From the NCBI GenBank assembly GCA_938041955.1, contig CALISD010000010.1, positions 1 to 64,000 of the forward strand: DNA of 64,000 nt, read 5' to 3'. The translations under genes were made by a program, and so were the position numbers. Below are positions 1-64,000 of this stretch, in pieces (position 1 is the stretch's first letter; every line of letters begins with the position of its first letter). A model generated the notes under the pieces. The model was not told the DNA's origin. It saw only the letters and a list, made by a program, of their open reading frames with translations, and did no database searches. Source of the DNA: an uncultured Granulosicoccaceae bacterium. GTDB taxonomy: Bacteria > Pseudomonadota > Gammaproteobacteria > Granulosicoccales > Granulosicoccaceae.

Positions 1-73
1 CGAATATGAGAATGTTCAACAGTCGAAAGAGTTATTCCAGTGCTACTTAGAGGGCTTGATAAACAAAAGATGA
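1..73 (+). CDS. Possible C-terminal end of a gene truncated by the window edge
   Basis: Reading from base 2, an open frame of 24 codons ends at TGA 71-73. The residues (EYENVQQSKELF, then CYLEGLINKR) look like an ordinary helical protein end. The other forward frames close quickly. No family can be assigned from so few residues, and the stretch is short enough to be open by chance. Confidence 0.3.
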   Translation, partial: EYENVQQSKELFQCYLEGLINKR

Positions 74-112
74 ATTTAATTTATTCAATTACTTGACAGG
101 TCCAAACATATG

Positions 113-274
113 AGTGGGCTGTTTGGAAAGTTCGGTAACACGGATCGAAGCCACAGCCGCCATAGCTACGTTGGAAAAATTCGACGTAGGCCCCGCTATG
201 CCTGCATTTTCCGCCTTGCTCTGACGACTGTGGGCTGTGAAAAGTTTGCTACCGAACTTCCCGCACAGCCCACT
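113..274 (+). repeat. MITE-like inverted-repeat element, family 1, copy A
   Basis: The element is bounded by imperfect terminal inverted repeats. The left arm from 116 begins GGGCTGTTTGGAAAGTTCGG. The right arm, read on the other strand from 271, begins GGGCTGTGCGGGAAGTTCGG. Three flanking bases extend the palindrome (AGT at 113-115, ACT at 272-274). The interior carries no convincing gene. The reverse complement of 15115-15260 matches it along most of its length, including the core CCGCCTTGCTCTGACGACTG, so it is a dispersed element and not a gene-specific hairpin. The open frame at 110-292 lies almost wholly inside the repeat and is rejected as a gene. Confidence 0.8.
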
Positions 275-421
275 AGTCAGATCGGATCGTAGTGTTCAGG
301 CATGCACCTGGTCACTACACAGTCTAACTATTGAGCGTGTTTTCGAATAACACTCTACACTACAGGCAATGCGCGCCGCACCAACTCCGTGCGGGTTCAA
401 CCGTCTACTTCGTGACCGCTG

Positions 422-1294
422 TTGCAATCAGATACTCCTGCCATTGTACTTTCGCTACTTGCTGCCTTGCTCTTTTCACTGGGCAATCAAACTTCTCGTC
501 GCGCGCTTAATTATGCTACGCCATCACAGGTGACGTTGTATCAGATCGGTGTTTCAGTCGCGATCTATTGGATGGCAGCCCCCTTCTATATGAAAACAGC
601 CTATTGGCTATCACCGGCGATATTTTTTTTAGCAGCAGCAGGCCTGATACGACCACTGATATCGGCAAATCTGGGCACCATGGGCACACGCATTCTGGGC
701 CCGACCGTTTCATCAACCATGAGTGCTTGCGGGCCGCTGTTAAGTGTGACACTAGGGGTTGTATTTTTATCAGAAACACTACACTGGCAGACAGCAGTGG
801 GTACGACAGGAATCGTCACAGCCATAGTGATTTTATCGTGGCGAGGCAAAACAAAGCCTGACTGGCCACTGTGGGCACTGGCATTCCCGGTCGGGGCAGC
901 GCTGATCAGAGCCGCGTCGCATGCACTGGCCAAAGTGGGCCTGGAATATATCCCAAGCCCGATCTTTGTAGCATTGGTTGCCTATTCGGTGTCATTCCCG
1001 CTGGCGTGGCTGTACCAACGTTCGCGAGATAAGAAGCAATCATCAACCGCAATAACACGCAACGGCCAGGGCTGGATGTTGCTTTCAGGATCACTGTACG
1101 GCATAGCGGTGTTGTTACTTAATACCGCATTGCTTTGGAGTGACCTTGTGGTGGTGAGCCCGATCGTCGCCTGCGCGCCATTTTTCACACTGGTATTAGG
1201 TATCTGGGTATTTAAGGAAGCACAGGTTGACCGCCGTACTATTATCGCCGTACTGCTGGTAGTGCCCAGTGTCGTTTTGATCGGGCTTCGCTAA
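422..1294 (+). CDS. EamA/DMT-family transporter
   Basis: This 290-residue, very hydrophobic protein has about ten predicted membrane segments arranged as two homologous halves of roughly 145 residues. That is the layout of the drug/metabolite transporter (EamA, RhaT-like) superfamily, whose members export or import small metabolites across the inner membrane. The second-half sequences around VSPIVACAPFFTLVLG and the C-terminal short cytoplasmic end fit the family. The start is uncertain: the frame opens only after TGA 413-415, and the first usable codon is TTG 422, with no strong ribosome site. The gene stands alone, convergent with the gene at 1315-2118, and the substrate cannot be read from the sequence. 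Confidence 0.8.
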   Translation: MQSDTPAIVLSLLAALLFSLGNQTSRRALNYATPSQVTLYQIGVSVAIYWMAAPFYMKTAYWLSPAIFFLAAAGLIRPLISANLGTMGTRILGPTVSSTMSACGPLLSVTLGVVFLSETLHWQTAVGTTGIVTAIVILSWRGKTKPDWPLWALAFPVGAALIRAASHALAKVGLEYIPSPIFVALVAYSVSFPLAWLYQRSRDKKQSSTAITRNGQGWMLLSGSLYGIAVLLLNTALLWSDLVVVSPIVACAPFFTLVLGIWVFKEAQVDRRTIIAVLLVVPSVVLIGLR

Positions 1295-1314
1295 TCATTG
1301 ATGAGGCACCGGGT

Positions 1315-2118
1315 TTAGTTGGCGTACGAGTAAAGCCTGATATCGCGTTCGTTTTGATTCTCCACTGGTGATATCAACCGATACCAGAGGAGTCCCAGGT
1401 ACTCATGCACAACCTTGTTGGATAAATCCAGTGCATCAGTTTTCGGCATCCAGAAACGCCAGTCATTCCAGGGGTACCGGTCACTGAGTTGAGTGGGTGC
1501 GGCAGTGACATTAAAACCTGCCAGTTCATACAATTCAACCGACCTTCTCATATGATAGGACTGAGTAACCAACAGCACATCTGTCACCCCGATCGGTAGC
1601 AGTATTTCGGCACTGAACAATGCATTTTGCCATGTTGTAGAACTTTTTCGTTCAAGCCATTTCGCCTCAATACCAAATTGGCTACTGAGACTTTCACTCA
1701 GCACTTCTGAATGTATTTCCTGACGTTTGTTCATTGCGCCACCGGTCAGCAATATTGGCAATCCGGTTTTATGGTGCAGGTTGGCAGCATAGTGAAGACG
1801 TATCAGACCATCGGCTGTTGGCGTTGAGACACCGTATTCTTTGGCCAGGTCAACATGCGATGAGCCAAGCACTATGATCGCACCCGCTTTTGCGCTACTA
1901 AGCGACTGCGTATCGAGCGCTTCGTGACGCTCAATAGAGGCATGTATTAATGATGAAATGTAAGGTGTTGAAAGCAACCAGAGACTCACCAGGCCACATA
2001 GGGAAATGAAAATACCAATGCGTCGGTACCAGCGCGATAACAACAGACCAGCAGCGATCACAAGAATGTTAAGTGCCGGGGGGACTAGCCAGGAACTCAC
2101 CAGAACTCGGATCAACAT
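1315..2118 (-). CDS. YdcF/ElyC/SanA-family (DUF218) membrane protein
   Basis: The 267-residue protein has two N-terminal membrane segments (about residues 10-28 and 34-52) followed by a DUF218 domain. Family hallmarks are the IVLGSS strand at 82-87, LTGG at 124-127, the TTWQNA motif at 161-166 and the TQSYHMRRS segment at 185-193. E. coli relatives ElyC and SanA act in envelope and peptidoglycan-precursor homeostasis; that role here is inferred from the family. The domain would lie on the periplasmic side. The ATG at 2118 is followed immediately by the first hydrophobic stretch, which supports the start. It converges with the EamA transporter, with only 20 bases between the stops. Confidence 0.8.
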   Translation of the reverse strand: MLIRVLVSSWLVPPALNILVIAAGLLLSRWYRRIGIFISLCGLVSLWLLSTPYISSLIHASIERHEALDTQSLSSAKAGAIIVLGSSHVDLAKEYGVSTPTADGLIRLHYAANLHHKTGLPILLTGGAMNKRQEIHSEVLSESLSSQFGIEAKWLERKSSTTWQNALFSAEILLPIGVTDVLLVTQSYHMRRSVELYELAGFNVTAAPTQLSDRYPWNDWRFWMPKTDALDLSNKVVHEYLGLLWYRLISPVENQNERDIRLYSYAN

Positions 2119-2246
2119 GTAAGGGCTCCATCAATTTAAATTGCATTCATTTGAGCGGCAAGATAACACTTCACCAGCCCGACTCTCTTAAACAACTGAT
2201 AAATATTTATCACAACCCCCATTTCGATAAAGGGCTTAACCAGAGT

Positions 2247-2400
2247 AACTCTTCAATGCACCTCGTCGTATCCATGGGCGGCGTTGTCATTCGTGCTCAA
2301 ATGCACCGCTATGTTGCGTGCGAACACTTAGCCCCATTATTGTTTTACCAGACACGACAGACCCATTCTCGAAAGCGGCAAAAGACTGAAAGGCAGTAAA
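2247..2400 (+). repeat. Near-palindromic dispersed repeat, family 2, degenerate copy 1
   Basis: This copy retains the core CGTCGTATCCATGGGCGG near 2266, then TTGTCATTCGTGC, a TATGTTGCGTGCGAAC block, and the small satellite hairpin GACTGAAAGGCAGT at 2384-2397. The order matches the better copy at 34493-34648. The outer arms are eroded. It accounts for much of the 545-base gap between the YdcF-like gene and the symporter gene. I see no other feature in the rest of that gap. Confidence 0.6.
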
Positions 2401-2663
2401 AAAATTGTGAATTCAGTTCGTTACCAACAGAACAGTCACTAACAGGCGACGAAATCCGCCGGCAATTGTCGCCCTTGATATTGCGAAGTTAACTACTTGA
2501 ACCACAAACAGTAAATGAGCTGCTTCGACAACCAACCTGCAAGCGACCTCAAGTGTCTTTCCCTCTGAAGCCATGGAACCAAATTCAGTTGTTTCTGTCT
2601 TTCTGCTACTGATTCGCGAATACGACCGTTTGCGCAATACCTCATCGAGCTGTTTTATACCCA

Positions 2664-4040
2664 ATGACTTACACACTACCTATCTTCGCTACACTGGTTG
2701 CCCTGGTCTCCCTGTACCTGACACGCAGGACCTCCAGCACTGCAGCCTTCTTTGAAGGTAAGTCGGAATCCGGAGTGCCCCCCGGACTCTGGACACTGGT
2801 GTTGTCTCAAACCACCACATGGATATTCGCCCGCAGCTTAATGAATGCAGCCATTCTTGGTTATTACTACGGGCTGTGGGGTACGCTGGCGTATGCGGCC
2901 TACTATCTTTCGTTTCTGACAGGCGCGGTGATTGTTGATCAGGTGCGGTTTCGCTACGGGCACGACTCCATTCAGAATTTTTTGCGTGAGCGATTCGGCA
3001 AGGTCGGCCCATGGTGCTACAACGCGGCGATTGCACTGCGTTTAATTAGCGAAGTGTTTGCCAATTTGCTGGTGATCGGCATCTTATTCGGCGCCGCCGG
3101 CGGTTCGGCCTATAGTCTTAGTATTGCGGCGTTCGCTATTGTTACATTGCTGTACGCAATGATGGGCGGTCTTCAGGCATCTCTCAGAACAGACGTGTTT
3201 CAAATGCTGCTGTTCATTGCCACACTGGCCATTCTGATGCTGATCACGCTCACCACTGGCCACTTCACCACTGAATCAATATTTTTCAAACCCTTTGTCG
3301 CCAACGAGCCGGGCCCGGTACTTTTGATTGTCGCATTGCTTCAAGTGGTCAGCTACCCGATGCATGATCCCGTGATGATGGATCGGGGTTTTCTGGCAGA
3401 TAGAGTCACCACGCGCAAGAGCTTTTATCACGCCTGCTGGATTAGCGTGCTGTGCATCATCAGCTTTGGTTCACTGGGTATTATTGCCGGATCCCAAGCG
3501 CTCGACGGTGAGCAACTGACTGTCACACTCACACGCTTGTTAGGTGAGCTGCCTATGATGTTTTTCAGCGCCGCACTGATCGTATCAGCCATGTCTACTC
3601 TCGACAGCACCTTGTCCAGCTCTGCCAAGCTCGTTGTTGTAGATATGGGTGCAGCAAACAAAACCCTGTTTAATGGTCGAGTAGTGATGGCGCTGTTTAT
3701 GTTATTGGGCCTTGGCTTCATACTGCTTAACAACAAAGATCTGTTCAGCGCTGTCGCGGTCAGTGGAACCGCCTCAATGTATTTGTTCCCGGTTATTATT
3801 TTTTCACTGCTGGGCAACCAGCGCGATATCCCGGTGGCCAGCTACCTGCTGTCATTTGTGATTGCGATTGGCGGGGCGGCACTTTATTTTTTCGAAACTA
3901 CAGCCGGCACCGGAATATTGGGGGATGCACACAAATACACCAAACTACTATGGATTTGCTGCTTTGTTTTAGTTACCACGTGCGCGAGCTTCTGGGTAGG
4001 CATCAAGATACGTAGCCCGCGCCTTCAGCCGGCAGCTTAA
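2664..4040 (+). CDS. Sodium:solute symporter family transporter
   Basis: This 458-residue polytopic protein, with roughly 12-13 hydrophobic segments, belongs to the SSS family, which drives uptake of a solute with sodium. The segment SAMSTLDSTLSSSAKLVVVD at 308-327 corresponds to the family's TM8 region, which contributes Ser/Thr ligands to the second sodium site. The GGLQASLRTDVFQ stretch at 168-180 is the usual loop before TM6. Substrate specificity in this family (proline, pantothenate, sugars, choline, monocarboxylates) cannot be predicted here. The N-terminus is short, so the first helix may be incomplete relative to longer members. The gene stands alone, and a repeat copy lies upstream of its promoter region. 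Confidence 0.85.
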   Translation: MTYTLPIFATLVALVSLYLTRRTSSTAAFFEGKSESGVPPGLWTLVLSQTTTWIFARSLMNAAILGYYYGLWGTLAYAAYYLSFLTGAVIVDQVRFRYGHDSIQNFLRERFGKVGPWCYNAAIALRLISEVFANLLVIGILFGAAGGSAYSLSIAAFAIVTLLYAMMGGLQASLRTDVFQMLLFIATLAILMLITLTTGHFTTESIFFKPFVANEPGPVLLIVALLQVVSYPMHDPVMMDRGFLADRVTTRKSFYHACWISVLCIISFGSLGIIAGSQALDGEQLTVTLTRLLGELPMMFFSAALIVSAMSTLDSTLSSSAKLVVVDMGAANKTLFNGRVVMALFMLLGLGFILLNNKDLFSAVAVSGTASMYLFPVIIFSLLGNQRDIPVASYLLSFVIAIGGAALYFFETTAGTGILGDAHKYTKLLWICCFVLVTTCASFWVGIKIRSPRLQPAA

Positions 4041-4068
4041 GAGGTTATAAAATGTACTGTTTCCCACT

Positions 4069-4599
4069 TTAGTGCTGATACCTCGTCACCGCCACTGAAA
4101 AGTGGTGATCGTCATTGCTCAGCGATACCGTACCGTCGTCAATATTAATTTGCAGTTGCATATTACGGCTCACGAGTGCCTCTGCGCCCTCCGCTGCAAT
4201 ATGGTAAACCTTTAAATTGCTGTGGCGAACCAGCTTTTGCTGACTTTGCTCCCACCAGATTTTAGCCTTGCGCTCATGGTAGGTATAAATCAGCACCTGC
4301 TTCGCGCGACCACAAGCCTTGCGAATTCTCTTTTCATCGACCTGACCGAAATCAATCCACAATTCAATATCGTCAGTGAGTGATTTTTGCCAGGCCTCTG
4401 GCTCATCATCCGTAGACAGCCCTTTAGTGAAGGCCAATTGCTCGTGAGCGTTAAGCGCGAAGGCAATCACCCGCACCATAAAACGGTATTCGTTTTCTGA
4501 CGGATGCATTGCCAGGGTCAGTTCATGCTGATGATAATAGTGCCGGTCCATATCAGCTATGTTGAGAGACACTTTGTTGATGGTGGCACTTATAGCCAT
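4069..4599 (-). CDS. yaeQ: YaeQ family protein
   Basis: The 176-residue protein matches E. coli YaeQ (about 181 residues) throughout. Features recalled from the family and visible here are the N-terminal MAISATINKVSLNIADMDR, the HPSENEYRFMVR segment, the conserved GLSTDDEPEAW around residue 60, a WIDFGQVDEKRIRKAC block, and IWWEQ near 115. YaeQ has a PD-(D/E)XK-like fold and was once proposed to suppress the loss of RfaH; its biochemical role remains unclear. The ATG at 4599 fits the family start exactly. It is convergent with the upstream symporter and transcribed in the same direction as the HAD phosphatase at 4697-5410. Confidence 0.92.
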   Translation of the reverse strand: MAISATINKVSLNIADMDRHYYHQHELTLAMHPSENEYRFMVRVIAFALNAHEQLAFTKGLSTDDEPEAWQKSLTDDIELWIDFGQVDEKRIRKACGRAKQVLIYTYHERKAKIWWEQSQQKLVRHSNLKVYHIAAEGAEALVSRNMQLQINIDDGTVSLSNDDHHFSVAVTRYQH

Positions 4600-4696
4600 A
4601 GAGTAATCACTTGCTTTTTTTTCAGTGTAGCCGGTTACGTTGGAAATTGTCGCGCCGGCACGTATCGCTTACAGGTATTACCTGGAGCAATTCCGG

Positions 4697-5410
4697 CTAA
4701 TCCTGCAACACGCCGGCAACCAGATCCGGCAGCTCCCGAAAGTGCGAGAACGACGCCGTGTGATCCATATTTTCGACCGCTTGTTTACGATAACCTTCTG
4801 TAAACAAAAGAAACGGTACTGAGGCACGCACGGCAGTTTCAGCGTCAACATCGCTATCACCTACGTAAATGGCAGCACCTTCACCGAGGGCATCAAAAGC
4901 CGCATGCAACGGCGCCGGGTCAGGCTTGTGAACAGCCAAACTGTCGCCCCCCCACACGGTATTAAAATACTTAGCAAGACCTAAATGGCCTAACACTGCG
5001 TGCGCTGGACGAACCGGTTTATTTGTGCAGATACCGAGACTATGCCCCGCACGAATAAGCGCTCGTAACGCCGACTCCACCCCATCATAGGCAACAGTTA
5101 GCGATACGGCATCATCGTAAAGGCCGATAAAATCGGCGAGTAGCCGCCCGTGCTCTTGATCTGATATACCCCGGGCTGCACGCATCTTTGCAATAAATAC
5201 CCCCGCCCCATTGCCAATGAACTCGCGGGTTTGTTCAAGCGTAACCGGTTCGTATTCCTCTCTATTGAGTAAGACATTGGCAATACCATGGATGTCCGGC
5301 GCGCTATCGATCAACGTGCCATCGAGATCAAAAATAATCCGCGCTTTGGTGGTCTTCGATCTATCGAGTTCTTGATTAATAGTCATTCTTCCAGAAGCTA
5401 AAAACAGCAT
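4697..5410 (-). CDS. HAD-family hydrolase, phosphoglycolate phosphatase-like
   Basis: This is a haloacid-dehalogenase phosphatase. Motif I DLDGT carries the nucleophile and acid/base aspartates near residue 30. Motif II is the CTNKP segment, motif III the lysine of KPDPAPL, and motif IV GDSDVD near the C-terminus. The size and the long helical cap between motifs I and II match Gph, which dephosphorylates 2-phosphoglycolate. Related enzymes acting on pyrophosphate or sugar phosphates cannot be excluded. The start is ambiguous: ATG 5410 and ATG 5386 both precede the conserved domain and neither has a well-spaced ribosome site. The 97-base gap to yaeQ permits co-transcription. Confidence 0.82.
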   Translation of the reverse strand: MLFLASGRMTINQELDRSKTTKARIIFDLDGTLIDSAPDIHGIANVLLNREEYEPVTLEQTREFIGNGAGVFIAKMRAARGISDQEHGRLLADFIGLYDDAVSLTVAYDGVESALRALIRAGHSLGICTNKPVRPAHAVLGHLGLAKYFNTVWGGDSLAVHKPDPAPLHAAFDALGEGAAIYVGDSDVDAETAVRASVPFLLFTEGYRKQAVENMDHTASFSHFRELPDLVAGVLQD

Positions 5411-5631
5411 CCTAACGTGATTTCAGGTCATTTTTACAGCACCTTGTACCAACAGGCGTTCGCCGGAATCCATTTGGCCCGGCAACATACCTCGCACTCT
5501 CCAGCCCGGCTCTCACACGACAGGTAACTCCCGCCAGGACTGACACCAACGACGAAACGAAACTATTCAATCCAGATAAACCCGTTTAATTAGATTAAAA
5601 TCAGACTGACTTTGGTAAACGACTCAAGCTT

Positions 5632-6156
5632 ATGTCTATTCGCACAATTTTTTTCCTATCAGCGACAATCCTGACCGGCCTGGCCAATACCGCGCTCGCG
5701 CAACAGACGGCAACCGATTCCTCTCAGGAGCTTAAGCTGAATTTAGACGGATTTTCTGATACCACCGAACAGAACACCGGGAAGCAGCTAAACCTCGAAC
5801 AATTCGACAATCAGGAAAAACCCGCCAGTGACTTAGAGCTCAATCTGCAACAGTTCGATGACAAACCACAGGCTACTGACAAAGATCTGGAGTTAAACCT
5901 CAATCAATTTGAGAAAAGCGGCCAAACCACACTGAACAATAACGTACCCGCTGATACAAAAGATACCGAACTTAATCTGGAACAGTTCGACAACAACGAA
6001 CAGCCCGCAGAAAAAATTAACACCGGCGGCTCCGCTGCAACCAGGATAGAAGACACCGCCAGGCCGAAGTTTCGCTACATGCGTGAATTTATAGTGGGTG
6101 GGCTACTGCTACTGTTTTTTCTGTTCATTATGTCTAAAAGACGTCGTAGAAGGTAA
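5632..6156 (+). CDS. Small secreted/anchored protein with repeated LNLxQF[D/E] motifs
   Basis: I do not recognise the family. The 174-residue product has a signal peptide (residues 1-23, ending TALA), an acidic Gln/Asn-rich middle, a single membrane helix near the C-terminus (about 151-166) and a terminal arginine cluster. That pattern suggests an extracytoplasmic chain anchored at its C-terminus. The middle contains five spaced copies of a short motif: LKLNLDGFSD, QLNLEQFDN, LELNLQQFDD, LELNLNQFEK and ELNLEQFDNN, separated by 10-25 low-complexity residues. Such short linear motifs often bind a partner repeatedly, but no partner is evident. ATG 5632 follows an AT-rich upstream region. Confidence 0.75.
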   Translation: MSIRTIFFLSATILTGLANTALAQQTATDSSQELKLNLDGFSDTTEQNTGKQLNLEQFDNQEKPASDLELNLQQFDDKPQATDKDLELNLNQFEKSGQTTLNNNVPADTKDTELNLEQFDNNEQPAEKINTGGSAATRIEDTARPKFRYMREFIVGGLLLLFFLFIMSKRRRRR

Positions 6157-6180
6157 CTACCCGATGGCAAAAGGCTTGAC

Positions 6181-7158
6181 GTGAGTATCCAGTCTCTAGG
6201 CTATATCGGTATCCGTTCTGACAGACTTTCAGACTGGGCTGACTTTTCCACCAATCAGCTTGGCATGAGTCAGCTGGATGCCGCTGGAAAAAATCTGGCT
6301 TTTCGTATGGATGATCGGCGCCAAAGACTGATCGTGACAGACGAACCCGGGGATACACTCGCGTTTCTGGGCTGGGAAGTGTCCGGCAGTGCTGAACTGC
6401 TACAACTGGCATCTGCGGTTGAAAACACCGGAGTGGAAGTAACGCACGCCAGCGCCGCACTTTGCGATCGGCGCTTTGTCACTGAACTGATCCACTTTGA
6501 CGACCCTGATGGCAATCGTCTTGAACTATTTTGCAAGCCAATGATAGATGCGGAACCGTTTACACCGGGTCGCCCGATCTCCGGATTCAAAACCGGCCCC
6601 TACGGCATGGGCCACGCCGTGCTACACGCTAAAAACGTTGATCGCCTGCTGCCGTTCTATCGCGATACGCTTGGCTTCTCGGTCAGTGACTACGGATTGA
6701 GCCCCTACCCAATGTACTTTTTCCATGTCAACGGTCGGCATCACAGCTTTGCGATCATTGGCACTGGTCAAACCGGCTTTCATCATTTCATGGTCGAATA
6801 TGACAATCTGGATGATGTTGGACAGGGTTATGACATCGCGCAACTCGAAGATGACAGAGTCGCTTATACCCTCGGTCGTCACACCAACGACTACATGACC
6901 TCATTCTATGCGAACACCCCTTCGGGCTTCTTTATTGAGAGTGGTTGGGGCGGCCGAATTATCGATCGTGACTCCTGGGCAGCACATGAAACGTTCACCG
7001 GTCCGAGTTTCTGGGGACACGAACGGCTATACCTGCCGGAAGATGAGCGCAAAGTACTCAGAGACATGAGATTGCAAACGGCGCAAGCGGGAATAAGAGC
7101 ACCTCTGCTGGTCGATTGCCCATGGATGTATCGCCAAAGCAAAAAGAAAAACCCCTAA
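6181..7158 (+). CDS. Extradiol (type I, VOC-fold) ring-cleavage dioxygenase
   Basis: The 325-residue protein has the two-module vicinal-oxygen-chelate layout of type I extradiol dioxygenases such as BphC. The metal triad is visible in the C-terminal half: His145 (GMGHAVLH), His201 or 202 (GFHHFMVEY) and Glu253 (FFIESGWGG), with spacing close to BphC's 146/210/260. It would cleave a catechol-type substrate next to the hydroxyls using Fe(II) and oxygen in the cytoplasm. The start is GTG 6181, 24 bases after the previous gene. Its TAA stop overlaps the ATG of the FAD hydroxylase by one base, so the two are translationally coupled and probably act in sequence. Confidence 0.88.
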   Translation: MSIQSLGYIGIRSDRLSDWADFSTNQLGMSQLDAAGKNLAFRMDDRRQRLIVTDEPGDTLAFLGWEVSGSAELLQLASAVENTGVEVTHASAALCDRRFVTELIHFDDPDGNRLELFCKPMIDAEPFTPGRPISGFKTGPYGMGHAVLHAKNVDRLLPFYRDTLGFSVSDYGLSPYPMYFFHVNGRHHSFAIIGTGQTGFHHFMVEYDNLDDVGQGYDIAQLEDDRVAYTLGRHTNDYMTSFYANTPSGFFIESGWGGRIIDRDSWAAHETFTGPSFWGHERLYLPEDERKVLRDMRLQTAQAGIRAPLLVDCPWMYRQSKKKNP

Positions 7159-8651
7159 TGCAAAGTCATGGGGTATCAGCAGACATCATCATTGTTGGTT
7201 GCGGGCCAACCGGTGCAACACTCTCTTTGCTGCTTGCACAGTGCGGTATCACTTCACTGGTACTGGAACGCGAGAAAAGCATTTATCCGTTGCCCAGAGC
7301 CGTGCATTTTGATGATCAAATCATGCGTATCTTTCAAGGCTTAAATATAGCCGACGCACTCGCACGCGTTGTGCGCTACAACCCGGGAATGAGATTCGTT
7401 GACCCACAGGGAGAGTTACTACTTGACTGGCCGAGACCTGAAGGCATTGGTGAAAACGGATGGCACACCAGCTACCGGTTCCATCAACCGGATTTAGAGA
7501 ATATATTACGAAATAAAATACAATCGACCGCCAACATACAATTGAAATCCGGTGTTGAGGTAGATGCAATAGAACAATCTGAACAGCAGGCATCCGTCCG
7601 TTGTACCAATGGTGAAGAATATAGAGCTAAGTACGTGGTGGGGTGTGATGGTGCCAACTCTATCGTGCGGTCAACCATTGGCAATGACATTCAAGACTTC
7701 GGTTTCAATGAACGCTGGTTAGTAATTGATGCACTCCTCAAAGCTAATAAACCGGAACTCGGGGATTACACAATTCAACATTGCGGACGTGATCGACCAT
7801 CAACCTATGTGCGCTGTCCCGGCGATCGCAGGCGCTGGGAGATTTCCCTAAAACCCGAAGATGACACACGCACTGTTACCAGTGATTCTTCAATCTGGAA
7901 TTTTATTGGTGAGTGGGTGAATGCCGAAGACGCCAGCATAGAACGAAGTGCGGTGTACGAATTTAAATCACAGGTAGCCAAAACCTGGCGCAGGAATAGA
8001 TTATTCATAGCAGGCGATGCAGCACACCTTACGCCTCCGTTCATGGGTCAGGGCATGTGTGCAGGCATACGTGATGCCGCAAACCTCGCATGGAAACTGG
8101 CTATTTGTTGCAGGCAACAGCAGCTTCCTGACAACACTCGTGCAGCACTGCTTGACAGTTATCAGACTGAACGTATTCCCAATGTGACCGAGTACATCGA
8201 CACAGCCATTAAACTCGGCGCACTGATTAATTCCTGTGGTACAGAAGTGGCACTAAAGAGAGCATTCACCCGTGATGATGGTACGGTTCAGCTGAAGTCA
8301 ATGGTGCCAACGCTTGGCCCGGGCGTGGGTTTGGGTTCAAACGCCTGCGTAGGCAGTTGGTGCATACAACCACAATTGCAAAACGGTACACTGCTGGACG
8401 ACATGGCCAGATACAAGCCAATACTCATTATCGAACCGCGGTTGCTACGGGAACACCAAGCCAGTGCCAATGCCGAGACACATTGTCTGGTGATAACAAC
8501 GCAAGCTGAACCAGACCTGCAATCTGTCTTAACGCATCATGGCGTCGACGCCCTTCTGATCAGACCTGATCGATATATTCTTGGGAGCGCGAACAGCGCT
8601 GTCGAATTAGCTGAACTGCTTAATCGAGCCTCTGCCATGCACCTCGCCTGA
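7158..8651 (+). CDS. FAD-dependent aromatic hydroxylase (MhpA-like)
   Basis: This protein of about 497 residues is a class A flavoprotein monooxygenase. The dinucleotide fold motif GCGPTG lies near residue 15, and the flavin ribityl motif GDAAHLTPPFMGQGM is followed by GIRDAANLAWKL, as in MhpA, which hydroxylates 3-(3-hydroxyphenyl)propionate. I chose ATG 7158, which overlaps the dioxygenase stop as TAATG. An upstream in-frame ATG at 7116 would add 14 residues coded inside the dioxygenase gene and is less likely. The hydroxylase would produce the catechol that its partner cleaves. No hydrolase or hydratase for later meta-cleavage steps is present nearby, so the true substrate is unknown. Confidence 0.88.
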   Translation: MQSHGVSADIIIVGCGPTGATLSLLLAQCGITSLVLEREKSIYPLPRAVHFDDQIMRIFQGLNIADALARVVRYNPGMRFVDPQGELLLDWPRPEGIGENGWHTSYRFHQPDLENILRNKIQSTANIQLKSGVEVDAIEQSEQQASVRCTNGEEYRAKYVVGCDGANSIVRSTIGNDIQDFGFNERWLVIDALLKANKPELGDYTIQHCGRDRPSTYVRCPGDRRRWEISLKPEDDTRTVTSDSSIWNFIGEWVNAEDASIERSAVYEFKSQVAKTWRRNRLFIAGDAAHLTPPFMGQGMCAGIRDAANLAWKLAICCRQQQLPDNTRAALLDSYQTERIPNVTEYIDTAIKLGALINSCGTEVALKRAFTRDDGTVQLKSMVPTLGPGVGLGSNACVGSWCIQPQLQNGTLLDDMARYKPILIIEPRLLREHQASANAETHCLVITTQAEPDLQSVLTHHGVDALLIRPDRYILGSANSAVELAELLNRASAMHLA

Positions 8652-8917
8652 TGCCATACTATTAACTTGCGATCCCCAGACAGGGGCATAAGCCTACAGC
8701 GCATCCACCATAGGCTACAGGAAAACCCCACGCGTGAGCGAGTGGCACGCCGTGCATGTCCAAACCTCATCCTGACCTGTAAATGATAGAGAGGCACATC
8801 TAATACACAAAGTAGCTGCTAACAACAGAAGATACCAGTACACATTACGGCAGAACGCCCACTCGTCACGCATCGGGTTTCCAAAAGCGGCCCGACGGTC
8901 AATCGCTTTTATTCTGC
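8652..8917. other. Intergenic gap with an inverted 21-23 base motif
   Basis: No gene is supported in this 266-base gap between convergent genes. It holds GGAAAACCCCACGCGTGAGC from 8721 and, in opposite orientation, CTCGTCACGCATCGGGTTTCC ending near 8882. The two form a widely spaced imperfect inverted repeat. A similar motif occurs at 37493-37515 and, more distantly, in the arms of the tandem array at 22.8-24.0 kb. Confidence 0.4.
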
Positions 8918-10753
8918 TCAACTCGCAGTGAACTGCATTGCTGCAAGCGCTGCATAAACACCGTTACTTTGGCTCAACTCAGCGTGGCTGCCTACCTCAA
9001 CGATGCTGCCCTGATCAAGCACAATAATTTTATCGGCATTTTTTATCGTAGCAAGCCGATGGGCAATAACGAGCGTAGTACGCCCCGCCATTGCACTTTC
9101 CAGGGCCACTTGCACCTTGCGTTCACTCTCAGCGTCAAGCGCACTGGTGGCCTCATCAAGTAACAATAGCGGCGGGTTTTTTATCAACGCGCGAGCTATA
9201 GAAATCCTTTGCCTTTGACCACCGGATAACCGGGTACCACGTTCACCTAAATAAGTGTTGTAGCCATCGGGGAGCTTGCGTATAAATTGATCAGCCTGCG
9301 CACTGACGGCGGCAGCATAAACCTCTTCATCCGTGGCATCTAAGCGACCATAGCGAATATTTTCTAAAGCATTGGCAGAAAAGATAACGCTGTCCTGTGA
9401 AACTAATCCAATAGACTCACGCAAGGTTTTTAAATCAAGCTCCGGCAACGGTGACCCGTTTAACTTGATAACTCCTCGCTGTGGATCATAAAAACGAAGT
9501 AACACCTGCAGCACAGTTGATTTCCCTGCACCCGACGGACCCACAATAGCGATAGTTTCCCCCGGCTTGGCGTCAAAACTAACGTTATTTAACGACAGCT
9601 CCAGAGGTCGGCTGGGATAATTAAAAGATACCTGCTCAAAACTGACACTCGCGCCGTCATTAGACAGTGGCGTGCTTACATCAATCAGGCCGCTATCGCT
9701 GCCGCTAGCTAACCGGCTCTGTATGGCAGGCTCTGCATCTAACAGTTCTACAAGGCGCGTGGTTGCCCCTACTGCGCGCTGAACATCACCAAATACCTCG
9801 GCCATGGTCGCTGCAGACCCGCCGACAATCACCGCATACATAATAAACTGCGTCAGCAAGCCGGCTGACAAACTGCCTTCTATAACCGCATTTGCCCCCA
9901 GCCAAAGCACCAAAACAATCGCACCAAATACCAATACTATTGCCATGGCAGTTAATAAGGATCGTGACTTGTTGCGGTTAATAGCAGCTACGAATGCCAG
10001 GTCAGTGGCCTCTTGATACTTCATAGATTCAAGCGGCTCACGACCATACGCCTGCACGATTTGCATGGCATTCAGTGTTTCACCTGCCATCGCTCCGGTA
10101 TCAGCCAACTTGTCCTGACTGGTTCGCGACAACGTTCTTACCTTACGACCGAAAAACAATATCGGCAGCACCACCACCAAAAGCAACCCTACAATAATCG
10201 CCGCCAAACGCAGATCGGTATAGAGCATCATGAACAGCGAGCCGAAAAACAACAACGTGTTGCGCAACCCCAGTGAAATGCTGGTACCCACCAGAGATTG
10301 AATTAAGGTCGTATCGGATGACAGTCGTGACAACACCTCACCGGTTTTAAGCGTTTCAAAAAATTGCGGATCCTGCCGCAACACCTGCGAGTAAACGTCA
10401 CTGCGAAGGTCGGCGGTAATTCGCTCACCAAGCCATGAGACGCAATAGAATCGCACCGCAGTACTGATGGCTAACACCGTGGCAAGCGCAAATAAACCAA
10501 TAAAAATTAAGTCAACATTAGCGCTGCTGATCGATGATTGATCGTTGGCAGCAGCCGCAGGAGTGGCAAAGCCCAGATCAACCAGGTAGCGAAACGCGAC
10601 AGGCATTGTCAAGGTGGCCACCGCCGCCACTAACAACGCCAACAGGCTAACTGCCACCCTCGCCTTATAGCGCCCCAGGTAACTCGCCAGACGACGAAGT
10701 ATCGACCAGGCTGAGGGCTCGCTGAGCTCAGTTGAAGTGGGATTTGATGACAT
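8918..10753 (-). CDS. ABC exporter half-transporter (MsbA/LmrA type)
   Basis: The product is about 611 residues, with an N-terminal six-helix membrane domain and a C-terminal nucleotide-binding domain, the usual homodimeric type IV exporter layout. Visible motifs are Walker A GPSGAGKST, Q-loop GLVSQD, signature LSGGQRQR, Walker B LLLLDEATSALD and the switch histidine in VIAHRLATI. The frame continues upstream to 10885, but that extra 44 residues is hydrophilic and unlike the family, so I prefer ATG 10753 before SSNPTSTELSEPSAW. It would export a lipid, drug or peptide across the inner membrane. The adjacent downstream glycan genes are on the same strand, but a shared role is only a guess. Confidence 0.87.
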   Translation of the reverse strand: MSSNPTSTELSEPSAWSILRRLASYLGRYKARVAVSLLALLVAAVATLTMPVAFRYLVDLGFATPAAAANDQSSISSANVDLIFIGLFALATVLAISTAVRFYCVSWLGERITADLRSDVYSQVLRQDPQFFETLKTGEVLSRLSSDTTLIQSLVGTSISLGLRNTLLFFGSLFMMLYTDLRLAAIIVGLLLVVVLPILFFGRKVRTLSRTSQDKLADTGAMAGETLNAMQIVQAYGREPLESMKYQEATDLAFVAAINRNKSRSLLTAMAIVLVFGAIVLVLWLGANAVIEGSLSAGLLTQFIMYAVIVGGSAATMAEVFGDVQRAVGATTRLVELLDAEPAIQSRLASGSDSGLIDVSTPLSNDGASVSFEQVSFNYPSRPLELSLNNVSFDAKPGETIAIVGPSGAGKSTVLQVLLRFYDPQRGVIKLNGSPLPELDLKTLRESIGLVSQDSVIFSANALENIRYGRLDATDEEVYAAAVSAQADQFIRKLPDGYNTYLGERGTRLSGGQRQRISIARALIKNPPLLLLDEATSALDAESERKVQVALESAMAGRTTLVIAHRLATIKNADKIIVLDQGSIVEVGSHAELSQSNGVYAALAAMQFTAS

Positions 10754-10904
10754 CAATATCAGACTGTTGTTGGTCGATTGTATAGGCAATGTGGGGCATT
10801 TTTGAGGCATCACAACCTCAGCTTCGGCGAGGGCGCCTGTGTGAAGGTTCGGCCTCTCTCCTGCAACCACACACGCGCTATTCAATCAGCAATTGACCAC
10901 AACG

Positions 10905-11699
10905 CTACACCCAGACACATGTCTGTTGCAGGGTTTTTCCGTTACGCAGGTATCTTCGGGTTTTTCCAAGACCCATGACATCATCAAACACTGACCCGAT
11001 ATCAATATAGGTGTTGTCTGGATATTTTTCACTTAGTTGATAGACGAGAATATTTGACAACACACCTGCACAAAATAGAAAGACTTCATCAGTAGAAGCA
11101 TTTAACTCAATATAGGCACTGATTTCTTCCAGCAGGCGCTGATGATCATTAAGCCAGGAATTCGGCCCACTGCGAAATGAAGTTGAAACGACAAATGGCA
11201 GCTGTGCAACATCTGCCTTCTGGTGACAAATCATGTTAACGGTTCGGCCCGCCAATGCATCAATGGTGTCTGACATGAACGTCGAAAAATTCGAGTTCAC
11301 AAATATATTCGCCCAGGTGAGCTGCTGTTCTGATTGCTCCGACTGTGCCTTAAGTGCAAGAAAAGCCGGAGTGCCCACACAGCACGGGCAGGCAATGCCA
11401 ACAAAGTAGTGTGGTGCCTGCCATCTTAGCGACTGTTGCAACAGCGCTCGCTGCTGTTCATGTTTCACTTCACCCGGAATGTATTGGTGCTCGCCATTGA
11501 ATTTTTTTGAAAGATCAATGGCCTCGCCATTGATAATAATCATTTCACCATCGCCAAAGCGCACCAGGGAAAAATTATCACACACAATAAGCCGTACGTT
11601 AAGTTGCGCTATAGCTTCAGCGAAACTTTTATCAGCTGGGTTCGCGACCGGGTAGCGTGACGTCGGCTTGCTGAATAGACGCTTCCAACTAAACCCCAT
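10905..11699 (-). CDS. GT-D fold glycosyltransferase (DUF1792-like)
   Basis: This 264-residue protein carries the segment SLVRFGDGEM, with DGE at 50-52. That matches the divalent-metal motif of the GT-D glycosyltransferase fold (formerly DUF1792), whose members add sugars to serine-rich glycoproteins or bacterial glycans. Two cysteines in ACPCC near residue 110 are notable. There is no signal peptide or membrane helix, so it acts in the cytoplasm. It overlaps the upstream GT2 gene by 11 bases, implying translational coupling. The acceptor and donor sugars are not predictable. Confidence 0.75.
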   Translation of the reverse strand: MGFSWKRLFSKPTSRYPVANPADKSFAEAIAQLNVRLIVCDNFSLVRFGDGEMIIINGEAIDLSKKFNGEHQYIPGEVKHEQQRALLQQSLRWQAPHYFVGIACPCCVGTPAFLALKAQSEQSEQQLTWANIFVNSNFSTFMSDTIDALAGRTVNMICHQKADVAQLPFVVSTSFRSGPNSWLNDHQRLLEEISAYIELNASTDEVFLFCAGVLSNILVYQLSEKYPDNTYIDIGSVFDDVMGLGKTRRYLRNGKTLQQTCVWV

Positions 11700-12663
11700 T
11701 GGTGATCCCGGTGGTAACAGGTGACGTATTCTGAGAAGTGCGCTGACGCTCAGTGGTTAACTTCCAACCGTCGCTACGATAAGCATCAACAATCTCGTCG
11801 CGTAAACCGTGATGACCAACTGACTTATGAGTGGCGGCTTTAGTGCGACCGACCGTTTTACCGAAATCCGGACGGCAACTCCAAAGCGATTGATCATCAT
11901 CAGGATGAGGCGGCACCCAGGTACTTAAACCACCATGCTTAAGGGCCATATAGCTAAAGTGGATATCCTCACCGTTTTCCCACGAGTGCGGCTGTTCTAT
12001 CCACATATATTGCAGATACTCTTTACGAAAAAACCAGGCGTGCCCCACCAGATCAACTTCTGCAGGTTCATTGAAATGGTTGCCATTCCATCCAACTTTA
12101 TGTTTCGAAGAGTATCCACCCGCTTCAGGCAGGATAACGCCAGAACCGCCAAGAATCCCTTTGGTACCTGCGTCATAGGTTGAAATACAATTCTCTATCC
12201 AACGCGGTTCAGGCAAAACATCGTCATCAAGGATGCACAAGTACGTGGTTCGGGCCAAATTGCCTATCGCGAACCTGCCCCAGAACTTCCAATTAGTGTT
12301 GGACACCACCACCCGATCAACTTCACTCGAAAAATCGGTCGGTAAGATATCGCTGCTGTTTGTCCACACCCAGATTTCCGCTGGCGGATGAGTTTGATTT
12401 TTCAGCGCAGCAATCTGAGCTGTCAGGAATTCAGAACGCTTGTACACAGTAAGTATTGCCGTGGTTGTACCCGTCGAAGGAGGCGTAAGCTCACTGGCAA
12501 TTTTTTCAAATTGAATCTTCTGACCTGCCTGCCGTTTTTGCTGCTGGTGCGCTGGCAGTCTGACGGTCCACCACGATCGGATTCGCGTATTCCACCACCA
12601 CTTGATTCCCGCTACAAAGCCTCTGGCAGGACGACTGCGGCGATTATTATCAGTAGGTATCAT
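11689..12663 (-). CDS. Family 2 (GT-A) glycosyltransferase
   Basis: The 324-residue protein has a GT-A nucleotide-sugar domain starting near residue 67 (AILTVYKRSEFL) and a metal-binding LDDDV motif at 145-149. These are typical of inverting family 2 transferases that build cell-surface glycans. A basic, tryptophan-rich N-terminal stretch of about 45 residues (KWWWNTRIRSWW) may associate peripherally with the membrane. A second motif region, HSWENGEDIHFSYMALKHG, contains the ED pair expected for the catalytic base. ATG 12663 is the first start. The gene overlaps the GT-D gene by 11 bases, and the 2-epimerase gene lies 77 bases upstream on the same strand. Confidence 0.82.
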   Translation of the reverse strand: MIPTDNNRRSRPARGFVAGIKWWWNTRIRSWWTVRLPAHQQQKRQAGQKIQFEKIASELTPPSTGTTTAILTVYKRSEFLTAQIAALKNQTHPPAEIWVWTNSSDILPTDFSSEVDRVVVSNTNWKFWGRFAIGNLARTTYLCILDDDVLPEPRWIENCISTYDAGTKGILGGSGVILPEAGGYSSKHKVGWNGNHFNEPAEVDLVGHAWFFRKEYLQYMWIEQPHSWENGEDIHFSYMALKHGGLSTWVPPHPDDDQSLWSCRPDFGKTVGRTKAATHKSVGHHGLRDEIVDAYRSDGWKLTTERQRTSQNTSPVTTGITNGV

Positions 12664-12740
12664 GACTTGCTGAACACTGGTTGTTTACCTTAAATATTTT
12701 GCAGACAATGGAAACAGTTGTTATCACATTGACGACAGAT

Positions 12741-13901
12741 CTACTGCAATAAAGCTGCATCATTCGCACATTTATAAAGAATGGAAGCCACACGTTCACT
12801 GCTATTACCATCCCCAAACGGGTTTGAAACGTTTGCCATCCGCTGATAAACAGTGTCATCACTTAAAAGCGTATTTGCCGCTTCAATAATCGCGCTCGAT
12901 TTAGTACCCACCAGTTGCACCGCACCGCACTCAACCGCCTCGGTTCTCTCTGTGGTCTCGCGCATCACCAATACCGGTTTATTAAGTGAAGGGGCTTCTT
13001 CTTGTATTCCGCCACTATCACTGAGAATGAAATAACTTCTGTCCATCAGATAAACAAAGGTACCGTATTCCAGAGGCGGCATTAGTACAATGCTTTTGTG
13101 CTCACCCAGACGTGCATGCACCACCTTGTGTACCTGTGGATTCAAATGAACCGCGTAGACAATCTTAAGATTCGGATGCTGTTCGGCGATTGCAGATAAA
13201 GCAGAGCAAATATCCTGCATACCCTCACCAAAGCTTTCTCGCCTGTGGCCAGTGACTAAAATGAACTTATCTGTATTCGGATCTACCGGATATTCAGCCA
13301 GCGACTGGCGTATGTTCTGCTGTATGACATCGTCGCTGTTAATCCGATCTCGGACGTCAAGCAATGCATCAATCACCGTGTTGCCAACAACTTCTACCAG
13401 CCCGTCAACATTCTCACCCTTTAAAACATCTGCGTTTTGCTGAGTGGGAGCCAGATGGATCAGCGCCAGACGACTGATCACACCACGATTAGTTTCCTCC
13501 GGCCACGGTGCGCGGCGATTGTAGGTACGAAGACCCGCCTCAAGATGTACCGCAATGAGATCATGCATAAAGGCGGCAGTAGCACCTGCCAACGCGGTGG
13601 TGGTATCGCCTTGCACCAGCACCATATCCGGCTCTTCTTCACGGATGACCTCGTTTATACCGGTAAGTAGACGACTGTACAGTTCAGGGAGCTGCTGTCC
13701 CTCGGTCATGATGTTGAGATCACGATCAACCGCTAACGGAAACCACTTAATCACCTGCTGCAGCATTTGCTTATGCTGCGATGTTAGACACACAACCACC
13801 TCGAGTAGATCGGCTTGCTGCAGAGCATATACAACCGGGGCCAGTTTTATGCACTCAGGCCGGGTGCCGATCAATACCAGTACTTTTTTTTTCGCTGTCA
13901 A
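12741..13901 (-). CDS. wecB: UDP-N-acetylglucosamine 2-epimerase (non-hydrolysing)
   Basis: The 386-residue protein aligns with WecB/MnaA, which interconverts UDP-GlcNAc and UDP-ManNAc in the cytoplasm for surface polysaccharide synthesis. Characteristic segments are GTRPECIKLAPV at the N-terminus, QGDTTTALAGA, HLEAGLRTY near residue 118, PEETNR, TGHRRES, and SDSGGIQEEAPSL with its catalytic glutamates in the C-terminal Rossmann domain. The usual length is about 370-390 residues. The start appears to be TTG 13901, placing the conserved KVLVLIGTRPE region at once. It heads a same-strand run with two glycosyltransferases, which suggests a ManNAc-containing glycan. Confidence 0.93.
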   Translation of the reverse strand: MTAKKKVLVLIGTRPECIKLAPVVYALQQADLLEVVVCLTSQHKQMLQQVIKWFPLAVDRDLNIMTEGQQLPELYSRLLTGINEVIREEEPDMVLVQGDTTTALAGATAAFMHDLIAVHLEAGLRTYNRRAPWPEETNRGVISRLALIHLAPTQQNADVLKGENVDGLVEVVGNTVIDALLDVRDRINSDDVIQQNIRQSLAEYPVDPNTDKFILVTGHRRESFGEGMQDICSALSAIAEQHPNLKIVYAVHLNPQVHKVVHARLGEHKSIVLMPPLEYGTFVYLMDRSYFILSDSGGIQEEAPSLNKPVLVMRETTERTEAVECGAVQLVGTKSSAIIEAANTLLSDDTVYQRMANVSNPFGDGNSSERVASILYKCANDAALLQ

Positions 13902-14021
13902 AATTTCAATATCGTAGGTGGCAATCAGTAGGCGGAAAAACGCTTACCACAGCAAACAAGACGCGCTGCGGCTGCACTTTAGTTTGGGTATTTATCTGGT
14001 GATTAATCCCGGTTGTGAAAT

Positions 14022-14729
14022 CTACCGTTTCGGCGGCCCGGCCATTACTGCAAACCGACCCAAGTAGTCATGTGTTAATGCGCGCAACGAATAACATTCA
14101 ACATCCGCTTGCTGCATATGGGAAAGGGCTTTCTTACGATATTCCGATTTATGCATATCATCGAGAATGACATAGCCCCTCTCACTCAGGTGGTCTGTCA
14201 CCCACGGCAGAGCGTCGGCACGAGTGTTCATATTCCCCATATCATGAAATATGAGATCAAACTTTATATCATCGATCGTGGAGGTATTCGGCCACTCCAG
14301 TAAATTGTCTGACGGACATTCCATATACTGTAAAAATTCAGCCGTTTTCTCCAGCCAGCCACCGTGATCATCGACAGACCAAATCACAGGATTATTGCTC
14401 GCTTCAGCGGCATACCTGCGCAACACCAAAGAGCTAAAGCCGCTACCAAGATCCACTATTGTTTGCGGCTGCATCGTGCGAGCCATACTGTAGAGAAACG
14501 CTGAAGATTCAAGTGATGCCGCCATAAAATCATTCGAGACATTATCGATATAGTGTCGATAGGCGGGCCGTAATAACGCCGCGCAAGCGTCCATACCTGC
14601 CGCACAATCTTTCAGCTCGGGAAGAGTTTGCTCTAACCTGGCTAAATCATTCCGGCCAGAGCGGTCCAGCAACATCTCGCGAACCGGGTGCTTGAGTCGT
14701 TTGGCCAGGGTGCGGCTTTTGGTTTTCAT
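14022..14729 (-). CDS. Class I SAM-dependent methyltransferase
   Basis: A Rossmann-type methyltransferase of about 235 residues. The SAM-binding glycine motif DLGSGFS lies about 93 residues from the chosen start, after a helical N-terminal part. Acidic residues following strand 2 (SVDDHGG) and the YVILDDMHKS segment fit class I enzymes. The open frame extends to a TTG at 14813, but that extension has no family-like sequence, so ATG 14729 is preferred; ATG 14807 is a weaker option. It lies upstream of wecB on the same strand, 120 bases away, so it may modify the same glycan or its carrier. The substrate cannot be read from sequence. Confidence 0.72.
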   Translation of the reverse strand: MKTKSRTLAKRLKHPVREMLLDRSGRNDLARLEQTLPELKDCAAGMDACAALLRPAYRHYIDNVSNDFMAASLESSAFLYSMARTMQPQTIVDLGSGFSSLVLRRYAAEASNNPVIWSVDDHGGWLEKTAEFLQYMECPSDNLLEWPNTSTIDDIKFDLIFHDMGNMNTRADALPWVTDHLSERGYVILDDMHKSEYRKKALSHMQQADVECYSLRALTHDYLGRFAVMAGPPKR

Positions 14730-15114
14730 CAGCGGAGAGCTTCTCTTATGGCAGTTGTGCGTAAATTCTTTCACACCAATTTGCCTCGCCTGAGTCCATG
14801 TCGGCATAAGCAAAAATGTAACAAAGTAGTTGCCTACTTCCGGCGCAGTGGCTATGTCCTGGAACAGTGGCTTACGGAAAAACGGCTCGATAGAGAATCG
14901 AGCGATTCGTGGCTGGTAGCGTCATCACTACTCCACAAACGACTCACATCTAACGCAGCCACTTGTGGGCTTACTTTGCCGTATTTAATGTGTGTCGGTA
15001 AGTCTCAACCGATGACATCTAATTAATGTGCCAAAATAAACGTATCGTTTACTTTGCACATCTTGTGATTATGCACATAAACTGATGCCAACGGGCCATC
15101 TTCAGAAGCTTAAC

Positions 15115-15260
15115 GGGCTGCGCGGGAAGTTCGGTAACCAACTTTTCACAGCGACAGTCGTCAGAGCAAGGCGGAATAATGCAGGCCTACGTCGAGTTTT
15201 CTAACGCGGCTATGGCGGCTGTGGCGAAGATGAAGTGTTACCGAACTTTCCAAACAGCCC
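15115..15260 (-). repeat. MITE-like inverted-repeat element, family 1, copy B
   Basis: This is the inverted copy of the element at 113-274. The left end GGGCTGCGCGGGAAGTTCGG and the reverse complement of the right end, GGGCTGTTTGGAAAGTTCGG, form terminal inverted repeats of about 24 bases. It is 146 bases long versus 156 for copy A, with the length difference inside. It lies just downstream of the AraC-family gene and accounts for part of the gap 14814-15299; the rest of that gap shows no feature. Confidence 0.8.
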
Positions 15261-15299
15261 GCCTGCACCTCATTTTCTGCCTGGCTCGTGCAGCTTTCG

Positions 15300-16112
15300 T
15301 TATTCAACTTGAACGACACGACGGTAGTTACTCGGTGGAATGCCGACATTTGCAGCAAAGAAACGCGAGAAGCTCGCCTGACACGAAAAGCCAAGATCAA
15401 GTCCAATAACAGTGACCGCATCTTCACTGCTCGCCAGGCGATCAATCGCCCTTTCCATACGCAAAGTGTTGAGATACACGTTTGGCGTGATTCCCACATT
15501 CTCACGAAACAGCTTGTAAAAGTGAGGTCTTGATAACCCGGACCGACTCGCCACTTCATCAAGTGCCAACGGGTCACCAGCGTATTCGTCCATTAGAGAG
15601 ATAGATTTTCGTACACGACGATCCTTATCGCCGACGCGCTTCATAGAAACTCCCGCTGCATGGCTCTGGTTGTAACAAGCTCGTGAGAGGTCAAATAAAT
15701 ATCCGTCAAACAAAGAAGAATCACCATCCCTCACCAACAATTCGGCCACCGCCTGTACGAGCCACTGAACGGCTGGCGTTATTTCTATATAACTACTGCC
15801 AAAGCGCAAGGTTTCCTCTTCGATCCGGCTAATTTCAAAAAACCAAATGGGATTGATGTACAGAATCAATAACAACGCTGGATCCTGGCTATCGACGTAA
15901 CTGACGCTGTGGGGTTGGAGCGGGTTAACCGCCACTCCGAGATCCGAACTGAGTGGATGAGCCCTGCCAGCCAGTGAAATCTGAGCCGTTTGCCCCGCCA
16001 GTTGAAAAATTAAATGACCTTCTCTGTGAGCGTGCGTCGCCATAGACCTGCTCTGCTCATACAGACAAGCTCTGCCATATTTTCCATGATGAGCAGCAAT
16101 GGCCCGATTCAT
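15300..16112 (-). CDS. AraC-family transcriptional regulator
   Basis: The 270-residue protein has an N-terminal cupin-like ligand domain (about residues 1-100) and a C-terminal pair of helix-turn-helix motifs from about residue 165. The second of these ends with the AraC signature region DLGFSCQASFSRFFAANVGIPPSNYR. The first HTH includes LALDEVASRSGLSRPHFYKLFREN. It should be a DNA-binding activator responding to a small ligand, such as a sugar or aromatic compound. It has no adjacent same-strand gene. The divergent FAD monooxygenase starts 560 bases away across a repeat region, so it is a possible but unproven target. Confidence 0.88.
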   Translation of the reverse strand: MNRAIAAHHGKYGRACLYEQSRSMATHAHREGHLIFQLAGQTAQISLAGRAHPLSSDLGVAVNPLQPHSVSYVDSQDPALLLILYINPIWFFEISRIEEETLRFGSSYIEITPAVQWLVQAVAELLVRDGDSSLFDGYLFDLSRACYNQSHAAGVSMKRVGDKDRRVRKSISLMDEYAGDPLALDEVASRSGLSRPHFYKLFRENVGITPNVYLNTLRMERAIDRLASSEDAVTVIGLDLGFSCQASFSRFFAANVGIPPSNYRRVVQVE

Positions 16113-16199
16113 AAATCCCTCATGTTTTGTAAGTGCATCTGCGTACTATTAAACCCACCATACTACCAACAATTTCTAACGTATAAAACAGCCACCGCC

Positions 16200-16537
16200 A
16201 GATCTACCGCTCCTTACCACGCTTCGCATGACTACGGAAGATGAAAGGAAATACACATCATTAGCAATCGACCATCAAGGTAACCCGCTGCGTAAGCAAG
16301 GCCACCAACGGCCGTCCAATGAATCAACAGCCTAAGCGCTGCCTCATGCTCACGCAGTGGGCTTCCTCAATTCGATCTACCGCTGCCTACCGCTCCTGAC
16401 CATGCCTCGCATGACTACCGAAGATGAAAGGAAATGCACATCATTAGCAACAGACCATCAAGGTGAACCGCAGCGTGATCAAGGCCAGTACCGCTCATCC
16501 AACAAATCCAAAGCCTAAGCACTGTTCCTTGCCATGT
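16200..16537 (+). repeat. Two-unit tandem repeat, diverged relative of the 184-bp array
   Basis: Two units start with ACCATCAAGG near 16271 and 16454, a period of 183 bases. Each contains a block like GGTAACCCGCTGCGTAAGCA, a reverse-oriented partner (GCTCACGCAGTGGGCTTCC in the first unit), a TCGATCTACCGCTGCCTACC linker and GAAAGGAAATACACATCATT. Period, order and core words match the seven-unit array at 22797-24037, so the two arrays belong to one family. The two-unit array is more diverged and the hairpin of its second unit is degraded. It fills most of the 560-base gap 16113-16672. Confidence 0.8.
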
Positions 16538-16672
16538 TTATCACATAACATGATGCCACCTATCGGGTTCATCCAATTTATACCGAAGTCCGGAATCGAT
16601 ACCTGACAAACGCGGACACCAGCGTGTCAGTTTTTCTATTAGACAAAATCTAAAATTTGAAAGCGAGGCTCC

Positions 16673-17899
16673 TTGACTCTAGACATAGCCATAGTCGGAT
16701 GTGGTCCAGCAGGGTTATCTGCCGCAGTCGCTCTGCATGATGCAGGGTTTTCAGTGACGTTGTTTGAACGCTTTGACGAGCCACACCCGGTAGGCTCCGG
16801 ACTCATGCTGCAGCCCACCGGACTGGCTGTTCTGGAATGGCTCGGCTTGCGCAAAGACGTTGAAACTTCCGGCCAACGTATTGATGGCATGTTAGGTAAA
16901 ACCGCGCATAAAAACAAAACTGTGCTGGACATAAAATACACCGCATTGCCCGGTGATCTATATGGTGTGGCAATTCACCGCGCGACTCTATTCCATATAC
17001 TGCATGATGCGGTAAAAGCACGAAACATTAGGATCAACACCAATTGGGATGTCGATGCCTGTCAATTCGATAAATCCAGCGTCTCACTGTCAGACGCGCA
17101 CGACAATAAACACTCTGCCCCTTTTGATCTGATCATCGACGCCAGCGGCAGACAATCAAAACTACTGACGCTTGCAAAATTGAAAACCAAATCAAAACCA
17201 CTCGACTACGGCGCACTGTGGGGCACAGTCCGACTGGGTGATCATGGGTTCAACAAACGGTTGCTTGAACAACGGTATCAGGCAGCACGTATTATGGTTG
17301 GCCATCTACCAGGTCAGAAAGACGCTTTGGCCACTTTCTTCTGGAGCATAAAGTCAACGGACTATGAACAGACAGTGGCGAGCGGTATTGATGCGCTAAA
17401 GCATGACATACATAAAATCTGGCCGGACGTCGAACCACTCCTTCAGGAGATTGAAGATTTTTCGCAGCTAACCTTCGCACAGTATTCTCACCACACACTT
17501 AAACAACCCTATGCAAAGCGAATCGCATTCATTGGTGATGCAGCACATGCCACCAGCCCGCAACTCGGCCAGGGGGCTAACATGGCACTCCTTGATAGCA
17601 AGGCGCTGACCGTTTCACTTAGGCACGCAAAGTCAATCGATGAGGCACTGCGAAACTATGCACATTTACGTAACATGCATGTGCGGTTGTTTCAAACTGC
17701 AAGCCTAAGTCTGACTCCGCTATATCAATCAGATAGCGCGGTGTTGCCATGGCTTCGAGACACGTTCTTTCAACCCGTTTCCAAACTACCTTTTGCCGCC
17801 CGTCTGATGACCTCTCTGGGAGCTGGAACCCTGACACAGCCAGTAGAAAAAATAGCAGCCTATGACAATAAACAACGTTTATTTAAATCGAATGCATAA
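16673..17899 (+). CDS. FAD-dependent monooxygenase
   Basis: The 408-residue flavoprotein has the N-terminal dinucleotide motif GCGPAG (residues 9-14), then FERFDEPHPVGSGLMLQPTG for the FAD ribose region, and the second FAD motif GDAAHATSPQLGQGANMAL around residue 290. This is the class A (PHBH/UbiH-like) monooxygenase architecture, which inserts one oxygen into an aromatic or related ring using NAD(P)H. The likely start is TTG 16673, preceded by a GCGAGG ribosome-site-like sequence. It stands alone. The divergent AraC regulator is the nearest candidate controller. Confidence 0.83.
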   Translation: MTLDIAIVGCGPAGLSAAVALHDAGFSVTLFERFDEPHPVGSGLMLQPTGLAVLEWLGLRKDVETSGQRIDGMLGKTAHKNKTVLDIKYTALPGDLYGVAIHRATLFHILHDAVKARNIRINTNWDVDACQFDKSSVSLSDAHDNKHSAPFDLIIDASGRQSKLLTLAKLKTKSKPLDYGALWGTVRLGDHGFNKRLLEQRYQAARIMVGHLPGQKDALATFFWSIKSTDYEQTVASGIDALKHDIHKIWPDVEPLLQEIEDFSQLTFAQYSHHTLKQPYAKRIAFIGDAAHATSPQLGQGANMALLDSKALTVSLRHAKSIDEALRNYAHLRNMHVRLFQTASLSLTPLYQSDSAVLPWLRDTFFQPVSKLPFAARLMTSLGAGTLTQPVEKIAAYDNKQRLFKSNA

Positions 17900-18170
17900 A
17901 AAGAATTCAGACCTCTGCTACCCACCTCAGCGCATGCACCGATTTGCAACTTACGTCGCGAGATATGCGGACGAACATCCTATGTGTGCAGTGCACAAGT
18001 TCACGCACCTGTACTAGCTTTACCTTAATCCGACCAACACCGAGATCAGGCAATTCTACCTATTCACACCAACCGAAAATCAGTAATTCATTCATTTAGA
18101 ATCTCGTATATAGTTGGCTAGAAGAAATATATTTATCAAAACACAAGATGCATAAGGCGTTCGGTGCAGT
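17900..18170. other. Gene-free stretch upstream of the RimK-like gene
   Basis: This 271-base gap contains no open frame I would defend and none of the three repeat families. It becomes AT-rich before the start at 18171, consistent with a promoter for the RimK-like gene, but no specific -35/-10 pair is called. Confidence 0.4.
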
Positions 18171-19391
18171 ATGAAACTCGCGATACTATCCCGTGGTCCC
18201 CAATCTTATAGTACCAGCCGGCTCAAACAAGCCGCCTTGCAACGAGATCACACCGTTAAGGTGCTGGACACACTCAAGTTTGCAATTGATCTACAACAGG
18301 GCATCCCTGATCTCTACTTTCGCCAGAAACCACTAAGCACCTACGATGCCGTGTTGCCCAGAATCGGGGCCTCTGTAACTTACTATGGAACTGCCGTGGT
18401 CAGGCAGTTTCAGGAGATGGACGTGTTCTGCGCCAACACCGCGCACGGCATTATTAACTCACGCGACAAGTTGCGTAGTTTGCAAATATTGAGTCGCCAC
18501 CACATTGGCATCCCAAGAACAACATTCGTACGAGACAAAAAAGACGTGCTTCCTGCGATTGAGCGCGTCGGTGGCGCACCGGTTGTGATAAAACTAATAG
18601 AGGGCACTCAGGGCATTGGCGTGCTTTTGGCCGAATCCGTTAAAGCAGCAGAGTCAATTATCGAGCTACTGCAAAGCCAAAAACAAAATGTATTAATACA
18701 AAAATTCGTGGCTGAAAGTGCCGGCAAAGACATTCGCGCCTTCGTTGTCGGTGATCGTGTTGTTGCTGCAATGCGGCGCACAGCGCAAGGGCAGGAATTT
18801 CGAAGCAATGTTCACCGGGGAGGCATAGCCGAACCGGTGGAACTGGATGACATTTACAAAGAAACCGCGGTGCGCTCAGCACAAATCCTGGGCCTGCGCG
18901 TTGCAGGTGTTGATATGCTTGAGGGCGCTAATGGCCCACAGATAATGGAGGTCAATTCCTCCCCCGGGCTCGAGGGCATTGAAACCAGCACCGGCCTTGA
19001 TGTTGCCGGCGCTGTCATTGATTACATCTCTGCACAAGTGGATTTCCCCGAAATTGATATTCGACAGCGCCTGACGGTAAGTAAAGGTTATGGTGTCAGT
19101 GAAATATATGTTCCGGAAGGTTCAAATTTTGTCGGCTTGACAATAAAGGACAGCATGCTCTCTGAGAAAGATATAAATGTCCTTACCCTGTATCGCGGTT
19201 CAAAAACAATTCCCAACCCACGCTCCGATAGAGTATTGGAACCAGATGATAAATTGCTCTGCTTTGGCAAGCTTGAATCAATGCGTGGCATGATCCCCAC
19301 TAAAACACGCCGTCGTCGCAGACCGATTGTGAAAGAGCTTGGAACGGAAGAACTACCCCGGCACGACATAAAATCTTTTGACCTCGACTAA
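18171..19391 (+). CDS. rimK: RimK-type alpha-L-glutamate ligase fused to a C-terminal RCK_C/TrkA_C-like domain
   Basis: Residues 1-295 match RimK, the ATP-grasp enzyme that adds glutamates to the C-terminus of ribosomal protein S6. The N-terminal MKLAILSRGPQSYST, the ATP-grasp core from about 88, KDIRAFVVGDRVVAAMRR at 186-203 and MEVNSSPGLEGIE at 259-271 are all present. E. coli RimK ends near 300 residues; this protein runs to 406. Residues about 305-372 (GVSEIYVPEGSNFVGLTIKD, later NPRSDRVLEPDDKLLCFG) have the pattern of RCK_C/TrkA_C ligand-binding domains of potassium channels and antiporters. A basic tail (TRRRRR) follows. The fusion suggests small-ligand control of the ligase. ATG 18171 fits the family start. 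Confidence 0.85.
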   Translation: MKLAILSRGPQSYSTSRLKQAALQRDHTVKVLDTLKFAIDLQQGIPDLYFRQKPLSTYDAVLPRIGASVTYYGTAVVRQFQEMDVFCANTAHGIINSRDKLRSLQILSRHHIGIPRTTFVRDKKDVLPAIERVGGAPVVIKLIEGTQGIGVLLAESVKAAESIIELLQSQKQNVLIQKFVAESAGKDIRAFVVGDRVVAAMRRTAQGQEFRSNVHRGGIAEPVELDDIYKETAVRSAQILGLRVAGVDMLEGANGPQIMEVNSSPGLEGIETSTGLDVAGAVIDYISAQVDFPEIDIRQRLTVSKGYGVSEIYVPEGSNFVGLTIKDSMLSEKDINVLTLYRGSKTIPNPRSDRVLEPDDKLLCFGKLESMRGMIPTKTRRRRRPIVKELGTEELPRHDIKSFDLD

Positions 19392-19757
19392 ATCGACATC
19401 ACCAGCCACTGCTGAAGGATCAAAACCACCTCGACCGGAAAATTCAATCCTTATCGAAAGTGCCGGAAGAAAATATAACCGGAAGACCGCAGGCAATTCG
19501 ATCTCCCGACCAATCTCCCCGCAACCAGTTTAGGCATAGCAATATATTACCTTGCCGTTTTGATGAGTCGCTCGCGGCAGAAGCTGGTATTGCTAATATG
19601 TGGCAGTATTATCCAAGAAGATAGTTTACATGCAATCGAAGCCGTACCGAACCACTATCAGGCAACACACACTTGGTACCGCTCAAGTGAACAACACATG
19701 ATCGCCTGAGAACAAAAGCTTCGATAGCTTTTTTCCCTACACGCTAGTGAATATCGA
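19392..19757. other. Gap between the RimK-like and cupin genes containing a terminator
   Basis: I see no gene in these 366 bases. The only clear feature is the hairpin with T-run at 19714-19735, described separately. A loose inverted similarity (TAGCAATA near 19537 and TATTGCTA near 19590) is also present. Confidence 0.4.
19714..19735 (+). terminator. Rho-independent terminator
   Basis: The stem AAAAGCT (19714-19720) and AGCTTTT (19726-19732) encloses TCGAT and is followed by further T residues. It lies about 320 bases past the RimK stop and 23 bases before the cupin start. It may end a long RimK 3' UTR or an unannotated small transcript. Confidence 0.6.
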
Positions 19758-20243
19758 ATGACAAACACTAAAAACCAAATCCAACGGCCGTGGCTTAATA
19801 CGTTAATGGGAAGCCGCATAAGAATCAGAACACCCGGCAGCGAAACAGACTATAGCGTCACTGTTATCGAATACGTGGAGCCAGGCAACAGCCCTCCTCC
19901 GATCTTCACACGACATGAATTTGTAGAAGTGTTTTGTGTAATCGACGGAACACTGACATTCCAGTTTCAAGACGAAACTAAATTCACTATATCCGCTGGC
20001 GAAAGTGTGACATGCCCTGGCTTCAAACCGCATTCATTCTGGAATGAAACCGACAACCCGGTGACCGCGCTATTAATTTGTACACCGGCAGGTCTGGATC
20101 AATTCTTTATCGAATCAGATGAACTACTAAAAACGATTGGCAAAGATTCGGACAAAGCCAGCGAGGCGAGTTATCAATTAGCCATGAAAGCGTTGCGGGA
20201 TAAGTATGGTCTAGAGCATGTTGGCAGCCCCCCTGCGCGGTAA
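19758..20243 (+). CDS. Cupin-domain protein
   Basis: The 161-residue protein has a single cupin beta-barrel. Motif 1 is seen around PIFTRHEFVEVFCVIDGTL, with the family's His and Glu. Motif 2 follows around PGFKPHSFWN, with the conserved Pro and His. Such small cupins are metal-dependent enzymes or ligand-binding proteins of many functions, and nothing here narrows the role. A terminator ends 23 bases before ATG 19758, so a promoter must lie in or very near that short space unless transcription reads through. It is convergent with the amino-acid binding protein gene, with a bidirectional terminator between them. Confidence 0.75.
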   Translation: MTNTKNQIQRPWLNTLMGSRIRIRTPGSETDYSVTVIEYVEPGNSPPPIFTRHEFVEVFCVIDGTLTFQFQDETKFTISAGESVTCPGFKPHSFWNETDNPVTALLICTPAGLDQFFIESDELLKTIGKDSDKASEASYQLAMKALRDKYGLEHVGSPPAR

Positions 20244-20253
20244 CCGCACCGGC

Positions 20254-20285
20254 AAAAAAAAAGCGATTCAAATGAATCGCTTTTT
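20254..20285. terminator. Bidirectional rho-independent terminator
   Basis: The perfect stem GCGATTCA (20263-20270) and TGAATCGC (20273-20280) has a two-base loop, with A residues on the left and T residues on the right. It can therefore terminate both the cupin gene and the convergent binding-protein gene. Confidence 0.9.
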
Positions 20286-20313
20286 CACATCAGGCTTAAT
20301 TGAACCTCGAGTG

Positions 20314-21084
20314 TTACATACCCCACTTCGCAGCAGTGGCATCAAAGAAGCCACGTGCTTTTTTGATCTTAACCCAGTTGTTCACATAGTTTATCCACAC
20401 CTGATCATCCTGTGGAAGCAACATCGCAATTGGTGTCGGAGCGCGCGCTGCCTCTACCTTAATAGGGACCAACTTGCCGAACTTCTTGGTCAGGGTGGCT
20501 CCCTCAATGTTCGATGTCACGAAAACGTCCGAGCGACCAGACAACACTTCCTGATGCTGCAGAGCTGGCGCTTCTACTGCTTTTATTTCTGCCGCCGGAA
20601 ACCATTCCTTCACTTGCTTTTCAAAAGTGGTTCCGAGTGTTGCTGCGACCTTCACACCCGCCTGGTTGATTGAATCCCAACCGTCAAAGCGATCTGCTTT
20701 GTCAGTGGTAGTGTAAGGTTGGATTTGAACCGCGATGTAGCTTTCTGAATAACCTGCAACTTTCATTCGCGCAGGACTTATCGAAGCAGAGCCTGTCATG
20801 TGATAATTACCCCCCAGCACACCGTTGACCAGCGTCTTCCAGTCTGTCGCGACAAACTCGAGCTCAACGCCCATGTCTTTAGCTAATTCCGTCATCACAT
20901 CAATGTCATAGCCTTCGTAGCTATTGGTGGCAGGATCCTTAACAGTCATCGGATTCCAATCACCTGTGGTACCGACTTTCAGCACACCGGTATCGAGTAT
21001 TTCCTTAAGAACTGAATCTGCAAATACCGGCGTGGCGGCAAAACTTACCAGAGCGGCGGCGGCCAGAGCCTTAATAAATTTCAT
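20314..21084 (-). CDS. Amino-acid ABC transporter periplasmic binding protein
   Basis: This is a family 3 solute-binding protein of about 256 residues. The signal peptide is MKFIKALAAAALVSFAA to ..VFA, followed by the mature start DSVLKEILDTGVLKVGTTGDW. The YEGYDIDVMTELAKDMGVELEFV segment is characteristic of polar amino-acid binders. The frame extends upstream to 21123, but ATG 21084 begins a textbook signal peptide and has GGAAAT upstream. It would deliver a ligand to the permease/ATPase encoded divergently from 21230. The ligand is not identifiable; by homology class it is an amino acid or cyclohexadienyl-type compound. Confidence 0.88.
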   Translation of the reverse strand: MKFIKALAAAALVSFAATPVFADSVLKEILDTGVLKVGTTGDWNPMTVKDPATNSYEGYDIDVMTELAKDMGVELEFVATDWKTLVNGVLGGNYHMTGSASISPARMKVAGYSESYIAVQIQPYTTTDKADRFDGWDSINQAGVKVAATLGTTFEKQVKEWFPAAEIKAVEAPALQHQEVLSGRSDVFVTSNIEGATLTKKFGKLVPIKVEAARAPTPIAMLLPQDDQVWINYVNNWVKIKKARGFFDATAAKWGM

Positions 21085-21229
21085 TTGTATTTCCGTTGTA
21101 TGTGTAAACAGGCATCGTTGCATGGTCCTCAGGACATTGCAACCGCCGTTCGTATGGTTGATTAATCGCGCAAAAATCAGGCGGATCTGTTAAGTTCTAC
21201 GCTGTTCGCAGCGTCCCAAAGGCCCTCAA

Positions 21230-21997
21230 ATGGCCCAAATCCCAAAGAGCCAGATTGACAATCAGCAGATTATTCAAATGCGCTCGGTTTCGAAATTTTT
21301 CGGTACATTCCAAGCGCTTAACGAAGTGTCGATCGACGTCAGCCTTGGTGAGCGGGTCGTGGTGTGTGGACCCTCCGGCTCCGGAAAATCAACACTCATT
21401 AGGTGTATCAATCAACTGGAAGTTCACAATAGCGGCACCATCACTATTGACGGACATCAACTGGACGGTAAAAAAAACAGCCTCCAGGTGATTCACGACA
21501 ACGTCGGAATGGTCTTTCAGCAGTTCAACCTTTTCCCTCACTTAACTGTTTTAGAAAACTTAACGCTCGGGCCGGTTCGCTCTCGCAATCTCAGTAAAAG
21601 CCAGGCCACGGAACTCGCAATGCAATATTTAGAGCGAGTAAGGATTCCGGAGCAAGCTGAAAAATATCCCACACAATTGTCTGGCGGTCAGCAACAGCGA
21701 GTTGCCATCGCACGCTCGCTTTGCATGGAGCCGAAGATCATGTTGTTTGATGAACCTACGTCAGCGCTTGATCCCGAGATGATAAACGAAGTGCTGGATG
21801 TCATGGTGGAACTGGCGGAAAGTGGCATGACGATGATTTGCGTAACTCACGAAATGGGTTTTGCACGACGCGTGGCAGACACCATGGTGTTTATGGATCA
21901 CGGAGAAATTGTTGAGCTGTCTGAAACGAAAAAGTTTTTTGAAGCGCCTGACAGCAAGCGTTGTCAGGAATTCCTGCAACAAATACTGCCCCACTGA
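21230..21997 (+). CDS. Amino-acid ABC transporter ATP-binding protein
   Basis: The 255-residue ATPase is of the GlnQ/HisP family. Walker A GPSGSGKST, Q-loop MVFQQFNLFPHLTVLEN, signature LSGGQQQR, Walker B MLFDEPTSALDPE and the switch VTHEMGFA are all intact. It powers uptake through the permease gene that follows four bases later. ATG 21230 precedes a short leader (AQIPKSQIDNQQ) before the conserved domain. A shared divergent promoter region of 145 bases with the binding-protein gene is likely. Confidence 0.93.
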   Translation: MAQIPKSQIDNQQIIQMRSVSKFFGTFQALNEVSIDVSLGERVVVCGPSGSGKSTLIRCINQLEVHNSGTITIDGHQLDGKKNSLQVIHDNVGMVFQQFNLFPHLTVLENLTLGPVRSRNLSKSQATELAMQYLERVRIPEQAEKYPTQLSGGQQQRVAIARSLCMEPKIMLFDEPTSALDPEMINEVLDVMVELAESGMTMICVTHEMGFARRVADTMVFMDHGEIVELSETKKFFEAPDSKRCQEFLQQILPH

Positions 21998-22001
21998 TTC
22001 C

Positions 22002-22745
22002 ATGACAAGAATTCTACTTATATGTAGCGCAGCGCTACTGCTGACTGCGTGCTCTGGTGACTGGGGCTGGTATGTTGTAGATCCGACAAACCCCAAAGGT
22101 CTGATCAACTTAAAGTTCATGATCAGCGGACTTAAGTACACCGTACTGCTGTCAGTGACGGCCATCGTTATTTCTATTGTTATCGGTCTGTTAGTCGCAC
22201 TACCCGGCCTGTCTACCAACAAATGGCTCAGAGGCTTTAATCGGGTGTACGTGGAGCTGGTAAGAGCGGTTCCTATTCTTGTAATGATACTGTGGGTTTA
22301 CTACGGCTTACCGCAACTCCTGGGCATAACTATTACCGTGTTCTGGGCGGGTGTCATCGCTCTTGCGTTATCAGACAGTGCATTTGAAGCAGAGATATTC
22401 AGAGCCGGAATACAATCAATAGACAAAGGCCAGTACGAAGCATCACACACCGTCGCCCTTGGCTATATGGATACGATGCGGTTTATCATCCTTCCGCAGG
22501 CGATAAAAAGAATCTTACCGGCGCTTGGCAATCAGCTGGTGTACATGCTGAAAATGTCGTCACTGGTATCGGTCATCGGCATGCAGGAACTGACCCGCAA
22601 AGCCAATGAGCTGGTCGTCACAGAATATCGACCGCTGGAAATCTACACCGTATTGCTACTCGAATACTTACTACTGATCTTAGTGGTATCTGCCGGTGTT
22701 CGTTGGCTGGAAAGACGCTGGGAGACCGACTCGCTCAACAAGTAG
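22002..22745 (+). CDS. Amino-acid ABC transporter permease with a lipobox-like N-terminus
   Basis: The permease is about 247 residues, of the HisM/GlnP family. The EAA loop is visible as EASHTVALGYMDTMRFIILPQAIKRILP. About five hydrophobic segments follow residue 45. The chosen ATG 22002 follows the ATPase stop by four bases; the frame is open further upstream only by running through the ATPase gene. Unusually, the N-terminus MTRILLICSAALLLTACSGDW resembles a lipoprotein signal with cysteine 17. It could be a real lipid-anchored N-terminus or simply a first membrane helix. Only one permease gene is present, so a homodimer is implied. Confidence 0.88.
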   Translation: MTRILLICSAALLLTACSGDWGWYVVDPTNPKGLINLKFMISGLKYTVLLSVTAIVISIVIGLLVALPGLSTNKWLRGFNRVYVELVRAVPILVMILWVYYGLPQLLGITITVFWAGVIALALSDSAFEAEIFRAGIQSIDKGQYEASHTVALGYMDTMRFIILPQAIKRILPALGNQLVYMLKMSSLVSVIGMQELTRKANELVVTEYRPLEIYTVLLLEYLLLILVVSAGVRWLERRWETDSLNK

Positions 22746-22796
22746 CATGACCACTTGCAGCACATCAGTTAAGCCGATGCGCTGCAAAATGCACCC

Positions 22797-24037
22797 TCAC
22801 GGCAACAAGAGTCTGAAAAGGAATATGCATCATGAATAACAGACGATCAAGGTAACCCGCCGCGTGAGCAAGGCCTGAAACCGCTCGTCCAGCAGATCAG
22901 CAGCGTAACCGCTGTCCTTGCTCACGCTACGGGCTACCTAAGATCGATCTACGACTGCCTTCTGCTCCTTGCCATGCTTCGTGCGGCAACAGGCGTATAA
23001 AAGGAATAAGGATCATAGGTAACGACGATCAACGCAACCCGCCGCGCGAGCAAGGCCCGAAACCGCTCGTCCAACAGATCAACAGCGTAAACGCTGCTCC
23101 TTGCTCACGGGCGGGCTACCCAAGATCGATCTACGACTGCCTTCTGCTCCTTGCCATGCTACGTACGGTTACAACGAGATTGAAAAGGAATACACCTCAT
23201 CCGTAATAGACGATCAAGGTAACCCGCTGCGTGAGCAAGGCCCGAAACCGCTCGTCCTACCGATCAACAGCGTAAACGCTGATCCTTGCTAACGCTGCGG
23301 GCTACCTAAGATCGATCTGCGACTGCCTTCTGCTTCTTGCCATGCTACGTACGGCAACAGGCGTATAAAAGGAATATGGATCATAGGTAACGACGATCAA
23401 GGCAACCCGCTGCGTGAGCAAGGCCGAAACCGCTCGTCCAACAGATCAACAGCGTAAACGCTGATCCTTGCTAACGCTACGGGCTACCCAAGATCGATCT
23501 ACGACTGCCTCTGCTCCTTGCCATGCTACGTACAGTTACAACGAGATTGAAAAGGAATACACCTCATCTGTAATAGACGATCAAGGTAACCCGCTGCGTG
23601 AGCAAGGCAGAAACCGCTCGTCCTACCGATCAACAGCGTAACCGCTGTCCTTGCTCACTCTGCGCGCTACTCAAGATCGATCTTCGACTGCCTTCTGCTC
23701 CTTGCCATGTTAAGTACGGCAACAGGAGTCTGAAAAGGAATACACCTCATCCGTAATAGACGATCAAGGTAACCCGCTGCGTGAGCAAGGCCGAAACCCC
23801 GCTCGTCCAACGAGATCAACAGCTTAACCGCTGTCCTTGCTCACGCTGCGGGCTACCCAAGATCGATCTGCGACTGCCACTTTCTTCGTGTCATGCATCA
23901 TGCAGTTACAGGAGTCTGAAAAGGATTACACCTCATCCCTAATAGACGATCAAGGCAACCCGCTGCGTGAGCAAGGCCCGAAACCGCTCGTCCAACAGAT
24001 CAACAGCGTAACCGCTGCCCTTGCTCACTCTGCGGGC
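22797..24037 (+). repeat. Tandem array of seven ~184-bp units, each with a long hairpin
   Basis: The word CGATCAA marks unit positions 22844, 23026, 23211, 23394, 23578, 23761 and 23947, giving spacings of 182-186 bases. Each unit holds an inverted repeat: left arm GGTAACCCGCTGCGTGAGCA(AGG) and right arm (CCT)TGCTCACGCTGCGGGCTACC, 21 of 23 positions paired. The loop is about 45 bases and contains CAGCGTAACCGCTG. A linker then carries the perfect palindrome AGATCGATCT. Units 2 and 4 share GGCGTATAAAAGGAATA with GATCATAGGTAACGA. Units 3 and 5 share TTACAACGAGATTGAAAAGG and CCTACCGATCAACAGCG. This points to duplication of a two-unit block. Open frames inside the array are repeat artefacts. It ends 13 bases before the gluconokinase stop. 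Confidence 0.92.
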
Positions 24038-24049
24038 TTCAACTTACAT

Positions 24050-24556
24050 TCAAAATACTGTTGCGACCTTCTCGATAGCCACAGCGATAACTTCCTCCAT
24101 CGTCGGAGTGATATCAATCAGGATCCCGGTTTCGCTCTGATCGAGCAGCTCAAGCGTCGCATACTGGCTGTCTAATAAACTCGCAGGCATGAAATGCCCA
24201 ACACGTGCCGCCATGCGCCTGGCTATCACGGCTTGATCGGCATGCAGGTGCACAAACAGCACCGCACCGTTTGAATGCGTGCATATGTGATCGCGATAGG
24301 CTCGACGTAACGCCGAGCAGCTAACCACCGCCGACGAACCATCTGAGTTCATGCTACACATACTCTCACCGACGCGCTGTAACCAGGGCCATCGATCACT
24401 ATCGGTGAGCGCTTCACCGCGAGACATTTTTTCAACGCTGGCAGGATCGTGTAGCTCATCCCCTTCGACAAATCGAAAATTAAAATGATCCGCCAACGCT
24501 TTACCAACTGTGGTTTTTCCACAACCGGCAACCCCCATCACTACAATGTTATCCAT
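24050..24556 (-). CDS. gntK: Gluconokinase
   Basis: The 168-residue kinase phosphorylates D-gluconate to 6-phosphogluconate. Walker A GVAGCGKTT lies at the N-terminus, followed by the family segment FVEGDELH and then MSRGEALTDSDRWPWL, all diagnostic of GntK/IdnK. SCSALRRAYRD near residue 85 also fits. ATG 24556 gives the expected family length; the frame further upstream overlaps the dehydrogenase gene. The start lies three bases after the stop of the dehydrogenase gene at 24559-25314, so the two form an operon. The gene's 3' end abuts the tandem repeat array, which therefore sits in its transcript's 3' region. Confidence 0.93.
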   Translation of the reverse strand: MDNIVVMGVAGCGKTTVGKALADHFNFRFVEGDELHDPASVEKMSRGEALTDSDRWPWLQRVGESMCSMNSDGSSAVVSCSALRRAYRDHICTHSNGAVLFVHLHADQAVIARRMAARVGHFMPASLLDSQYATLELLDQSETGILIDITPTMEEVIAVAIEKVATVF

Positions 24557-24558
24557 AG

Positions 24559-25314
24559 CTACAATGATGCAGTAATGCCTCCATCTACATAAAGCGTGTG
24601 ACCGTTGACAAAACTGGAAGCCGCTGACGATAAAAAAATTGCAGCACCCACCAACTCCTGCACATCTCCCCACCGACCAGCCGGTGTGCGTTTTTCAAGC
24701 CATGCGGAAAATTCAGGATCTGCCACCAGAGCTGCATTAAGCGGTGTATCAAAATAACCCGGTGCTATAGCATTGCACTGCATACCGTACTGAGCCCAGT
24801 CTGTCGCCATACCTTTGGTTAAATTACCTACGGCACCCTTGGTGGCTGTGTACGGGGCAATACCCGGTCTCGCCAACTTGGTTTGAACACTGGCAATATT
24901 GATTATTTTACCGGCCTTGCGTTTAATCATGTGTTGCGCCACCGCCTGCGAGACATGAAAGACACTCGCAATATTTGTCTGCAACAACTGCTCAAACGCT
25001 GCCGGGTCAAAGTCCTCTAATGGTGATCGATGCTGCATGCCTGCATTGTTTATAAGGATATCGATAGAGACTCCTCTGGCTTCCAACGCATCCACTGCTT
25101 CCCGAACGGCATGGTGATCAGTGACATCAAATGATGCACTTGACACTCCCTCTTGACCGAATTGTTCTACCGCCTGCTGAAGCTTCTGCGTATCACGGCC
25201 GTTGAGAACCACTTTCGCACCCGCCGCCGCCAGGCCGCGAGCCAACGCATATCCGATACCTTGTGAAGAACCTGTCACAAGTGCAGTTTTACCTTCGAGA
25301 CTAAATAGATCCAT
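24559..25314 (-). CDS. idnO: SDR oxidoreductase, gluconate 5-dehydrogenase-like
   Basis: The 251-residue short-chain dehydrogenase shows the coenzyme motif TGSSQGIG (residues 14-21), the NNAG motif, the catalytic serine in IASVQ and YTATK supplying Tyr and Lys. The sequence VNGHTLYVDGGITASL ends it, as in IdnO/Gno, which reduces 5-keto-D-gluconate to D-gluconate with NADPH. The assignment as IdnO rests on the neighbours: gluconokinase directly downstream and an L-idonate dehydrogenase-like gene divergent. Other SDR substrates remain possible. ATG 25314 is consistent with the family. Confidence 0.82.
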   Translation of the reverse strand: MDLFSLEGKTALVTGSSQGIGYALARGLAAAGAKVVLNGRDTQKLQQAVEQFGQEGVSSASFDVTDHHAVREAVDALEARGVSIDILINNAGMQHRSPLEDFDPAAFEQLLQTNIASVFHVSQAVAQHMIKRKAGKIINIASVQTKLARPGIAPYTATKGAVGNLTKGMATDWAQYGMQCNAIAPGYFDTPLNAALVADPEFSAWLEKRTPAGRWGDVQELVGAAIFLSSAASSFVNGHTLYVDGGITASL

Positions 25315-25526
25315 GAGATTCCGTCGTTAGATTCCAGAGCACAGCAAACGGGTTCATGCTGCACTCACCGCTTGCTTTTAATACCGGAAATAGTACCTGA
25401 AAAGGCCCTCTATTTTACGAAAATAACCACAAGAAAAACCTGCGATGAATGCAACAGTGGCTTGCATCTGTTAACTTCTACACGTCGAACTTACCCGAAA
25501 CCCAGTCCCTCCATAAAGGCCGTCCG

Positions 25527-26552
25527 ATGCGCGCGATAGTTGCCCATGCAGCACAAGATCTCCGAATAGAAGAGCGAGAACCCCGCGCTCCCGCACCCGA
25601 TGAGGTGCTAGTCAACATCGAACGTGGTGGTATCTGCGGGTCTGATCTGCACTACTTTAACCATGGTGGTTTTGGCACGGTCAAACTGCGTGAACCAATG
25701 ATTCTCGGGCATGAAGTCGCGGGCGTTATTTCTGAAACCGGATCCGCCGTAGATCATCTCAGTGTCGGGCAAAAAGTGGCGGTATCGCCCTCACGACCGT
25801 GTGGATCCTGCCAATACTGCCTCAACGCCCAACCTAATCATTGCCTGGACATGCGTTTCTATGGCTCTGCAATGCCCTTCCCACATATTCAAGGTGCATT
25901 TCGCGAACAACTCACTGTGCACGCCGCACAGTGCGCGGTGGCAGACGACTTATCTATTGGCGAAGCAGCGATGGCCGAGCCACTGGCGGTTGCCATACAT
26001 GCTTGTAAACAGGCAGGCAGCCTGGTGGGTAAGCGCGTGCTGATCACTGGCTGTGGACCGATAGGATTACTCTGTATTGTTGTTGCGCGTAACGCTGGAG
26101 CGGTTGAGATTGTCGCAACAGATATAGCTGACTATCCGTTATCCACCGCCTCTGCACTGGGCGCAGACACTACTGTCAATGCGGCAGACAACCATGCGCT
26201 GAAAGAGTGGGAACACAACAAAGGTCACTTCGATGTGCTGTTTGAATGCACCGGCGTTGAGGCCGCGCTGTCGTCTGCAATCTCCGTGCTGCGCCCAGGC
26301 GGCATTATCGTGCAGCTCGGTCTTGGTGGAGATATGAAACTACCGTTGCAGCAACTCACTGCAAAGGAACTACAACTCAGGGGTTCATTCCGTTTTCACG
26401 AAGAGTTTTTTACCGGAGTGGAATGGATGCGCACCGGTCGCGTAGATATAAAGAAACTCATCACACACACCCTGCCGCTGAACGATGCAGTGGAAGCCTT
26501 TCAACTGGCTTGCGATCGATCACAAGCGCTCAAGGTACAGCTTGAGTTTTAG
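25527..26552 (+). CDS. idnD: Zinc-dependent L-idonate 5-dehydrogenase-like enzyme
   Basis: This medium-chain dehydrogenase of 341 residues (IdnD is about 343) has the catalytic zinc ligands in CGSDLHYF and GHEVAG, a four-cysteine structural zinc loop (CGSCQYCLNAQPNHC, plus the upstream Cys), and the NAD-binding motif GCGPIG. IdnD oxidises L-idonate to 5-ketogluconate. The frame is open from 25449, but ATG 25527 directly precedes the conserved RAIVAHAAQDLRIEE and gives the right length. It is divergent from the idnO-like gene across about 210 bases, which probably hold both promoters. With idnO and gntK it completes idonate to 6-phosphogluconate. Confidence 0.86.
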   Translation: MRAIVAHAAQDLRIEEREPRAPAPDEVLVNIERGGICGSDLHYFNHGGFGTVKLREPMILGHEVAGVISETGSAVDHLSVGQKVAVSPSRPCGSCQYCLNAQPNHCLDMRFYGSAMPFPHIQGAFREQLTVHAAQCAVADDLSIGEAAMAEPLAVAIHACKQAGSLVGKRVLITGCGPIGLLCIVVARNAGAVEIVATDIADYPLSTASALGADTTVNAADNHALKEWEHNKGHFDVLFECTGVEAALSSAISVLRPGGIIVQLGLGGDMKLPLQQLTAKELQLRGSFRFHEEFFTGVEWMRTGRVDIKKLITHTLPLNDAVEAFQLACDRSQALKVQLEF

Positions 26553-26563
26553 TCAAGCGTATC

Positions 26564-26664
26564 TATTCAGGGCACACCTGCGGCATCCATGGGCGTTGTC
26601 GTTCGTGCTCACATACATTGGTATGTCGCACGTGAACTCCTAACCCTGGTTGATCAATAGGGCA
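26564..26664 (+). repeat. Near-palindromic dispersed repeat, family 2, shortened copy 2
   Basis: It begins ATTCAGGGCACACCTG, then GGCATCCATGGGCGTTGTCG, TTCGTGCTCACATACATTGG and TATGTCGCACGTGAACTCCT, and ends around CCCTGGTTGATC. These blocks match the fuller copy at 34493-34629 in order and orientation, but the central GGCCGGCCGCCTCG segment is missing. It starts 12 bases after the idnD stop. Confidence 0.65.
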
Positions 26665-26680
26665 CAACAAGTTAATCACC

Positions 26681-26702
26681 CACGATAGCGAATGCTATCG
26701 TG
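26681..26702. terminator. Perfect hairpin between convergent genes
   Basis: CACGATAGC (26681-26689) pairs with GCTATCGTG (26694-26702) around a GAAT loop. It sits between the idnD and TrpB2 3' ends. No clean T-run follows on either strand, so its role as a terminator is plausible but not certain. Confidence 0.45.
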
Positions 26703-26714
26703 AGCAGTTGATTA

Positions 26715-28085
26715 CTAACTTCCGGTTGCCACTGACGGCAAGCCGGCCAAAGCCATTGCCAACTCAGACTCATCATATGTCTGATTGGTTAGCTTACCGG
26801 CGAAGTAATCAGTGTAAGCCTGCATATCAAAATGACCGTGGCCGCACAGATTAAACAGGATAGTTTCACTCTTACCCTCTTCCTTGCAACGAAGCGCTTC
26901 AACAATTGCACCGCGCACTGCATGCGTGGCCTCCGGTGCCGGAATAATACTCTCGGTCCTGCCAAACAGTACGCCGGCCTCAAAGCATTCAAGTTGTTGG
27001 AGCGCGTGTGCTTCAATTAACCCTAGCTCATGAATATGACTGACAATTGGCGCCATACCATGATAACGCAAGCCACCGGCATGAAACCCCGAAGGTACAA
27101 AGCTGGCACCCAGGGTATGCATTTTAACTAACGGTGTCATTTGTCCGGTGTCACCAAAATCATAAGCGTACCGACCACGTGTTAGTGACGGACAAGCCGC
27201 GGGCTCGACAGCCACCAGTCGAACATTGTGACCACCGCGAAGCTTTTCACCAAGAAACGGTAATGCTATACCGGCAAAGTTACTGCCCCCACCGGAACAA
27301 CCCACCACGACATCCGGGTAGTCACCCGCCATATCCATCTGACGCATAGCCTCTTGACCGATAATCGTCTGATGCATCAACACATGATTTAAAACACTAC
27401 CCAGTGCGTACTTGGTATCGTCATTAGTGGCAGCAACTTCTACCGCTTCACTAATGGCGATTCCTAAACTACCGGTACTGTCAGGCGTTTCAGCCAGAAT
27501 GGCTCGACCCGCATTGGTTTCATTACTTGGGCTGGCTATACATGTTGCACCATACGTTTCCATCATGGCTTTACGATAGGGTTTCTGATCAAAACTCACT
27601 TTGACCATAAAGACTTTTACATCTATACCAAAAAGCCCTGCAGCATAGGCCAGTGAAGAACCCCACTGGCCGGCACCGGTTTCGGTTGCGATCTTTTTGA
27701 TACCTTCATTCATGTTATAAAAAGCCTGCGGAACAGCGGTGTTCGGCTTATGACTTCCCGAAGGGCTCACGCCTTCATATTTGTAGTAAATTTTTGCCGG
27801 TGTATCGAGCGCTTTTTCCAATCGATGGGCACGGTAGAGCGGCGTAGGACGCCATTGTGTGTAGACGCTTCGAACCGGTTCCGGAATATCAATCTCACGC
27901 TCCTGGCTGACCTCCTGCATGATCAGCTCCATAGGGAACAACGGCGCTAAATCATCAGGACCGATCGGCTGACCAGTACCGGGATGTAACACAGCAGGAA
28001 GCGGCTCTGGTAGATCTGCTTGTATGTTGTACCAGGACTTCGGGATGTCTTTTTCAGTTAACAGAAATTTGGTTTGGTCAGTCAC
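26715..28085 (-). CDS. trpB2: TrpB-like PLP enzyme (TrpB2 class tryptophan synthase beta)
   Basis: The 456-residue protein is longer than TrpB1 (about 400) and has the TrpB2 N-terminal extension (YNIQADLPEPLPAVLHPGTG). The PLP lysine lies in GSHKPNTA near residue 112. GAGQWGSSLAYAAGLFG and the phosphate-binding GCSGGGSNFAG are visible, and FNLCGHGHFDM follows near the end. TrpB2 enzymes make tryptophan from indole and serine, often without TrpA. No trpA or other trp gene is adjacent, so an indole-salvage role is inferred. ATG 28085 matches family starts. It is transcribed alone. Confidence 0.9.
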   Translation of the reverse strand: MTDQTKFLLTEKDIPKSWYNIQADLPEPLPAVLHPGTGQPIGPDDLAPLFPMELIMQEVSQEREIDIPEPVRSVYTQWRPTPLYRAHRLEKALDTPAKIYYKYEGVSPSGSHKPNTAVPQAFYNMNEGIKKIATETGAGQWGSSLAYAAGLFGIDVKVFMVKVSFDQKPYRKAMMETYGATCIASPSNETNAGRAILAETPDSTGSLGIAISEAVEVAATNDDTKYALGSVLNHVLMHQTIIGQEAMRQMDMAGDYPDVVVGCSGGGSNFAGIALPFLGEKLRGGHNVRLVAVEPAACPSLTRGRYAYDFGDTGQMTPLVKMHTLGASFVPSGFHAGGLRYHGMAPIVSHIHELGLIEAHALQQLECFEAGVLFGRTESIIPAPEATHAVRGAIVEALRCKEEGKSETILFNLCGHGHFDMQAYTDYFAGKLTNQTYDESELAMALAGLPSVATGS

Positions 28086-28593
28086 GTTGTTCCTCCAGCT
28101 AATGATTGCCTTTGATGGTATCGCTATTGGCTGTGACTTTCCATTCAGGAATGGATTCTCTTTTATGAGTGTTGAAGCTGAGTGGGCACTTTACCAGCCC
28201 CCCCTGAGGGAAGCCCGAAATGCCTGCACGACCCAATTTAGTACCTTAAGTCGTTTTCTCTACGGCAGGCCTGGAGGTACACACAAAACTGCACGACTGA
28301 TACCCTGCAACTTTGCACTGCATCTATTGTTACTTTTCACAGTTACAAAAATTGACCTGGTACCACGCTCACGCTGGTGGCGTTTCCGCCGGACTCTTCT
28401 AGCGGCAGGCAAATGAAGCGCAATGCGACCCCGGTAGTGCCAGAGCATTCGCGTGCCGCTTTAGACCAAAGCGGCTCTCCGCGCCGGTATCTCATCAAAG
28501 CTTCCAGTAATTTTGTCTTTGAACGCCCAATGCATATGGCGCAGAAAACCTTACACTCAAGCAAGTCATGACCAAGACTCAACATCAATTCGG
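28086..28593. other. 508-base gap between trpB2 and argS
   Basis: I find no convincing gene here. Short open frames on both strands lack family features or ribosome sites. A perfect hairpin, GCCGCTTT-AGACC-AAAGCGGC, lies near 28454-28474. None of the three repeat families is present. Confidence 0.4.
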
Positions 28594-30558
28594 TTAAATT
28601 CTCTCTAGAGATTCAATTCCTAAAAGTCCCAAACCACAAGTGAGTGTTCTTGAGGTAAGCCCACACAACTGCAAACGGCTGCGCTGCAACTCAACGGACG
28701 ATGCATCACGCACAGAGCACTGATCAAAGAAGCGCGCAAATACCTGTGCAAGATCAAACAGGTAGTTACACAGTAAATTGGGTTTGTACTCAACAAGTAC
28801 CTCATCAATCGTTTCATCAAAACGCAGCAGTTGCATAGCAAGCTGTCTTTCCACCGTTTCGGTGAACACTATGTCATCTGCTGTGTTGCGGAGACTGGCG
28901 GCATCTGTATCGAGCTTGCTTAATATACCGTGCACGCGCGCATTGGCATACTGCAGATAAGTGGCTGTATTTCCCTTCAGAGCAAGCATTTTATCGTAGC
29001 TGAACTTGTAGTCTGAGGTTCTGTTCTGCGATAAATCAGCATACTTCAATGCACCTAAGCCGACCACCCTGCCAATTTCATGCTGCCGGCTTTCTTCCAG
29101 ATTCGGGTTCTGCTCTATCGCTACCGCGAGCGCACGGCTCTCGGCTTCGTCCAGCAAGCCTTCAAGCCCGACAGTATCTCCGGCGCGGGTTTTAAACGGT
29201 TTACCATCATCACCCATTACAGTACCAAAGCTCACATGGGTCATTTCTACTTCGTTATAACCCCACAGCCTGGATGCTGCAAACAGCTTTTCAAAGTGAT
29301 CATGCTGCCGATGATCTACGACATACAGCATACTGTCTGCCTGCCACTCTTCTACCCTGTGTTTAATCGTTGCAAGGTCGGTGGTGGGATATAAAAATGC
29401 ACCATCTTTCTTGCGAATGATCATCGGGGCTTCAAAGCCTTTAAGAAACACACACATCGCACCATCACTTTCAGTGGCAAGGCCGTTACTGGTGAGTTCA
29501 TCGACTATGCTGGCGAGTTGATCCTGATAATAACTCTCACCCAATATGAAATCGAATTTTACACCCAGCCGATCATAAATACGTTGTATGTCCTGCAAAC
29601 AAAAAGGCAGGAACTTATCCCATAGATCTCTGTTTTCTTTATCCCCCTCATGAAGCTTTGCTGTCTCGGCCAGCACCTCGCGCTCAACACTCGAATGTTC
29701 AAGAGCCACCGTTGCGAGTTCAGGATCACAGCCTTCAACGGTATTCCGAAAATCCGCAATTGCCTCTTCCTGCGATGCGATTTTTTCCTTGAGTCGCTGT
29801 ATATCTTTTTTCTGTTGCTTCAGTTTGCCTTTATTGTCGCCGTGATCCTGCGCTTGTACTTTTTCCAACGCCTCAATTTGCTTTTGCTTTAACTCAGTGG
29901 CTTCAGGTAATTTACGACCGGCAGCATGAAAATCCATTATCACGCGAACGTACTTATATAATCTGCTGAGCTCTTGAACCGGGTTTTTCTCATAGGCCGC
30001 CTGATCAACAAAATTTTTATAACCGTAGATGATCATGCCAAACTGCGTACCCCAGTCACCCAGATGGTTATCTGTGATCACCTTGTGACCGATGAAGCGG
30101 TGAATGTTGGCTAACGCATCACCAATAACTGTTGATCTGATGTGCCCAACGTGCATCGGCTTGGCGACATTCGGCGACGATAAATCGATGACAACCGTTC
30201 GAGGCTCAGTGACTTGCTCTACCCCGAGGCGATCATCTGAGATTGCGCTCGACAAACATTTTTTGATCCAGTTGTCATTTATGGTCAGATTGATAAAACC
30301 CGGACCTGCGAGCTCAGTCCTGGCACATAAGTCATCCAGCTTGACCTGCTGTAGCAAACCCGCCGCAATGTCTCTGGGCGCGGTGCCGAGCTTTTTACCC
30401 AACGCCATTGCGCAGTTAACCTGGTAGTCGCCAAATTTGTCGTCTTGCGTGGGGCGAACCATGGCCAGCAGGGAATCGATTTGTGCTGTATCAGCGTTCT
30501 CTAGCAACGCTTCCAGCGCAGGTTTGAATCGCGCTTTAATTTCACTCAACAGTTTCAT
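28594..30558 (-). CDS. argS: Arginine--tRNA ligase with a coiled-coil insertion
   Basis: This is a class I aminoacyl-tRNA synthetase charging tRNA-Arg. The N-terminal additional domain, the signature SSPNVAKPMHVGH (HVGH at 136-139) and GDWGTQFGMI follow the family order. The C-terminal anticodon domain ends with GLGLLGIESLERI. It is 654 residues against about 560-590 for typical ArgS. The excess lies mainly at about 220-310, which includes a charged, Gln/Lys/Glu-rich coiled-coil stretch (KGKLKQQKKDIQRLKEKIAS) inside the catalytic domain. Similar insertions occur in one subgroup of bacterial ArgS, as I recall. ATG 30558 gives the normal N-terminus. It is transcribed alone. Confidence 0.95.
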   Translation of the reverse strand: MKLLSEIKARFKPALEALLENADTAQIDSLLAMVRPTQDDKFGDYQVNCAMALGKKLGTAPRDIAAGLLQQVKLDDLCARTELAGPGFINLTINDNWIKKCLSSAISDDRLGVEQVTEPRTVVIDLSSPNVAKPMHVGHIRSTVIGDALANIHRFIGHKVITDNHLGDWGTQFGMIIYGYKNFVDQAAYEKNPVQELSRLYKYVRVIMDFHAAGRKLPEATELKQKQIEALEKVQAQDHGDNKGKLKQQKKDIQRLKEKIASQEEAIADFRNTVEGCDPELATVALEHSSVEREVLAETAKLHEGDKENRDLWDKFLPFCLQDIQRIYDRLGVKFDFILGESYYQDQLASIVDELTSNGLATESDGAMCVFLKGFEAPMIIRKKDGAFLYPTTDLATIKHRVEEWQADSMLYVVDHRQHDHFEKLFAASRLWGYNEVEMTHVSFGTVMGDDGKPFKTRAGDTVGLEGLLDEAESRALAVAIEQNPNLEESRQHEIGRVVGLGALKYADLSQNRTSDYKFSYDKMLALKGNTATYLQYANARVHGILSKLDTDAASLRNTADDIVFTETVERQLAMQLLRFDETIDEVLVEYKPNLLCNYLFDLAQVFARFFDQCSVRDASSVELQRSRLQLCGLTSRTLTCGLGLLGIESLERI

Positions 30559-30785
30559 CGACGAGGGCTTACCGTTTATTTTGATAGTCAGTCAATTGTA
30601 ATTGATATTGCCCGGAAGTCTTCATTTTCATCATCGAACAGTTTCGGCGGACAATCGAATGCATCGGCAACTCGTGGCCATAGAGAGTGTTTTTGCTAAA
30701 GCATGACAAAAATGTGCCGATAGCCTGTGCTTCAATTGCGGAGAACACCGCATAATTGCAATAACCGACGAAGATCGAGTAAATC

Positions 30786-31616
30786 ATGAAGGCACGGGCC
30801 AGTCTCTTCAAATGCATTGCCGTATGCGTACTAACGCTTTCGTGCAGTTCATTCAGTATCTCAGCTGAGCGCGGACTCCCTGAGCAATTTAATCTGATCA
30901 AGCAATCTGTATTGGAAACCGTTTCTGACTCTCAAAGGATGGGGGCAGCGACTACTTATCGCTTGCTTACTGAAAACCTTACCGCATTCAGAGCGCTGAG
31001 CGCACGGGTACAGCAAGCGCCTCACATGGATGACGTCATCGAAGAACTGGCCACCGAACTTGACGCCATTGCCGGTAACTTCGAACGGGCTGCCAAACTG
31101 CGAGTCGAGTACGCTCGCAACACGCAGGAGAGCCGCGCCGACATGGCGAACCGTCAGCGCGAGACACAGGCTGCAATTGCCGCAATTGATCGCCGCATGC
31201 AACACGCCGAGCAGGAAATGCGGCAGGCACAGCTAAACACTGCCAGCACGCCACTCGGGCGAGACAAGAACCGGATCATCGTTAGCTCCAACCAGAGTGT
31301 CTTGAATTCATTGTCAGCACAAAAACAGATCTGGGTTAAATTCGCTGATTCGCAATCTCGACTGATGTCTACGTTTACCGCCAGTACCGAGCGGGTAGAT
31401 TTCGTGTTGTTCGTACTGCAAAAAAATGCACAGGTCTATCGGGAGGCTGCTAATACAGCACAACTGCGTCGCAATGTACGACTGGCGCTGCAAGATTTAC
31501 AGGCACTAGGTGCGATAGAAAACTCGCTCATCGACCTGGCTGCCAGTTGGCGCGAAGTAGATGCCATTGTCAATGAAATCGGACGAGAAGAGTTCGCAAC
31601 ATATGCAGCAAACTAA
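30786..31616 (+). CDS. Periplasmic coiled-coil protein of unknown function
   Basis: I do not recognise the family. The 276-residue product has a signal peptide (about residues 1-27, ending SISA) and an almost wholly helical mature part. A Gln/Arg/Glu-rich coiled coil runs at about 105-150, with further helices up to 265. It contains no obvious catalytic motif. Its stop overlaps the next small gene by 14 bases, so the two are translationally coupled and probably work together at the inner-membrane/periplasm boundary. ATG 30786 starts the signal peptide and is the only reasonable start. Confidence 0.72.
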   Translation: MKARASLFKCIAVCVLTLSCSSFSISAERGLPEQFNLIKQSVLETVSDSQRMGAATTYRLLTENLTAFRALSARVQQAPHMDDVIEELATELDAIAGNFERAAKLRVEYARNTQESRADMANRQRETQAAIAAIDRRMQHAEQEMRQAQLNTASTPLGRDKNRIIVSSNQSVLNSLSAQKQIWVKFADSQSRLMSTFTASTERVDFVLFVLQKNAQVYREAANTAQLRRNVRLALQDLQALGAIENSLIDLAASWREVDAIVNEIGREEFATYAAN

Positions 31617-31839
31617 AAACAAAGCCGCCCGTCGCGGCGTCACCTGCCTGGCATTGGCGGCTATCGCCATCTGCGTCGCAGGCATGCATCACCAACGCAA
31701 GCAAAGTGATGCTTCGGTTGATTGGCAGCAAGTCAGTACCGCATTGATGGAAGTGGAAAACGCCAAACGCGACCTTCACAATTCTCTGCAACAGCGTATT
31801 GTCAAAGAGCAGCAAACCGCCAGTCTGCGTCAACAATAG
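31603..31839 (+). CDS. Small single-pass membrane protein, coupled to the coiled-coil gene
   Basis: The protein of about 78 residues begins at ATG 31603, inside the end of the preceding gene. A basic N-terminus (QQTKNKAARRG) precedes one membrane helix (about residues 12-27), followed by a short helical, charged tail rich in Gln and Glu that could form a coiled coil. The frame is open upstream to 31561, but those residues are coded within the previous gene. No family is recognised. The 14-base overlap and matching coiled-coil character suggest a two-protein complex with the upstream product. Confidence 0.6.
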   Translation: MQQTKNKAARRGVTCLALAAIAICVAGMHHQRKQSDASVDWQQVSTALMEVENAKRDLHNSLQQRIVKEQQTASLRQQ

Positions 31840-31920
31840 CAACACCTCGGTCTTTTTCACCCATTTTGGCTTGGCTATTGATAGGCTTACTCCTTTGACC
31901 TGCCACAGCCTTACAAAAGA

Positions 31921-33090
31921 ATGGGAATACACTGGTTTTCCAAAAAGAAAAATGACGATCCTCAAACCCTGGGTCTGATACTGCCTGGCGGTGGTGCACG
32001 CACAGCCTACCAGGCTGGTGTGCTGAAGGTTGTCGAAGAATTACTACCATCAAAATCCCCATCGCCATTTCCTGTGGTTACCGGCACTTCTGCCGGCTCA
32101 CTCAATGCGGGGCTTGTTGCCAGCCGCTCTGTTGACTTCAGTGACGGTATGGAGCGGCTGCTGGGCATGTGGGAAAATCTGCAGATGGATATGGTGGTCC
32201 GCACTGATTCCAAGGCAGCTGCCAAAACCGGGGCCCGCTGGATTTGGTCGTTCGCGAGTGGCGGCGCCGGCAACTCGCAGCCCGATTCTCTGCTGGACAA
32301 CACCCCGTTGCGTTCACTGCTTGAAAATCATGTCAATCTGGCGCGCATGCGCCAATGCATTCATAGCGGGCACTTACGCGCGCTAGGTGTCACAGCGTCG
32401 TCCTATGCCCGTGGTGCTTCTTTGACCTACTACGAGGGTCACGAAGATATCAACCCCTGGGAACGCACAAGACGCTATGGTATTCCCGCCCGTTTACGGG
32501 TTGATCACTTTATGGCCTCCATTGGCATTCCCGTGGTATTCCCAGCGATAAAAATTGGCAATGAATACCACGGTGACGGGTCCATGCGGGAATCTGCGCC
32601 TTTGAGCCCGGCGCTACACCTCGGAGCTGACAAACTGTTAATCATTAGTGTTCGAAATCCACAGACCGAATACAACCCGGCTGAGTACACACCCAGATAT
32701 CCAAATCTTGGCTTCGTCGCAGGCTATATGTTTGACACATTATTCATGGATCGTCTCGACTCAGACATCGAACGCCTTAACCGCATTAACTTTGCGCTGT
32801 CGAAGACCAAACAACCCAGCTTTAAACACAACGACACCATGCTAAGACCGGTTGAGTTTTTAGTGATATCACCCAGCGTAGATATTCGCGACATCGTCGC
32901 CAAACACATGAAGCGATTCCCTCGCTCCATGCGTGTACTGCTCAGCGGTGTCGGCGCCATGGCCAAAGAAGGCAGACCGCTCACCAGTTATCTGCTGTTT
33001 GACTCAGCCTTTGCCCGCGACTTGATCGAGCTTGGCTACAAGGACGGATATGCACAAAAAGATAAGCTGCAGGAACTGCTGGGTATCTAG
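31921..33090 (+). CDS. Patatin-like phospholipase
   Basis: The 389-residue protein carries the patatin set: oxyanion motif PGGGARTAYQAG at 22-33, the nucleophile elbow GTSAG at 55-59 with Ser57, and the catalytic aspartate in HGDGSMRES (DGS in place of the commoner DGG/A). It has no signal peptide, so it is a cytoplasmic or secreted-by-other-means lipid acyl hydrolase. The C-terminal part (from about 250) includes SPSVDIRDIVAKHMKRFPRSMR, typical of the bacterial DUF3336-less patatins. ATG 31921 lies 81 bases after the small membrane protein gene, so co-transcription is possible. Confidence 0.87.
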   Translation: MGIHWFSKKKNDDPQTLGLILPGGGARTAYQAGVLKVVEELLPSKSPSPFPVVTGTSAGSLNAGLVASRSVDFSDGMERLLGMWENLQMDMVVRTDSKAAAKTGARWIWSFASGGAGNSQPDSLLDNTPLRSLLENHVNLARMRQCIHSGHLRALGVTASSYARGASLTYYEGHEDINPWERTRRYGIPARLRVDHFMASIGIPVVFPAIKIGNEYHGDGSMRESAPLSPALHLGADKLLIISVRNPQTEYNPAEYTPRYPNLGFVAGYMFDTLFMDRLDSDIERLNRINFALSKTKQPSFKHNDTMLRPVEFLVISPSVDIRDIVAKHMKRFPRSMRVLLSGVGAMAKEGRPLTSYLLFDSAFARDLIELGYKDGYAQKDKLQELLGI

Positions 33091-33367
33091 CCAGCTGGCT
33101 TGCATCGGGGGTCTGGTTTCCTTTCCGCTCTGATAGGACAGCTGCATTGAGTATCAACACAGCCAGATCAATTGCCTCTGTAATAAGTGAAGTCAGGGAG
33201 TTGATCCTCGCATACGCGTCGGGCTTCCCCCGGGGCCTCTGTTCTTGCATGGGGCCAACACGAGTCAGCCAGTTAACAAGCCCCCGAAGCGCCAGTTTCC
33301 ACTTTACGCAGCAGTGTGACTGTGTTTCTATGCCCTCACATCCTCAAATCCATACTCGAGCGAAATT

Positions 33368-33847
33368 ATGACTGTAAAAGTGGGCGACACCGTTCCAGCC
33401 GGCACTCTGGCATTCCTGGGCGAAAACGGACCAGAATCAATCACAACCGACGAACTGTTCAACGGTAAAAAAGTGGTACTTTTTGCAGTTCCGGGCGCGT
33501 TCACCCCGACCTGCTCTGAAGCACACCTGCCAAGCTTTGTTGCCAACCACGACAAAATCACCGCAAAAGGGGTGGACCGGGTGGTGTGCGTGTCTGTGAA
33601 CGATCCCTTCGTGATGGGCGCCTGGGGGAAATCTCAAAATGCTGAAAACCTATTGATGGCCGCCGATGGCAGCGCTATGTGGATCAAAACACTCGGACTG
33701 GAACTCGATCTCGTCGAGCGCGGGCTCGGCATTCGGTCACAGCGTTTTTCCATGATCGTGGATGACGGAAAAATCACTCACCTGAATGTAGAAGACGGGC
33801 CCAAGTTTGAAGTCAGCTCTGCTGACAAGATTCTTGAACAGCTTTAA
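33368..33847 (+). CDS. Peroxiredoxin, Prx5-type
   Basis: The 159-residue thiol peroxidase reduces hydroperoxides. Peroxidatic Cys49 sits in PGAFTPTCSEAHLPSF, the Prx5 signature. A second cysteine occurs in VVCVSVND near residue 74, and the conserved Arg lies in RGLGIRSQRFSM. It is cytoplasmic, and the electron donor (glutathione/glutaredoxin or thioredoxin) is not indicated. The preceding gap 33091-33367 holds no gene that I can support. The DUF937 gene follows 45 bases later on the same strand. Confidence 0.93.
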   Translation: MTVKVGDTVPAGTLAFLGENGPESITTDELFNGKKVVLFAVPGAFTPTCSEAHLPSFVANHDKITAKGVDRVVCVSVNDPFVMGAWGKSQNAENLLMAADGSAMWIKTLGLELDLVERGLGIRSQRFSMIVDDGKITHLNVEDGPKFEVSSADKILEQL

Positions 33848-33892
33848 GCAATACATCTCATTTGGCAATGACCTGCCCCCGGGAATAGAACG

Positions 33893-34492
33893 ATGAATAT
33901 TTTAGAATCACTACTAGGTGACCAAAGCTCAAATGTGGTCAGCGAACTCGCAAAGCAACTGGGTGTTGGCGAAGACCAGGCGCGCAATGCTGCCGGTCAG
34001 CTAATCCCTGCCCTTACCCGCGGCTTGCGCAACAATGCCTCAACTGATACCGGCCTCTCCAGCCTTATCAACGCTCTACAAAAAGGCAATCACAACAACT
34101 ACCTGGACGATCTTTCGAGCCTGGGCCAAAACAGCACAGTTGAAGAAGGAAATTCTATCCTCGGCCATATATTCGGTAGCAAAGACGTGAGCCGTAACGT
34201 GGCTAACTACAGTGCCAACCAAGCCGGGTTGTCATCAACACTGATGAAGAAAGCACTTCCTATACTGGCGTCACTCGTCATGAGTGCGCTAAGTAAAAAG
34301 TTGCTAGGGAAAGGCAAGAAAAGTAGCGGTGGACTTTTTGGTGGCGGAAACAGCAACAACAGCGATGTTTTTGGAACTGGTATTGCGGCCAACCAAAACC
34401 GTGGAATGCTTGAGAGCTTTCTTGATGCCGACAAAGACGGCTCTATGTGGGACGACCTTCTCAGCATGGCTGTAAAAGTAGCGATGAAGTAA
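33893..34492 (+). CDS. DUF937 (YidB-like) protein
   Basis: The 199-residue protein resembles the DUF937 family. The N-terminal helical domain (MNILESLLGDQ, later IPALTRGLRNN) is followed by GNSILGHIFGSKDVSRNVANYSANQAGLSSTLMKKALPIL, the core family block. The C-terminal part is a Gly/Lys/Ser-rich linker and a final short helix (DGSMWDDLLSMAVKV). The family's function is not established. ATG 33893 follows a GGGAATAGAACG region and lies close to the peroxiredoxin stop, so the two may share a transcript. A family 2 repeat begins at the very base after the stop codon. Confidence 0.82.
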   Translation: MNILESLLGDQSSNVVSELAKQLGVGEDQARNAAGQLIPALTRGLRNNASTDTGLSSLINALQKGNHNNYLDDLSSLGQNSTVEEGNSILGHIFGSKDVSRNVANYSANQAGLSSTLMKKALPILASLVMSALSKKLLGKGKKSSGGLFGGGNSNNSDVFGTGIAANQNRGMLESFLDADKDGSMWDDLLSMAVKVAMK

Positions 34493-34660
34493 GGTAACTA
34501 TCCAGGGCACACCTGTCGCATCTATGGGCCTTGTCGTTCGTGACCTGGCCGGCCGCCTCGAAATACACCTGTATGTTGCGCGCGAACTCCTGCCCCATGG
34601 ATACGACGGGCCCACCCTGGAAAGCTACCCAAGACTGCAAAGGCAGTCGAAAAATTGAAT
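34493..34660 (+). repeat. Near-palindromic dispersed repeat, family 2, best copy 3
   Basis: The main element spans 34493-34629. The left arm GGTAACTATCCAGGG is matched by GGTAGCTTTCCAGGG read from the right end on the other strand. The pairing continues inward through the CATCTATGGG/CCCATGGATA region, with 27 of 36 positions paired. Directly after it lies a small perfect hairpin, GACTGC-AAAG-GCAGTC at 34633-34648, followed by GAAAAATTGAATT. Both parts recur together in copies 1 and 4, so they form one unit. It begins immediately after the DUF937 stop codon. Confidence 0.85.
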
Positions 34661-34747
34661 TTATTTCATTTTCTACTGAATAGTTACGAATTAAGTCGCT
34701 ATTAAATAAATCGTTACAAAAACTTGTACGATATACCGATGTATTTG

Positions 34748-34780
34748 AAAGGCCAACGCAATCTGCGATTGGCCTTTTTT
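34748..34780 (+). terminator. Rho-independent terminator
   Basis: AAAGGCCAA and TTGGCCTTT form the stem, with an inner CGCA/TGCG pairing, followed by a T-run. It is oriented to stop rightward transcription. It lies about 255 bases past the DUF937 stop and beyond the family 2 repeat, so the repeat would be part of the upstream transcript unless a separate small RNA starts in between. Confidence 0.8.
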
Positions 34781-34829
34781 TATCACTCACAAGCAATCGC
34801 CATTAACTAAAACGCCCCAACAACTTTAC

Positions 34830-36485
34830 TCAACCGTTACGATCAAGGTGATTATCCCGCTCAGAATCACGCCATTGAATCGCTGTGATTCTGCTTCGTT
34901 CACGGACATCATCAGCATCTGTGTGACCTAGCGACCCTAACTGATCTTTGTTATCGCGACCGGCCCGAAATGCCACTATGAGCAACAACGGCAACAGCGC
35001 AACATTCAGCCACGCAAACCAATCCCCCCACACTGAGTACAAAGTAGAGACACCTCCGGTAGGTACGCTTGCTACCAGCGCATGCGGCGCAGCTCGAAAG
35101 TGGTCTGTCTGCGCAAGAATACGCCCGTGTGAATCACTGGCTATAGACATGCCATTGCGGGTTGGTCGAAAAAGTGCAACGCCGTTTTCCACACCACGAA
35201 ACGTCGCCATTAAACTGTGGTGCGGAGAAAGTGTTCGCCAGTCAGACGCAGGAGAAATAATTATATCTGCATCACCCGCCATTCGAATCGAGCCCGGGAA
35301 GTCCAAATCAAAACCAATCGCAAAAGCTAACTCACCAAACTCTGTATCGAGCAATAGCATCTCGTTGTTGCCGGGGGTGTAGTGGTCGTTCCAAAGTGAT
35401 CGTTTTTTTGTATATTGCCCAAGCACCATGCCTTGCGGGCCAAATACCACTAACTTGTTTTCAATTGGCTTGCGGATCTTGGCATCCGAAGGATCATCAA
35501 CTACCGCGAACGTCGCCACTACATATATTCCTGCCGTACGAGCAGCTTCAGAAACTCGCGCCACCAGTGCCGGCTCTGCACTCCTGAAAACAACACCGTC
35601 CGCTTCTGCCCAGGAAACAATTGATGCACCGGCAATAGCCTCGTTCTTTGTTCGTTGCAACAAATCATTGTGATGCGCACCGATCACTTCATTGACTTTA
35701 TCAGCGGGGTAGTCTGCCGCGACAGAGAGTCCAGACAATCCACCCACCACACCATGCTCAGCCAGGCCTTGTAACAGTTGCGTTTGATTACCCACTACTC
35801 CTGCAATACGTACTGTGTCTGATTCATTTTCATCAAAAACGTTTCGAAATCCACCAGACACGAAAATAATCATCATGCATAACAACAGCAGAACCACCTG
35901 ACTGCGGCTGCGTCGCCACGCAAATCCCGAATCCCATAAAAAAGCCATAACGGCAGCGAACCAGAAAATAACAAAGGCAATACCATGGATTCCGGTGACA
36001 GAGAGCAACTGCATTAATTCGTAATTACCAACCTGTGAATAGGCTTTATCCCCCATAGAGCCAATAGGCAGCACCGCAGAGGCAATGAAAGCAAGCACCA
36101 CAAACGCACACGGCAAAACCAAAGATCCCAGTAGCGCTGGCAGTCTGTTAAAGAGTTTACGGTCTATAAGAAACGGCAGTACCTCCAACAAAGCAATACC
36201 TGCGATCAGCACCAGATTCAGCGGACGAGGCACAGCAACATAGTCGTGCAGCCGCACCAACAGACTCAGAAACAATAAAACATAAAGTATTGAGATACCC
36301 ACTTTACAGGAGGTATTTCTAGTAAAGCGCAGTAGAAATATCGGCGCTAAAAAAGCAGCAGACGGGGTTACGAATCGGCCACCGGACAAAATGATGAGAA
36401 AGATACCCATCAACAACAAGCCGTATTTTTCCAGTCCGCTAAGCTGCGCTCTACGGCCGTTTATTGTTTCTGCGTCGTTATTCAT
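34830..36485 (-). CDS. Lnt-like membrane nitrilase-fold protein lacking the catalytic cysteine
   Basis: The 551-residue protein has seven or so N-terminal membrane segments (up to about 210), then a nitrilase-fold domain (about 225-495) and a final helix near 515-535. That is the layout of apolipoprotein N-acyltransferase. The glutamate (SWAEADG, E294) and lysine (YTKKRS, K360/361) of the triad have counterparts. The nucleophile position, normally IC[YF][DE], reads AIGFDLDFPG: glycine 391 (codon GGT) in place of cysteine. It therefore cannot use the known Lnt mechanism and may be a non-catalytic relative. ATG 36485 is the first start, with the AT-rich upstream region 36486-36500 shared with the divergent gene. 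Confidence 0.8.
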   Translation of the reverse strand: MNNDAETINGRRAQLSGLEKYGLLLMGIFLIILSGGRFVTPSAAFLAPIFLLRFTRNTSCKVGISILYVLLFLSLLVRLHDYVAVPRPLNLVLIAGIALLEVLPFLIDRKLFNRLPALLGSLVLPCAFVVLAFIASAVLPIGSMGDKAYSQVGNYELMQLLSVTGIHGIAFVIFWFAAVMAFLWDSGFAWRRSRSQVVLLLLCMMIIFVSGGFRNVFDENESDTVRIAGVVGNQTQLLQGLAEHGVVGGLSGLSVAADYPADKVNEVIGAHHNDLLQRTKNEAIAGASIVSWAEADGVVFRSAEPALVARVSEAARTAGIYVVATFAVVDDPSDAKIRKPIENKLVVFGPQGMVLGQYTKKRSLWNDHYTPGNNEMLLLDTEFGELAFAIGFDLDFPGSIRMAGDADIIISPASDWRTLSPHHSLMATFRGVENGVALFRPTRNGMSIASDSHGRILAQTDHFRAAPHALVASVPTGGVSTLYSVWGDWFAWLNVALLPLLLIVAFRAGRDNKDQLGSLGHTDADDVRERSRITAIQWRDSERDNHLDRNG

Positions 36486-36598
36486 CTATTACCATATCAG
36501 CACAGCTTCAGTGCATCGATGTCACAGCCGAATCATGGCCAAACCAGAACTGGCTCAGTTTGTTAAACTGACCACCCGACTTACCGACGCCTCAACTC

Positions 36599-37423
36599 TT
36601 GACTTATTGCGCGCGCTACCCAGAAAGAATCGTTTGCCTCACAGAAGAGACAACCGAGACATTATACCTGTTGGGAGAGCAAGATCGGATTGTCGGCATC
36701 TCCGGCTTCACCGTCAGGCCACCACAGGCTCGACAGGAAAAACCACGAGTGTCCGCATTCACATCGGCAAAAATTGACAAGATCATGGATCTAAGACCAG
36801 ATCTGGTGATTGGATTTTCAGACCTGCAGGCGGATATAGCAAGAGATTTGATCAAACTCGGCGTCAATGTACTGCTGTTCAACCAGCGCTCTGTAAATGA
36901 AATACTGAGTATGATTCTTCAGCTTGCGAGCCTCACCGGTGCGACGGATAAAGGCCGATCACTGGTTAACGGCTATATAGAATCGATACAGGCCACAGTG
37001 CTGCGCGCAGAACAGCTCGCCGTCCGACCTCGAGTCTATTTTGAAGAGTGGGACGATCCCATGATTTCAGCGATCCGCTGGGTTTCTGAGCTACTGGAGA
37101 TCGCGGGTGGAAAAGACTGCTTTCCAGAACTTGCCCTTTGTGCCGGCGGCGCAGAGCGAATTATCGCTGACCCTCAACGCGTCATCGATGCAAATCCGGA
37201 TATCATCATCGGCTCCTGGTGCGGCAAAAAATTCAGACCGGAAAAAGTCGCGGCACGGCCTGGCTGGGATCAAATTACTGCAGTCAAGAACGGGCAGCTG
37301 CATGAAATAAAATCACCCGTTATTCTGCAACCCGGCCCCGCCGCATTGACCGATGGCCTGGCTGCGCTCGAAGCGATCATCCACGGAGCGACTGCAGGAC
37401 TGCCAGAGCAACCCGGCACGTGA
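36599..37423 (+). CDS. BtuF-like cobalamin/siderophore-type binding protein without signal peptide
   Basis: This 274-residue protein has the two-lobed periplasmic-binding fold typical of BtuF/FhuD-type clusters. ERIVCLTEETTETLYLLGEQDRIVGISGF opens the first lobe. KIDKIMDLRPDLVIGFSDLQ and IDANPDIIIGSWCGKKF correspond to the lobe-edge strands, and a long interlobe helix lies about midway. No signal peptide is seen. The only start is TTG 36599, because TGA 36569-36571 closes the frame just upstream. Members of this group are called cobalamin-binding proteins, but no permease or ATPase gene is adjacent, so it may act alone in the cytoplasm. Confidence 0.75.
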   Translation: MTYCARYPERIVCLTEETTETLYLLGEQDRIVGISGFTVRPPQARQEKPRVSAFTSAKIDKIMDLRPDLVIGFSDLQADIARDLIKLGVNVLLFNQRSVNEILSMILQLASLTGATDKGRSLVNGYIESIQATVLRAEQLAVRPRVYFEEWDDPMISAIRWVSELLEIAGGKDCFPELALCAGGAERIIADPQRVIDANPDIIIGSWCGKKFRPEKVAARPGWDQITAVKNGQLHEIKSPVILQPGPAALTDGLAALEAIIHGATAGLPEQPGT

Positions 37424-37594
37424 GCCAGCAGATCAAGTCCTACAAAACTCCACGCCTCACCGCGACTAACCTGCCCCAAATTCAATCAGACCCCCAAGGA
37501 AACCCGACGCGTAAGCGAGTACATCAAATCCCACACGTCATCCACGCCTCGCCCTAACTTTAGTTTCGCTGCTGCGGAACTAAATTCAAACATC
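37424..37594. other. Gap with a REP-like motif and a hairpin
   Basis: Contains GGAAACCCGACGCGTAAGCG from 37495, similar to the motif at 8721. It also contains a hairpin TTTAGTT-(12 bases)-AACTAAA near 37559-37584, just before the family 2 repeat. I see no gene. Confidence 0.45.
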
Positions 37595-37744
37595 GACTGC
37601 TTTTACAGTCCCGGGTAACTTCTCAGGGTCACCTGTCGTACTCACGGGGTCGGATTTCGCGCGCAACATACTTGTGTATTTCGAGGCAGCCGGCCAGGTC
37701 ACGAACGATAACGCCCATGGGATACGACAGGCCACCCTAGTTAC
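37595..37744 (-). repeat. Near-palindromic dispersed repeat, family 2, copy 4 (inverted)
   Basis: This is the reverse-oriented copy. The satellite hairpin GACTG-CTTTTA-CAGTC is at 37595-37610. The main element runs from GGTAACTTCTCAGGG at 37614 to CCACCCTAGTTAC at 37744. The reverse complement of copy 3 matches it over TTCGCGCGCAACATAC, GTGTATTTCGAGGC and CCGGCCAGGTCACGAACGA. It sits about 170 bases upstream of the spondin-domain gene. I see no other element between it and that gene. Confidence 0.85.
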
Positions 37745-37910
37745 GTGATCATTTGCCTATGGTTTCGTGATATCTCCGTGACAACTTAAATCACCTCGAG
37801 CGACCTAACCTGCGCTAGCAAGCAATAACCGGTGAAAAACGCTTTGTATTTTCGAAAGTACGAATAGTCGAAATTCACTCATCCAACAATTAAATCTTCG
37901 AGGAATAACC

Positions 37911-38603
37911 ATGAAATCTATACTTCCTTTGGCACTCGTTTCAGCCATCGTTACACTTACCGCCTGCGATTCTGACAGTGACTCAGCCCCCGTTTCGCAA
38001 CCCGGAACATTCCAGGTAACTCTGACCAACATGACAGCCGGACAGCTTATGACTCCTCCTGTTGTCGCACTGCATGACCCAAGTGCACATCTGTTCCAGG
38101 TCGGAGCTCAGGCAAGTGATGCGATTCGCGACATTGCGGAGACTGGTAACAGCGACGCATTGGTTGCTTTCGCAGGTGCCAATCCTGACCTTGTCAGTGA
38201 TGCAGGTATTGCCGGTGCGGGGCCATTTGCTGCAGGTGCGAGCGTTACCACAAGCTTGACCACAACAGAGACCGGCCAGGTATTCAGTGCAGTTAACATG
38301 GTTATCTGCACAAACGACGGCATCAGTGGAGTCGACTCGGTTGCACTGCCTGCCGGCAATGTACCAGTCACCGTAATGGCAATGGCCTATGACGCAGGCA
38401 CCCGGGCCAATCAAGCCGATGCACAGTCATTCTTTCCACCACCATGCAAAGTCGGCGATGTTGTTGAAGCACCGGTTGAATCACCACGCGCCGACATTGC
38501 AGCACACGCCGGACAAGCAGGCCTGGCCAATGTGCCTGATGGCCAGAACTGGGATTTTGCAGCCGGCTCTGAAGTATTGAGAATTGAAATTGTACGAAAC
38601 TAA
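37911..38603 (+). CDS. Spondin-domain lipoprotein
   Basis: The 230-residue precursor has a lipoprotein signal (MKSILPLALVSAIVTLTAC, cysteine 19) followed by an Asp/Ser linker and a Spondin_N-like domain. FQVTLTNMTAGQLMTPPVVALHD opens the domain, and PGADPDLV-type loops plus a terminal strand WDFAAGSEVLRIEIVRN close it. Such bacterial proteins are exposed on the envelope or secreted. Binding or adhesion roles are inferred from eukaryotic spondins and not shown in bacteria. ATG 37911 has GAGGAA upstream at proper spacing. A strong terminator follows at 38622-38659. Confidence 0.8.
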   Translation: MKSILPLALVSAIVTLTACDSDSDSAPVSQPGTFQVTLTNMTAGQLMTPPVVALHDPSAHLFQVGAQASDAIRDIAETGNSDALVAFAGANPDLVSDAGIAGAGPFAAGASVTTSLTTTETGQVFSAVNMVICTNDGISGVDSVALPAGNVPVTVMAMAYDAGTRANQADAQSFFPPPCKVGDVVEAPVESPRADIAAHAGQAGLANVPDGQNWDFAAGSEVLRIEIVRN

Positions 38604-38621
38604 GTAATACCCACCCCCAAT

Positions 38622-38659
38622 CTGGTCGGCCATTGTGCACCTGGGCCGACCAGGTTTTT
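38622..38659. terminator. Strong rho-independent terminator
   Basis: CTGGTCGGCC (38622-38631) pairs with GGCCGACCAG (38644-38653) and is followed by GTTTTTTA. It ends the spondin-domain gene. It also lies immediately past the 3' end of the convergent DUF2330 gene. Confidence 0.92.
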
Positions 38660-38662
38660 TAT

Positions 38663-40000
38663 TTACTTCACGTCTTGCCAAATACGTTTCCACCACTTTT
38701 GCGGCGCTGGCAGTGCGCTGACCCCCATCGAGGCTGCGATATCATTTCTGTCCCAGCCGGTTAAACTGGCCAATAGATTTCCGGCACGTGTTTCACGCTC
38801 CTGCACCATGTTGAGGTAATCCTTCGCTGCAGAGCAGTTTGATTCACCCTTCCATGCATGACGCATGATATAACGCCCCTGGTAGTTAGTGCGATCCCCG
38901 GTCTCTATAAACTTAAGATCATCAGGAAAATGCTGCTGGTCATAGCGAACATGTAATCGGGTAACAAAAACATTTTGCGCAGCGGGCCGATTGCGTTGCT
39001 GAGCATCGGTTTCTGAATCCAGCCAGAAAGCACCAAGCTGTCGCAACTGTGTAGCTGTGAGCGGATCTGCAGCACAGGGATCACACCAGGCCATATCCCA
39101 CGCATACTCAAGAAATACCGCCTTACCGTTTTCTTTTTCTGTTTGAACTGTGAACATATCTTTATAGAACTCCCCGAACCGGTTTTTGACAAAACCAGGG
39201 ATCTCAACATCAGAGGGCATTTTTACAGTGCGATAGTTGGAGGTCTCAACCCGTCCGGTACGAGTTAACGCATAGACAAACAACTCCTGCTGACCATCTG
39301 CATTCAATGTACCCAATCGTATGGGTAACATGAACTTCGGACTTTCGAAGGCTATTTGCAAAGGTCGAAGATCACTGAATCCACCTGCCAACTGGCTCTC
39401 GAGATTGACTTTAGCTACAAAAAATCGCATACCTTGCTTGAGGTAACTGCCGACTACTTGTTCAGCACCTTCAGGCAATTGATAGTCATTGATTTTTAAC
39501 CAATCGATAAGACCACCGCTCTCCTCAGCAGATAGAATCAATATATCGTATTCACCCACCGTATATTTAGCCTCAATAGTGACGCCCAGTTCTTCATCAG
39601 CTGTAACTGCTTTTTGAACAACACTATCCTCGACAGCTGATTCCGCCATCATGCGTTCATAACGAACCCGGCTGCACGGATCTTCATCAAAGTACTCAAC
39701 CAGGCGCGGTGCCGTATAGGCGTCCAGATGATCAACCAACGCTTGATTCGCGACATTAATTTGTTCACGTTCAATAAAGGTTGGCACAGGCACCACCATC
39801 GCGAAATCCCGCACATCGCCCTTAAAGTCATTAGACATAGTAATTACAGTTCGATCTTTATCGCGAACCATTACCACCTGAGAAGCGCTGTTATATAAAT
39901 CCGTATCAGCTTTGGCGACGTAGAAACCGCAGAAAGCCATTGCGCTGTTGGAACTCACTAACGTGAGCAACGCGGTGATAGACAACATCATTTTTAGCAT
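38663..40000 (-). CDS. DUF2330 domain protein
   Basis: The protein of about 445 residues has a signal peptide (MLKMMLSITALLTLVSSNSAMA) and then the DUF2330 opening FCGFYVAKADTDLYNSASQVVMVRD. Family members are exported proteins of unknown function. Cysteines at the mature N-terminus, in DEDPCS, in the CDPC pair and in ESNCSA could form disulfides or bind metal. The frame is open to 40132, but the signal peptide fixes the start near ATG 40000. As a result the gene's first 95 bases overlap the end of the upstream RnfD-like gene in another frame, an unusually long overlap. Confidence 0.82.
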   Translation of the reverse strand: MLKMMLSITALLTLVSSNSAMAFCGFYVAKADTDLYNSASQVVMVRDKDRTVITMSNDFKGDVRDFAMVVPVPTFIEREQINVANQALVDHLDAYTAPRLVEYFDEDPCSRVRYERMMAESAVEDSVVQKAVTADEELGVTIEAKYTVGEYDILILSAEESGGLIDWLKINDYQLPEGAEQVVGSYLKQGMRFFVAKVNLESQLAGGFSDLRPLQIAFESPKFMLPIRLGTLNADGQQELFVYALTRTGRVETSNYRTVKMPSDVEIPGFVKNRFGEFYKDMFTVQTEKENGKAVFLEYAWDMAWCDPCAADPLTATQLRQLGAFWLDSETDAQQRNRPAAQNVFVTRLHVRYDQQHFPDDLKFIETGDRTNYQGRYIMRHAWKGESNCSAAKDYLNMVQERETRAGNLLASLTGWDRNDIAASMGVSALPAPQKWWKRIWQDVK

Positions 40001-40769
40001 GAGTATTTTCCCTAAAGTACAAATTAAAAATAGCCACCAGAGGCGCAAGCGTGACCAACGCATAGATAGCAGCTGCGGAAACGTAGAAGTAAAACTGCAA
40101 TACAAATGTGAGGGCACTGACCAATACACCAAAAACTATTCTCGGCCGTGCGCTAACCGGTGTTGTTTTGGGGTCAGTAATCATAAAAAATGCGAATAGT
40201 AGCAAAGCACCGCTTTGCAACTGATGCCATGCAATTTCTATAGGATCACCAAGGTACCAACCACGAAACAGTACGAGTGCCGCAAACGACAATAGAAACG
40301 CAAGAGACACATCCAGTCGCTGAGCCCTGGTCACCACCAACAGACCAATACCCATCACACCGAATGCGAATAGTCCCAATGCCCCCCACTGACCGGGAGA
40401 AAGATAGGCATGCGAAGAAAGACCGGTAACAACGACCAATGCAAAAGCTGACGGGTTAAATAGATGGTGACCGTTGAAACGTAAATAACGCTTACTGACA
40501 ATGGCAACAATAGCGGCCAGTGCTGCAATGAATAGCATATCTGTGCGCAGCAACAGCACTAACGACAACGCTGATATCAGTGCACTTTTTGCCTCATTAA
40601 CCAGGCTTGTAAAGGAAGGAATGGTCGAAAACAACCCGTATTGGGTGAGCAGTGCGGCACCAATAATGGCGACTGCATTCGACAGGTGAATATCGAATCC
40701 AAGGACCGTGACACCAAACACCACAAAGGTGCTAAGTGCCACTATTTGATAATTGCGCGGATCCATCAA
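39906..40769 (-). CDS. RnfD-like integral membrane protein
   Basis: The 287-residue protein has about nine membrane segments and resembles the RnfD/NqrB family of redox-driven membrane subunits. The shared segments are KRYLRFNGHHLFNPSAFALVV and LFAFFMITDPKTTPVSARPR, close to the FFMATDPVTSP region of RnfD. I do not see the [S/D]GAT motif that carries covalent FMN in RnfD/NqrB, so it may not be flavinylated. No other Rnf subunit is present. Its 3' end overlaps the DUF2330 gene by 95 bases, which suggests coupled synthesis and a joint function at the membrane. ATG 40769 or the second Met two codons later is the start. Confidence 0.78.
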   Translation of the reverse strand: MMDPRNYQIVALSTFVVFGVTVLGFDIHLSNAVAIIGAALLTQYGLFSTIPSFTSLVNEAKSALISALSLVLLLRTDMLFIAALAAIVAIVSKRYLRFNGHHLFNPSAFALVVVTGLSSHAYLSPGQWGALGLFAFGVMGIGLLVVTRAQRLDVSLAFLLSFAALVLFRGWYLGDPIEIAWHQLQSGALLLFAFFMITDPKTTPVSARPRIVFGVLVSALTFVLQFYFYVSAAAIYALVTLAPLVAIFNLYFRENTHAKNDVVYHRVAHVSEFQQRNGFLRFLRRQS

Positions 40770-40882
40770 CCGCCTCCGTTGCTGCGTAGTAACTTAATCG
40801 CAGCAGATCAGGAAACGGGGTTAAATAAATTAAGATCAGCTGCAGCAGTTCGTGCTGCAGCCACCTTTCTACAGAATGGTTT

Positions 40883-41770
40883 TTATTTGGCTTTTAATTT
40901 TGCGGCATAGTAGTCAACCATCTGCGATACCATTTCGTCGCCCTTACCCGATTCATCCGCTTCACGCAGGGCACCCAATGGCGCTGTGGACATCACGCTC
41001 TGAACACCGGCTTGCTCGGCCATTTTTGAGTAATAGCCAACATCTTTAGCAGCATTTTTTATCGCAAAAGCTAGCTGAGACGGGTCACCGTCTACGCCAT
41101 AGCCTTTTACAAAATCCATCATCCCGCTGTGCAGTGGCCCGGCAGACATCACATCATATAGCGCCTTGCGATCAACCCCCTGCACGTCCGCCATCGCAAA
41201 TGCCTCACACATCGCATTGGCTACCGTCATGCCAAAAAAGTTGTTGATCAATTTGACTGTGTGTCCGGACCCCAGAGCCCCCAGGTGGAAGACATTCTCG
41301 CCAACATCTGCAAGCACAGGATGCACTTTGGTGTAGGCGTCTTTGTCACCCGCGCACATGATATTTAACAGACCGTCAACCGCATGAGCCGGTGTCCGAC
41401 CCAGTGGCGCATCCAGAAATTGCCCGCCTGCCTGCGCGACCGCTTCACCCAGTTTTCTGGTCGACGCAGGCAGCGACGTACCAAAATCAATCACCACAGC
41501 ACCTGGCTGCAACCCGGCAATGACGCCGTCATTACCGTTCATGCGACTTTCCACCTGATCTGACGTTCCCATGCACAACATCACTATTTCAGACGCCTTT
41601 GCCAACTCACAGGCATCCGATGCTTCAGTAGCACCACGTCCTACAAGGGCCGTGATGTTCTCTCTCGACCGATTCCCGAGCACTGTTAGCGTGTGACCTT
41701 TGTCTATCAGTCGTCCAGCCATCGCGGCACCCATTAGTCCAACGCCTATAAATCCGATCTTGCTCATCAT
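40883..41770 (-). CDS. 3-hydroxyisobutyrate dehydrogenase-family NAD(P)-dependent oxidoreductase
   Basis: The 295-residue beta-hydroxyacid dehydrogenase has the Rossmann motif GFIGVGLMGAAMAGRL at the N-terminus, the DAPLGRTPAHAVDGLLNIMCAG substrate segment and the catalytic-lysine motif KLINNFFG. It would oxidise a 3-hydroxy acid or reduce a semialdehyde (for example tartronate semialdehyde or a valine-pathway intermediate). The exact substrate is not predictable. It is divergent from the aminotransferase at 41898 and convergent with nothing nearby. A GC-rich hairpin (GCTGCAGCA/TGCTGCAGC) lies at about 40839-40861, just past its 3' end. Confidence 0.87.
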   Translation of the reverse strand: MMSKIGFIGVGLMGAAMAGRLIDKGHTLTVLGNRSRENITALVGRGATEASDACELAKASEIVMLCMGTSDQVESRMNGNDGVIAGLQPGAVVIDFGTSLPASTRKLGEAVAQAGGQFLDAPLGRTPAHAVDGLLNIMCAGDKDAYTKVHPVLADVGENVFHLGALGSGHTVKLINNFFGMTVANAMCEAFAMADVQGVDRKALYDVMSAGPLHSGMMDFVKGYGVDGDPSQLAFAIKNAAKDVGYYSKMAEQAGVQSVMSTAPLGALREADESGKGDEMVSQMVDYYAAKLKAK

Positions 41771-41897
41771 CGCCTCGCGATTGTAGTTTCAGTGAAGTGG
41801 AAGAGACTTATCTTATCTCAGTGCGCACGCAATTGACGCAGCATTTGGACATTTGTTGCATAATATACGGCTTCGAACTCCTTTCAGAGCAAACTTA

Positions 41898-43166
41898 ATG
41901 ACCGACGCTGATTCCATGACAGACTACGATGCGCTGCTACAACAACACCAGGCATTTAAGGCGCAAAACCTCAACCTGAATATGGAGCGCGGCCAACCCG
42001 CCGATGCCAATTTTGACCTAAGCCTGCCAATCCTCAGCGCCGTGCACGAAGGCAATTATATCACTGACAATGGAATCGACATTCGCAACTACCCGGGAGG
42101 CGTACTGGGGTTAGCAGAAGCTCGTGAGTTATTTTGCGAACAGCTCAATGTTGGCGCAGATGAACTGATCATGGGCAACAACTCAAGCCTTGAATTAATG
42201 AGTCGTTTTTTGACCTGGGCATTGTTGCGTGGCGTCAAAAACAGTGATGGTGGCTGGTACAACGATTCGCCAAAGCTGATTGTGGCAGTCCCGGGGTATG
42301 ACAGACACTTCCTGCTGGCTCGCGAACTTGGCTTTGAACTCCTCACCGTTGATATGACCATCAACGGCCCTGATATGGACGCGGTTGAAAAATTAGTCGC
42401 CAATGATGCGTCAGTGAAAGGGATATATTTTGTTCCGACGTACAGCAATCCAACCGGCGATACGATCTCTCAGAAATACGCTGAACGATTAGTGAATATA
42501 AAGGCCGCTGCCGCCGACTTTACTATTTTCGCTGATGACGCCTATTCAGTGCATCACCTGGATGACAGCCCGCCCACGGCTCCCAACCTGTTGCAGATCG
42601 GTAAAGACAGTGGCAACCAGGATCGTGTGATTTTGTTTGGCTCAACCTCAAAGGTCACTTTTGCCAGCGGCGGGCTTGGCCTTGCCGGCATGAGTGTCGA
42701 CAACATTAAGTATTGGTCTAAAGCCCTGAGCGCACAAACGATTGGTCCCAATAAAGCGGAGCAATGGCGGCATGTATTGTTTTTGCGGGACTACCCCAAC
42801 GGCTTACGCGGATTGATGCAAGAGCATGCAAAAATTCTGAAACCCAAGTTCGACAAAGTACAGGAAATATTGAACCGTGAACTCGGCAACCTGAACCTCG
42901 CCACTTGGACAGACCCGCGCGGCGGTTACTTTGTCAGTCTTGACACAGCACAACCGATTGCCAGCCGTGTGGTGGAGCTTGCCAAAGAGGCCGGCCTTGC
43001 ACTCACCCCCACCGGAGCAACCTTCCCCGATGGTGTCGACCCGTCTGATCGCAATATTCGATTAGCGCCGACCAGACCGCCGGTAGAGGAAGTGGAGACT
43101 GCGATGGAAATTGTCGCTTGCTGTATAAAGCTTGCTGCTGCGGAAATGACGCAGGCGAAAGGATAA
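41898..43166 (+). CDS. Atypical (subclass Ic) aspartate-type aminotransferase
   Basis: A PLP-dependent fold type I transaminase of about 422 residues. The PLP lysine is in GSTSKVTFASGG, the aspartate in FADDAYS, and the conserved Arg in IRLAPTRPP near the end. The N-terminal FKAQNLNLNMERGQPADANFDLS matches the Ic subclass of aspartate aminotransferases found in some bacteria, which differ from the Ia/Ib types. The frame is open to 41853, but ATG 41898 immediately precedes the conserved domain. It is divergent from the dehydrogenase at 40883-41770 and converges with a small membrane protein gene only two bases from its stop. Confidence 0.88.
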   Translation: MTDADSMTDYDALLQQHQAFKAQNLNLNMERGQPADANFDLSLPILSAVHEGNYITDNGIDIRNYPGGVLGLAEARELFCEQLNVGADELIMGNNSSLELMSRFLTWALLRGVKNSDGGWYNDSPKLIVAVPGYDRHFLLARELGFELLTVDMTINGPDMDAVEKLVANDASVKGIYFVPTYSNPTGDTISQKYAERLVNIKAAAADFTIFADDAYSVHHLDDSPPTAPNLLQIGKDSGNQDRVILFGSTSKVTFASGGLGLAGMSVDNIKYWSKALSAQTIGPNKAEQWRHVLFLRDYPNGLRGLMQEHAKILKPKFDKVQEILNRELGNLNLATWTDPRGGYFVSLDTAQPIASRVVELAKEAGLALTPTGATFPDGVDPSDRNIRLAPTRPPVEEVETAMEIVACCIKLAAAEMTQAKG

Positions 43167-43168
43167 CG

Positions 43169-43426
43169 TTAGCGCGACGCGAAAAGGCTGATCGGGTTAA
43201 CCACTATGGTTAACCCGACAGAGATGAGCAACATTGCCTTCCACGGAAAAAAAACTCTTACCCGTGGCTGGGTTCCCTCTTCCTGCTTAGCGACGGCTTC
43301 ACTGACTTTCTCGTGAACTTTGCGCTCTATTTTTGCCGATGACTTTGGAAAAAGCATTGGCAACAGGTTGAGCAACAGTGTCAAAACAACAGAGGCCACC
43401 AGGGAAAGTACCAGAAAGTTTTGCAT
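43169..43426 (-). CDS. Small two-helix membrane protein
   Basis: The 85-residue protein has membrane helices at about 4-26 and 62-82, with a charged Lys/Glu-rich segment between them (SSAKIERKVHEKVSEAVAKQEEG). The pattern, FFPWKAMLL before the second helix and an Arg-ending C-terminus, looks like a genuine small conserved membrane protein; I cannot name the family. It is transcribed just after the class III aminotransferase gene (five bases downstream of its stop... that is, on the same strand with a 5-base gap), which implies co-transcription. Confidence 0.68.
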   Translation of the reverse strand: MQNFLVLSLVASVVLTLLLNLLPMLFPKSSAKIERKVHEKVSEAVAKQEEGTQPRVRVFFPWKAMLLISVGLTIVVNPISLFASR

Positions 43427-43431
43427 CGTCG

Positions 43432-44811
43432 TTAAGCCACTGTTCCAGCGGGTAGTTCGGCCAGTGTTGCATCTAATGCCTTACCCACACGATCAACCAG
43501 ATCATCTACTTCAGACTTGTTAATAATCAACGGCGGGCAAAACGCCATGGCATCCGCCATGTTGCGGGTAAAGAATCCGTTCTCCATCGATTTCGCATTC
43601 GCTATTGCACCGAGTTGACCTGGTTTTTCCAGAGCAACTTTTGTCGCCTTATCTGTGACCAGTTCAATCGCCGCGATCAAGCCAACACCTCTGACTTCGG
43701 CGACCAGCGGATGTGACTCATACTGACGTAATCCTTCAAGCATATGCGCACCAACGCTCGCTGCATGTTCAACCAGATTGTCTTCTTCTATGATACGAAT
43801 GGTTTCATTGGCAACCGCACACACCACCGGATGACCCCCACCGGTATAGCCATGGCCTAACACACCCACTTTGTTGCTTTCATCAGCAATCGGCGCAAAC
43901 ACCCGGTCATTAATCATTAGCGCAGATCCCGGTAGGTATGACGATGTCAATTGCTTTGAAAGCGTCATCATGTCGGGCTTAATGTCATAGGTTTCTGATC
44001 CAAACATGTTTCCTGTTCGACCAAAGCCGCAAATTACTTCATCTGCTACCAACAGGATGTCGTACTTGTTGAGCACCGCCTGTATCTTTGACCAGTAGGT
44101 TTTGGGCGGAACCACGACTCCACCAGCGCCCTGCACCGGCTCGGCAAAAAATGCAGCCACTGTATCCGGACCTTCGGCGACAATGGTTGCGTCTAATTCA
44201 TCCGCCAAACGCGTGGCAAAGTCTTCCTCCGATTCACCTGCATGCCCTTCTCTCCAGTGATGCGGGCAGGTGACACGCACTACCGGCACGATGCAATCAA
44301 ATGAGGTTTGATTGGCGGGCAAACCAGTCAAACACGCACCGGCCGTAGTCACCCCATGGTAGGCACGGTTTCTGGCAATAATTTTTTTCTTCTCCGGCTT
44401 GCCCAGAGCATTCGATCGATACCAACAAAGCTTAATCGCCGTATCGATCGCTTCTGAACCGGAGTTAGTAAAAAACGCCTTGCTCATCGGGCCGGGGACC
44501 ATTTCCACCAACTTATGAGCAAGATCTGCTGCCTGTCCATGCCCCTTGTGAGCAAAGGTATGGTAATACGGTAGTTTTTGCATTTGTTGTGTCGCAACAT
44601 CTACCAGACGTTGCTCACTGAATCCCAGCGCAGTGCTCCATAAACCCGCCATCGCTTCGATATACTTGTTTCCGGAATTGTCCCAAACATGCACGCCCTT
44701 GCCGTTTTCAATAATTAACGGCCCTACTTCACTATGTTTCAACGCATTGGTATAGCCGTGAAGGTGAGCTGCTGCATCACGCCCCTCAACTGAATTTGGC
44801 AAAGTGTTCAT
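43432..44811 (-). CDS. Class III (omega-amino acid type) aminotransferase
   Basis: The 459-residue PLP enzyme shows FTNSGSEAIDTAIKLCWY for phosphate binding, then PVQGAGGVVVPPKTYW, DEVICGFGRTG with the PLP aspartate, and the Schiff-base lysine in TLSKQLTSSYLP. The order and length fit class III transaminases that use pyruvate or 2-oxoglutarate with omega-amino acids, polyamines or beta-alanine. The substrate is not predictable. ATG 44811 is the first start before the conserved region. The divergent sensor kinase starts about 130 bases away. Confidence 0.9.
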   Translation of the reverse strand: MNTLPNSVEGRDAAAHLHGYTNALKHSEVGPLIIENGKGVHVWDNSGNKYIEAMAGLWSTALGFSEQRLVDVATQQMQKLPYYHTFAHKGHGQAADLAHKLVEMVPGPMSKAFFTNSGSEAIDTAIKLCWYRSNALGKPEKKKIIARNRAYHGVTTAGACLTGLPANQTSFDCIVPVVRVTCPHHWREGHAGESEEDFATRLADELDATIVAEGPDTVAAFFAEPVQGAGGVVVPPKTYWSKIQAVLNKYDILLVADEVICGFGRTGNMFGSETYDIKPDMMTLSKQLTSSYLPGSALMINDRVFAPIADESNKVGVLGHGYTGGGHPVVCAVANETIRIIEEDNLVEHAASVGAHMLEGLRQYESHPLVAEVRGVGLIAAIELVTDKATKVALEKPGQLGAIANAKSMENGFFTRNMADAMAFCPPLIINKSEVDDLVDRVGKALDATLAELPAGTVA

Positions 44812-44942
44812 ATTTGAATTCCCATAAATCGGACTTCTGTCATTCTATGGCTTACAAAGGTGGAATTTCCACTTTTTTTGCACATTACTGGCCGATACTT
44901 CAAGCTGTAGACATCCGTCACCTTTTGTTTCCGCAAACTCGT

Positions 44943-46352
44943 ATGCGTTTAAAGTATCAGCTATTTATTACCTTATTGATCGCCAGCGCGTTGCTTGTGG
45001 CTCTCATGTTTGTGGTCAGCAGTTTTAGTTTCAGCAGAGGATTTCTTAATTATATCAACAACGCAGATATCGAACGTCTCAACCCGCTTGTCGGGGCGCT
45101 GGAAAATCAATACGTCAACGATGGTAGTTGGGAGCCTGTCACTTCAGACCCCGGTCTTTGGAAAAAGTTAATACGTTCGAGTGAGCTCCAAAACCGTCGT
45201 CACAGACGAGCAGAGAAAGGATCAAAGGAGCGGCGCCCACCGCCACCTCCAAACAATCGCATCGAACGCAGGCTGATTCTTGCGAACAGCGAAAAACAAG
45301 CGCTGGTCGGTCGTATCAATAAAAATAAACAACCGACCTGGCAAGCCATAAACAGTGATGGCAAAGTGGTTGGCTATCTTGGGTTAAATCCATTACAACG
45401 GCTTGACAACCAATTTGATCAGGCATTCGAAAGCCAGCAAAAAAGAGGTTTTGCGCTCGCAGGTCTAAGCATGGTTTTGCTGTCAGCGCTGCTGGCGGCG
45501 CCTCTTGCATCACGAATTGTGAAGCCGATATTAAGCGTTAAAAGCACCGTGGCAGAAATCAGCCAGGGCAATTTCAACCATCGCATTAAAACCGATCGGC
45601 GCGATGAAATTGGAGATCTGGCCACAGACATAAACAAGCTCGGAGCAACGCTTGAACAAAACAGAGAGGCACGCCAGCGCCTTGTTGCTGAAATTTCCCA
45701 TGAACTGCGCACACCGGTTGCCGTACTACGTGGCGAACTCGAAGCACTACAAGATGGTGTGCGGGCACTCAACAGCAGTTCTGTTGATTCCTTGCATGCA
45801 GAGACCATTAAACTCAACCGACTCATTGATGACTTGCACACATTGTCCCTGGCAGATGCCGGAGCATTGGATTATCAAATGGAACCTATTAATCTGCGCG
45901 ACCTTGTTAACAAGCAAATAGAACACTATCAGTTTCTGGATAATGAACTGGCAGTCACGGTTGATACTAAAGGAACCACCCATTATATAAGCGGTGACAA
46001 GCAACGCCTCGAGCAACTGATTGATAACTTAATGCAAAACTCATTACGTTATACAGACACACCCGGCTCAATCACCATTCTAATAGACAATGACATTGCT
46101 AATAAAAGCATCAAGCTTGTATGGTCAGACTCTGCACCCGGAGTTCCATCAGATGCACTGGAGAAACTCTTTGAACCGTTGTTTAGAGCGGAGCAATCCC
46201 GCAGCCGTCAATATGGTGGATCAGGGCTCGGCCTGTCGATCGTCAAGAAAATCGTTGATGCTCACCATGGCACGTGTATCGCAGCACACTCAGACACCGG
46301 AGGCTTACGAATATCCGTGAGCTTTCCAATACTGCAAGGGGAGCAGAGTTGA
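44943..46352 (+). CDS. baeS: Sensor histidine kinase, BaeS-like
   Basis: The protein is about 469 residues. A first membrane helix (residues 5-27) and a second (about 160-185) flank a periplasmic sensor region that includes a proline run (PPPPPNNR). HAMP follows, then the HisKA box with phospho-accepting His (EISHELRTPVAVLRGE), the N box (LIDNLMQNSLRY) and G boxes (GGSGLGLSIVKKI). It senses envelope stress or a metal ion and phosphorylates the response regulator that overlaps its stop by three bases. The frame is open to 44796, but ATG 44943 directly precedes the first helix. Confidence 0.9.
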   Translation: MRLKYQLFITLLIASALLVALMFVVSSFSFSRGFLNYINNADIERLNPLVGALENQYVNDGSWEPVTSDPGLWKKLIRSSELQNRRHRRAEKGSKERRPPPPPNNRIERRLILANSEKQALVGRINKNKQPTWQAINSDGKVVGYLGLNPLQRLDNQFDQAFESQQKRGFALAGLSMVLLSALLAAPLASRIVKPILSVKSTVAEISQGNFNHRIKTDRRDEIGDLATDINKLGATLEQNREARQRLVAEISHELRTPVAVLRGELEALQDGVRALNSSSVDSLHAETIKLNRLIDDLHTLSLADAGALDYQMEPINLRDLVNKQIEHYQFLDNELAVTVDTKGTTHYISGDKQRLEQLIDNLMQNSLRYTDTPGSITILIDNDIANKSIKLVWSDSAPGVPSDALEKLFEPLFRAEQSRSRQYGGSGLGLSIVKKIVDAHHGTCIAAHSDTGGLRISVSFPILQGEQS

Positions 46353-47017
46353 ATATCGCTATCGTCGAAGACGAACCGAAGCTTGCGGCGCTTTTAAACG
46401 AATACCTGCAAAAAGAAGACTATCAAACGTCTATTTATTCAGACGGTACTGAGGCGCTGGAGAAGCTACAACTCACTCCGCCAGATCTGATACTGCTGGA
46501 TTTAATGCTACCCGGCACCGACGGATTGACTATTTGTCGAGAAATCAGAAAAACCTCGAACGTACCCATCATCATGCTCACTGCAAGAGTGGAAGAGATT
46601 GACCGGCTACTTGGTTTGGAAATTGGCGCAGACGATTATATTTGCAAGCCATATAGCCCGCGCGAAGTTGTCGCACGGGTAAAAGCCGTTCTTAGAAGAG
46701 CTGAGCCACAAACAACAAGCGATGACGAACGATTCGTACTACTTGAGCAGGAAGCACTGGTAAAGGTAAACGGCATTCCGTGCACATTAACCCAGGTTGA
46801 GCTTTTATTACTAAAAACCATGCATGCACACCCTGGGAGAATATATAACCGACAACAGCTGATGCACCGCATTTACCCGGACAACAGAATAGTCAGCGAT
46901 CGAACCATAGACAGTCATGTTAAAAAGCTACGCCAAAAACTCAAGGCGCTGGATACTGAAAATGAGTACATCCACTCTGTTTATGGTCTTGGCTATAAGT
47001 TCGAATTGATCAATTGA
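46349..47017 (+). CDS. baeR: Response regulator, BaeR-like (OmpR family)
   Basis: The protein of about 222 residues has a receiver domain (acidic pocket VEDEPK, phospho-accepting Asp in LLDLMLPGTDG, lysine in ICKPYSPREVV) and a C-terminal winged helix with SDRTIDSHVKKLRQKL. The start is TTG 46349, overlapping the kinase's TGA (TTGA) and preceded by GGGGAG, the best ribosome site here. A longer frame from 46274 lies inside the kinase gene and is rejected. It should regulate envelope-stress genes; the EF-hand gene 434 bases downstream is a candidate target. Confidence 0.9.
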   Translation: MNIAIVEDEPKLAALLNEYLQKEDYQTSIYSDGTEALEKLQLTPPDLILLDLMLPGTDGLTICREIRKTSNVPIIMLTARVEEIDRLLGLEIGADDYICKPYSPREVVARVKAVLRRAEPQTTSDDERFVLLEQEALVKVNGIPCTLTQVELLLLKTMHAHPGRIYNRQQLMHRIYPDNRIVSDRTIDSHVKKLRQKLKALDTENEYIHSVYGLGYKFELIN

Positions 47018-47451
47018 CAACAATCTGTGCCAATCAATCCGCTCCACAGGCATCCACTTCATCAGTGAAGCTTCCCATTGAGGTCTGCCTTGTTAAACAA
47101 TGACAGACATCGGCCTACGGGGAATGGCTGTTGCCTTTTCAAGAGTAGCTTTACTGTGACAGACAAATACCAGGCTCCCGCAGACGCGGCTGAGTAAAGT
47201 GACAAATGACCCGGATTCAGCATGCATGACCATCAGGTTGAACCTGGTACGTTAGACATGAATCTCTTTGCCTCGTCGACTCATATGACCAGATTGTTTG
47301 CAACAGTACACTAGATACATTCTCCGTTCTTGCGAAGTATTTACACAATTTATTCCGATAATTGTTTTGAGCCAGACAGAAAAGCTCGAACTGATCTACA
47401 CCCTGGAACCCCCAGTGATCAGAATCTCTTAACAATCAAAAGGCAAGAAAA
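47018..47451. other. Gap upstream of the EF-hand gene
   Basis: The 434 bases show no supported gene. Two related words, TGTGACAGACAAATACC near 47155 and GTGACAAATGACCC near 47198, are weak candidates for a regulator site. None of the three repeat families is present. Confidence 0.35.
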
Positions 47452-47970
47452 ATGATCAAGCAAAACAAAACCAAATCAGCCCTCGCCGTATTACTGGCAA
47501 CTCTGGTGTCCGCACCACTGTGGGCAGTGGGCAACGTCACCCTCACCGACACTGATGGCGATGGCGTCATATCGGCAGATGAAATTATGCAAAGCCGCGA
47601 CGCACGACGGTCTGCAGCAGCCCTGGAATTTGACACTGATGGCGATGGCGAACTATCTCGCTCAGAACGTAAAGCCATGAAAGAAGCACGCAAGGCCTCT
47701 ATGGTTGCCGAATATGACACCGACGGCGATGGAGAGTTATCTCGCGCCGAACGCAAAGCCGCTAAACAAGCGCGTCGCTCCGCACTTGAATCACAACTCG
47801 ATGTCAATCAGGACGGCAATGTTTCTGATGTAGAGCGGGCAGGATTCGATCAGGTGAAAGAAGAAAAAGGTGGTAGAGGTCGCGGCCATAAGCATGATAA
47901 AGACGACCGAGGTCACAAGCGAGGCGAACGTGGTGACCGCCAGAGTAACAACGAAGGCACTAGTAACTAG
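47452..47970 (+). CDS. Secreted EF-hand calcium-binding protein
   Basis: The 172-residue precursor has a signal peptide (residues 1-25, ending PLWA). It then has four EF-hand loops at 33-44 (DTDGDGVISADE), 61-72, 89-100 and 117-128 (DVNQDGNVSDVE), evenly 28 residues apart, so they form two pairs. A basic, His/Gly/Arg-rich tail (from about 138) follows. It should bind calcium in the periplasm or outside. ATG 47452 is preceded by AAGGCAAG. The gene directly follows the BaeSR-like pair, and similar EF-hand proteins are calcium-responsive targets of two-component systems in Vibrio and Pseudomonas; control here is inferred. Confidence 0.88.
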   Translation: MIKQNKTKSALAVLLATLVSAPLWAVGNVTLTDTDGDGVISADEIMQSRDARRSAAALEFDTDGDGELSRSERKAMKEARKASMVAEYDTDGDGELSRAERKAAKQARRSALESQLDVNQDGNVSDVERAGFDQVKEEKGGRGRGHKHDKDDRGHKRGERGDRQSNNEGTSN

Positions 47971-47988
47971 TAACTCCCATTAGCACAC

Positions 47989-48009
47989 GCCGCTTGCAAA
48001 GCAAGCGGC
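47989..48009. terminator. Hairpin after the EF-hand gene
   Basis: GCCGCTTGC (47989-47997) pairs perfectly with GCAAGCGGC (48001-48009) around AAA. It lacks a following T-run, so termination is likely but weak. It sits between two convergent genes. Confidence 0.5.
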
Positions 48010-48061
48010 CGGCAATGAACCTAGACAAATACCTTATAACCACTTTTACAGACAACACCTA

Positions 48062-48694
48062 TCATATCTGGCGTCCTTTTCGAGGCTTGTATCGGGGTGT
48101 TGTCCAACCATACAACAATGCTGCTGCTCTAAGCGCAAAAGCCAGCAAAACGCCGATAACTATGGATACCCCCTTATCGACTTGAAAGCTCATGAGTAGT
48201 GCGAAGCATGATGCACCGAGCAACGCAGCACTAATATAGATTTCATCACTTAAAAGAACTGATTTTTCACCGGTAACAACATCACGAAAAATCCCCCCGA
48301 AGCTTGCTGTCATAACGCCTGTAACGATGGCCGCAAAAGGAGACACTCCATACTCCAATCCTATCATTGTCCCCATCACACAATAGGCAGCCAAACCTAT
48401 AGCATCAAGCCACAACAATAGGCGATATCGGTATTCGACCAGGTGCGCGGTAAAAAATACTACCATTGCCACTAGCACACAGACCACTATATACAGTGAT
48501 TGCTCTACCCAGAAAACAGGAAGCTTTCCCAATATAAGATCACGCAGCGTGCCGCCCCCCATACCAGTAATAGCTGCAAGAAAAATAAAACCAACAATAT
48601 CCAGCTGCTTACGGGAAGCGGCCAAAGCACCTGTCGCTGCAAACACCGCAACACCTGCAAAGTCTAAAAACAATAAATGATCAATTGATTGCAT
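48062..48694 (-). CDS. TRIC-type cation channel (UPF0126/YicG family)
   Basis: The 210-residue protein has seven predicted membrane segments in two repeats. Family glycine motifs are ITGMGGGTLRDLILG (residues 42-56) and TASFGGIFRDVVTGE (about 130-144). This family forms trimeric cation channels or transporters (YicG is a glycine channel in E. coli). The ion or solute here is not known. ATG 48694 begins the first helix region MQSIDHLLFLDFAGVAVFAATGALA. It is transcribed alone and converges with the EF-hand gene. Confidence 0.9.
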   Translation of the reverse strand: MQSIDHLLFLDFAGVAVFAATGALAASRKQLDIVGFIFLAAITGMGGGTLRDLILGKLPVFWVEQSLYIVVCVLVAMVVFFTAHLVEYRYRLLLWLDAIGLAAYCVMGTMIGLEYGVSPFAAIVTGVMTASFGGIFRDVVTGEKSVLLSDEIYISAALLGASCFALLMSFQVDKGVSIVIGVLLAFALRAAALLYGWTTPRYKPRKGRQI

Positions 48695-49614
48695 GAGCGA
48701 ATCATAGCGACATGGTTTGAAAATGACACGTCTTTAGCCGATATTTCCATCGACAGCACGCAGCACGCAACTGCGTTGCAGCGCTTAAAAAGGGGGCAGC
48801 CATTGCCTGCGAACTGCGTCACTGCGAAGCACAGACTTTTACCCTGACACCACACAACACCAGCAGCAATGTACTACCTTATTGGCCAGCAGCCTTCTCC
48901 GTCAGGCCAAAGGAGCCACCGCGGCACTCGGCGTTTACACTGGCGCATCAATTCATTCATTAGTCTGCTGCCAATGACACCTGTGCAACTGTTGCGACGC
49001 TCCAATCTCTTTTAGTACCTGACGATATGCCGACAGATTTGTATCTGTTATTTCCGGATTAACACCGATCCGCGCCTTCTCAATCAAATAAAAAAACCTA
49101 TCAAGTTATAAAAGCCCAACCAAACGTGCGCTCAAAATCAACTTTCCTGAGAATTCAAGCAAGGCTCGTTCTCCCACCTTCTCGTCCCAAAACCAGCATC
49201 TTCTGTCCGTGGTTGCCATCGCTGTTCATCAATTTGGAATCGGTCAGATCGATTTACAAATTTTCCAGCCAGACTGCATCCATTCAGGTCTCGGCTGATT
49301 ATTATCGACCGAATTCGCAGGCAGAGAATTTCAAGCCTGGATTGTGCAATCCCAACTCGGTCGCTGGCTGAATGTATTTGCCGGCACAATGTTCATCGGC
49401 CTGGCTGCGCAACTGGATGCAGCGGTCGAGTCTGAATACAGAGCAACGTCCAAATATAGATTTGCACCACACTTTCCAGCTAAAAACGACACAAAACCTT
49501 GGTGTGATTTTTTTCCCATTGATTTTCAGAGCAACAGAATTCACAATAGACTCCACAGCGTTTGGCCTGTACGCTCGACCTCGTAGGAGCGATAACCTAA
49601 GGAGAATTACAACA
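48695..49614. other. 920-base gene-poor gap
   Basis: No frame in this gap has a family-like product or ribosome site. Short open frames on both strands around 49126-49580 code for unlike-protein strings. None of the three repeat families is found. The immediate upstream part of the CsgG-like gene (49590-49614) carries AAGGAG as a ribosome site. A degraded gene or a long regulatory region cannot be excluded. Confidence 0.4.
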
Positions 49615-50424
49615 ATGATGTACACCCTTTCACGAACCATCGTAGCATCCGCTGCAGTAATGATGGTATCCGGCTGCCTGTCGACAGCCCCTGTACTCGG
49701 CGGATCATCCGGCAACACCATCACTGGTGCTGCGGGTGGTGCAACCGCTGAGGGTCAGAATTCGGCATTGGAAAACTGTGAAGCACCACTTGGCACCATG
49801 GCCCTGTTTGAAGACACCGCGCGCCCCTGGTGGAATCGGTTTTACACCGATTACCCGCAACTTGGCAGCACACTGCCAGTACTCAGACTAATGATTCAGC
49901 AGTCGAACTGCTTTGTCGTTGTTGAGCGTGGCACTGCCATGAAAGCGATCAATGCAGAGCGGGCACTGGCGGCAAGCGGAGAACTCAGAGAATCAAGCAA
50001 TTTTGGCGCGGGTCAGATGGTTTCTGCCGACTACACAGTCTCACCGTCTGTTCAGTTTGCAGCGAAAACCGGCGGCGCCGGTGGCGCACTTGTTGGCAGC
50101 TTGCTTGGCAGCGTTGGCTCAGCCATTGCCGGTGGGCTTAAACGCAATGAAGCTTCAACCACTCTTCTACTGATAGACAACCGAAGTGGTGTTCAGGTTT
50201 CTGCGGCAACCGGAAGTGCGAAGAACTTTGATTTCGCCGTATTCGGCGGCCTGTTTAATGGTGGCTTTGCAGGCGCTGGCGGCTATTCAAGCACACCTGC
50301 CGGTAAAATTGTCACCGCTGCATTCGCAGATTCCTACAACCAAATGGTAAAGGCGCTGCGCAACTACAAAGGCCAGGAAGTGGAAGGCGGCTTGGGAACA
50401 GGTGGCAAACTCACCGTTCAGTAG
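49615..50424 (+). CDS. CsgG/HfaB-family lipoprotein
   Basis: The protein is about 270 residues. A lipoprotein signal (MMYTLSRTIVASAAVMMVSGC, cysteine 21) is followed by a CsgG-type domain: NCEAPLGTMALFEDTARPWW, QQSNCFVVVERGTAMKAINAER, ADYTVSPSVQF, and a glycine-rich stretch (GGALVGSLLGSVGSAIAGGL) in the beta-hairpin part, as in CsgG curli secretion pores. No csgA/B/E/F gene is adjacent, so its role in curli-like secretion is not shown. I chose ATG 49615, with AAGGAG ten bases upstream. The frame extends back to 49372 but that part is not protein-like. Confidence 0.82.
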   Translation: MMYTLSRTIVASAAVMMVSGCLSTAPVLGGSSGNTITGAAGGATAEGQNSALENCEAPLGTMALFEDTARPWWNRFYTDYPQLGSTLPVLRLMIQQSNCFVVVERGTAMKAINAERALAASGELRESSNFGAGQMVSADYTVSPSVQFAAKTGGAGGALVGSLLGSVGSAIAGGLKRNEASTTLLLIDNRSGVQVSAATGSAKNFDFAVFGGLFNGGFAGAGGYSSTPAGKIVTAAFADSYNQMVKALRNYKGQEVEGGLGTGGKLTVQ

Positions 50425-50434
50425 TAATAACAAA

Positions 50435-50466
50435 CAGTTGCCACCACAAGGTGGCAACTGTTGTTT
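50435..50466. terminator. Bidirectional terminator
   Basis: An 11-bp perfect stem, CAGTTGCCACC (50435-50445) with GGTGGCAACTG (50450-50460), has an ACAA loop and TTGTTT follows. It separates the CsgG-like gene from the convergent hypothetical gene ending at 50465. Confidence 0.85.
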
Positions 50467-50869
50467 AGTTGTTCTCTTTATCCGCCGTCACCGACAATTG
50501 CTCTAACTCGTTAAGCTTGTCCGCCAGTTGATCCAGAAACGCCTTATCAAACTTCGACGGATCAGCCCAGAACTTACCCGTTACGCGGCATTTATTGGAT
50601 AATTTCGATAAACCGATATCCTCCAGTGCAAAAGACAATTCAGTCCAGCGCAGTGATAGTTCGCGTTCAATCGTTATAGATTTCCTGCCACCATCTTTGA
50701 TCTGACGAATATAAATCTCTGTTTCTCTTACCGCTAGAATCACGCTACGAAGCGCCTTGCGGGACTCTGTCTTGCGATCGTTTCCTGCACGACGGAGATT
50801 ACTGATCCAACGCTTCACATGCGTGAGCACACCAATCAGATCAGCTGCTGTTAATTCAAGCCCTGTCAT
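50465..50869 (-). CDS. Hypothetical helical protein
   Basis: The 134-residue product is not recognised. It is rich in Leu, Lys, Arg and Glu with helical periodicity, has one cysteine (KCRVTG), no signal peptide and no membrane segment. The ATG 50869 starts MTGLELTAADLIGVLTHVKRW. It precedes, on the same strand, nothing but the terminator shared with the CsgG-like gene. It lies downstream of the sugar ABC permease genes (65-base gap), so it could be the last member of that operon. Function cannot be suggested. Confidence 0.6.
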   Translation of the reverse strand: MTGLELTAADLIGVLTHVKRWISNLRRAGNDRKTESRKALRSVILAVRETEIYIRQIKDGGRKSITIERELSLRWTELSFALEDIGLSKLSNKCRVTGKFWADPSKFDKAFLDQLADKLNELEQLSVTADKENN

Positions 50870-50934
50870 GTATCACAACTGAAAGACGATAAAGAAAGCA
50901 CTTTTAAATAATTCCAACGTTGCTCTATCAATAA

Positions 50935-51786
50935 CTACCCTTTGGTAGCCCCTAGCGTCAAACCAGCTATAAAGTGCTTCTGCATAGCAAAGAACATCAA
51001 CACCGGTGGAACTGCTGCTAACAGTGAAGCGGCTGACACCAAATGCCATTGCTGAACAAATTCACCGTTGAGTGTGCGTACACCCACCGTGATCGGTAGA
51101 TTGGAATCATCGCGAATCAGCACCGAAGCCCAGAAGAAATCGTTCCAGATGAAAGTAAAAATCAGCACACAAAGCGCTGCGACGGCGGGCTTAACCAACG
51201 GCAACACTAAATGCCAGAATATCTTAAACTCATCGACCCCTTCAAGCCTTGCAGATTCAATTAGCTCAAACGGCAGCGCTTTAATAAAGTTACGCATAAA
51301 CAAGGTACAGAATCCGGTCTGAAATGCGGCATGGAACATCACCAGGCCAGGCACGGTATTAATGATCTCAAGTCGATTCGACATATCGACGACGGGCAGC
51401 ATTAAGATTTGAAATGGTACAAAGTTTCCGGCGACAAACAAAAAGAACAATGGCAATGCCCATTTGAACTTATATATCGCCAGTGCGTAGCCGGTAAGGC
51501 ATGCCAGTGCCACCGATATTATTGTTGTAGGAACCGCTATCATTAACGTATTTAGCAAGTACTGAAGCGCATCAGTTTTAGCAAACACCTCACCGTAATT
51601 CTGAAGCAACTGAAAAGAGCTGGGAATACCAAACACGTTGCCCGTGGCGATATCAGACGCAGGCCGAATAGACGTCATAAAGATAGCGAGCAAAGGCAAC
51701 AGCCAGAGGAACAACGCCACCGGCAACAACACCTTGTAGGCCAGGCGAAGGCCTACTGATGATTTCTCAATCGGACTCGGAAACAT
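50935..51786 (-). CDS. Sugar ABC transporter permease (MalG family)
   Basis: The 283-residue inner-membrane protein has six predicted helices. Its EAA loop reads ESARLEGVDEFKIFWHLVLPLVKPAVAA, the site where the ATPase docks. The C-terminal QKHFIAGLTLGATKG is typical of MalG-type permeases. It pairs with the MalF-type permease encoded immediately upstream (adjacent with no gap). Together with the binding protein at 53059-54300 and the divergent ATPase at 54585 it completes a carbohydrate importer, and the linked galactosidase genes suggest galactosides. Confidence 0.92.
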   Translation of the reverse strand: MFPSPIEKSSVGLRLAYKVLLPVALFLWLLPLLAIFMTSIRPASDIATGNVFGIPSSFQLLQNYGEVFAKTDALQYLLNTLMIAVPTTIISVALACLTGYALAIYKFKWALPLFFLFVAGNFVPFQILMLPVVDMSNRLEIINTVPGLVMFHAAFQTGFCTLFMRNFIKALPFELIESARLEGVDEFKIFWHLVLPLVKPAVAALCVLIFTFIWNDFFWASVLIRDDSNLPITVGVRTLNGEFVQQWHLVSAASLLAAVPPVLMFFAMQKHFIAGLTLGATKG

Positions 51787-52974
51787 TTATCTGGCCTCCA
51801 TTTCGTCCTGATACATCCGCCACAGGAAGTAGCTAATGTAGACCAACATGATCAAGAACAACACCGTGGCAATGGCCGAACCATAACCATAACGCCCCAC
51901 GCCTTCGCCAACCGCCTGATCGTACATGTAGTAAGCCAGAACGTTACTTGACCCATAAGGACCGCCCTGCGTCATTGTGGCGATCATATCAAATGATCGA
52001 AGCGCACCAATGACGGTCACCACAATCGCTATAAAAGTCGCAGGCTTAAGCTGCGGAAGCACCACATGGCGCAACATCTTCCAACCCTTTGCACCATCAA
52101 GACGCCCGGCCTCAATTTGATCTGAAGAGATATTATTCAAGCCAGTCAGATATAAGATCATGCAATAGGCGATTTGCGGCCATAGACCTGCGGCAATAAT
52201 TCCATAAGTTGCCATGGTCTCATCCCCGAGAATGGAAGGTGGCTCCGGCGAACATACTCTCGTGAGATTACCCATAATATTGGTTTTGGTTTCGCAAAAA
52301 AACCAACTCCAGATTTCACTCAACAGGCCAAACTCCGGATTATATGCCCAGGTAAATATCAGGCCGACAACCACTTGCGAAATTACAAATGGAAAGAAAA
52401 ATAGTGACTTGTAAATTCGGATACCGCGTACGGTCTGATTCAAAAATAAAGCGATGAACAAACCGATTGGCACTGCCAACATAAAAAGCAGCAACCACAG
52501 CAGGTTATTCCAAAGGGAGGTATAAAAATTCGGATCATTCAGTAACAGTTTATAGTTATGCAGTCCGACCCATTCCCCCGTCCAGATACCGTTGATGTCA
52601 TACAAACCATTCCAGCGGGTAAAGGAATAAGAAATCGACTGGAAGATCGGCACGATCACGTAGATCATGAAGAATACCAGCCCAATCGACAGAAACATCC
52701 AGGGCGCTATTGCGACTTTATTGCGCTTGTAATAAGACAGGCTGGTGATTAGAAAGAATGCGGCGGCAATAGCACCAATCAGTAAACTGATCCGAATAAA
52801 AAATGTCGGCTCTCGCGCTTTAATATTTTGCGAATAGCCAAACAGCTCTTGAACGAGGTCCGTACTGACAAACATCAGCGCTGCCACACACAAAACCAGA
52901 ACAACGCCAGCTGCTATCGCACGCCCTGTGGCGGTAGCGAATCGATCAGTCAGTACAGTTGTGTTGCTCGTCAC
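51787..52974 (-). CDS. Sugar ABC transporter permease (MalF family)
   Basis: The 395-residue permease is longer than the roughly 300-residue average. An N-terminal cluster of helices (about residues 15-35, 50-70 and 85-115) precedes the six-helix core, as in MalF-like extended members. The EAA loop is IEAGRLDGAKGWKMLRHVVLPQLKPATF. An acidic extracytoplasmic insertion with cysteines (SWFFCETKTNIMGNLTRVCSPEP) is unusual. It abuts the MalG-type gene and follows the binding-protein gene by 84 bases on the same strand, so the three form one operon. ATG 52974 is the first start. Confidence 0.9.
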   Translation of the reverse strand: MTSNTTVLTDRFATATGRAIAAGVVLVLCVAALMFVSTDLVQELFGYSQNIKAREPTFFIRISLLIGAIAAAFFLITSLSYYKRNKVAIAPWMFLSIGLVFFMIYVIVPIFQSISYSFTRWNGLYDINGIWTGEWVGLHNYKLLLNDPNFYTSLWNNLLWLLLFMLAVPIGLFIALFLNQTVRGIRIYKSLFFFPFVISQVVVGLIFTWAYNPEFGLLSEIWSWFFCETKTNIMGNLTRVCSPEPPSILGDETMATYGIIAAGLWPQIAYCMILYLTGLNNISSDQIEAGRLDGAKGWKMLRHVVLPQLKPATFIAIVVTVIGALRSFDMIATMTQGGPYGSSNVLAYYMYDQAVGEGVGRYGYGSAIATVLFLIMLVYISYFLWRMYQDEMEAR

Positions 52975-53058
52975 TGCGTTCTCCGAAGCGGATACAACGG
53001 ATGGGGATGTAGAATCTAGAGAAAAAAGGCCGGCTGCAAGCAGCCGGCCTCCAACTAC

Positions 53059-54300
53059 CTACTTATATACTTCAGCTTGTACTTTATCGAGATTTTCAAG
53101 CACTTCGTCCAAAGTTGAAGGATCCAACATAAAACGTTGAAAGCCTTGCATACCTTCTTTAGCCATCGCTGCTGGTGCATCACGGTCATAGAACTGTGCC
53201 AGTCCCGCAGCAGTAGACAATGTTTCCATGCCTTCTACGATGAATTTGTCATCTGTGTTGATCTCTGCCTCAGCATTAGGTGGAAGTTGGCCAATCGCTT
53301 TGTTCCACTCACTTTGAACTTCAGCCGTGGCGATGAAAGAAAGGAATTTCTTTGCGTTTTCTACGTTCTTGGCTTTTGCAGGAATAAAGAAAGCATCAGC
53401 AGGCGCTTCTTCAGCACGTGGTAGACCGGCAGTGATTTCAGGAAACTGGAAGAAATCAATTTGCTCGTCTGTCAGACCGGCATCCTTATACTGGCCAACA
53501 GAGAAGTTACCCATTACGTACATTGCTGCATCACCGTTTGCAAATGGTGCAATCGCATCCTGCCATGACATAGTGGCGTGAGTGCTTACGAAAGAACAGC
53601 GATCAAGCATCACTTCCCAGTTAGCGAAAGTAGCGCGAATGCGATCATCAGTGTATTTGATCTTGCCTGCAGTCAGGTCGTTGTGAACATCATAACCGTT
53701 GGTACGAAGATTCAGATAATCAAATACGCCAGCCGCAGTCCATAGGAACTTGGTACCGATAGTGAATGGGGTCACGCCTGCTTCTTTCATCACATCACAG
53801 TTACTGAGAAGCTCGTCCCAGGTTTTCGGCTCGCTAAGGCTTAGCTTGTCATAGATGTCTTTGCGGTAGTACACGCCCCACTGATAGTACGAGTATGGAA
53901 CGCCCCACTGCTTGCCATCACGAGTCATCGTTGGCTTGATGGCGTTAAAGTTACTCGCAAGGTTCTCATCTGATGCCCAAAGATCAGAGATATCCATAAA
54001 CAAACCCGCATCAACGAAAGGACCCATGCGATTGCCCGGGTACCAGGTGATAACGTCGGGTGAATCGTTCTGAAGCGCGTTACGAATAGATCCTTTGTGT
54101 GCTTCGCGATCGCCATTATTGGCAGTCACGTTTATGTCAGGGTTGGCTTTTTTGAAGGCTTCAACCGCCGCATCATAGGCCGCCTTCTTGTCAGGGTTCA
54201 GATCATCAAAGGTGATGATAAGATCGCTCGCCATTGCAGACGTCGACATCAGGGCTGCCGCTGCGATGCTCGCTATTGAAAAATTGAGTTTAAATTTCAT
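53059..54300 (-). CDS. Sugar ABC transporter binding protein
   Basis: The precursor is about 413 residues. Signal peptide residues are 1-24 (MKFKLNFSIASIAAAALMSTSAMA), followed by DLIITFDDLNPDKKAAYDAAVEAFKKANP, the family 1 solute-binding opening. It belongs to the MalE-type group that captures oligosaccharides in the periplasm. ATG 54300 begins the signal peptide; the frame upstream to 54339 is not signal-like. It starts the binding-protein/MalF/MalG operon and is divergent from the ATPase gene over 284 bases. Confidence 0.9.
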   Translation of the reverse strand: MKFKLNFSIASIAAAALMSTSAMASDLIITFDDLNPDKKAAYDAAVEAFKKANPDINVTANNGDREAHKGSIRNALQNDSPDVITWYPGNRMGPFVDAGLFMDISDLWASDENLASNFNAIKPTMTRDGKQWGVPYSYYQWGVYYRKDIYDKLSLSEPKTWDELLSNCDVMKEAGVTPFTIGTKFLWTAAGVFDYLNLRTNGYDVHNDLTAGKIKYTDDRIRATFANWEVMLDRCSFVSTHATMSWQDAIAPFANGDAAMYVMGNFSVGQYKDAGLTDEQIDFFQFPEITAGLPRAEEAPADAFFIPAKAKNVENAKKFLSFIATAEVQSEWNKAIGQLPPNAEAEINTDDKFIVEGMETLSTAAGLAQFYDRDAPAAMAKEGMQGFQRFMLDPSTLDEVLENLDKVQAEVYK

Positions 54301-54584
54301 TCGATGAAATCTCCGTTTAAACAAGACACAGACCGGCAATTGGCCTGCAATAAATAGTCACTACTGATCGCCGATCATAACATTCCTGATTTGAACAGGA
54401 AGTGCCATTTGCGAAGAATACAATGACAATAGGGGTCCAGTGCTCCGCTGCGCTTATCACCAACACTGAAGGCGACGCCCGACAAGCAATATTTGAAAAT
54501 ATCGGAAAAACACAGGTACCATGAATGCAACATCGCCGTTGCAATCTGACAAATAAAACCCAACCTATCTCATGAGGCTCTCCC
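54301..54584. promoter_or_regulatory. Divergent promoter region with short palindromes
   Basis: The region separates the binding-protein operon from the ATPase gene and must contain both promoters. I see three inverted repeats: TTCCTG-ATTTGAA-CAGGAA at 54383-54401, ATATTT-GA-AAATAT at 54489-54502 and TGCAAC-ATCGCC-GTTGCA at 54526-54543. Any could be an operator for a sugar-responsive regulator, but no regulator gene is found in the locus and short palindromes also occur by chance. Confidence 0.4.
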
Positions 54585-55655
54585 TTGGCTGATGTAGAAC
54601 TAAAGTCCCTGAAGAAATCATTCGGCAAGATTGACGTAATTCATGGAGTTGACTTATCAATAAACTCTGGCGAATTTACGGTTTTTGTCGGACCATCCGG
54701 ATGTGGAAAATCAACCCTGCTTCGGTTAATTGCCGGTCTTGAGGACGCCTCCAGCGGCTCAATTCACATCGACAAACAGGACGTAACAGACGTCGAAGCC
54801 GCAGACCGTGGTATTGCCATGGTGTTCCAGTCATATGCGCTTTACCCGCACATGACCGTCAAAGAGAACATGGGCTTCGGCCTCAAAATGACCGGCCATG
54901 ATGAAAGCCTGGTTGAAGAGCGAGTCCAAAAGGCGGCAAAAATTCTACACCTTGAACCGCTGCTTGACCGCAAACCGAAAGCCTTGTCCGGTGGACAACG
55001 ACAACGAGTGGCCATCGGACGCTCCATCGTTCGCGAACCCAAGGTGTTCCTGTTTGACGAGCCGTTATCCAATCTGGATGCTGAGCTACGCGTGCGCATG
55101 CGCCTGGAAATAGCAAAGCTACACAACGACCTTGGCGCCACAATGGTTTATGTCACCCATGATCAGGTTGAAGCCATGACACTGGCCGATAAAATCGTCG
55201 TGCTGCGTGCAGGTAAGGTGGAGCAGATCGGTGCACCGATGCATTTATACAATGATCCGGATAACGTCTTTGTGGGCGGGTTTATCGGATCACCACAAAT
55301 GAACTTTCTAAAGGCAGAAGTCACCACAAGCGGTGCACTACAACTAACTGAATACACTAGCGATGCATTCACTGTACCTGTTCAATCGCAACTATCACCT
55401 GGCAGCACAATACTTGTTGGAGTACGCCCGGAACACTTCAGCTCTACCGGCGGCGCTTCTCTGGAAACCCGAATCGAGGTCATTGAAAGCCTGGGCGGAT
55501 CATCCTTTGGCTACGCTAACCCGGAAAGCGAAACACCTTTGACCTTAGCCATTGAAGAACAGCAACTAGCTGACGCCAAAGGTGACTTCACTGCAAGATT
55601 CGACGCAGATCGCGCCTTCCTGTTCGACCCGGACAGTACGCTTCGAATTCGCTAA
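54585..55655 (+). CDS. Sugar ABC transporter ATP-binding protein (MalK/UgpC family)
   Basis: The 356-residue ATPase has an N-terminal nucleotide domain and a C-terminal regulatory TOBE domain. Walker A is GPSGCGKST, Q-loop FQSYALYPHMTVKEN, signature LSGGQRQR, Walker B VFLFDEPLSNLDAE and the switch VTHDQVEA. The C-terminal GVRPEHF is characteristic of MalK-type proteins. It starts with TTG 54585, with GAGG upstream, and is read away from the permease operon. It converges with the GH42 gene, with only 26 bases between the stops. Confidence 0.92.
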   Translation: MADVELKSLKKSFGKIDVIHGVDLSINSGEFTVFVGPSGCGKSTLLRLIAGLEDASSGSIHIDKQDVTDVEAADRGIAMVFQSYALYPHMTVKENMGFGLKMTGHDESLVEERVQKAAKILHLEPLLDRKPKALSGGQRQRVAIGRSIVREPKVFLFDEPLSNLDAELRVRMRLEIAKLHNDLGATMVYVTHDQVEAMTLADKIVVLRAGKVEQIGAPMHLYNDPDNVFVGGFIGSPQMNFLKAEVTTSGALQLTEYTSDAFTVPVQSQLSPGSTILVGVRPEHFSSTGGASLETRIEVIESLGGSSFGYANPESETPLTLAIEEQQLADAKGDFTARFDADRAFLFDPDSTLRIR

Positions 55656-55681
55656 CCGTACCGACACGGCCAGCGAAACAC

Positions 55682-57613
55682 TTATAGACGCCAGACAGCC
55701 ACCTCTGCAGGTGGCAATTCCGCACCACCCAATACAAAGTCACATTCACTGTCGAGCTGTTCAGTTTGCGGCCCGTAGTTAAAAACAAAAACGAACCGAC
55801 CGGCACGTCGAATGCGTAACCCTTCCCCACATCGCATAGTGTCAATTTCAGCGCCACGCAATCTCTCTTCAATAAAGCGCAACAGTGAATCAGACTCCAG
55901 GCAAGCATTAAGGTAGTGAATATTGTCACTACAATAGTGAAAACCCCAACCATCATCGAAGTGGGCATTTGCTTTCAAATTACCCGCTACCTTTTCACGC
56001 CACCTGACGGCGGTGTATCCGTTAGAGGCAGGAACCTTTACAAAATCCGGCAGCGATTCTACGCGGCTCACTTTGATGGGCAACACACTCTGCAATGCAC
56101 CGGGCGGCAAATTGTCGGGTATTGAGTATTCTTCTGTTTTGCTTCCACATCGAGGGCCAATAAGGACATGGCCTGAATAGGCCTTGAGTTCACTTTGCAA
56201 CCCGGGTTCTACGGAGACACTGTTCGATAACACCACAAGCCGGTACCCCTCAAGAGCAGCCTGCGGACTAATGATGTCTACATCAACTCCACACCTTCTT
56301 ATGGCGGTATACACTTCCTGCACCCATTCGAGCGGGCCATAGTTGATGCCTTGTGGCTGTATACGAAGCATTTGATCACCGGCGTAGTCAAATACCATCG
56401 CAACCGGCGCTTTCGCATCTACTGCAGTGTTTACACCTGCAGCTTCAAGCGCCTGTAAATCAGCGCACAGTCCTCTGACTTCTTGTGCAGCTTCATCTTC
56501 AGTGCCGTCCGGTAACAATAGACCAGTATGCATTTGCTCCTGTGCAGCAGGCAACTGGCGCCACCTGAACCAGGACATCAGTTCAGCACCGTGGGCCATC
56601 GCTTCCAATGCCCACAATCGAACCATACCGGACAACGGTGCAGGGTTGTGTGGCGCCCAGTTTACCGGCCCGGGCTGTTGCTCTATCACCCACAGTCGGC
56701 CGATGCCACGATACAGATCATGATGAAAAGCAGAAGAGTCAGGATGACCGGTGCGATACCACTTTTTTAAATCATCTTCGTTTATGCCATCACGATCAAG
56801 AAAGCCCAGTGGGTAGTTATCCCATGCGGCGATCTCAAGATCAGCACCGGTAGTGTAGTGATCAAACTCAGTGAAGTTGCCCATGTAGTTGTGCATCACA
56901 TCACGACCGGGTGAGTGCTCTCTTATGAGCTCTACCTGCAGGCGATTAAACGACGCCACCTGATCAGAGGAGAATCGCCAGAATGCCAATCGGTGTGCCG
57001 GGTTAAGCTCCGTGACTGCCAACATCGGCAAGGGTATCTGGTCAAAACTGGTGTACTCCATACTCCAGAATACATTGCCCCAAAGCGCATTCAAGTTATC
57101 AATGGTTTTATAGCGCGCCCTGCACCAACGCTTAAATGCAGCCAGCGCATCTGCCGAGTAGCTGACGATCGTACTGTGACAGCCATACTCGTTATCGGTC
57201 TGCCATGTGGAGATTGCCGGGTGCTCACCGAATTCAACCAGCACTTTTTTAACAATTCGATCACACTCACGGCGATAGGCAACAGAAGAAAAACAATAGT
57301 GCCTGCGCGAACCAAAGCCGCGCGCCTTGCCTTGCTCATCAATTGCTAGAATTGATGGCTCTTCATCGATCAACCATTTAGGAGGCGTAGCTGTGGGCGT
57401 CCCCAGTACGACTTCAAGCCCTTCAGCGTGCAACACATCAAGCGCGCGGTGCAACCAGTCAAAATTAAATTGATCACGTGAAGGTTCCAGTCGGCTCCAG
57501 GCGAACTCACCGACCCGTACCACACTGATTCCGAGTGCACGCATGCGTTTAGCATCGTCCGGCCATTGTGCTTCCGGCCAGTGTTCAGGGTAATAGCATA
57601 CGCCAAGCTTCAT
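55682..57613 (-). CDS. Beta-galactosidase, glycoside hydrolase family 42
   Basis: The 643-residue enzyme begins MKLGVCYYPEHWPEAQWPDDAKRM, a GH42 hallmark. The acid/base Glu142 lies in WQTDNEYG and the nucleophile Glu311 in VIEQQPGPVNWAPHNP. A beta-galactosidase trimerisation-type domain (VAMVFDYAGDQMLRIQ) and a final all-beta domain follow. It has no signal peptide, so it hydrolyses beta-galactosides in the cytoplasm after import. Its start overlaps the galT stop by 4 bases (ATGA), and it is the last gene of the enzyme operon. Confidence 0.93.
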   Translation of the reverse strand: MKLGVCYYPEHWPEAQWPDDAKRMRALGISVVRVGEFAWSRLEPSRDQFNFDWLHRALDVLHAEGLEVVLGTPTATPPKWLIDEEPSILAIDEQGKARGFGSRRHYCFSSVAYRRECDRIVKKVLVEFGEHPAISTWQTDNEYGCHSTIVSYSADALAAFKRWCRARYKTIDNLNALWGNVFWSMEYTSFDQIPLPMLAVTELNPAHRLAFWRFSSDQVASFNRLQVELIREHSPGRDVMHNYMGNFTEFDHYTTGADLEIAAWDNYPLGFLDRDGINEDDLKKWYRTGHPDSSAFHHDLYRGIGRLWVIEQQPGPVNWAPHNPAPLSGMVRLWALEAMAHGAELMSWFRWRQLPAAQEQMHTGLLLPDGTEDEAAQEVRGLCADLQALEAAGVNTAVDAKAPVAMVFDYAGDQMLRIQPQGINYGPLEWVQEVYTAIRRCGVDVDIISPQAALEGYRLVVLSNSVSVEPGLQSELKAYSGHVLIGPRCGSKTEEYSIPDNLPPGALQSVLPIKVSRVESLPDFVKVPASNGYTAVRWREKVAGNLKANAHFDDGWGFHYCSDNIHYLNACLESDSLLRFIEERLRGAEIDTMRCGEGLRIRRAGRFVFVFNYGPQTEQLDSECDFVLGGAELPPAEVAVWRL

Positions 57614-58653
57614 GAGTCAACCACGCAGTTGCGCAGCTGCTCTGCTGCATGTTCCGGCTGAAGCGGATTAACAATATTGTTACTGCCCGCCTCCGCTCCC
57701 GCAAGATACTTCACTTTTTCCAGATCCCGCAGCGGCGGTTGCATGGCTATATGAAAATGCCAGTGCCTGTTGTCTTCGTGGTCATCGCAAGGGGCGTTGT
57801 GTATCAACGTGATATTGGGCGCCGGGCGTTGAAACAGGATGTCGTATCGTTTGGCTTGTCGTTGATATACACCCGCAAGGTCCTCGAGTTCCTCGTCGTT
57901 CAAGTCAGTAATCATTGGCACCTGGCGGTGTGGAATGACCCAGGTTTCATATGAAAAGCGCGCTGCAAACGGCACGATCACAGAGCAATGCGTAGATTGC
58001 TCTACAAGATTACCTACACAGGTCGGGTGTTGTAGAAGATTCTTTAACATCCCCTGCTGCGGGTTCTGAGCAGCATAGCTTGCCTGTGACTGTCGCATTC
58101 GTTGACCCGTATCGGTGACAAACGGATAAGCATAGATTTGTCCGTGCGGATGAAGGTTTGACGCACCCGTCTCAACCCCTTTGTTTTCAAAGATCAGCAC
58201 TTGCTTAATGACCGGGTCCGACGATAGGGTTTTAACCTCATCACACCACAAATCCACCACGCCACGCATTTGCTCACGGGTTAGATCAGGCAACGTTTTA
58301 TGATGTTTTTCAGACCAGCACAACACCCTACATTTTCCTGTGGCTGCATCACGTTTGAATAAAACATCGGCCGCGACATCTGGTTGCGGTGCGTGCGCCG
58401 CCAACGACGGAAAGTCATTGTCCATCGATCTTGGGCCATGATAGTCAGGATTCACTTCACCATTCGCACGAGTGACTCTCGGGCACAAAAAACAAGCCGG
58501 ATCATGCTCCGGTGGAATTTCCGTCTGCAGATCACTGGTTAGACCTGACCACGGGCGCGCGGTGGTATTGGCAGATATAATGACCCACTGCTCGAGCAAA
58601 GGGTGCCATCGCCTTTCCCAATTGCCTGTTACAGCGTTTTTTTCAACACTCAT
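57610..58653 (-). CDS. galT: Galactose-1-phosphate uridylyltransferase
   Basis: The 347-residue enzyme transfers UMP from UDP-glucose to galactose-1-phosphate. The family pieces are RWHPLLEQWVIISANTTARPW near the N-terminus, the zinc site with CFLCP, the catalytic triplet NLHPHGQIYAYPF, and the C-terminal HWHFHIAMQPPL, with the HxH pair. The length is normal. It overlaps galK by 4 bases upstream and the GH42 gene by 4 bases downstream, so the enzymes are translated as a coupled series. ATG 58653 is fixed by that overlap. Confidence 0.95.
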   Translation of the reverse strand: MSVEKNAVTGNWERRWHPLLEQWVIISANTTARPWSGLTSDLQTEIPPEHDPACFLCPRVTRANGEVNPDYHGPRSMDNDFPSLAAHAPQPDVAADVLFKRDAATGKCRVLCWSEKHHKTLPDLTREQMRGVVDLWCDEVKTLSSDPVIKQVLIFENKGVETGASNLHPHGQIYAYPFVTDTGQRMRQSQASYAAQNPQQGMLKNLLQHPTCVGNLVEQSTHCSVIVPFAARFSYETWVIPHRQVPMITDLNDEELEDLAGVYQRQAKRYDILFQRPAPNITLIHNAPCDDHEDNRHWHFHIAMQPPLRDLEKVKYLAGAEAGSNNIVNPLQPEHAAEQLRNCVVDS

Positions 58654-59768
58654 GATTGCACCTCACTGACACCATCGGTAGCAGTGGTCACGTAAAAGCT
58701 TGCTTCAAGATCGGTGCTCTTTTGATACTGCCGGCCTACTTCTACGATAAACGGTTCGACTTTGTCTGCATGCACCAGACTCACGGTACAACCTCCAAAG
58801 CCTGCGCCCGTCATCCGACTGCCAATAACACCTTCTGTGTTACTGGCCAGATCCACCATACAGTCGAGCGTATAGCTTGACACTTCAAACAGATCACGCA
58901 GCGACACATGTGATTGATACATTAACTGTCCGAATTCCTCAAGCGCGCCATTCTCAAGTGCCACCGTCGCGCGTTTAACACGATCAGACTCCTCAACGAC
59001 ATGTGTTGCCCGGTTGCGCACAACAACATCTGTCAACAAATGGCTGTGCTCTTTCAGTTGTGATGGCGTTACATGCGCCAACTGCTCTACCTTGGTCAAT
59101 GGCGCTAGAATCGCCAGCGCAGATTGACACTCTGCCACCCTTTCATTGTAAGCGCTGCTTTTGAGTTCACGTGGCTGATTAGTATTGCCAATCACAATTC
59201 TGTATTCACCCAGGCTAAGCGGTACTTGTTGATACTTGAGTGTGTCGCAGTCAAGTGCGATGGCGAAATCTGCTTGCGCCATGGCGATAACAAACTGATC
59301 CATAATGCCGCACTGAACATTAATAAAGTCATTCTCGGAACGCTGTGCAAGAAGTGCCAACTCTTGCCGCGATAGATCAGCACCTACAAGTGCATTCACC
59401 GCAAACGCTGTTAAAACAGAGATAGAAGCAGATGAAGACAAACCCGCGCTCTGTGGCAAGTCACCGCTATAGTGAAATTTGTAGCCATCAACATTAAACC
59501 CCAGCCTGGCGAACTCCACCATCACACCAAGTGGATAGTTAACCCACTGCTTATCAACCGGTTGTGCATCAACAGCCACATTGACGGTGCCGGAAAATTC
59601 AAGTTGCTCAGACGAAAGCGCTACTCCGGAAACAGATGCATCTTCAGTCACGGTAACCTGTGTGCCACGATTGATCGCACAGGGGAACACCAGGCCACCA
59701 TTAAAATCGGTGTATTCACCGATCAGGTTCACCCTGCCAGGTGCATGGAACGTTCTGATCGTAGTCAT
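58650..59768 (-). CDS. galK: Galactokinase
   Basis: The 372-residue GHMP kinase phosphorylates galactose at C1. The galactokinase signature PGRVNLIGEYTDFNGGLVFPCAI is at the N-terminus (about 11-33). The ATP-binding PQSAGLSSSASISV is near 110, and GAGFGGCTVSL near 325. It overlaps the GH36 gene by 4 bases upstream and galT by 4 bases downstream. With galT it carries galactose released by the two galactosidases into UDP-galactose. A UDP-galactose 4-epimerase and mutarotase are not in the window and would be needed from elsewhere. Confidence 0.95.
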   Translation of the reverse strand: MTTIRTFHAPGRVNLIGEYTDFNGGLVFPCAINRGTQVTVTEDASVSGVALSSEQLEFSGTVNVAVDAQPVDKQWVNYPLGVMVEFARLGFNVDGYKFHYSGDLPQSAGLSSSASISVLTAFAVNALVGADLSRQELALLAQRSENDFINVQCGIMDQFVIAMAQADFAIALDCDTLKYQQVPLSLGEYRIVIGNTNQPRELKSSAYNERVAECQSALAILAPLTKVEQLAHVTPSQLKEHSHLLTDVVVRNRATHVVEESDRVKRATVALENGALEEFGQLMYQSHVSLRDLFEVSSYTLDCMVDLASNTEGVIGSRMTGAGFGGCTVSLVHADKVEPFIVEVGRQYQKSTDLEASFYVTTATDGVSEVQS

Positions 59769-61894
59769 GCTGCATTCACCTCAAGCAATATCGCAGTTTG
59801 CGCAGGCATCACAGGCAGTGTTAATCCCACTGTCATCAGTAGTTTTCCGTTAAGGGTGATTGGTTCGTTCAGCCAGGCAGGTATTTTTTTAGTAAACGCT
59901 GAAAGCTGGCTCAAATTATCACTCACAAGCGAGACTCGATAATCTCGTTCCGGCTGCAATCCTTTAAGAACAAAAGACCCCGGTAGGGTTGAAGACAAAC
60001 TGGACACCGCCGTGGCGAACCACAAAGAGGTGTTTTGATCAGCACTCACCAAGCCACTACAAACTAAATGCTCAACCGCCGATTCAAGCCGCCAGGTGGT
60101 GCTTTGTGAAATCCAACTTCTGTGTTGTTTATAAAGTGCCACATAGTGCCGCAGTGTTTTAATTTCAGCATCATCAAGCACCCGCGCATCGATTTCATAA
60201 CCGAACTGACCCTGCAGTGCAACTATCGCGCGCGTGTGTATATTGATATCCCTACCCGTCAGATGCGCTTCTGCATGACCGACGTGCGCCCCCATGATTT
60301 CCGGTGGGTTAAAGTAGCTGTATCCTCGTTGAATTTTCACACGATCAATGGCGTCAATAGAATCTGATGTCCAGACTCGACCGGTGTATTTGAGAATGCC
60401 CCAATCCGCCCGGGCACCACCGGAACTACATGACTCTATCTCAAGCGATTCAAACTCAGTGGTGAGTTTGTCTATTAGTCGATAACAAGCAAGCGTCTGC
60501 TTTGCCATCTTGCTGCGCACACCGTCACCTGCCAACACAATATCTCTATTGTGATCCCACTTGATGTAGTCGACCTTGTACTCCTTCACCAGTGCCGCGA
60601 TGCAGTTATACAGATAGTCAAACACCTCCGGCTTATCTATATTCAACACCAACTGATTTCTCGCCAGCGGAGTATCGTAAGGCGCCAGGTGCAAGGCCCA
60701 GTCGGGATGATTGCGATAGATTTCACTGTCAGGGTTAACCATTTCGGGTTCAAACCATAAGCCAAACTGCATCCCCTTTGAGCGCACGTGATCAACTACC
60801 GGGTGCAAGCCCTGCGGATAAATAGTGGTATCAACCACCCAGTCACCCAAACCTGCATGATCAGAACGACGCGCTGGAAACCAGCCATCATCAAGAACGA
60901 ATCGCTCCGCGCCCACCTCTGCTGCTGCATCAATAAGCGCCTGGAGCGTTTTTATATCGTGATTGAAGTACAGCGCTTCCCAACTGTTGGCGTGCACCGG
61001 CCTTTGTATGCGTGTCCAATGAGGGAGTATTTTCTCACGCATAAACCGATGCAGAGAATGACTGGCAGCGTTCATTCCGGCTTGTCGAGTAAAGTGAACG
61101 GACGGCGCACTATACGATTCACCCGCTCCAAGCCGCAATTCACCCGGATCAAGAGAGACACCCGCCTGATACACTAGCCTGCCATCACTGAGCAACTCCA
61201 CAGTCGTACTGTGGCTGCCACTCCAGGCCAAATTGGCTGCCATCACATCACCTGTTTGCTCACCAAATCCGGACTCCCCGACAACCACCCCGGGATACCG
61301 CTCATGACTAGTGCGACCACGATGGCTTTGCAGCAGCAACACCCCTGTCGCAATTTCAGAACGCTGAGTTTGAAACTCCAAGCCCCAACGACCATGAATA
61401 TGCATGCATTCCCGGTATTGACCCGGCAGCGGCATACTCGCGCTGGCCAGCCAATCAACCGTGTAAGGCTCTGCGGATTGGTTTACGAGGGTTGTCACGA
61501 TAGATAAAACACCCGTTTTTTCATGCAGTGTGAGTGCAATTGAAAGCGCAAGCCCCGCCACCTCATCCGCAAGTTCAACGGTCAGCCCGTCTGTTTGTGT
61601 CACTACCGCTACGCGTTTAAAACGATGATCAAATGCGCTTCCATCTCTGTGTCCCCGTAGCGCCGGTGCACAGTCAATTCCACTCGATCTTTCAGGAAAT
61701 AACGAAACCGGCACCGGCGCATCAAACTTTGCCATCGGCAACGGTAAATCGGTTATCGCCTGCAAACGCCGGACATCAATATCAGCCGGTAAATTTTCGC
61801 CGTACCAGACGATTGACGGCACATCATCAACCGCGGTTGCCAACAACAGCAGTGTGGTATCAACAGCATTGAACTTCCATAAAGAGGAGGTCAT
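59765..61894 (-). CDS. Alpha-galactosidase, glycoside hydrolase family 36
   Basis: The 709-residue protein has an N-terminal beta-supersandwich domain followed by a TIM barrel (from about 295). The nucleophile Asp447 lies in YIKWDHNRD and the acid/base Asp511 in VWTSDSID; FVLDDGWFPARRSD near 333-345 and GLWFEPEMV near 378 complete the GH36 pattern. No signal peptide is present, so it acts in the cytoplasm on alpha-galactosides such as melibiose or raffinose after uptake. It is the first gene of the coupled run. ATG 61894 gives the usual family length. Confidence 0.93.
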   Translation of the reverse strand: MTSSLWKFNAVDTTLLLLATAVDDVPSIVWYGENLPADIDVRRLQAITDLPLPMAKFDAPVPVSLFPERSSGIDCAPALRGHRDGSAFDHRFKRVAVVTQTDGLTVELADEVAGLALSIALTLHEKTGVLSIVTTLVNQSAEPYTVDWLASASMPLPGQYRECMHIHGRWGLEFQTQRSEIATGVLLLQSHRGRTSHERYPGVVVGESGFGEQTGDVMAANLAWSGSHSTTVELLSDGRLVYQAGVSLDPGELRLGAGESYSAPSVHFTRQAGMNAASHSLHRFMREKILPHWTRIQRPVHANSWEALYFNHDIKTLQALIDAAAEVGAERFVLDDGWFPARRSDHAGLGDWVVDTTIYPQGLHPVVDHVRSKGMQFGLWFEPEMVNPDSEIYRNHPDWALHLAPYDTPLARNQLVLNIDKPEVFDYLYNCIAALVKEYKVDYIKWDHNRDIVLAGDGVRSKMAKQTLACYRLIDKLTTEFESLEIESCSSGGARADWGILKYTGRVWTSDSIDAIDRVKIQRGYSYFNPPEIMGAHVGHAEAHLTGRDINIHTRAIVALQGQFGYEIDARVLDDAEIKTLRHYVALYKQHRSWISQSTTWRLESAVEHLVCSGLVSADQNTSLWFATAVSSLSSTLPGSFVLKGLQPERDYRVSLVSDNLSQLSAFTKKIPAWLNEPITLNGKLLMTVGLTLPVMPAQTAILLEVNAA

Positions 61895-62212
61895 TTGTAT
61901 GTATTCCGGGGTAAATAATTGTGCGATCGGTATTGCGCGGGCGGGTCAGGAAAACGCGTTGCAAAGTTACCAAATGCGACATCAGCATACAATGAGCCGT
62001 TGCCCACTAAAACCGGCAAGGCGAGGCAATCGGCTGCTCGACAATCCGCTTGTAACAGGCGACCTGCGGCGCTCGATGATCATTGCCCGACAACGCATCT
62101 CCATCAATCCCGGAGCACAGTGTTCCATCATTGCCAGAAAGTGTGATATCACGATACCCTGCCTCATGCATTCGTAGTACATTAATGCTTAGCATCATTT
62201 TCGAGGAATACC
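61895..62212. other. Divergent promoter gap between the GH36 and PhyH genes
   Basis: The 318 bases should hold the promoters of the galactoside enzyme operon and of the PhyH gene. An open frame on the minus strand (62007-62198) codes 63 residues without family features. I do not call it a gene. No repeat-family copy is present. Confidence 0.4.
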
Positions 62213-63007
62213 ATGAAACTTACCGAACAACAGCTGCAGGAATTTGACGAGGCCGGCTATATATTCCTGGAGGGACTGTTCTCCAAGGAAGAAGCCGAAC
62301 TTCTAAAAGGCGAGGCAAATACCGTCTATGCGTCTGATCGAAAGGAAGTCTGGAGAGAAAACTCCGGCGTTGCACGCACCGCTTTCGCAGCGCACCAATA
62401 CAACGAAGGGTTCAAGCGTCTGGGCGCACACCCTCGTCTGATAGAGCCGGTCCAACAGCTGTTGGACGGGCCTGTTTATATGCATCAGTTTAAAGTCAAT
62501 GCAAAAGCCGCTTTTGACGGCGATGTCTGGCAATGGCATCAGGACTACGGCACCTGGAAGCGCGATGATGAAATGCCAGAGCCCCGTGCAATGAACATTG
62601 CGTTCTTCATAGATGATGTAACTGCCGCCAATGGGCCGTTACTTTTCATACCCGGCAGCCACAAAGATGGTGTGGTGAAGGCGGGCCACGATTTACAAAC
62701 CACGTCCTACCCGCTATGGACACTTGATCGTGCAACCGTATCAGAGCTCGCAGAGCGCGGTGGCTGTGTTGCACCCACAGGCCCGGCGGGCAGCGTGCTC
62801 ATTTTCTCATCACTACTGGTGCACGCAAGCCCTGCCAACATCTCGCCTTTTGATCGCACAATCGTGTATTTGTCACTGTGCCATGTCGACAATCACATTC
62901 GCGCCTTTAATCGTGAAGAATGGATCGCGCATAGAGACTTCACACCGATACAGCCACTTGAAGACAGCTGTTTATCAGACATGATTGAATCAAAAGCCAG
63001 TGCATAA
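62213..63007 (+). CDS. Phytanoyl-CoA dioxygenase (PhyH) family protein
   Basis: The 264-residue Fe(II)/2-oxoglutarate oxygenase has the metal facial triad as His109 and Asp111 (WQWHQDYGTW) with His204 (LLVHASPAN). A 2-oxoglutarate-binding arginine candidate is R215 in FDRTIVYLS. The N-terminal FDEAGYIFLEGLFSKEEAELL is typical of PhyH proteins. The EctD ectoine hydroxylase motif is not matched, so the hydroxylated substrate is unknown. ATG 62213 is preceded by GAGGAA. The truncated NAD(P)-dependent oxidoreductase follows 30 bases later, probably in the same operon. Confidence 0.85.
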   Translation: MKLTEQQLQEFDEAGYIFLEGLFSKEEAELLKGEANTVYASDRKEVWRENSGVARTAFAAHQYNEGFKRLGAHPRLIEPVQQLLDGPVYMHQFKVNAKAAFDGDVWQWHQDYGTWKRDDEMPEPRAMNIAFFIDDVTAANGPLLFIPGSHKDGVVKAGHDLQTTSYPLWTLDRATVSELAERGGCVAPTGPAGSVLIFSSLLVHASPANISPFDRTIVYLSLCHVDNHIRAFNREEWIAHRDFTPIQPLEDSCLSDMIESKASA

Positions 63008-63037
63008 CATCAACAACAAATGATAAGCGAATAAATC

Positions 63038-64000
63038 ATGTTTCTATACAGCGATCTGCAAGCCCGTGCAGCACAAGGCAAACCGGTCAGAGTCGGGCTC
63101 ATTGGTGCTGGTAAATTCGGTAGCATGTTTCTTTCACAGGTACCGACAACCAATGGCTTAATCGTTACCGCAATAGCAGATCTTGATCCAGCTCGCGCTA
63201 TGCAATCATGCGAGTCAGTTGGCTGGAGCAAAGCGCTGATTGATCAAACCCGCTTCACTGATGATGCAAGTGAAATAATAGATACCGCGGTAGTTGATGT
63301 GGTTGTCGAAGCCACCGGCAACCCTGCGGTAGGGATCAAACACGCAAGCCAGGCCATCGAGAATGGCGTGCACATCGTTATGGTCAATGTCGAAGCAGAT
63401 GTACTCGCGGGTCCACTATTGGCGCACCAGGCCAGGCAAGCAGGCGTTGTGTATTCAATGGCCTACGGTGACCAGCCTGCCCTTACCTGTGAGCTGGTCG
63501 AGTGGGCCAGAGCCACAGGCTTCAATGTAGTCGCCGCAGGCAAAGGCACAAAATACCTACCCACGTATCACCACTCCACGCCCGACTCTGTGTGGGACCA
63601 CTATGGCTTAACTGCAGCGCAGGCCAATGCTGCAGGTATGAATAGCCAGATGTTCAACAGCTTTCTTGATGGCACCAAATCAGCCCTGGAAATGGCCGCC
63701 ATCGCAAACGGTACCGGGCTTAGTGCACCGTCAGAAGGATTAGCCTTTCCGGCTGCGGGAATGGATGATCTTGCCCATGTACTTCGACCCAAAGACAAAG
63801 GTGGTCAACTTGAAGCGTCAGGGCAAGTCGAGGTGGTATCTTCACTCGAGCGAGACGGCCGTCCGGTATTCAAAGATCTCCGGTGGGGAGTGTATGTGGT
63901 GATTGAAGCACCAAACGACTACTCCGCTGCCTGCTTCAAACAATACGGCATGAACACCGATGACTCTGGTCGCTACTCCGCCATGTTCAAACCTTTTCAC
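63038..64000 (+). CDS. NAD(P)-dependent oxidoreductase, truncated at window end
   Basis: The open frame runs 321 codons from ATG 63038 off the right edge. The Rossmann motif VGLIGAGKFGSMF is at about 19-31, followed by DLDPARA as the coenzyme-ribose acidic site and VEATGNPAVG. A central GKGTKYLPTYHHSTPDSVWDHYGLT block and a later part like a homoserine-dehydrogenase/SAF-type domain follow (FKDLRWGVYVVIEA). The full family members I recall are about 430 residues, so roughly a quarter is missing. It follows the PhyH gene by 30 bases and may act on the same substrate. Confidence 0.8.
   Translation, partial: MFLYSDLQARAAQGKPVRVGLIGAGKFGSMFLSQVPTTNGLIVTAIADLDPARAMQSCESVGWSKALIDQTRFTDDASEIIDTAVVDVVVEATGNPAVGIKHASQAIENGVHIVMVNVEADVLAGPLLAHQARQAGVVYSMAYGDQPALTCELVEWARATGFNVVAAGKGTKYLPTYHHSTPDSVWDHYGLTAAQANAAGMNSQMFNSFLDGTKSALEMAAIANGTGLSAPSEGLAFPAAGMDDLAHVLRPKDKGGQLEASGQVEVVSSLERDGRPVFKDLRWGVYVVIEAPNDYSAACFKQYGMNTDDSGRYSAMFKPFH

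Follow-up and report, generated by a model that had tools for sequence, protein, structure and literature searches.

The window is the whole stretch of 64,000 nucleotides analysed here, and lies on contig C10 of the 6.18-Mb draft genome of a Granulosicoccaceae MAG (G000). An ABC permease gene and gntK, named from their translations, form a convergent pair with stop codons at 22745 and 24050, and between them is a tandem array of hairpins. The array contains no gene, no open reading frame spans it, and its unit lengths (182–186 bp) are mostly not multiples of 3. The sequence-only reading was thus right to call it non-coding, and a coding repeat was rejected on the same grounds of variable unit length and absence of a spanning frame. 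No tRNA was found in the window. Two related forms of a short core occur: type A, the 23-bp sequence GGTARCCCGCWGCGTGAGCAAGG in the arms of the array's hairpins, and its sister, type B, AACCCGACGCGTSAGCGAG. The features are as follows.

8726..8742, + strand: solitary type-B core
16204..16532, + strand: the window's other type-A array, decayed and consisting of two hairpins and a linker
22797..24040, + strand: type-A tandem array, period about 184 bp, with two-unit substructure (Tandem Repeats Finder, profile hits, linker identities)
22845..22948, + strand: hairpin 1, an inverted doublet of the core (profile hit, folding)
23027..23130, + strand: hairpin 2 (profile hit)
23212..23316, + strand: hairpin 3 (profile hit, folding)
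23395..23498, + strand: hairpin 4 (profile hit)
23579..23681, + strand: hairpin 5 (profile hit)
23762..23867, + strand: hairpin 6 (profile hit)
23948..24040, + strand: hairpin 7, truncated where the array stops, ten bases away from the stop codon of gntK (profile hit, ORF list, folding)
37503..37519, + strand: solitary type-B core, exact

Tandem Repeats Finder (TRF) places the array at 22799–24038 with a period of 182 bp and 6.7 copies (score 1686), and gives a better score (1847) to a period of 367 bp and 3.3 copies, from which it follows that the dimeric higher-order unit is real. TRF and seven hairpin profile hits confirm the seven units of about 184 bp that had been described from the sequence. 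The array starts with a partial linker, followed by seven hairpins with six linkers between them. The extent first proposed, 22797–24037, is real, except that the last unit ends within a hairpin at about 24040. Linker 1 shares 93% identity with linker 3, and linker 2 shares 96% with linker 4; the remaining pairs are at 64–88%. A dimer was therefore duplicated after amplification of single units, which bears out the earlier suggestion; the private variants it reported for units 2/4 and 3/5 correspond to these linker pairs if units are counted linker-first.

The intact hairpins of the array are much more stable on folding than their shuffles (z −6.3 and −7.7), while a monomer of the core folds like its shuffles (z 0.39). 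The 23-bp stem noted previously is present, but lies within a longer, imperfect stem that extends over about 28 bp from GATC to GATC. An inner small stem-loop had also been described; the stem-loop of the linker is at chance level (z 0.5). The palindrome AGATCGATCT, said to be in each unit, occurs in six of the seven, but in just 7 of 121 full hairpins across the genome, and is thus essentially private to this array. GATC is strongly over-represented, occurring 25 times per kb in the window array and 15.4 times per kb over the family's arrays as a whole, compared with 5.2 per kb in the flanks. This excess may be a consequence of the repetition of one unit, or a pointer to Dam methylation or a GATC reader.

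The array is not an isolated feature. A DNA search of the genome found about 40 further places, a covariance model recovered at least 142 hairpins (150 candidates scored), and a profile scan found at least 182 hairpins at no fewer than 59 loci, with 1 to 8 per locus and a median spacing of 184 bp; these counts come from sampled stretches and are lower bounds. Contig ends adjoin 17 of the 59 type-A loci, so the real numbers are probably higher, and in practical terms arrays of this family break assemblies. The complete 184-bp unit, linker included, is common to all 59 loci, and no reading frame longer than 450 nt overlaps any of the arrays at them. Hairpins of one array share 89% identity and hairpins of different arrays 79%; for linkers the corresponding values are 85% and 58%. 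The nearest relative of a hairpin lies in its own array in 71 of 107 cases, against an expected 2.3%. Amplification was therefore local and followed dispersal. The term satellite-like element, one of several offered by the sequence-only reading, is apt; the window array is one of the 59 loci. The same reading had allowed that the array could reduce to a local neutral amplification; the arms do vary without compensation, but with 59 loci in the genome and relatives within the genus, it is not merely that.

Both neighbouring genes are visible at 37 loci, of which 15 lie between convergent, 19 between co-directional and 3 between divergent genes. Control neighbouring pairs from the same stretches comprise 30 convergent, 99 co-directional and 33 divergent pairs. 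Array sites thus have an excess of convergent pairs (p = 0.008) and a deficit of divergent ones (p = 0.10), figures that are approximate because reading frames were assigned by a simple longest-first rule.

The preference for 3′ flanks and the great stability of the hairpins are what one would expect of a structured RNA array, as first suggested, or of a 3′-end RNA element that stabilises or regulates the mRNAs of convergent genes. The substitutions argue otherwise. In 41 hairpins, about one per array, none of the 26 outer pairs has changed on both sides, and covariation measures, calculated on the structure of the folded consensus, equal those of their shuffles. Mismatches of the A.C kind outnumber G.T in 115 hairpins (186 versus 131). 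What is conserved in the hairpin is the arm sequence, CCCGC-GCGTGAGCAAGG most of all, and the core is more strongly conserved than loop or linker. Rfam has no match to the window array, and there is no promoter or terminator signal inside it. Together with the absence of the hairpins from corresponding sites in a sister species (described below), these results make an RNA role very improbable, and a structured RNA family was rejected for want of compensatory stem changes and of an Rfam match. An intrinsic terminator was also rejected, there being no GC-rich stem with a T run within the array; the sole terminator-like site, at 24062–24083, is outside it. A CRISPR had been dismissed from the outset and this holds, since the linkers recur within the array and there are no unique spacers.

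Comparison with the sister species G007, which has about 90% DNA identity beside the window array, was made on about 1.0 Mb of an assembly that is 77% complete. At five sites (three in L025, one in L031, and window 16274–16532), both flanks of a G000 array fall on one G007 stretch, at 87–90% identity, and none of the five has a type-A hairpin. Absence was judged at syntenic sites and is thus independent of the completeness of the assembly. One of the five has a solitary type-B core, and another a type-B array of 41-bp period. At this last intergenic site a type-A array of 184-bp period in G000 (L031:3887–4350) stands opposite the type-B array in G007 (L356:8520–9155), as if the site had been used by both types. 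The G007 counterpart of the main site of the window also lacks a type-A hairpin. There, 15.7 kb of other genes (contig C177:4073–19775; L373, L341) separate the permease from gntK; among them are apparent type I secretion genes and an apparent large surface protein rich in repeats. Part of this block adjoins the permease in G003 too, so that the permease/gntK junction of G000 may be the scar of a deletion or rearrangement. Read from the sequences at the five sites, the pattern favours a gain of type-A arrays in G000, with loss in G007 a conceivable though less favoured course.

The core extends beyond these two genomes. Counting both arms of a hairpin, type-A hits number 258 in G000, 142 in G013 and 0 in G007, and type-B hits 180 in G000 and 269 in G007; control patterns consisting of the cores read backwards gave zero hits throughout. 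Within a single genus, then, some genomes have no copies and others have hundreds. The arrangement of the cores also varies. G013 has mainly single-arm direct arrays, with periods of 31–159 bp and a linker that differs at nearly every locus. Inverted doublets are found with periods of about 154–169 bp (also 311–319 bp) in G010, 184–208 bp in G012 and 80–104 bp in G017. Within the genus and family, therefore, it is the core that recurs, and not the unit as defined by period and linker. In the one-core-per-unit arrays of G013 (L224, L227, L233, L237, L238, L241) the locus-specific linkers are rich in A and C, with a strong strand asymmetry in base composition. The alignment of type-A with type-B loops is marginal, 15 of 1000 shuffles being equally good. 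The foot of the core is variable: GTAA or GTAG in G000, GGAA in G013 and in type B, and CCAA or GTAA in Planctomycetes. At the 5′ foot, type B has CCGA and type A has CCGC.

This distribution bears on the suggestion of a protein-binding platform for chromosome organisation, whether for gyrase, a nucleoid protein or a Dam/SeqA-like GATC reader. Conservation of the core above loop and linker would suit such a role, as would GATC at three times its flanking density (15.4 versus 5.2 per kb), and the REPs and BIMEs of E. coli are reported to bind several proteins (PMC2817692). A platform on which the chromosome depends would hardly be expected to vary from no copies to hundreds within a genus, or to occupy sites that are not conserved in a sister species, and the GATC excess may be explained by repetition of a single unit. 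We regard this role as highly unlikely.

A scan of named genomes with an 18-bp core gave Granulosicoccaceae and Planctomycetes among the matches listed; chance alone should yield a few scattered matches elsewhere. A gene for a 158-residue Y1 transposase (PF01797, 26.7 bits) in a Schlesneria MAG has inverted doublets of a related core on both sides. Relatives of this protein, which we refer to as RAYTs (REP-associated transposases of the HUH/Y1 kind), were found in 10 of 14 planctomycete genomes that had been selected for carrying the core. The core lies within about 1.5 kb at 10 of 27 loci encoding RAYT relatives and was not found at the other 17, with 83 copies in total against 0 in the reversed control; a few of the 27 loci overlap, and three are gammaproteobacterial. 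In Rhodopirellula solitaria a type-A/type-B doublet directly follows the stop codon of the RAYT gene, and type-B copies lie upstream. The core here, GGTAACCCGCAGCGTGAGCAAGG, matches the window arms at 22 of 23 bases. In Neorhodopirellula pilleata (L311) a single RAYT gene has about 29 tandem cores on its two sides, at spacings of 32 and 65 bp, so that the same amplification is seen in a planctomycete.

The Schlesneria and R. solitaria proteins carry the class-3 motifs NHVH/NHMH, W[TA] and Y----Q, as identified by eye rather than with a published class-3 profile. When planctomycete Y1 loci are ranked by Pfam score, only one gene among the top 30 has the core near it, because the relevant subtype scores low in Pfam. 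No sequence relative was found in the PDB, and a single-sequence structure prediction for the R. solitaria protein was too poor for use (pLDDT 39).

It is worth considering at this point whether the repeats could be a MITE-like element with terminal inverted repeats of about 28 bp, mobilised by an unrelated transposase (for example of the DDE type) and then amplified in tandem, with its likeness to RAYT-flanking REPs due to a REP sequence picked up on the way. The long, nearly unbroken arms do resemble terminal inverted repeats, the monomer has no stem of its own, and the full 184-bp unit is shared, linker and all, by the 59 loci. In relatives, however, the same core forms direct arrays of single arms, as well as doublets whose loops and linkers are different, and in Planctomycetes it lies on both sides of RAYT genes; a MITE of another family would predict neither. 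We therefore consider this explanation unlikely, though the least unlikely of the alternatives.

A protein search of 57 genomes found one strong relative of the planctomycete RAYT, and it is in G000 itself, on contig C183. The gene stops at the contig end after 121 codons; the HUH motif NHMH is present, and the catalytic tyrosine and remaining class-3 motifs lie beyond the end. The protein is 71% identical to the R. solitaria RAYT over 120 residues, and a tree pairs the two with support of 92/98, although the tree is mostly poorly resolved and some of its rows are fragments. Relatives occur in 3 of 369 sampled genomes of the same bacterial class, the other two at 33–38% identity. Contamination was rejected as the source of C183: from base 1387 the contig is syntenic with the sister species (83–86%), its G+C content equals that of the window, and its tetranucleotide distance is 0.08 to the window and 0.39 to planctomycetes. 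A Pfam Y1_Tnp search of G000 returned only an IS200-like gene, the model having missed the C183 RAYT, and Y1 genes at another 30 loci had no core near them. The IS200-type Y1 transposase gene of G000 (C111:477–833; L153, L223) is a separate gene, interrupted by a stop codon and without the core in its vicinity.

About 385 bp upstream of the C183 RAYT are three tandem type-B doublet units with a period of 186 bp. The C183 gene has type B beside it, and type A flanks the 71%-identical gene of R. solitaria; no type-A sequence was seen beside any RAYT in Granulosicoccaceae. That the C183 enzyme moved the type-A doublets would nevertheless be a reasonable proposal. The core and the RAYT are associated in Planctomycetes, and the RAYT of G000 is akin to one from that other phylum; the simplest reading is a cross-phylum transfer of the RAYT, probably together with its REPs. 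The claim that the array is not a typical REP was accordingly correct only in part. The monomer has neither a constant GTAG foot nor a strong stem, but the core flanks RAYT genes and a RAYT is present in the genome, and in kind the array is a cluster of REP doublets (REPINs).

No RAYT was found in the draft assemblies of G013, with its 142 type-A hits, or of G007, with 269 of type B. The G013 case would fit a neutral satellite, in which an ancestral decayed REP doublet and its flank spread by recombination or slippage with no transposase in the lineage; homogeneity within arrays and two-unit blocks are also what recombination is expected to produce. Recombination does not, though, seed about 50 separate places between genes when a sister species, at 87–90% identity and with conserved flanks, has nothing there. 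This makes a purely neutral origin improbable, somewhat more so than a MITE.

On the basis of these observations, we consider it probable that the window array is a tandem REPIN-type cluster of class-3 REPs, dispersed across the genome by a RAYT after cross-phylum acquisition and then amplified locally. Each hairpin joins two 23-bp REP-like cores in inverted orientation and is non-autonomous, of the REPIN or BIME kind, and the core would belong to the REP family that accompanies the 'class 3' HUH/Y1 transposases, chiefly of Planctomycetes. The RAYT would have entered the Granulosicoccaceae lineage from a planctomycete-like source. Doublets would then have been copied to about 60 intergenic places, presumably after the HUH enzyme had cut their hairpins in single-stranded form. 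A doublet and the adjoining linker were then amplified head to tail at each site; because the arrays are homogeneous, we infer unequal recombination or replication slippage. In the window array, single units were amplified first and the two-unit block afterwards. A function for the host is unnecessary for explaining the pattern of the array.

A stronger version is possible, and we put it forward only tentatively. In every array the core is kept, while period and linker differ by locus and by species. It could be that a class-3-type HUH transposase and its REPs crossed from Planctomycetes to a family of Gammaproteobacteria and drove repeated, species-specific bursts of satellites, with the core seeding tandem duplication. 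If true, this would be a transposase-linked satellite-generating system, and not ordinary REP dispersal.

REPIN clusters are already known; the class-3 REP family, the expansion on a satellite scale and the cross-phylum link are new. In Pseudomonas fluorescens SBW25 there are 16 tandem REPIN clusters made of hairpins and flanks, with a neighbour-distance peak of 184 bp and clusters beside RAYT genes (Bertels and Rainey 2011, PMC3116915). The family described here has the same inverted REP doublets forming one hairpin, tandem clusters that include flanks, dispersed intergenic copies, adjacency of its type-B cluster to a RAYT and a RAYT gene (incomplete) in the genome; the shared value of 184 bp is coincidental. 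The SBW25 clusters have at most four REPINs, a canonical REP palindrome and a RAYT of another class (PMC3116915), whereas the present family comprises about 50 multi-unit arrays with as many as eight hairpins, its monomer is weak and its RAYT is of class-3 type.

Among transposases, class 3 of the TnpA-Y1 family (Quentin et al. 2018, PMC6006769) is the best protein match for the RAYTs found here. The class is described there as rare, of unknown behaviour and found foremost in Planctomycetes, and as a possible bridge between IS200 transposons and REP systems. Its genes are said to be flanked by atypical structures, and these structures can reach high copy number, about 600 in Solibacter usitatus. 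The CnGA foot given for the class fits type B (CCGA) but not type A (CCGC), and the text of the paper does not report satellite-like arrays or Granulosicoccaceae.

Di Nocera et al. (2013, PMC3733652) describe GTAG REP dimers that are reiterated in tandem with flanking DNA and prefer co-directional and convergent gene pairs. Inverted dimers, tandem clusters with flanks and the gene-pair preference are all shared with the present family, and Rhodopirellula baltica is among the species stated there to have such REPs. Unlike the GTAG super-family, the present family has no constant GTAG foot (GTAG, GTAA, GGAA and CCAA all occur) and no monomer stem of 5–13 bp. The comparison is one of descriptions, and an identical family may exist in R. 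baltica.

Subirana and Messeguer (2019, PMC6749651) report dispersed families of long-unit, non-coding satellites as a rarity among prokaryotes, with examples in Methanocella conradii and Leptospira interrogans. Like them, the present family consists of non-coding long-unit tandem repeats at several loci of one genome. The families named for those two species have 3–6 satellites with units of 37–69 bp, while here there are about 50 arrays of 184-bp units with an origin in REPs.

According to the literature, RAYTs are domesticated transposases, present in single copy and inherited vertically (PMC8049555). The present case is of a close pair (71% for the protein, 22 of 23 bases for the core) with one member in Rhodopirellula and the other in a gammaproteobacterium, and of sister species that differ in many arrays although the sites themselves are otherwise conserved. 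The movement of REPs and RAYTs between phyla, and the turning of REP doublets into satellites, thereby become testable, and the family is well suited to studying the spread and multiplication of such repeats.
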